Source: Clostridium sp.
Lineage (GTDB): Bacteria > Bacillota_A > Clostridia > Lachnospirales > Lachnospiraceae
Assembly (NCBI GenBank): GCA_023666975.1
Contig: JAMPAW010000030.1
Location: forward strand, 12,722-29,640
DNA: 16,919 nt
Direction of reading: 5' to 3'
Shown here: one piece after another, positions 1 to 16,919 of the stretch
Layout: the number at the start of each line of letters is the position of its first letter
How positions within the stretch are numbered: the first letter of the stretch is position 1
Notes under the pieces: generated by a model
What the model was told of the DNA's origin: nothing
What the model saw: only the letters and a program-made list of their open reading frames with translations
Databases searched by the model: none
Made by a program: the position numbers and the translations under genes

Positions 1-131
1 ATAAGTTCTCTTTACAATCTTTCCATAAAGAGGGTGCTTAACATTATCTACGATTGAAACAACAATTGTCTTATCCATCTTATCACTTGTTACAAGTCCC
101 ACACGTGTTTTTCTCAGATTTCTTTCCACTG
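1..131 (-). CDS. rpsQ: 30S ribosomal protein S17, N-terminal part (cut by window edge)
   Basis: Primary 16S rRNA-binding protein of the small subunit. The visible 43 residues begin [13 protein letters not shown] and include the OB-fold start with KMDKTIVV and [12 protein letters not shown], which is characteristic of S17. The start is GTG at 131-129, seven bases after a GGAGG. It is the last gene of the S10 operon visible here, 22 nt after the rpmC stop. The rest of the gene lies left of position 1, so nothing can be said about its C-terminus. Confidence 0.95.
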
Positions 132-153
132 TATCTGCCTCCTTCCAAGATAA

Positions 154-357
154 CTAAGCATTTGCCTTCTCCGTCATCACTGACTGGATTCTGGCAATAT
201 TTCTTCTTACCTCTTTAATTCTGCTTGTATTCTCTAACTGGTTAGTTGCATTCTGGAATCTCAAGTTAAATAATTCCTTTTTAGCAGCTACTAACTCTGC
301 GTTTAACTCTTCTACTGATTTAGCTTTCAAATCTGCAATAAATTCCTTAGTTTTCAC
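154..357 (-). CDS. rpmC: 50S ribosomal protein L29
   Basis: Small two-helix protein at the polypeptide exit tunnel, near L23. The product is 67 aa ([14 protein letters not shown]...), the normal L29 length, with the typical [10 protein letters not shown] and [12 protein letters not shown] segments. Two in-frame GTG starts exist. The upstream one (366-364) directly abuts the GGAGG (371-367), leaving no spacer. The one at 357-355 has a 9-nt spacer and gives the usual family N-terminus, so I prefer it. The gene overlaps the 3' end of rplP by 11 nt, consistent with coupled translation. Confidence 0.95.
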
Positions 358-784
358 TGCCTGCACCTCCTTCTAAATCTTCACGGGATACAATTTTACA
401 TTTTACAGGCAGCTTGTGGGTTGCAAGTCTCAATGCTTCCTTTGCAACATCCTCAGGCACTCCTGCAATTTCAAACATTACACGTCCGGGCTTAACCACT
501 GCTACCCAGCCTTCCACGTTACCTTTACCTTTACCCATACGAACACCGATAGGCTTAGATGTATAAGGCTTATCCGGGAAAATCTTAATCCATACCTTAC
601 CGGTACGCTTTACATAACGGGTCATAGCGACACGGGCTGCCTCAATCTGGTTGGACTTAATCCAAGCCGGCTCCATTGCAACGATACCATATTCACCATT
701 GCTGATTTTATTTCCTCTGGTAGCCTTGCCTGCCATGGAACCTCTAAACTGCTTTCTATGTTTTGTTCTTTTCGGCATTAACAT
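347..784 (-). CDS. rplP: 50S ribosomal protein L16
   Basis: Large-subunit protein near the peptidyl-transferase centre and A-site tRNA. The 145-aa product starts [15 protein letters not shown], the standard L16 N-terminus, and carries the family segments [13 protein letters not shown] and [19 protein letters not shown]. The ATG shares a base with the rpsC stop (TAATG), and its RBS (GGAAGGGAG) lies inside rpsC, so translation is probably coupled to S3. The C-terminus overlaps the rpmC start. Confidence 0.97.
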
Positions 785-1449
785 TATTTATCGCTCCCTT
801 CCTTGCTGTTCTTAGTGGGAAGTACTTCACCATGATAAATCCAAGCCTTAACACCAACCTTACCATAAGTTGTATTAGCCTCAGCAAAACCATAGTCAAT
901 ATCTGCACGAAGTGTCTGAAGAGGAATCGTTCCCTCACTGTAAAACTCTGTACGCGCCATATCAGCACCGCCTAAACGTCCTGAAACAGCGGTTTTAATT
1001 CCCAGTGCACCAGTCTTCATCGTTCTGCCCATGCAAGATTTCATTGCACGGCGGAAAGAGATACGCTGCTCCAGCTGTGCAGCAATATTCTCTGCCACCA
1101 ACTGTGCATCTGCGTCCGGTTTCTTCACTTCCTTAACGTCTACCATCAACTTCTTATCTGTCAGCTTTGCAACTTCCTTCTTGAGTGCCTCAATTTCAGC
1201 ACCACCTTTACCGATTACCACACCCGGCTTAGCCGTATAAATAATCACTTTAAGTCTATCAGATGCTCTCTCGATTTCAATTTTCGAAACCTGGGCATTA
1301 TAAAGCTTTTTCTTCAAGAAAGTACGAATCTTATTATCTTCAACTAAGTTGTCTGCAAATTCGCCATCTTTCGTATCCGCATACCATCTCGAATCCCAAT
1401 CCTTGATGATACCAACTCTCAAACCATGAGGATTTACTTTCTGTCCCAT
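784..1449 (-). CDS. rpsC: 30S ribosomal protein S3
   Basis: Small-subunit head protein at the mRNA entry site. The 221-aa product begins [20 protein letters not shown]. It has a KH domain with the GxxG loop (VVIGKGG, residues about 77-83) and the C-terminal S3 domain with [15 protein letters not shown] and [11 protein letters not shown]. Length is normal for Firmicutes. The start ATG is 6 nt after GGAGG and 11 nt downstream of the rplV stop. The stop overlaps the rplP start by one base. Confidence 0.97.
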
Positions 1450-1460
1450 TATTTGCCTCC

Positions 1461-1856
1461 TTATCTTTCATCAAGCACAATTGTAATATGGCTTGTTCTC
1501 TTTTCAATTCTGTAAGCCCTGCCCTGTGCTCTTGGTTGAATTCGTTTCATTGTTGGCCCCTTATTCGCATAACACTCTGCAATATAAAGGTTCTCCGCTT
1601 TATAATTCTTTTCCGGATAATTGTTTTCGGCATTTGCAATTGCCGACTTTAACAACTTCTCTATCACACTTGAAGCATATCTTGGATTGTACGCTAAGAT
1701 AGCAAGTGCAGTCTGTACATCCTTACCTCTGATGGCATCTAAAACGAAACATGCTTTTGTTACAGAAACTCTGGCATAAGAAACCTTAGCCGAAGGTCTT
1801 GTATCCTTATTTGCATTTCTCTCTCTTTTAATCTTGGATCTATGTCCTTTTGCCAT
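1461..1856 (-). CDS. rplV: 50S ribosomal protein L22
   Basis: Tunnel-lining large-subunit protein. The product is 131 aa, longer than the roughly 110-aa B. subtilis or E. coli L22. The N-terminal basic extension ([24 protein letters not shown]) precedes the conserved [19 protein letters not shown] core. From memory this extension is typical of Lachnospiraceae and supports the taxonomic guess. The C-terminal loop and tail ([28 protein letters not shown]) are intact. ATG follows GGAGG by 8 nt. Confidence 0.97.
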
Positions 1857-1881
1857 GGATGAACCCTCCTTTCAAATCTGT

Positions 1882-2163
1882 TTATCTAACTCTTGACTTC
1901 TTCTCATCCTTGCCATGTCCTCTGTAGGTTCTGGTGGAAACAAACTCACCGAGCTTATGTCCAACCATGTCCTCTGTGATATATACAGGCACATGTCTTC
2001 TTCCGTCATGAACTGCAATTGTATGTCCCACAAAGCTAGGGAAAATCGTCGAACGACGAGACCAGGTCTTGATAACCTGCTTGTCATTTCCGGCATTTAA
2101 GGCGTCTATTTTCTTTAATAAATGTTCATCTGCAAATGGTCCTTTTTTAAGTGAACGAGCCAT
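1882..2163 (-). CDS. rpsS: 30S ribosomal protein S19
   Basis: Small-subunit head protein contacting 16S rRNA and S13. The 93-aa product starts [19 protein letters not shown] and includes [20 protein letters not shown] and [19 protein letters not shown], diagnostic for S19. Start ATG lies 8 nt after GGAGG. It is 18 nt downstream of rplB and 25 nt upstream of rplV. Confidence 0.97.
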
Positions 2164-2181
2164 AGGTCAAACCTCCTTATA

Positions 2182-3024
2182 TTATTTAATATTCTTACCG
2201 TCTCTGGTTCTTACAATCATCTTATTGGAATGCTTATTCTTCTTACGAGTCTTAAGACCAAGTGCCGGTTTACCCCATGGTGTACATGGTCCCGGACGAC
2301 CGATACTGGTCTTACCCTCACCACCACCGTGCGGATGGTCGTTAGGGTTCATAACCGAACCGCGGACAGTAGGTCTGATACCCATATGGCGTTTACGTCC
2401 CGCTTTACCGATATTGACAAGACCGTGCTCAATATTTCCAACCTGACCGACTGTGGCACGCGCTTTAATCGGCACCATTCTCATTTCACCTGACGGCAGA
2501 CGCAGAGTAGCATACTTGCCTTCCTTAGCCATAAGCTGTGCAGAATTACCTGCAGAACGTACCAGCTGTCCTCCCTTGCCAGGATATAATTCAATGTTGT
2601 GTACCTCTGTACCTACTGGAATTGCCTCTAACGGCAGACAGTTTCCAACCTTGATTTCTGCATTGACGCCGTTCATCACCTTGTCGCCAACCTTTAATCC
2701 AACAGGAGCCAAAATATATGCTTTCTCACCGTCAGCATAGTGAAGCAGTGCGATATTAGCTGTTCTGTTCGGGTCGTATTCAATAGAAGCAACCGTTGCC
2801 GGAATATCGTCTTTTCTTCTCTTAAAATCAATAATTCTATATTTTCTTCTGGCGCCTCCGCCCTGATGTCTCACCGTAATCTTTCCTTGATTATTACGAC
2901 CGGCATTTTTCTTCAAAGAAGTAGTAAGGGATTTTTCAGGGGTTGTTTTGGTAATCACATCAAAATCCAAACCAGTCATATTTCTTCTGGAAGGTGTATA
3001 TGGGTTATATGTTTTAATTCCCAT
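2182..3024 (-). CDS. rplB: 50S ribosomal protein L2
   Basis: Large-subunit protein needed for subunit association and peptidyl transfer. The product is 280 aa, starting [18 protein letters not shown]. The C-terminal signature [16 protein letters not shown] appears here as [16 protein letters not shown], with the histidine conserved. The open frame extends eight codons further upstream, but GGAG sits 8 nt before the 3024 ATG, and that start matches the family. Upstream is an unusually long 191-nt spacer from rplW, described separately. Confidence 0.97.
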
Positions 3025-3215
3025 TTTCTTTCTCCTTTCAAATTGCATTTATTATCACGCTTGCCTGCGTATGAATTGTTAACACTTTCTAGGCCTTTAC
3101 TCATCCATTCAACTAAATTCGAATTTCACTTCGTTCATTCTCATTAAGTTTCAGGATGAACTTTCGAACTAAACTCATACTACGCTACCGCTTGTATTCG
3201 TTAAGTTCTCAATGT
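3025..3215. repeat. 191-nt rplW-rplB spacer with CTAA/TTAAG-headed repeat units
   Basis: Most S10-operon spacers in this window are under about 30 nt; this one is 191 nt and shows no credible ORF. Read on the plus strand, units headed by CTAAA or TTAAG begin at 3113, 3144, 3169 and 3201. ACTAAATTCG (3112-3121) and TTAAGTTCTCAATG (from 3201) closely match ACTAAATTCG (16601-16610) and TTAAGTGCTCAATA (from 16625) at the other end of the window. On the transcribed strand it can form GTTCAT/ATGAAC and AGTTT/AAACT pairings. It is probably a dispersed intergenic repeat that entered the operon. Confidence 0.6.
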
Positions 3216-3515
3216 TTATAGCCCTTCAAAAATCTCAATATCCTTGCTGTCCTCTGTGAGCTGAACGATTGCCTTCTTGGACTTAGCCGTTCTGCCGTAA
3301 ACCATTCCACGTCTCTTTTTCTTACCTTTAAGATTCATGGTGTTTACCTTGGCAACTTTCGTTCCTTCAAACATTTTCTCCACGGCGTCTTTAATCATCG
3401 TCTTGTTAGCCTCTGGATGAACCTGAAATGTATATTTCTTGTCAGCCATAGCATCCATAGATTTCTCGGTAATGATAGGCTTCTGAATTACGTCATAATA
3501 TTTGATATCTGCCAT
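3216..3515 (-). CDS. rplW: 50S ribosomal protein L23
   Basis: Exit-tunnel protein that docks trigger factor and SRP. The 99-aa product starts [19 protein letters not shown] and holds the family motif [20 protein letters not shown] and the [15 protein letters not shown] loop. ATG overlaps the rplD stop (TAATG, 3517-3513), so translation is probably coupled to L4. The gene is followed by the 191-nt repeat-bearing spacer before rplB. Confidence 0.97.
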
Positions 3516-4135
3516 TATGCGTACACCTCCTCGATTGCTGCAACTGCATCCTTAGTAATCACCACGGTATCATACTTAAGAATATCATATACATTAATTG
3601 TATTGGTAAGCGCAGTCTTAACATTAGGAATATTTCTTGCGGACATCACCACATTCTGGTCGTTATCCTTCGTTATCACTAATGCCTTTGCCACTTCAAG
3701 GTTATTTAAAACCTCCACAAATTTCTTAGTCTTGATTCCGTCTAATTTAAGTTCATCTAATACAATAAACTTCTCATCGTTTACCTTAGAAGTTAAAACC
3801 GATTTCATTGCTCCCGCCTTTTCTTTCTTATTTAACTTCTTAGAATAATCTCTTGGCTTTGGTGCAAATACTACACCACCACCGGTCCACTGTGGAGCTC
3901 TGATCGAACCCTGTCTTGCATGACCGGTTCCTTTTTGTCTCCAAGGTTTTCTTCCGCCGCCGCGCACTTCCGAACGTGTCTTAGCGCTCTGTGTTCCCTG
4001 ACGCTTGCCAGCCATCTGTGCTACAACTGCCTGATGAACCAAATGCTCATTTATCTCTACACCGAATACCGAATCATTCAACTCTAACTTGTCAACTTCT
4101 TTACCTTCGATGTTATAAACAGCTACTGTTGCCAT
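3515..4135 (-). CDS. rplD: 50S ribosomal protein L4
   Basis: Exit-tunnel protein; in gamma-proteobacteria it also autoregulates this operon. The 206-aa product has the signature [20 protein letters not shown] and [18 protein letters not shown] in the extended tunnel loop, and a normal C-terminal Rossmann-like domain. ATG is 8 nt after GGAGG and 23 nt downstream of rplC. Whether L4 binds the long rpsJ leader in this organism cannot be read from the sequence. Confidence 0.97.
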
Positions 4136-4158
4136 AATCTATTCCTCCTTCCTACAAA

Positions 4159-4848
4159 TTACTTTGCACCGCATTTAACGGTCTCGCGAATCATAACCAA
4201 TGACTTCTTCGGTCCCGGTACTGAACCCTTAACCAAAATCACGTCATTTTCTGCATCTATCTTAACGATTTCCAAATTCTGAACAGTCACCCTGACTGCA
4301 CCCATGTGTCCTGCCATCTTCTTGCCCTTGAACACCTTACCTGGGTCAGTTGCACAACCATTAGAACCTGCATGACGATGGTATTTTGAACCGTGAGTCT
4401 TAGGACCTGTATGCAAACCGTGACGCTTGATACCACCGGCAAATCCTTTACCCTTTGACTTAGCAGTTACGTCAATCTTGTCGCCCTCAGCAAAAATGTC
4501 TGCTTTGATAACGCTCTCTCCTGCAACATATTCGGAAGCGTTCTCAACTCTAAATTCTCTTACAAACTGCTTTGGAGTGGTATTTGCCTTCTTGAAATGT
4601 CCTACCTCAGCCTTACCAGCACCATGTGGATTTCTGATAACCTTCCTACCTGATACATCTTTTGTTGTTATTCTTTCTTTCTTCTCCCCAAAGCCAACCT
4701 GGATTGCTTCATATCCATCATTGTCAATGGTTTTAACCTGTGTCACCACACACGGACCTGCCTGCAACACGGTTACAGGTGTCAGCACACCGTCTTCATT
4801 GAAGATTTGAGTCATTCCGACTTTTGTAGCTAAAATCGCTTTCTTCAT
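4159..4848 (-). CDS. rplC: 50S ribosomal protein L3
   Basis: Early-assembly 23S-binding protein reaching the peptidyl-transferase centre. The 229-aa product starts [20 protein letters not shown] and contains the signature region [10 protein letters not shown]...[17 protein letters not shown]. The open frame runs to 4935, but the upstream residues are not L3-like. Of two nearby ATGs, the one at 4854 lies only 3 nt after GGAGG; the one at 4848 has a 9-nt spacer and gives the family N-terminus. It lies 94 nt downstream of rpsJ. Confidence 0.96.
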
Positions 4849-4878
4849 TTTCATTTTCCTCCTAATTAATCTACAGCG

Positions 4879-4917
4879 GATTGCCGTGGCAATCATTCTA
4901 AATTTGACCTTGCGGTC
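4879..4917 (-). other. Two RNA hairpins in the rpsJ-rplC spacer
   Basis: In the transcribed direction the spacer contains GACC-GCAA-GGTC (4917-4906), a hairpin closed by a GNRA-type tetraloop, followed by GATTGC-CACG-GCAATC (4894-4879), a perfect six-pair stem. The second sits just upstream of the rplC ribosome binding site. No U-run follows either, so they are not simple terminators. They may protect an mRNA end or tune rplC translation. Confidence 0.5.
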
Positions 4918-4942
4918 CATTAGGTTTAACTGCACTTATTGA

Positions 4943-5260
4943 TTATTTTGCTTTCATCTTAACATCGATGTAAACACCAGCAGACATATCTAACTTCTGT
5001 AATGCGTCGATTGTCTTCTGAGTTGGCGCAATCACATCAATCAATCTCTTATGTGTTCTCTGCTCAAACTGTTCTCTGGAATCTTTGTACTTATGAACCG
5101 CTCTAAGAATCGTAATTCTCTCAATCTTAGTAGGCATCGGTACAGGACCAGAAACCTTTGCACCTGTCTTCTTAACAGTATCAATAATGTTTGCCGCAGC
5201 CTGATCAATCAGCTTGTGATCATAAGCCTTAAGTGTAATTCTCATTACCTGGTTTGCCAT
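4943..5260 (-). CDS. rpsJ: 30S ribosomal protein S10
   Basis: Small-subunit head protein; also the NusE component of antitermination complexes. The 105-aa product starts [20 protein letters not shown] and includes [41 protein letters not shown], diagnostic of S10. The frame stays open 20 codons further upstream, but AAGGAGG precedes the ATG at 5260 and the residues upstream are not S10-like. It is the first gene of the operon, behind a leader of about 240 nt. Confidence 0.97.
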
Positions 5261-5498
5261 AAAAAAAGCCGCCTCCTTTTCGCACTTATTCATTGAGTAC
5301 GACAAGTGGTGACTGTACACTCTCCCGTGTGTGTCATGTTTTGAAGCAGTTCATAACTTTCACACGTCATCTCCCTTCAACCGGGATGGTTATTCGTACA
5401 GTGACTTGCCGTCAGTTTTCTAACTTGACATTCGCTCCACGGAAAAACCTGCCGTATAGGCAGCAACCTCACGCTTCACAGCTATCAATGTCACAGCA
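5261..5498 (-). promoter_or_regulatory. Long structured 5' leader of the S10 operon
   Basis: From the inferred start site near 5498 to the rpsJ ATG is about 238 nt with no credible ORF. Visible pairings on the transcribed strand: TGACATT (5493-5487) with AATGTCA (5432-5426), enclosing the perfect hairpin CTGCC-TATAC-GGCAG (5463-5449); ACTTGC near the 5' end with a downstream GCAAGT; ACTGTAC with GTACAGT further down; CGTGTG with CACACG; and CACTT/AAGTG just before the RBS. Some of these compete, which would suit a regulatory switch. A ribosomal-protein-binding autoregulatory leader is plausible, but the ligand is not identifiable by eye. Confidence 0.6.
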
Positions 5499-5504
5499 AG
5501 TGCT

Positions 5505-5562
5505 AGTATAACCCATGTTTCAGGGGATTGCAAGTTTTTTTTTCAATAAATTGTATTTTTTT
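5505..5562 (-). promoter_or_regulatory. S10 operon promoter with UP-like A-tracts
   Basis: On the minus strand TTGCAA (5533-5528) and TATACT (5510-5505) are separated by exactly 17 nt, a near-consensus housekeeping promoter. Immediately upstream lie two A-tracts (nine A and seven A) separated by ATACAATTTATTG-type sequence, resembling an UP element. This fits the strong, growth-rate-linked expression expected of ribosomal protein operons. The start would lie around 5498. Confidence 0.85.
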
Positions 5563-5577
5563 GCGTGCAAGCTACAA

Positions 5578-5654
5578 GCCATGCGATTTATAACCATATA
5601 TTGTGCGTCAAGCTTGCTTGTAAGCACAATTATATGCGTTATAAATCATGTGGC
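5578..5654. repeat. Imperfect long inverted repeat
   Basis: The left arm starts GCCATGCGATTTATAAC and continues CATATATTGTGC. The right arm reads GCACAATTATATGC then GTTATAAATCATGTGGC. The arms pair over about 30 nt with a few single-base bulges, around a loop containing CAAGCTTG. It sits between the expansin gene and the S10 promoter. No T-run follows it on the minus strand, so it is not an obvious intrinsic terminator for the expansin gene. Confidence 0.75.
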
Positions 5655-5767
5655 GACAGCCACGACCGAGTCGCAGTGTAACGGAGACGAGGTTCGCATG
5701 GCTCGTGTAATCATACAGCGACAGCCACGACCGAGTCGCAGTGTAACGGAGACGAGGTTCGCATGGC
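5653..5767. repeat. Two identical 50-bp direct repeats, 65-bp period
   Basis: The 50-bp unit at 5653-5702 recurs without mismatch at 5718-5767, separated by 15 bp. Each unit starts GCGACAGCCACGACC and ends GGTTCGCATGGC; GCCACGACC near the start can pair with GGTTCGCATGGC at the end with two small bulges. The terminal TCGCATGGC is the reverse complement of GCCATGCGA that opens the preceding inverted repeat, so 5578-5767 may be one composite element. It ends 14 bp from the expansin stop codon. Confidence 0.9.
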
Positions 5768-5781
5768 GTTTACCATATTTA

Positions 5782-6963
5782 TTAATAAGGAAAATTCGCC
5801 TTTCCCTGTACCGGTGTTTCCGTCTGGTTCATTGCAATGCCAGTATCCTCTAACACATGTCCATAAAAATCCGTCACCCGAAAGGTGTACGGTCCCTGCC
5901 CCATTCCGGAAAGTGCTGTAAAATAGTTATATTCCTGTCGTTCAAGCTCCACATACTGTCCGCTTGCATTTTTATATTCCAACTTCTTAATCGGGTATCT
6001 GCCATTTCGCACCTGCACCTCAGCCCAGTATTGTGTACTGGTCGACTTAAATAAATAACTAATCGGCTCCGTAGTCGGAAACGGTATGATTTTCCATGTA
6101 ATGTTCATTCTGCCTGTCACTTCCGGTTCAATCGCCAAAAATGCTTTTTTCGACAAATCAATATCACCCTTCTTCCCCTCCGGCAGCCGATCTGTAATGA
6201 CCACATTGATTTTATCGCCATCCTTATCCGTAATTTCAATATAGGCACCGGCCAGTCCATTCATATAATCCTCGTTGTTCATAGCTGCCGTATAATAAGA
6301 AGCTTCCATAAAATCCAAATTGGCTGCCCCAACAGATACCCTGTCATAAAAGGTTCCCTCTCCGTTATGCACCTCAGAAATCGAATACTCGCCTGCATCA
6401 TAATTCACCGTATCCGCACTCGGTGCACCATTTTGAGATTCCGTTGTCTGCTGTTCTGTGTTTTCTTCTGTTGTAGTCTCTGTTGACTTCTCCGTGGTTG
6501 CCTCTGTTGTAGTCTCTGTTGGCTTCTCTGTGCTTTCTTCCGTTGTAGCCTCCGTTAGCTTCTCTGTACTCTTTTCTGTCGTGGACTCTGTTGGCCTCTC
6601 GGTATTTTCTTCTGTCGCAATTTCTGTCGACTTCTCTGTGGTTGCCCCTGCCTGCTTCTTTTTTACCGTCACCTTACATGTATATTTCTTTCCCCCGACT
6701 TTCGCTGTAATCGTAGCTTTCCCTGCCTTTTTTCCTGTCACCTTTCCCTTTTTGCTGACCGCAGCAACTTTCCTATTACTGGTGGACCACTTTACCTTTT
6801 TCTTTGTGTTTTTAACCTTCAACGTCACACTCTTTCCAACGGTGATCGTTACCTTTGTCTGACTGAGCCTCTCCTTCGCCGCTGCCTGTGTATTTACTGC
6901 ATTCCCCAATATTGTTATTAAAAGCACTCCTGCTAATAATATAGAAATTCTTCTTTTATCCAT
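5782..6963 (-). CDS. Secreted bacterial expansin (EXLX1-like) with Ig-like domain
   Basis: A 393-aa secreted protein expected to loosen plant or microbial wall polysaccharide without hydrolysis. Layout: signal peptide (1-28, ending TQAAA); BIG_2-like bacterial Ig domain (about 31-102, VKWSTSNRKVAAVSKKGKVTG); a Thr/Glu/Ser-rich linker with TTE-STE repeats (about 107-176); expansin D1 (about 187-295) and a CBM63-like D2 (about 296-393). Against B. subtilis EXLX1 as recalled, the key Thr (T204, GEGTFYD), Asp71 (D258, VITD) and Asp82 (D269, DIDLS) are kept, but Tyr73 is Leu260. In D2 the aromatic platform is Y312, W313 and Y345. The start at 6963 is 7 nt after GGAGG; a longer open frame upstream only reflects a shadow of the MATE remnant. 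Confidence 0.9.
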   Translation of the reverse strand: MDKRRISILLAGVLLITILGNAVNTQAAAKERLSQTKVTITVGKSVTLKVKNTKKKVKWSTSNRKVAAVSKKGKVTGKKAGKATITAKVGGKKYTCKVTVKKKQAGATTEKSTEIATEENTERPTESTTEKSTEKLTEATTEESTEKPTETTTEATTEKSTETTTEENTEQQTTESQNGAPSADTVNYDAGEYSISEVHNGEGTFYDRVSVGAANLDFMEASYYTAAMNNEDYMNGLAGAYIEITDKDGDKINVVITDRLPEGKKGDIDLSKKAFLAIEPEVTGRMNITWKIIPFPTTEPISYLFKSTSTQYWAEVQVRNGRYPIKKLEYKNASGQYVELERQEYNYFTALSGMGQGPYTFRVTDFYGHVLEDTGIAMNQTETPVQGKANFPY

Positions 6964-7010
6964 ACCTTCTCCTCCCGAAATCCACATATACACTTCTGGA
7001 AATATCCTGC

Positions 7011-7134
7011 CTACACATTTTGCAATATTTTCCCTATCCGTAAAAATAACGTAGTTCCACATATCGTGGCGGCCAGTGCGTCCGCTATTGGCTCTGCCCA
7101 GTAAATCCCCATAATGCCGAATTCTGTTTCCTCA
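7011..7134 (-). pseudogene. C-terminal remnant of a MATE-family efflux transporter
   Basis: Between the expansin gene and the flavoprotein gene the minus strand encodes EFGIMGIYWAEPIADALAAT, then ICGTTLFLRIGKILQNV and a TAG at 7013-7011. The 'G(I)xGIYWAEPIAD' segment followed by a hydrophobic helix and basic end resembles the last transmembrane segment of MATE multidrug exporters. There is no start codon or upstream transporter sequence; the fragment is cut off at the end of the flavoprotein gene. It appears to be debris from a deletion or replacement. The identification is from memory of the family. Confidence 0.6.
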
Positions 7135-7767
7135 TCATGATCGGATAAAATTCGTAGCAATCTTTTCCACTACTTCAGGATGCTTGATGTCATTTGCCTC
7201 CCCAGCTTCCAAAAGTTTCAACATCCACGCCATATTTCTCCCAAGAACCTGCATAATCTGCAGACCCTCTAAGTCCTGCCGTACCTCCTCCGGTCTGTTG
7301 CCGTGCACCATATTCCAATAGTTTGCCGGCACCATAAGCATATTATTAATCCCGATATATTTATTTAACACATCGTATGTTGCCGTTGTTCCGGCACGTC
7401 TTGCGGAAGCGATGCATGCCGCCGGCTTATATTGCATGTATTGGCCCACGCTGTAAAACAAACGGTCCAGCACAGCTAACAACGCTCCATTAGGAGAGGC
7501 ATAGTATACCGGAGAGCCAAAAACATATCCGTCAGCCTCCTTAACCTTTGCTGCCAGACGGTTTACAACGTCATCATCAAAAACACAGCCCTTGTTGCCG
7601 TTTCTTCGACAAGCATTACAACCGATACAGCCCCTTACCGGCTTATTACCGATATGAAAAATCTCTGTTTCAACACCATTTTCTTCTAACGTCTTTGCAA
7701 TTTCCGAAAGAGCTGTATATGTACACCCCTTTTCATTCGGACTCCCGTTTACCAATAATACTTTCAT
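7135..7767 (-). CDS. NAD(P)H/FMN-dependent flavoprotein, Fe-S flavoprotein-like
   Basis: Flavodoxin-fold oxidoreductase of 210 aa, cytoplasmic. The N-terminal strand and FMN phosphate loop are VLLVNGSPNEKGCT (3-16), and a second flavin contact is GSPVYYASPNGAL (84-96). Between them is C47-x2-C50-x2-C53-x7-C61 (GCIGCNACRRNGNKGC), the compact cysteine pattern of the iron-sulfur flavoprotein (ISF) family, which there binds a 4Fe-4S cluster. The substrate is not predictable. Two adjacent ATGs exist; the second (7767) has the better spacing (6 nt) from AGGAGG. It is 31 nt after the YczE-like gene, likely the same operon. Confidence 0.85.
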   Translation of the reverse strand: MKVLLVNGSPNEKGCTYTALSEIAKTLEENGVETEIFHIGNKPVRGCIGCNACRRNGNKGCVFDDDVVNRLAAKVKEADGYVFGSPVYYASPNGALLAVLDRLFYSVGQYMQYKPAACIASARRAGTTATYDVLNKYIGINNMLMVPANYWNMVHGNRPEEVRQDLEGLQIMQVLGRNMAWMLKLLEAGEANDIKHPEVVEKIATNFIRS

Positions 7768-7798
7768 CATTTTCCTCCTTAACCTTTCCTTTGGCGGC

Positions 7799-8470
7799 CT
7801 ATTGCTTATAGACTGCCAGTCTTTTACGGATAACCTTTTCCCTAAACCATGTGACTATCGGTCCGGTAAAAAATGCGGTTACTATCGTTGCAATTCCCAC
7901 TATACTGCCGGAGATAAAACCGACCAGCACACTGATTACATCGGTCAGAATCCTTGCCCATTTAAACTTCATTTTGCCATGCGTCAATTGTTCGATAATC
8001 TGTGCCAACGCATCATAGGGAGCAGTGCCTAAATCACATTCCATATATAATGCAACCCCAAAACAGGTAGCCAGCACTCCGACACACATGAACAAAATCC
8101 TAATCAGGATAACCTTTTCCATGCCCTGCGCAGTGACACCTGCCAAACTAAACAGCCAGACGCAAAAATCTGCAATATATCCCACGCCTGCCATATTGAC
8201 CAATGTACCAAGCCCCAAGCCCTTGCGGAAACAACATATCATTGGAATAAATAAAATCAGATTAAACATCAGCTGATAAGTTCCGTAACTGACTGGCAGA
8301 TGATTGCTCACACCTATATTCATGCAGGAAAAAGGGTCCGTACCAAAACCGGCCAGCCGCAGCATACAGATGCTAAGACCAATAAAAAAATTGCCCAAAA
8401 GCATAAATAGACATATTTTCCAATTTAATCTCGCCAGATAATCTTTCATATTCATTCCACGCCCCGACAT
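7799..8470 (-). CDS. YczE/YitT-type integral membrane protein
   Basis: A 223-aa polytopic protein with about five hydrophobic segments. It contains repeated half-motifs typical of the YczE/YyaS family: LRLAGFGTDPFSCMNIGVSNHL with SYGTYQLMFNL in the first half, and MECDLGTAPYDALAQII in the second. This GTDP/GTAPYDAL pseudo-symmetry is the family hallmark. Function is unknown; transport or membrane scaffolding is guessed in relatives. Start is uncertain: ATGs at 8470, 8455 and 8449 all lack a strong Shine-Dalgarno. It lies 52 nt downstream of the yyaL-like gene and 31 nt upstream of the flavoprotein gene. Confidence 0.8.
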   Translation of the reverse strand: MSGRGMNMKDYLARLNWKICLFMLLGNFFIGLSICMLRLAGFGTDPFSCMNIGVSNHLPVSYGTYQLMFNLILFIPMICCFRKGLGLGTLVNMAGVGYIADFCVWLFSLAGVTAQGMEKVILIRILFMCVGVLATCFGVALYMECDLGTAPYDALAQIIEQLTHGKMKFKWARILTDVISVLVGFISGSIVGIATIVTAFFTGPIVTWFREKVIRKRLAVYKQ

Positions 8471-8522
8471 TCCAATACTTTTCCATATTGTACCATTTTG
8501 GCGTTAAATTTTCAATCGTCTA

Positions 8523-10541
8523 TTATGATCCTGCAATCGTCCCTCCATTCGGATGCAAAACCTGCGACGTTTTCCGCCCAAAGGCTGCCACCTCCTCTGC
8601 CGAAAAAGGTACCTGATTCGTCGGTGGAAGGCAAGTATGATTCTGGCACACATAATAGGTTGTCCTGCCCTCTAACAGCCTATACTCCTCTGTTTCCTGC
8701 TCGAATATTCTGACCTCTGCATACAACGGCAGCTCTCTCAATATCTGATGCCTGTCTTCTTTTGCGGATAGTACCACAGTAATTTTGTTCTGCGGCTTCA
8801 GATAAAACAGCAGCGAAAGCAAAAACATGCTATGTCCTGCGGGATAGGACAATGCTTTTGCAGACAAAAAAGCAAGCTGCTCCTCGGCATTTTCCTTAAA
8901 CTCCTTATCTCCAGTAAGCTGGAACAACCGCACAAGACAATACGATAGAACCGAGTTCCCACTAGGCATTGCCCCGTCATAGACTTCCATCGGCTTTGAA
9001 ATCAGACGGTCATTTTCGCCTCCACACAGATAATATCCACTGTCGTTTTCAGCCTTAAACTGCTTTTTTGCCTCTTCACAAAATCGTCTGGCACGATGCA
9101 AATAATTCTCTTCTGAGGTCACTTCATACAGACAAATCAGTGCAGCCATGTAATACACATAATCATCTAAAAATCCCTTCGCAGACAACTTTCCGCCACG
9201 ACTGCTTACATAAATAATGTTTTCTTTTATGAGATGCTTTTCCAGAAAAGCCTCTGCCTTTTGGGCAGCGTCCAAATAGCGATCTTTACCGCTGACCCGA
9301 TAAAGCAGCGACATTGCACAAATCATAAGTGCATTCCATGAGGTAAGCACTTTATCATCTGTATGCAGGCACATTCTGGATTTTCGATAATTGTACAACT
9401 TTTTTATTTCGTGCCGGAATTTATCGGATATCTCATTGCCATTCAATAAATTCGGAATATTTTTTCCCTCAAAATTTCCTTTCTCCGTTATGCCAAAATG
9501 ATCACAGAATGCCTTTCCCTGTTCGTCTCCCAAAACATTGCAGACCTCGCCATAATCCCAAAGGTAAAATCTCCCCTCTTCCCCTTCGCTGTCCGCATCC
9601 TGTGCCGAATAAAACTCCCCGTTTTTCCCTGTCATTTCCCGCATAATATATTCTGCCGTCTTCTCTGCCGTATCCAGAAAGCAGTCCTTTTTCATGGCCT
9701 TGTATGCAGCAACATAAGCCAGTATCATCAAGGCATTATCATAGAGCATTTTTTCAAAATGGGGGATCAGAAAATAATCATCTGTCGAATACCGTGAAAA
9801 TCCATAGCCAATATGGTCAAAAATACCGCCTCTTCTCATCTTATCCAGAGTGATTGCCGCCTGTTCCATAGCCTGACGGTCTGAATACAAATAGGCATAC
9901 AGTATAAGAAAAACAAGATTATGAGGTGTCGGAAACTTAGGTGCCCTGCCAAAACCGCCATAGCGCTTATCGAAGCTATCCGAAAATATTGCTGCTGCCT
10001 GTTCTGGTAATCTTTCGTCAATTCCGCTTTCCACAACACTATGTGCAGTATTTGTGCCGGATAACAATAACTCTGCCGTCTGCAAAAGACCTTCTCTGTT
10101 ATTTTTCCACTTCTCCACAATTCGGAAAAGTAATTCATTAAATCCAATTTTTCCAAATTGCGTTTCAGTAGGAAAATAAGTGCCTGCAAAAAACGGCTTT
10201 TGCTCCGCCGTCATGAAAATGCTCATCGGCCAGCCACCGCTTCCTGTAAAAGTCTGGCAGAATGCCATATATACACTATCAATATCCGGACGTTCTTCAC
10301 GATCTACTTTTATCGATATAAAATGCTGATTAAGAATTTTTGCCGTTTCCTCATTCTCAAAACTTTCATGCGCCATCACATGGCACCAATGGCAAGTACT
10401 GTAACCTATACTTAAAAATATAGGCTTATCCTCCAACATTGCTCTTTTAAATGCTTCCGCACTCCACGGATACCAGTCAACCGGATTATTTACATGCTGT
10501 AAAAGATACGGACTGGTCTCGTTTTTCAAATGATTGCTCAT
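8523..10541 (-). CDS. Thioredoxin-domain protein, YyaL/DUF255 (SPATA20-like)
   Basis: A 672-aa protein of the YyaL/spermatogenesis-associated-20 family. The N-terminal thioredoxin-like DUF255 domain begins [24 protein letters not shown] and carries the CxxC at C50-H-W-C53 ([11 protein letters not shown]), then [10 protein letters not shown] and [11 protein letters not shown]. The rest is an alpha/alpha-barrel of the N-acyl-glucosamine epimerase/glycoside hydrolase type ([51 protein letters not shown]). The biochemical role is unsettled. ATG at 10541 gives the family N-terminus; a TTG two codons earlier is possible. It heads the apparent yyaL-yczE-flavoprotein run and is divergent from the sigma operon. 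Confidence 0.92.
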
Positions 10542-10650
10542 ACACAATAGATTCCTTTCTCCATTGAACCCGGATAAATTTTATTATTTACCGTTATTTT
10601 GTGTAATTGCAGGTAATCTATACTACAACGTACCCCAAAAGCGAATTTAA

Positions 10651-10677
10651 TTTCTTTATTGTGCTAAAATAAAGAAA
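10651..10677 (+). promoter_or_regulatory. 10-bp perfect inverted repeat over a putative extended -10
   Basis: TTTCTTTATT (10651-10660) and AATAAAGAAA (10668-10677) are perfect reverse complements separated by 7 bp. The plus-strand TGC-TAAAAT (10662-10670) inside it looks like an extended -10 hexamer; no good -35 is visible. It lies in the 215-bp gap between the divergent yyaL-like gene and the sigma gene, about 80 bp upstream of the sigma start, and could be an operator for either gene. Nothing else recognisable was seen in this gap. Confidence 0.45.
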
Positions 10678-10756
10678 AGTGACCAATTTATATTCCTTCA
10701 TTCGTTATTATTATCAGAATGATCGTTCAATCCAACCGAAACAGGAGGTGAATAGA

Positions 10757-11299
10757 ATGCGTATCGTTCGGAAAAAGAAATCCGAATCCGCACTGCTTGA
10801 AGAGCTGTTTATGGCCTACCGGGGAAATATGTATGCTGCCGCATTCGCCATTCTGCACAATGAGGCACAGGCAGAAGATGCCGTAGGTGATGCATTTGAA
10901 AAAGTGATTCCACATCTGCATAAATTCCATTCGGTAGAGAGTGCGAAAACGAAAAAATTTCTTCATTGTGCGGTAAAAAGTGCAGCCATTGACATTTACC
11001 GCAAAAACCAGCGGGAGCAGGGACATCTTACTTACGGCGAATGGTCGTATTTGGCAGATTCCGATAATCCTATCGAGCATTATATACAGACAGAGGCAGA
11101 ACAAAATCAAATCAGCACGCTTAAGAATATGCTTCCCGACCATTACTGGGACATGCTCTACCTGAAATATTTTGAAAATCTCTCTGTCGCAGAGATTGCC
11201 AAAAAGCTGGATTTAAGTGAGGAAAACGTATATTCCCGACTGCGGAGGGCCAGAAAAAAAGCACGAGAACTTTTAATAGAAAGGAGCCAGCAAATATGA
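10757..11299 (+). CDS. ECF-type RNA polymerase sigma factor
   Basis: A 180-aa sigma-70 family factor of extracytoplasmic-function size. Region 2 (about 13-82) includes LFMAYRGNMYAAAFAIL, HNEAQAEDAVGDAFEKV and KFLHCAVKSAAIDIYRK. Region 4 (about 117-172) ends in the helix-turn-helix LSVAEIAKKLDLSEENVYSR followed by LRRARKKARELL. The ATG at 10757 is 7 nt after AGGAGGT; the open frame runs further upstream without an RBS. The stop overlaps the next gene's ATG (ATGA), so sigma and the presumed anti-sigma are made together. Confidence 0.92.
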   Translation: MRIVRKKKSESALLEELFMAYRGNMYAAAFAILHNEAQAEDAVGDAFEKVIPHLHKFHSVESAKTKKFLHCAVKSAAIDIYRKNQREQGHLTYGEWSYLADSDNPIEHYIQTEAEQNQISTLKNMLPDHYWDMLYLKYFENLSVAEIAKKLDLSEENVYSRLRRARKKARELLIERSQQI

Positions 11300-12384
11300 G
11301 TAAAATAATCGAAATCACCAGTAATTCTGCTGCAAACGAACATATATTTTCAAAACGTTTTGAGGAGCGGCAGCAAAATATGATTGAACAGGTAAAAGCC
11401 GAAGAAATAAGACGGGCAAAACAGAAACGGAGCATAGCCGCCGCCTTCCTTTTGCTCGTGGGGATATCTGGGACGGCAGGAGCCGCCAGCCTGTTCAAGC
11501 TTGAAAATATGGTTATCCCCAAAGCAGACCAGACCGCTATTTGCGAGGACACGGAGGACAACACGGCCTCTGGCGACAGCAGGGAGTCCACAGCTGACAC
11601 GCAGGCTTCCGCAGCCTCAAAGACCAATTTTATTGCGCTTGCCATACCGGAAAGTGCAGAGTGGAAAGCCGCCCAGGAATGGTATACTTTTTCCCGCAAA
11701 TATGAGCGTTCCTATGAATACAACGAAGCCCGGCTCATGGCAGACATCACAGCACATCAGGGAGCTGCCAGTCCTGTTTTTTCCCAATACTCCGAGGTAT
11801 ATGGCATTTACACACAGGAAATGGCAGACAAACTGGAAGAAATCTGTACAAAATATCATCTGGTGCCGGAAAGTGACATACGCTTCCTCTCCTCCTATGA
11901 GGAGCTGACCGCAAAAATGCAGTTAGACGATTTTGTAAAGGACACTTATACCGCAGATGTTCTGGACGGTATCGCCTGCTCCGAGGGAAACTGGCATGCC
12001 ACAATGGACTTAAAAGATGCGAAAGGAGATACTTTATCCGAATCCCTCTCCATGGCCGTCAGCAAAAAAGGCGTGCTAAACAGCATGTGTCTCAATATCG
12101 GTGACTTGTCGGATTACACCGAATGGAGCTATACGACCAAAAACAACGAAGCCGTGGATATTGTGATAAATAACCAGACAAACAAATCCTATATCTTTTA
12201 CAGGGGAGCAGAGGATTTTGTTCTTGTCAGTCTTAATGCCGTTTATACGTATTACCAGCACGGCGAGGTACTGAAACAGGGGAATGACCAGTGGACGGAT
12301 TATTCCGAGGCCGCATTGACAAAAACACAGGCAGAAAAAATTGCCGATGCGATCCTGTTCTCTAACATTATTCCGGCGGAATGA
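11296..12384 (+). CDS. Single-pass membrane protein, probable anti-sigma/sensor
   Basis: A 362-aa protein. Residues 1-45 form a charged, helical cytoplasmic segment (FSKRFEERQQNMIEQV, EEIRRAKQKR); about 46-66 is one transmembrane helix (SIAAAFLLLVGISGTAGAA); about 80-110 is a Ser/Thr/Asp-rich linker; the remaining 250 residues lie outside. The exodomain has a segment WKAAQEWYTFSRKYERSY followed by VYGIYTQEMADKLEEI, a pattern I associate with Lachnospiraceae proteins encoded after sigma factors, without a known function. No zinc anti-sigma HxxxCxxC motif is present. ATGA overlap with the sigma gene and an AAAGGAG RBS support co-translation. The anti-sigma role is inferred from layout and context. 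Confidence 0.7.
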   Translation: MSKIIEITSNSAANEHIFSKRFEERQQNMIEQVKAEEIRRAKQKRSIAAAFLLLVGISGTAGAASLFKLENMVIPKADQTAICEDTEDNTASGDSRESTADTQASAASKTNFIALAIPESAEWKAAQEWYTFSRKYERSYEYNEARLMADITAHQGAASPVFSQYSEVYGIYTQEMADKLEEICTKYHLVPESDIRFLSSYEELTAKMQLDDFVKDTYTADVLDGIACSEGNWHATMDLKDAKGDTLSESLSMAVSKKGVLNSMCLNIGDLSDYTEWSYTTKNNEAVDIVINNQTNKSYIFYRGAEDFVLVSLNAVYTYYQHGEVLKQGNDQWTDYSEAALTKTQAEKIADAILFSNIIPAE

Positions 12385-12462
12385 CCGTTCCTATGATCAA
12401 GTCTTCCGGTAAAACAATAAACATTTCAAAATAAACGTTCACAGAAAGGAAAGGTGATGACC

Positions 12463-13650
12463 ATGAAAAAAACTTGCATATTAACCATGATTCTGGCGGC
12501 AGCACTGCTTACCGGCTGCACAAATGCCACGGCAAAACATACCGCGATAACCGCAAACAGACAAACCACTGCGGCAAAGTCCGCTGTCACAGACAACCAC
12601 TCCACCGTTGCTTCCCAGCAGAAGAAAGACAATTTTGACTATTCCGGTATATCGGTTCATGTCAATGCCACAGTCAATCCGATAGACGGGGATTTGCCGG
12701 TTATCCGGGTTACTCCGCATGAATTTACATCCGCAGATTTAAAGAAATGGAAAAACACCCTGTTTGCCGATACAGCCCTGTATGAATATTGGGGTGCCGA
12801 TGCTGTTGAAGCAAAATACCAGTATCATAATGTAGGATATCTGCGCGGGGAAACTGATTCCGATACACTTCCTGCCGGTGAAACACATGATTTAAAATTC
12901 CGTGCCGGCCTGTATGACAACAATTACGAGGGGCTTATGTCGGCCGAGCGGGCAGGAAGCGGTTCCGATAAACACTATATCATGGCAATGTTTCAGGGTG
13001 AATACGGCGAACCGGCCATGCCTTACCGCAAATGTTCGGAAGAAGAAGCGAAAGAACTGGCTGTGCAGGTTATCCGTGATTTGGAATTAGACCGGGAAGG
13101 CTGGCAGATCACAGGCGCTTTTGAAAGCGGAGACAAAAACTGCTGCCGCCATACATTTACCTGTACCCGGTATTACGAAGAAGTTCCGAACCGCTCGGAT
13201 TTCTTTTCACATCCTTTGTCCCTGACCGATGCGCCATTAACGGAAAGCCTTTCGATTGACGTGGAAAACGGAGCCGTTGCGCTGGTACATCTGAATTCGC
13301 CAATGGATATTGTGGAATGGGAGCAAAAAAATGCAGCCACCCTCTCCCTCGATGAAATCTATGCTCATTTTAAAGAGGAACTCACCGCACTGGATTTGAA
13401 GCAGGAATACCTTGGTGCATTATTTGCCGATGGAATCAATGATACGGAGTACAAGGCCGCACAGCTGGACATCAACATTTCCGGAATCGAAGAAGGCTTG
13501 TGCTGTATCAAAGCGGAAGGCAGTGACACGGAATACCGCCTGGTGCCTGCCTGGGTGTTTAAGGGAAGCTATCTGGTCAACGGGGAAAAATGGGACGAGG
13601 ACGTAAATGTTCTGATCATCAATGCCTTAGACGGGAGCGTGATTCGGTAA
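12463..13650 (+). CDS. Lipoprotein of unknown function in the sigma operon
   Basis: A 395-aa lipoprotein. The signal peptide ends in a clear lipobox L-T-G-C with lipidated Cys19, followed by a Thr/Ala-rich tether and a large extracytoplasmic domain (from about residue 45). Segments such as VIRVTPHEFTSADLKKWKN and RKCSEEEAKELAVQVIRDL, plus a C-terminal RLVPAWVFKGSYLVNGE with INALDGSVIR, resemble lipoproteins common beside sigma factors in Lachnospiraceae; I cannot name a function. A DUF6034-like assignment is possible. The start at 12463 is 8 nt after AAGGAAAGG. It is 78 nt downstream of the membrane protein, probably the same operon. Its last 32 nt overlap the convergent polyferredoxin gene. 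Confidence 0.8.
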   Translation: MKKTCILTMILAAALLTGCTNATAKHTAITANRQTTAAKSAVTDNHSTVASQQKKDNFDYSGISVHVNATVNPIDGDLPVIRVTPHEFTSADLKKWKNTLFADTALYEYWGADAVEAKYQYHNVGYLRGETDSDTLPAGETHDLKFRAGLYDNNYEGLMSAERAGSGSDKHYIMAMFQGEYGEPAMPYRKCSEEEAKELAVQVIRDLELDREGWQITGAFESGDKNCCRHTFTCTRYYEEVPNRSDFFSHPLSLTDAPLTESLSIDVENGAVALVHLNSPMDIVEWEQKNAATLSLDEIYAHFKEELTALDLKQEYLGALFADGINDTEYKAAQLDINISGIEEGLCCIKAEGSDTEYRLVPAWVFKGSYLVNGEKWDEDVNVLIINALDGSVIR

Positions 13651-14446
13651 ACTGCCGTCCCATGCCCAGCGCACATTGGCGGCAGTGCGCAATGCACTCG
13701 CCGCATTGGATACACTCCCTGTCCCCGACACATTTTACATCTAATTTACAATGGGACACACAGGCATTACAGCCATTGCATTTTTCCTTGTCCACTTTCA
13801 TTCCCAGAATGGAAACCTTGTGAAACAAACTGTAAAATGCACCCAGCGGACAGAGGAAACGGCAGAAACTCCGAAACAGAAAAACAGCCGAGACCAATAT
13901 GATTACCAGCACAGCCATTTTCCAGGAAAACAGCCTGCCGGCCATTGCCTGCAGGCGCTCATTTCCTGCCACCAGGAACACGCCGCCCTCTAACGTACCT
14001 GCCGGACAGATATATTTACAAAATCCCGGCACGGCAAAAAACAGCGGGACTGCGATGACAAACACGACGAGCACGACATACTTTAAAACCGATAAACGTT
14101 TTGTCCATTTATTTTTCTTAATCTTATGGCTCGGAATCCGGTAGAGCAGCTCCTGCAAAAGACCAAAAGGGCACAAAAAGCCGCAAACGACTCTCCCAAA
14201 CACGACACCAAACAATAACAGGATTCCCAGAATATAATATGGAATTTTATATCTGGCAGATAACAGTGCAGTCTGCAGGCTGCCTAAAGGGCAGGAGGCA
14301 ATTGCACCCGGGCAGGAATAGCAGTTCAGCCCCGGCACACAGACACCCTTGCCATTTCCCTGATAAATTTTCCCCTTTGCAAATCCGGTTATATTGCAGT
14401 TATATAAAAGGGCACAGATAACCTGAATGATTTTTCTCCTGCGCAT
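13619..14446 (-). CDS. NapH-like membrane polyferredoxin (4Fe-4S binding)
   Basis: A 275-aa integral membrane iron-sulfur protein likely moving electrons across or along the membrane. About four or five hydrophobic helices are interspersed with cysteine motifs: CVPGLNCYSCPGAIASCPLG (36-55), CGFLCPFG (88-95), CKYICPAG (143-150), CRFLCPLG (195-202). Two ferredoxin motifs follow at the C-terminus, C223-x2-C-x2-C-x3-C233 and C245-x2-C-x2-C-x3-C255. This is the NapH/YccM architecture. The start ATG overlaps the CXXC-peptide stop (TAATG), preferable to a GTG six codons upstream. It likely donates electrons to the TlpA lipoprotein encoded two genes upstream. The C-terminus overlaps the convergent lipoprotein gene by 32 nt. 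Confidence 0.9.
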   Translation of the reverse strand: MRRRKIIQVICALLYNCNITGFAKGKIYQGNGKGVCVPGLNCYSCPGAIASCPLGSLQTALLSARYKIPYYILGILLLFGVVFGRVVCGFLCPFGLLQELLYRIPSHKIKKNKWTKRLSVLKYVVLVVFVIAVPLFFAVPGFCKYICPAGTLEGGVFLVAGNERLQAMAGRLFSWKMAVLVIILVSAVFLFRSFCRFLCPLGAFYSLFHKVSILGMKVDKEKCNGCNACVSHCKLDVKCVGDRECIQCGECIAHCRQCALGMGRQFTESRSRLRH

Positions 14447-14583
14447 TATCCGATTCCTATACACTCATAACAGATACGGCTTGCCTTGTTCTTAATATCC
14501 GAAAATCCGTTTTGGCCAAGGCCAATCAAAATCAGCACAACCGCTGTAACGAGTATTCCCTTTCTAATCATTTTCACCTTCAT
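14446..14583 (-). CDS. CD1871A-family CXXC membrane peptide
   Basis: A 45-aa protein: a short basic N-terminus (MKVKMIRKG), one transmembrane helix (about 9-23), and a C-terminal tail ending RICYECIGIG with the pair C38-x2-C41. The ICxECIG ending is the hallmark of the small 'CD1871A family CXXC motif-containing' proteins of Clostridia, usually beside a TlpA-like redoxin and a 4Fe-4S membrane protein, exactly as here. It probably relays thiol electrons in that complex (inference). ATG at 14583 is 9 nt after AAGGAGG and overlaps the tlpA 3' end by 20 nt; a second ATG at 14571 is possible. Confidence 0.88.
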   Translation of the reverse strand: MKVKMIRKGILVTAVVLILIGLGQNGFSDIKNKASRICYECIGIG

Positions 14584-15232
14584 GCGGTACGCCCTCCTTC
14601 GCTCCATTTTCCGCCAATGCCGCCTCAATCGCCTGTTTATACTCCTCATACTGTTCGTCCGCTTCGCCTGCACCCAGATAAATCATCTTGGCAGTGCCGT
14701 CTTTGCCGATTACCAGTGTGTAAGGAATCCCGTCTGAGGGATATTTCCTGCATATCGTGCCCTCTGTATCATAAGCAATGGGAAATGTATATCCATTTTC
14801 GGAAATAAACTGATTCACCGTCTCCTTGTCTTCCATACAATTAACGGCAAGAATTGCAATTTTCTGTCCATACTCACCATACAGCTTTTCAAATGCCGGC
14901 ATTTCCCTGACACACGGGCCGCACCATGTCGCCCAGAAATTCAGCAATACCACCTTTCCACTCTGCTCCGAAAGCCCAAATGTACCTCCGTCCGCTGTCT
15001 CTGCGGTAAAATCCGGAACACGGTCGCCCTCCAAAATCTCCTGATACGCAGCCGGTTCTTCCTGCCCCGAACCGGAAGAAGACACACGGTTCCCACCGGC
15101 CGCCTCCTGCCCGTCTCCACAGCCTGCCAATATAAATATAACAAAAAAGCCAAGCAAAATCCCCATCTTTTTTCTTCTCGCTACAGCGTTTCGCCGTTCC
15201 TGCAGCAGCCCATTCTCATCTACATATCCCAT
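14564..15232 (-). CDS. TlpA-family thioredoxin-like lipoprotein
   Basis: A 222-aa extracytoplasmic thiol-disulfide oxidoreductase. Hydrophobic segment 23-37 ends in the lipobox L-A-G-C, Cys38; a Gly/Ser-rich tether follows; the TlpA/AhpC-like fold spans about 66-210 with the active site W103-C-G-P-C107, cis-proline P170 (GIPYT), and extra cysteines C132 and C161. The n-region before the lipobox is unusually long (22 residues, MGYVDENGLLQERRNAVARR). The ATG at 15232 has GGAG 9 nt upstream, but an internal Met23 would give a standard signal peptide. The gene is first of three overlapping genes; upstream is the hairpin element and then the XRE regulator. Confidence 0.92.
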   Translation of the reverse strand: MGYVDENGLLQERRNAVARRKKMGILLGFFVIFILAGCGDGQEAAGGNRVSSSGSGQEEPAAYQEILEGDRVPDFTAETADGGTFGLSEQSGKVVLLNFWATWCGPCVREMPAFEKLYGEYGQKIAILAVNCMEDKETVNQFISENGYTFPIAYDTEGTICRKYPSDGIPYTLVIGKDGTAKMIYLGAGEADEQYEEYKQAIEAALAENGAKEGVPHEGEND

Positions 15233-15249
15233 TTTTTCATTCTCCTTAC

Positions 15250-15487
15250 CCTATAACTTTTTATTAGGCGATTGCGAAACTCCTAATTTCCAAAATCCAG
15301 TTGTGCAATATAGACAATATTGCAAACAGGGTATTGGGGAGCCGTCGGTACTTAGGTGCTGTATTTTAGCACCTTATGTACCGTTACGAGCGACACATAG
15401 CGCAAGCGTGCCCAGTTGCAATTTGTCTATATTGCACAACGGATGCCTTAAAAAACATGAGTTTCGCAATTACCTATAACTTTTTAT
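15250..15487. mobile_element. MITE-like hairpin element with 15-bp flanking direct repeats
   Basis: CCTATAACTTTTTAT occurs at 15250-15264 and again at 15473-15487, flanking 208 bp. Just inside are inverted ends ATTGCGAAACTC (15271-15282) and GAGTTTCGCAAT (15459-15470). Further in, GTTGTGCAATATAGACAA (15300-15317) pairs perfectly with 15423-15440, and ATTGCAA with TTGCAAT; at the centre CGGTAC...GGTGCT pairs with AGCACC...GTACCG. The whole element therefore folds into one long hairpin. There is no ORF. If the flanks are a target duplication, the empty site would place the XRE stop only about 30 nt from the tlpA ATG. It also contains the separate dyad TGCAATAT-AGACA-ATATTGCA (15304-15324). Confidence 0.75.
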
Positions 15488-15488
15488 G

Positions 15489-16235
15489 CTATCTGAAAAA
15501 CCACTTATAATCCACATATAAGATCCGGCACATTTCATGCGCTTCCGTATTAATTTCCTTCAATTGTTCATCGTCCCTTAACAGCTTCTTTGTCTCCATG
15601 TCCGTCAGCAGATGCTTTCCCTTCTTATCGTAGACATATATGGTTTCAAAATCTGCCCCGCTTCCGTTCCACTCAATCTGCAGCAAACCCTCCTCGCGCT
15701 GCACCCGGCACATCAACACCTGATTATAGCAGCCCAGATAGCTGATATCAAACCACTCCGACATCACTAAATCCGCAAGGTAAAAGACGGCCTCTTCGTC
15801 AGCTTCCAAACGGTACGGATACTGATAGCCTTCCTCCCCCAAATTTTCCGATAAATTATCCGTAAAGCCAAACTGCTCGATTCCGCTTTGGAACCGCTTT
15901 TCACTCTCCTGTTTTGCATCATACCACAAAATGCTCCAGATGACACATAAAATAATGAAAATCCCCCCAAAAAGCAGCGCTCCCCGTTTTACATATTTGC
16001 TAAATTTTCTCTCCCGGTCAATCTTTTTTACGATATCCACATCTTCTTTCAGCATGTTATCCAGGGAGACACCAAAGCGGTTGCTCATCTCTACCAACGT
16101 CTGCAAATCAGGATAGCTTTTTTCCTTCTCCCAATTGGAAACCGTCTGCCTCGTCACCGCAAAAATAGAGGCAAACTCCTCCTGTGTCATCTCCTGTCCT
16201 TTTCGGATATGCAAAATGCTTTCCCCTATCTTCAT
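15489..16235 (-). CDS. Membrane-anchored XRE-family transcriptional regulator
   Basis: A 248-aa protein with an N-terminal Cro/C1-type HTH (about 1-62; IRKGQEMTQEEFASIFAV then TRQTVSNWEKEKSYPDL), a charged connector, one transmembrane helix (about 85-105, GALLFGGIFIILCVIWSIL), and an outside domain of about 140 residues with no fold I recognise. The exodomain has three cysteines (C169, C176, C236). ATG at 16235 is 7 nt after GGAGG. Transcription continues toward tlpA, so it probably controls that module, responding to a signal outside the membrane (inference). GACTAGTC (16252-16259), a perfect 8-bp palindrome just upstream of the RBS, could be an autoregulatory site. Confidence 0.87.
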   Translation of the reverse strand: MKIGESILHIRKGQEMTQEEFASIFAVTRQTVSNWEKEKSYPDLQTLVEMSNRFGVSLDNMLKEDVDIVKKIDRERKFSKYVKRGALLFGGIFIILCVIWSILWYDAKQESEKRFQSGIEQFGFTDNLSENLGEEGYQYPYRLEADEEAVFYLADLVMSEWFDISYLGCYNQVLMCRVQREEGLLQIEWNGSGADFETIYVYDKKGKHLLTDMETKKLLRDDEQLKEINTEAHEMCRILYVDYKWFFR

Positions 16236-16335
16236 ATTCTGTCCTCCTTTTGACTAGTCCTATGCATTGCAATACCATAGCCTTATTATGGGACAGCCAA
16301 AATGAAAAATCCAGCAAATCCTCTTTACCAGCGCC

Positions 16336-16372
16336 AAAAAAGGAACGCAAAGAATCTTTGCATTCCTTTTTT
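16336..16372. terminator. Bidirectional intrinsic terminator
   Basis: AAAAAAGGAA-C-GCAAAG (16336-16352), loop AAT, CTTTGC-A-TTCCTTTTTT (16356-16372). The stem pairs throughout except for one C/A mismatch, and gives a run of six T on either strand, so it can terminate transcription both ways. It lies between divergent genes, about 100 nt upstream of the XRE start and 50 nt upstream of the plus-strand promoter, probably insulating the two. Confidence 0.85.
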
Positions 16373-16420
16373 ATGATAAAACAAGCTGCTTTAACACTTT
16401 TTTTGCAAAGCGAAAACTCA

Positions 16421-16449
16421 TTGTTTTTTATGGCATTCTCTGTTATAAT
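16421..16449 (+). promoter_or_regulatory. Plus-strand housekeeping-type promoter
   Basis: TTGTTT (16421-16426) and TATAAT (16444-16449) with an exact 17-nt spacer and a TGT immediately before the -10 (extended -10). The expected start is near 16456, giving a leader of roughly 195 nt before the downstream TTG start, filled by the CTAAG repeats. Confidence 0.8.
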
Positions 16450-16483
16450 TTTTTTAATTGAAAGCAACAAAATACTGTGTCCG

Positions 16484-16640
16484 CTAAGCTCGGAAACATC
16501 CGCGAAAGCATACCTTCATACTAAGCTCGGAAATACCTCGCTAAGTATTCAGGCATCGCTAAGTATTCAGATATCGCTAAGTGGTCAAGTGTATTTTCGC
16601 ACTAAATTCGCAGTAACCTGCTCATTAAGTGCTCAATATA
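16484..16640 (+). repeat. Array of degenerate CTAAG-headed repeats in a leader
   Basis: Units headed CTAAG, CTAAA or TTAAG start at 16484, 16521, 16541, 16559, 16577, 16602 and 16625, so spacing is 18-37 bp. The closest copies, CTAAGTATTCAGGCATCG and CTAAGTATTCAGATATCG, differ at two positions. Two others share CTAAGCTCGGAAA. The array ends right at the ribosome binding site of the next gene. Related units occur in the rplW-rplB spacer. The rest of the 16236-16651 gap holds the terminator, the promoter and no credible gene. Confidence 0.7.
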
Positions 16641-16651
16641 GGAGGAATTTA

Positions 16652-16919
16652 TTGGAGAAAAAACATAATCAATGGCACCCCGGATTTATCGCAGCCCTGC
16701 AAATGGAACTGCGGGAAAACAGGGAGGATTTGGAATTTACGGAAGAACACAACTTAAGCAAAAAACCGTTGCAGATTGACCTGCTGGTCATCAAAAACAG
16801 CAAAAATACGGTAATCCGCAATGGAATCGGCAAGATATTCCGCCGATATAATATTATAGAATATAAGTCACCGGACGATGCCATGGGAATCGACGTATTT
16901 TACAAGGTGAATGCCTATG
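16652..16919 (+). CDS. PD-(D/E)XK nuclease-family protein, N-terminal part (runs off window)
   Basis: The visible 89 residues start MEKKHNQWHPGFIAALQMEL (TTG start), and include KPLQIDLLVIKN followed by IGKIFRRYNIIEYKSPDD. The D in QIDLLVI and E-x-K in IIEYKSP match the PD-(D/E)XK catalytic core. The sequence resembles a family frequent in gut Firmicutes, related to Rpn/PDDEXK transposase-associated nucleases and often misnamed in databases. TTG at 16652 is 6 nt after GGAGG (16641-16645). Function is not known; nuclease activity is inferred. Confidence 0.8.
   Translation, partial: MEKKHNQWHPGFIAALQMELRENREDLEFTEEHNLSKKPLQIDLLVIKNSKNTVIRNGIGKIFRRYNIIEYKSPDDAMGIDVFYKVNAY

Follow-up and report, generated by a model that had tools for sequence, protein, structure and literature searches.

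The window, i.e., the whole stretch of 16,919 nucleotides that was analysed, contains on its minus strand the genes of an HTH_3 regulator and of a tlpA-like thiol-disulfide oxidoreductase, between which a large non-coding hairpin is located (Table 1). Open reading frames of 80 aa or longer overlapping positions 15265-15476 are absent, i.e., there is no transposase gene inside. The hairpin is represented by nested inverted repeats, namely, outer arms at 15265-15289 and 15452-15476 with a complementarity of 80% and the perfect 18-bp inverted pair of the middle stem, framed by two exact copies of the 15-bp repeat CCTATAACTTTTTAT (15250-15264 and 15473-15487). The same inverted repeats and flanking copies had been described, at these positions, in a first-pass annotation of the sequence. 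The plus strand of the element folds with -98.9 kcal/mol, compared with -51.4 ± 4.1 for shuffled sequences (z = -11.6; none of 200 shuffles folded as well), and the strand in the sense of the tlpA mRNA with -100.8 (z = -8.1).

Table 1. Features of the regulator-tlpA junction (positions are those of the window)
Feature	Position	Strand	Basis
tlpA-like thiol-disulfide oxidoreductase, downstream of the insertion	14564..15232	-	Pfam AhpC-TSA/Redoxin; NCBIfam ResA-like, below cut-off
Left target duplication TAACTTTTTAT	15254..15264		Exact repeat; length from family comparison
Whole 212-bp mini-element (MITE)	15265..15476	+ (strand of best core fold)	Ends from other copies; fold
Left terminal inverted repeat TAGGCGATTGCGAAACTC	15265..15282	+	Common to G001 copies; 16 of 18 letters match the right end of the IS
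Middle stem, left arm GTTGTGCAATATAGACAA	15300..15317	+	Helix 3, double changes in 10 of 18 pairs
Structured conserved core	15325..15417	+	Covariance model R1, 100.3 bits; the window copy is among the R1 training sequences
Core hairpin P2, CGTCGGTACTTAG-stem-CTTATGTACCGTTACG	15343..15388	+	Apical stem exchangeable between the CTTA motifs
Core mini-hairpin P3, GC-GCAA-GC, GNRA tetraloop	15400..15407	+	Hairpin insert of about 57 nt here in longer copies
Middle stem, right arm	15423..15440	+	Perfect pair with the left arm; covariation analysis
Right terminal inverted repeat, reverse complement TAGGTAATTGCGAAACTC	15459..15476	-	Matches the right end of the autonomous IS in every letter
Right target duplication TAACTTTTTAT	15477..15487		Exact repeat; family comparison
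HTH_3 regulator, upstream of the insertion	15489..16235	-	Pfam HTH_3

Comparison with other copies of the family set the element at 212 bp, with ends TAGG...CCTA, and its target duplication at 11 bp. The repeat appears to be 15 bp long because the element itself ends in the extra CCTA, which meets the same letters in the target. Accordingly, the insertion with flanking repeats proposed in the first-pass annotation stands, while its size of 208 bp is corrected to 212 bp and its duplication of 15 bp to 11 bp; the remark that the duplication is long is withdrawn, 11 bp being not unusual for the family. After removal of the element and one duplicate, the computed spacer between the regulator and tlpA is 33 nt, close to the earlier estimate of about 30 nt, and the tlpA ribosome-binding site is left in place, as had been stated. 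No family of the Rfam 15 covariance models matches the window element at the gathering score; at a permissive threshold, three matches were obtained, the best of which, with an E value of 1.6, belongs to a Caenorhabditis snoRNA family.

Search for the element with blastn gave 86, 46, 22 and 45 matches, these being pieces on both strands and not copies, in four genomes reached via a core pattern: an uncultured Clostridium MAG (G001), a MAG labelled Bacteroides sp. (G002), Roseburia inulinivorans DSM 16841 (G003) and a Lachnospiraceae MAG (G004), respectively. The Bacteroides sp. label of G002 (locus L011), or its binning, may be wrong. G001 contains 86 occurrences of the end motif TTGCGAAACTC and none of its reversed control. 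In total, 49 distinct paired copies were read from G001, which together with the window copy gives 50. Among 40 paired copies with flanks, one of which (L087 1940) is probably a false pair, most begin with TAGG, end with CCTA and have a duplication of about 11 bp, the best duplication length being 11 in 16 copies, 12 in 7, 10 in 6, 13 in 4 and shorter in 7. A duplication of 9-13 bp with a score of at least 6 was found in 33 of the 50 copies, while in 1000 re-pairings of the flanks the number averaged 1.07 and never exceeded 5; a clear duplication is absent from the other 17 paired copies.

Copies fall into size classes of 135, about 205-212, 262-266, 290 and about 345 bp, which, judged by eye, differ by hairpin modules at two tips, the apical loop of P2 and the tetraloop of P3. 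Unpaired terminal inverted repeats in the G001 loci examined look like truncated, degenerate or contig-edge mini-elements, and no long element was found there; of the others, L105 is a terminator-like palindrome and L104 probably matches by chance. A 39-bp remnant in G001 (L047, 2280-2318), located upstream of the regulator, consists of little beyond two facing IS-type ends and represents an extreme internal deletion.

The regulator was searched for in 200 genomes of the family of G001, and the best two were G001 (73% identity) and G192 (54%), the only two relatives in which the regulator-tlpA pair was found. In both of them, the regulator, tlpA and the following gene are kept, and the 212-bp hairpin is absent from the junction; in G192 the gap between the two genes is 8 nt. 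The G001 junction (L047) is not a pristine empty site, because a different small insert is present, of about 80 bp and located between exact 12-bp repeats ATTATTATAGGA. It represents another small insertion at this position, unrelated to the 212-bp element.

The sequence GGYRATTGCGAAACTC is present in 40 of the 397 genomes of the family, control matches being found in none, and in several genomes it adjoins a transposase gene. The corresponding IS is represented in G323 by six copies of 1744-1745 bp with duplications of 10-12 bp and the ends TAGGCGTTTGCGAAACGC and TAGGTAATTGCGAAACTC. One copy with a 12-bp duplication was found in G092, and one with the exact 11-bp duplication CTATTACACTA in R. 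inulinivorans. Core copies of R. inulinivorans are located at seven distinct loci, six of which have IS-type ends on both sides (two mismatches at most), the seventh being cut by a contig end. In the G001 mini-element L081, both IS ends are reproduced letter for letter (18 of 18 each).

The transposase of this IS consists of 487 aa and contains PF05598 (DUF772; 54 bits), DDE_Tnp_1 being just below the cut-off. It resembles the IS1182 family (NCBIfam NF033551) in the DUF772 and DDE-type matches, and the IS, of about 1.75 kb, has terminal inverted repeats; it differs in its NF033551 score of 82.8 bits, compared with a cut-off of 270. Because the score is well under the curated cut-off, the element is named only "IS1182-like". 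A full-length copy of the transposase was not found in the mini-element-rich genomes G001, G002, G004 and G192, which makes the direct link to the IS weaker for these genomes. MITE-rich genomes without a full autonomous partner are common. Among 16 genomes searched, an intact transposase frame and core copies are known to occur together only in R. inulinivorans and G362; the IS of G362 has no clear duplication, and decayed IS copies in L154 and L156 are without duplication. In G323, two IS1182-like copies are arranged in tandem (L150, 936-4434), with CTATAGTAAT at the borders.

Elements with the same IS1182-like ends and unrelated interiors were also found, namely, fold-back elements of 131-334 bp in G180 (L160, L161, L232-L236) and of 151 bp in G103 (L158, L159), with duplications of about 9-14 bp at several loci. 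Because these elements use the same ends, the core is not needed for mobility by the IS ends. An IS4-type partner was rejected, as none of the five PF01609 places in G001 has a matching terminal inverted repeat on both sides (two mismatches at most).

The hairpin is almost certainly a MITE, a non-coding unit of 212 bp with the ends TAGGYRATTGCGAAACTC, probably moved in trans by the DUF772/DDE transposase of an IS1182-like IS. It has terminal inverted repeats, consistent target duplications, dispersed copies, relatives without the element and ends shared with an IS, and carries no internal transposase. The non-autonomous insertion suggested by the first-pass annotation is supported: tens of other copies with their own flanking duplications, and junctions without the hairpin in the same gene order, turned up in relatives as had been expected, and a transposase-bearing IS with matching ends and duplication length was found. 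Most likely, the transposase of an IS1182-like element located elsewhere binds the 18-bp ends and moves the 212-bp unit. Its insertion into the AT-rich site between the regulator and tlpA duplicated 11 bp and widened the spacer from 33 to 256 nt. The hairpin is predicted to be co-transcribed in the tlpA leader and could in this way alter the expression of tlpA or the stability of its mRNA.

The location of the hairpin 32 nt upstream of the tlpA start, its strong fold on the tlpA-sense strand and the orientation of six of the seven core copies of genome G157, located between genes running in the core's direction, would fit a fixed cis-regulatory leader of tlpA. Such a leader is very improbable: the orthologous junction in G001 and G192 is without the hairpin, the window copy is oriented opposite to the gene, no promoter-like site was found, and the sole terminator-like site is on the plus strand, opposite to the strand of the genes. 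Between co-directional genes, copies of the MITE lineage are co-oriented in 18 cases and opposed in 33 (p = 0.049), and copies elsewhere in 26 and 21 cases (p = 0.56). A cis-leader role of the core itself, attractive in G157, was rejected, as 62 loci outside G001 and G801 comprise 26 of the same orientation, 21 of the opposite and 15 mixed; L247, L250, L268 and L302, at contig ends, as well as L300 and L309, were left out of this count. Inconsistent orientation to genes speaks against a fixed leader and is what would be expected of a selfish repeat, being treated in the available text of PMC11109978 as a sign of a selfish element.

The interior of the MITE is a conserved folded core, also found outside this MITE type, and not a deleted transposase. 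A total of 94 copies were extracted, 52 of which belong to the short class (48 copies of 188-216 nt and four others), and 25 of these, chosen to cover genomes, were aligned (alignment A2). The consensus contains 51 pairs with double changes in 29, the copies compared being related and the pair counts not independent events; shuffled controls gave 12.0 ± 2.0, none of 500 reaching 29, and 4-12 were obtained with slid structures. Folded as RNA, the plus strand exceeds the minus strand in stability in 47 of the 52 copies (mean difference 9.6 kcal/mol), and with DNA parameters in 43 of 52 (mean 3.0); the numbers of G-U and A-C cells in the strand test are 57 and 18. Of the 62 copies with a simple tip, 59 have a P3 capped by a GNRA tetraloop, and the P3 stem covaries; the remaining 32 of the 94 are expanded copies, a few copies not recognized by the search pattern, and false end pairs or unrelated interiors. 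Non-palindromic sequence is also conserved, namely, the strands flanking P2 and the P3 hairpin with its GNRA loop.

The covariation, the strand-specific fold and the GNRA tip point to selection on one folded strand, as RNA or ssDNA. The element is near-palindromic overall, unrelated fold-back elements have the same ends and the copies are related, so that the covarying stems might also have been kept only via self-correction of the palindrome (hairpin-mediated gene conversion), in which case no folded strand would be under selection. This origin of the pairs is unlikely in view of the preference for one strand under RNA and DNA parameters, the excess of G-U over A-C cells and the conservation of the non-palindromic P2 flanks and P3 loop.

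A covariance model of the 93-nt core (R1) was built from 24 copies, including that of the window. At an E value of 0.001 or better, R1 matched at least 11 of 391 genomes of the class, the stricter filters used making this a lower bound, and at 1e-6 it matched 20 of 31 genomes of one genus; G801 contains at least 60 matches. No exact IS1182-type end was found in six R1-positive genomes (G157, G184, G211, G265, G026 and G031). Ten core loci of other genomes gave no core match in Rfam at the gathering score, only a lysine riboswitch being recognized elsewhere in L246. In the 20 copies of G801 examined (L318-L337), the cores are near-identical, and the ends, judged by eye, are not of the IS1182 type. 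The outermost flanks in G801 resemble, also by eye, recurring hairpins in both orientations.

At 30 loci of G157, G184, G211 and G577, the core is enclosed in arms specific to the locus: the mean complementarity of a locus's own arms is 13.4-18.5, compared with 5.8-6.0 between loci. Exceptions are L248 of G577, which pairs poorly (8), and two left arms of G184, which are alike (score 17). In G184, G211 and G577, close pairs of cores in opposite orientation occur about 0.1-1 kb apart (G211 C18:818583/819641; G577 C11:128233/129355).

For L280 of G211, an empty site was worked out. The insertion of 183 bp includes both arms and has no duplication, and the site is empty in G577, with a flank identity of 93-94%. 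Both flanks were found in 25 other genomes, 24 of which, including G577, lack 157-219 bp there, and no match better than E 0.01 was found for the left arm and tail of L280 elsewhere in 31 genomes. Insertion of the core into pre-existing palindromes was rejected for this one locus, both arms being absent from the empty site. The 25th genome, G780 (L303), contains its own copy of the core, diverged in sequence and carrying unrelated arms, at the L280 junction; this reflects either two separate insertions into the junction or an old copy that has been lost from the other genomes. The intergenic junction of L280 and L303 may be an insertion hot spot.

These results give as a lead a mobile core with several vehicles. 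In a reading compatible with the MITE, the core is a selfish structured module of RNA or ssDNA that has been taken up by several vehicles, with IS1182-like ends here and other ends in G801, and in other lineages inserts without duplication, with self-complementary arms specific to each copy. This is a serious possibility, though short of probable. It agrees with the wide distribution of R1 matches, including the six genomes without an exact IS1182-type end, with the locus-specific arms at the 30 loci, with the duplication-free insertion at L280 and with the arm and tail of L280 found nowhere else in the 31 genomes. However, a single empty site was worked out, and G780 has a core copy at the same junction; the core could instead be ancient, with fast-evolving arms under selection for pairing, or the G211 copy could derive from an unsampled genome. 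Furthermore, arms are not unique everywhere, as the G184 pair and L248 show, the ends in G801 were judged by eye only, and the G180 and G103 fold-back elements use the same IS ends without the core. A fuller statement is proposed still more tentatively: the 93-nt core, with no match in Rfam 15, may be a mobile structured RNA or ssDNA that spreads in the class to which G001 belongs (presumably Clostridia) without depending on any single transposon, as a passenger behind IS ends that differ by lineage and, in at least one lineage, without duplication and with mostly unshared arms.

Other sources of the element were rejected. A viral origin was tried with the 17-mer of the middle stem, which occurs in three IMG/VR contigs in surroundings without the element, and with two core patterns, which gave zero IMG/VR matches; a search for a plasmid source gave one chance-level match (E 0.7). 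Nine INPHARED records match; the six examined are unannotated faecal scaffolds marked UNVERIFIED, and the matching scaffolds are most likely bacterial DNA. By title or the start of the abstract, no description of the element was found in the open-access literature on MITEs, IS1182, Lachnospiraceae, Roseburia, Butyrivibrio or structured-RNA repeats, and among the matches listed for GCGAAACTC as text in open-access papers, all are unrelated by title.

According to the available text of PMC10969869, bacterial MITEs are short and non-coding, have AT-rich intergenic targets, terminal inverted repeats shared with an IS, target duplications and a stable folded transcript. The element is alike in all these features and differs in its conserved core found outside the MITE type and in hairpin modules swapped at fixed tips. 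Pneumococcal BOX elements, as presented in part of PMC3049150, resemble it in organization: they are dispersed repeats built of modules, with internal modules that can be exchanged and a predicted RNA fold that is conserved. The element described here differs in having apical hairpins as its modules and an IS1182-like IS as its likely vehicle. The bcr repeats of the Bacillus cereus group, in the portion of PMC6542083 available, are interspersed repeats of 100-400 bp with mobile features; a single strain may have as many as 130 copies of bcr1. Mobile or repeat candidates of the MRSC-65-2 type (PMC11109978, available text) are similar in their covarying motifs and many copies per genome, while MRSC-65-2 differs in having a single long stem; the main text of that paper contains no mention of Roseburia, Butyrivibrio or Lachnospiraceae.

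The insertion of a MITE is an event of a known kind, and what is added here is the core, with a modular strand-specific fold, unmatched in Rfam 15 and present in several kinds of elements. A puzzling operon hairpin is explained as a mobile insertion and tied to a core for which one genome alone has at least 60 matches. Should the core have more than one route of movement, a folded nucleic-acid module would have outlived its transposon vehicles, which would be rare. Locus-specific palindromes, of which one or more came in together with the insertion, pose the testable question of the origin of the arms.

Elsewhere in the window, a ribosomal leader of the S10-Clostridia type is located at positions 5406-5487 on the minus strand, ahead of a ribosomal protein operon.
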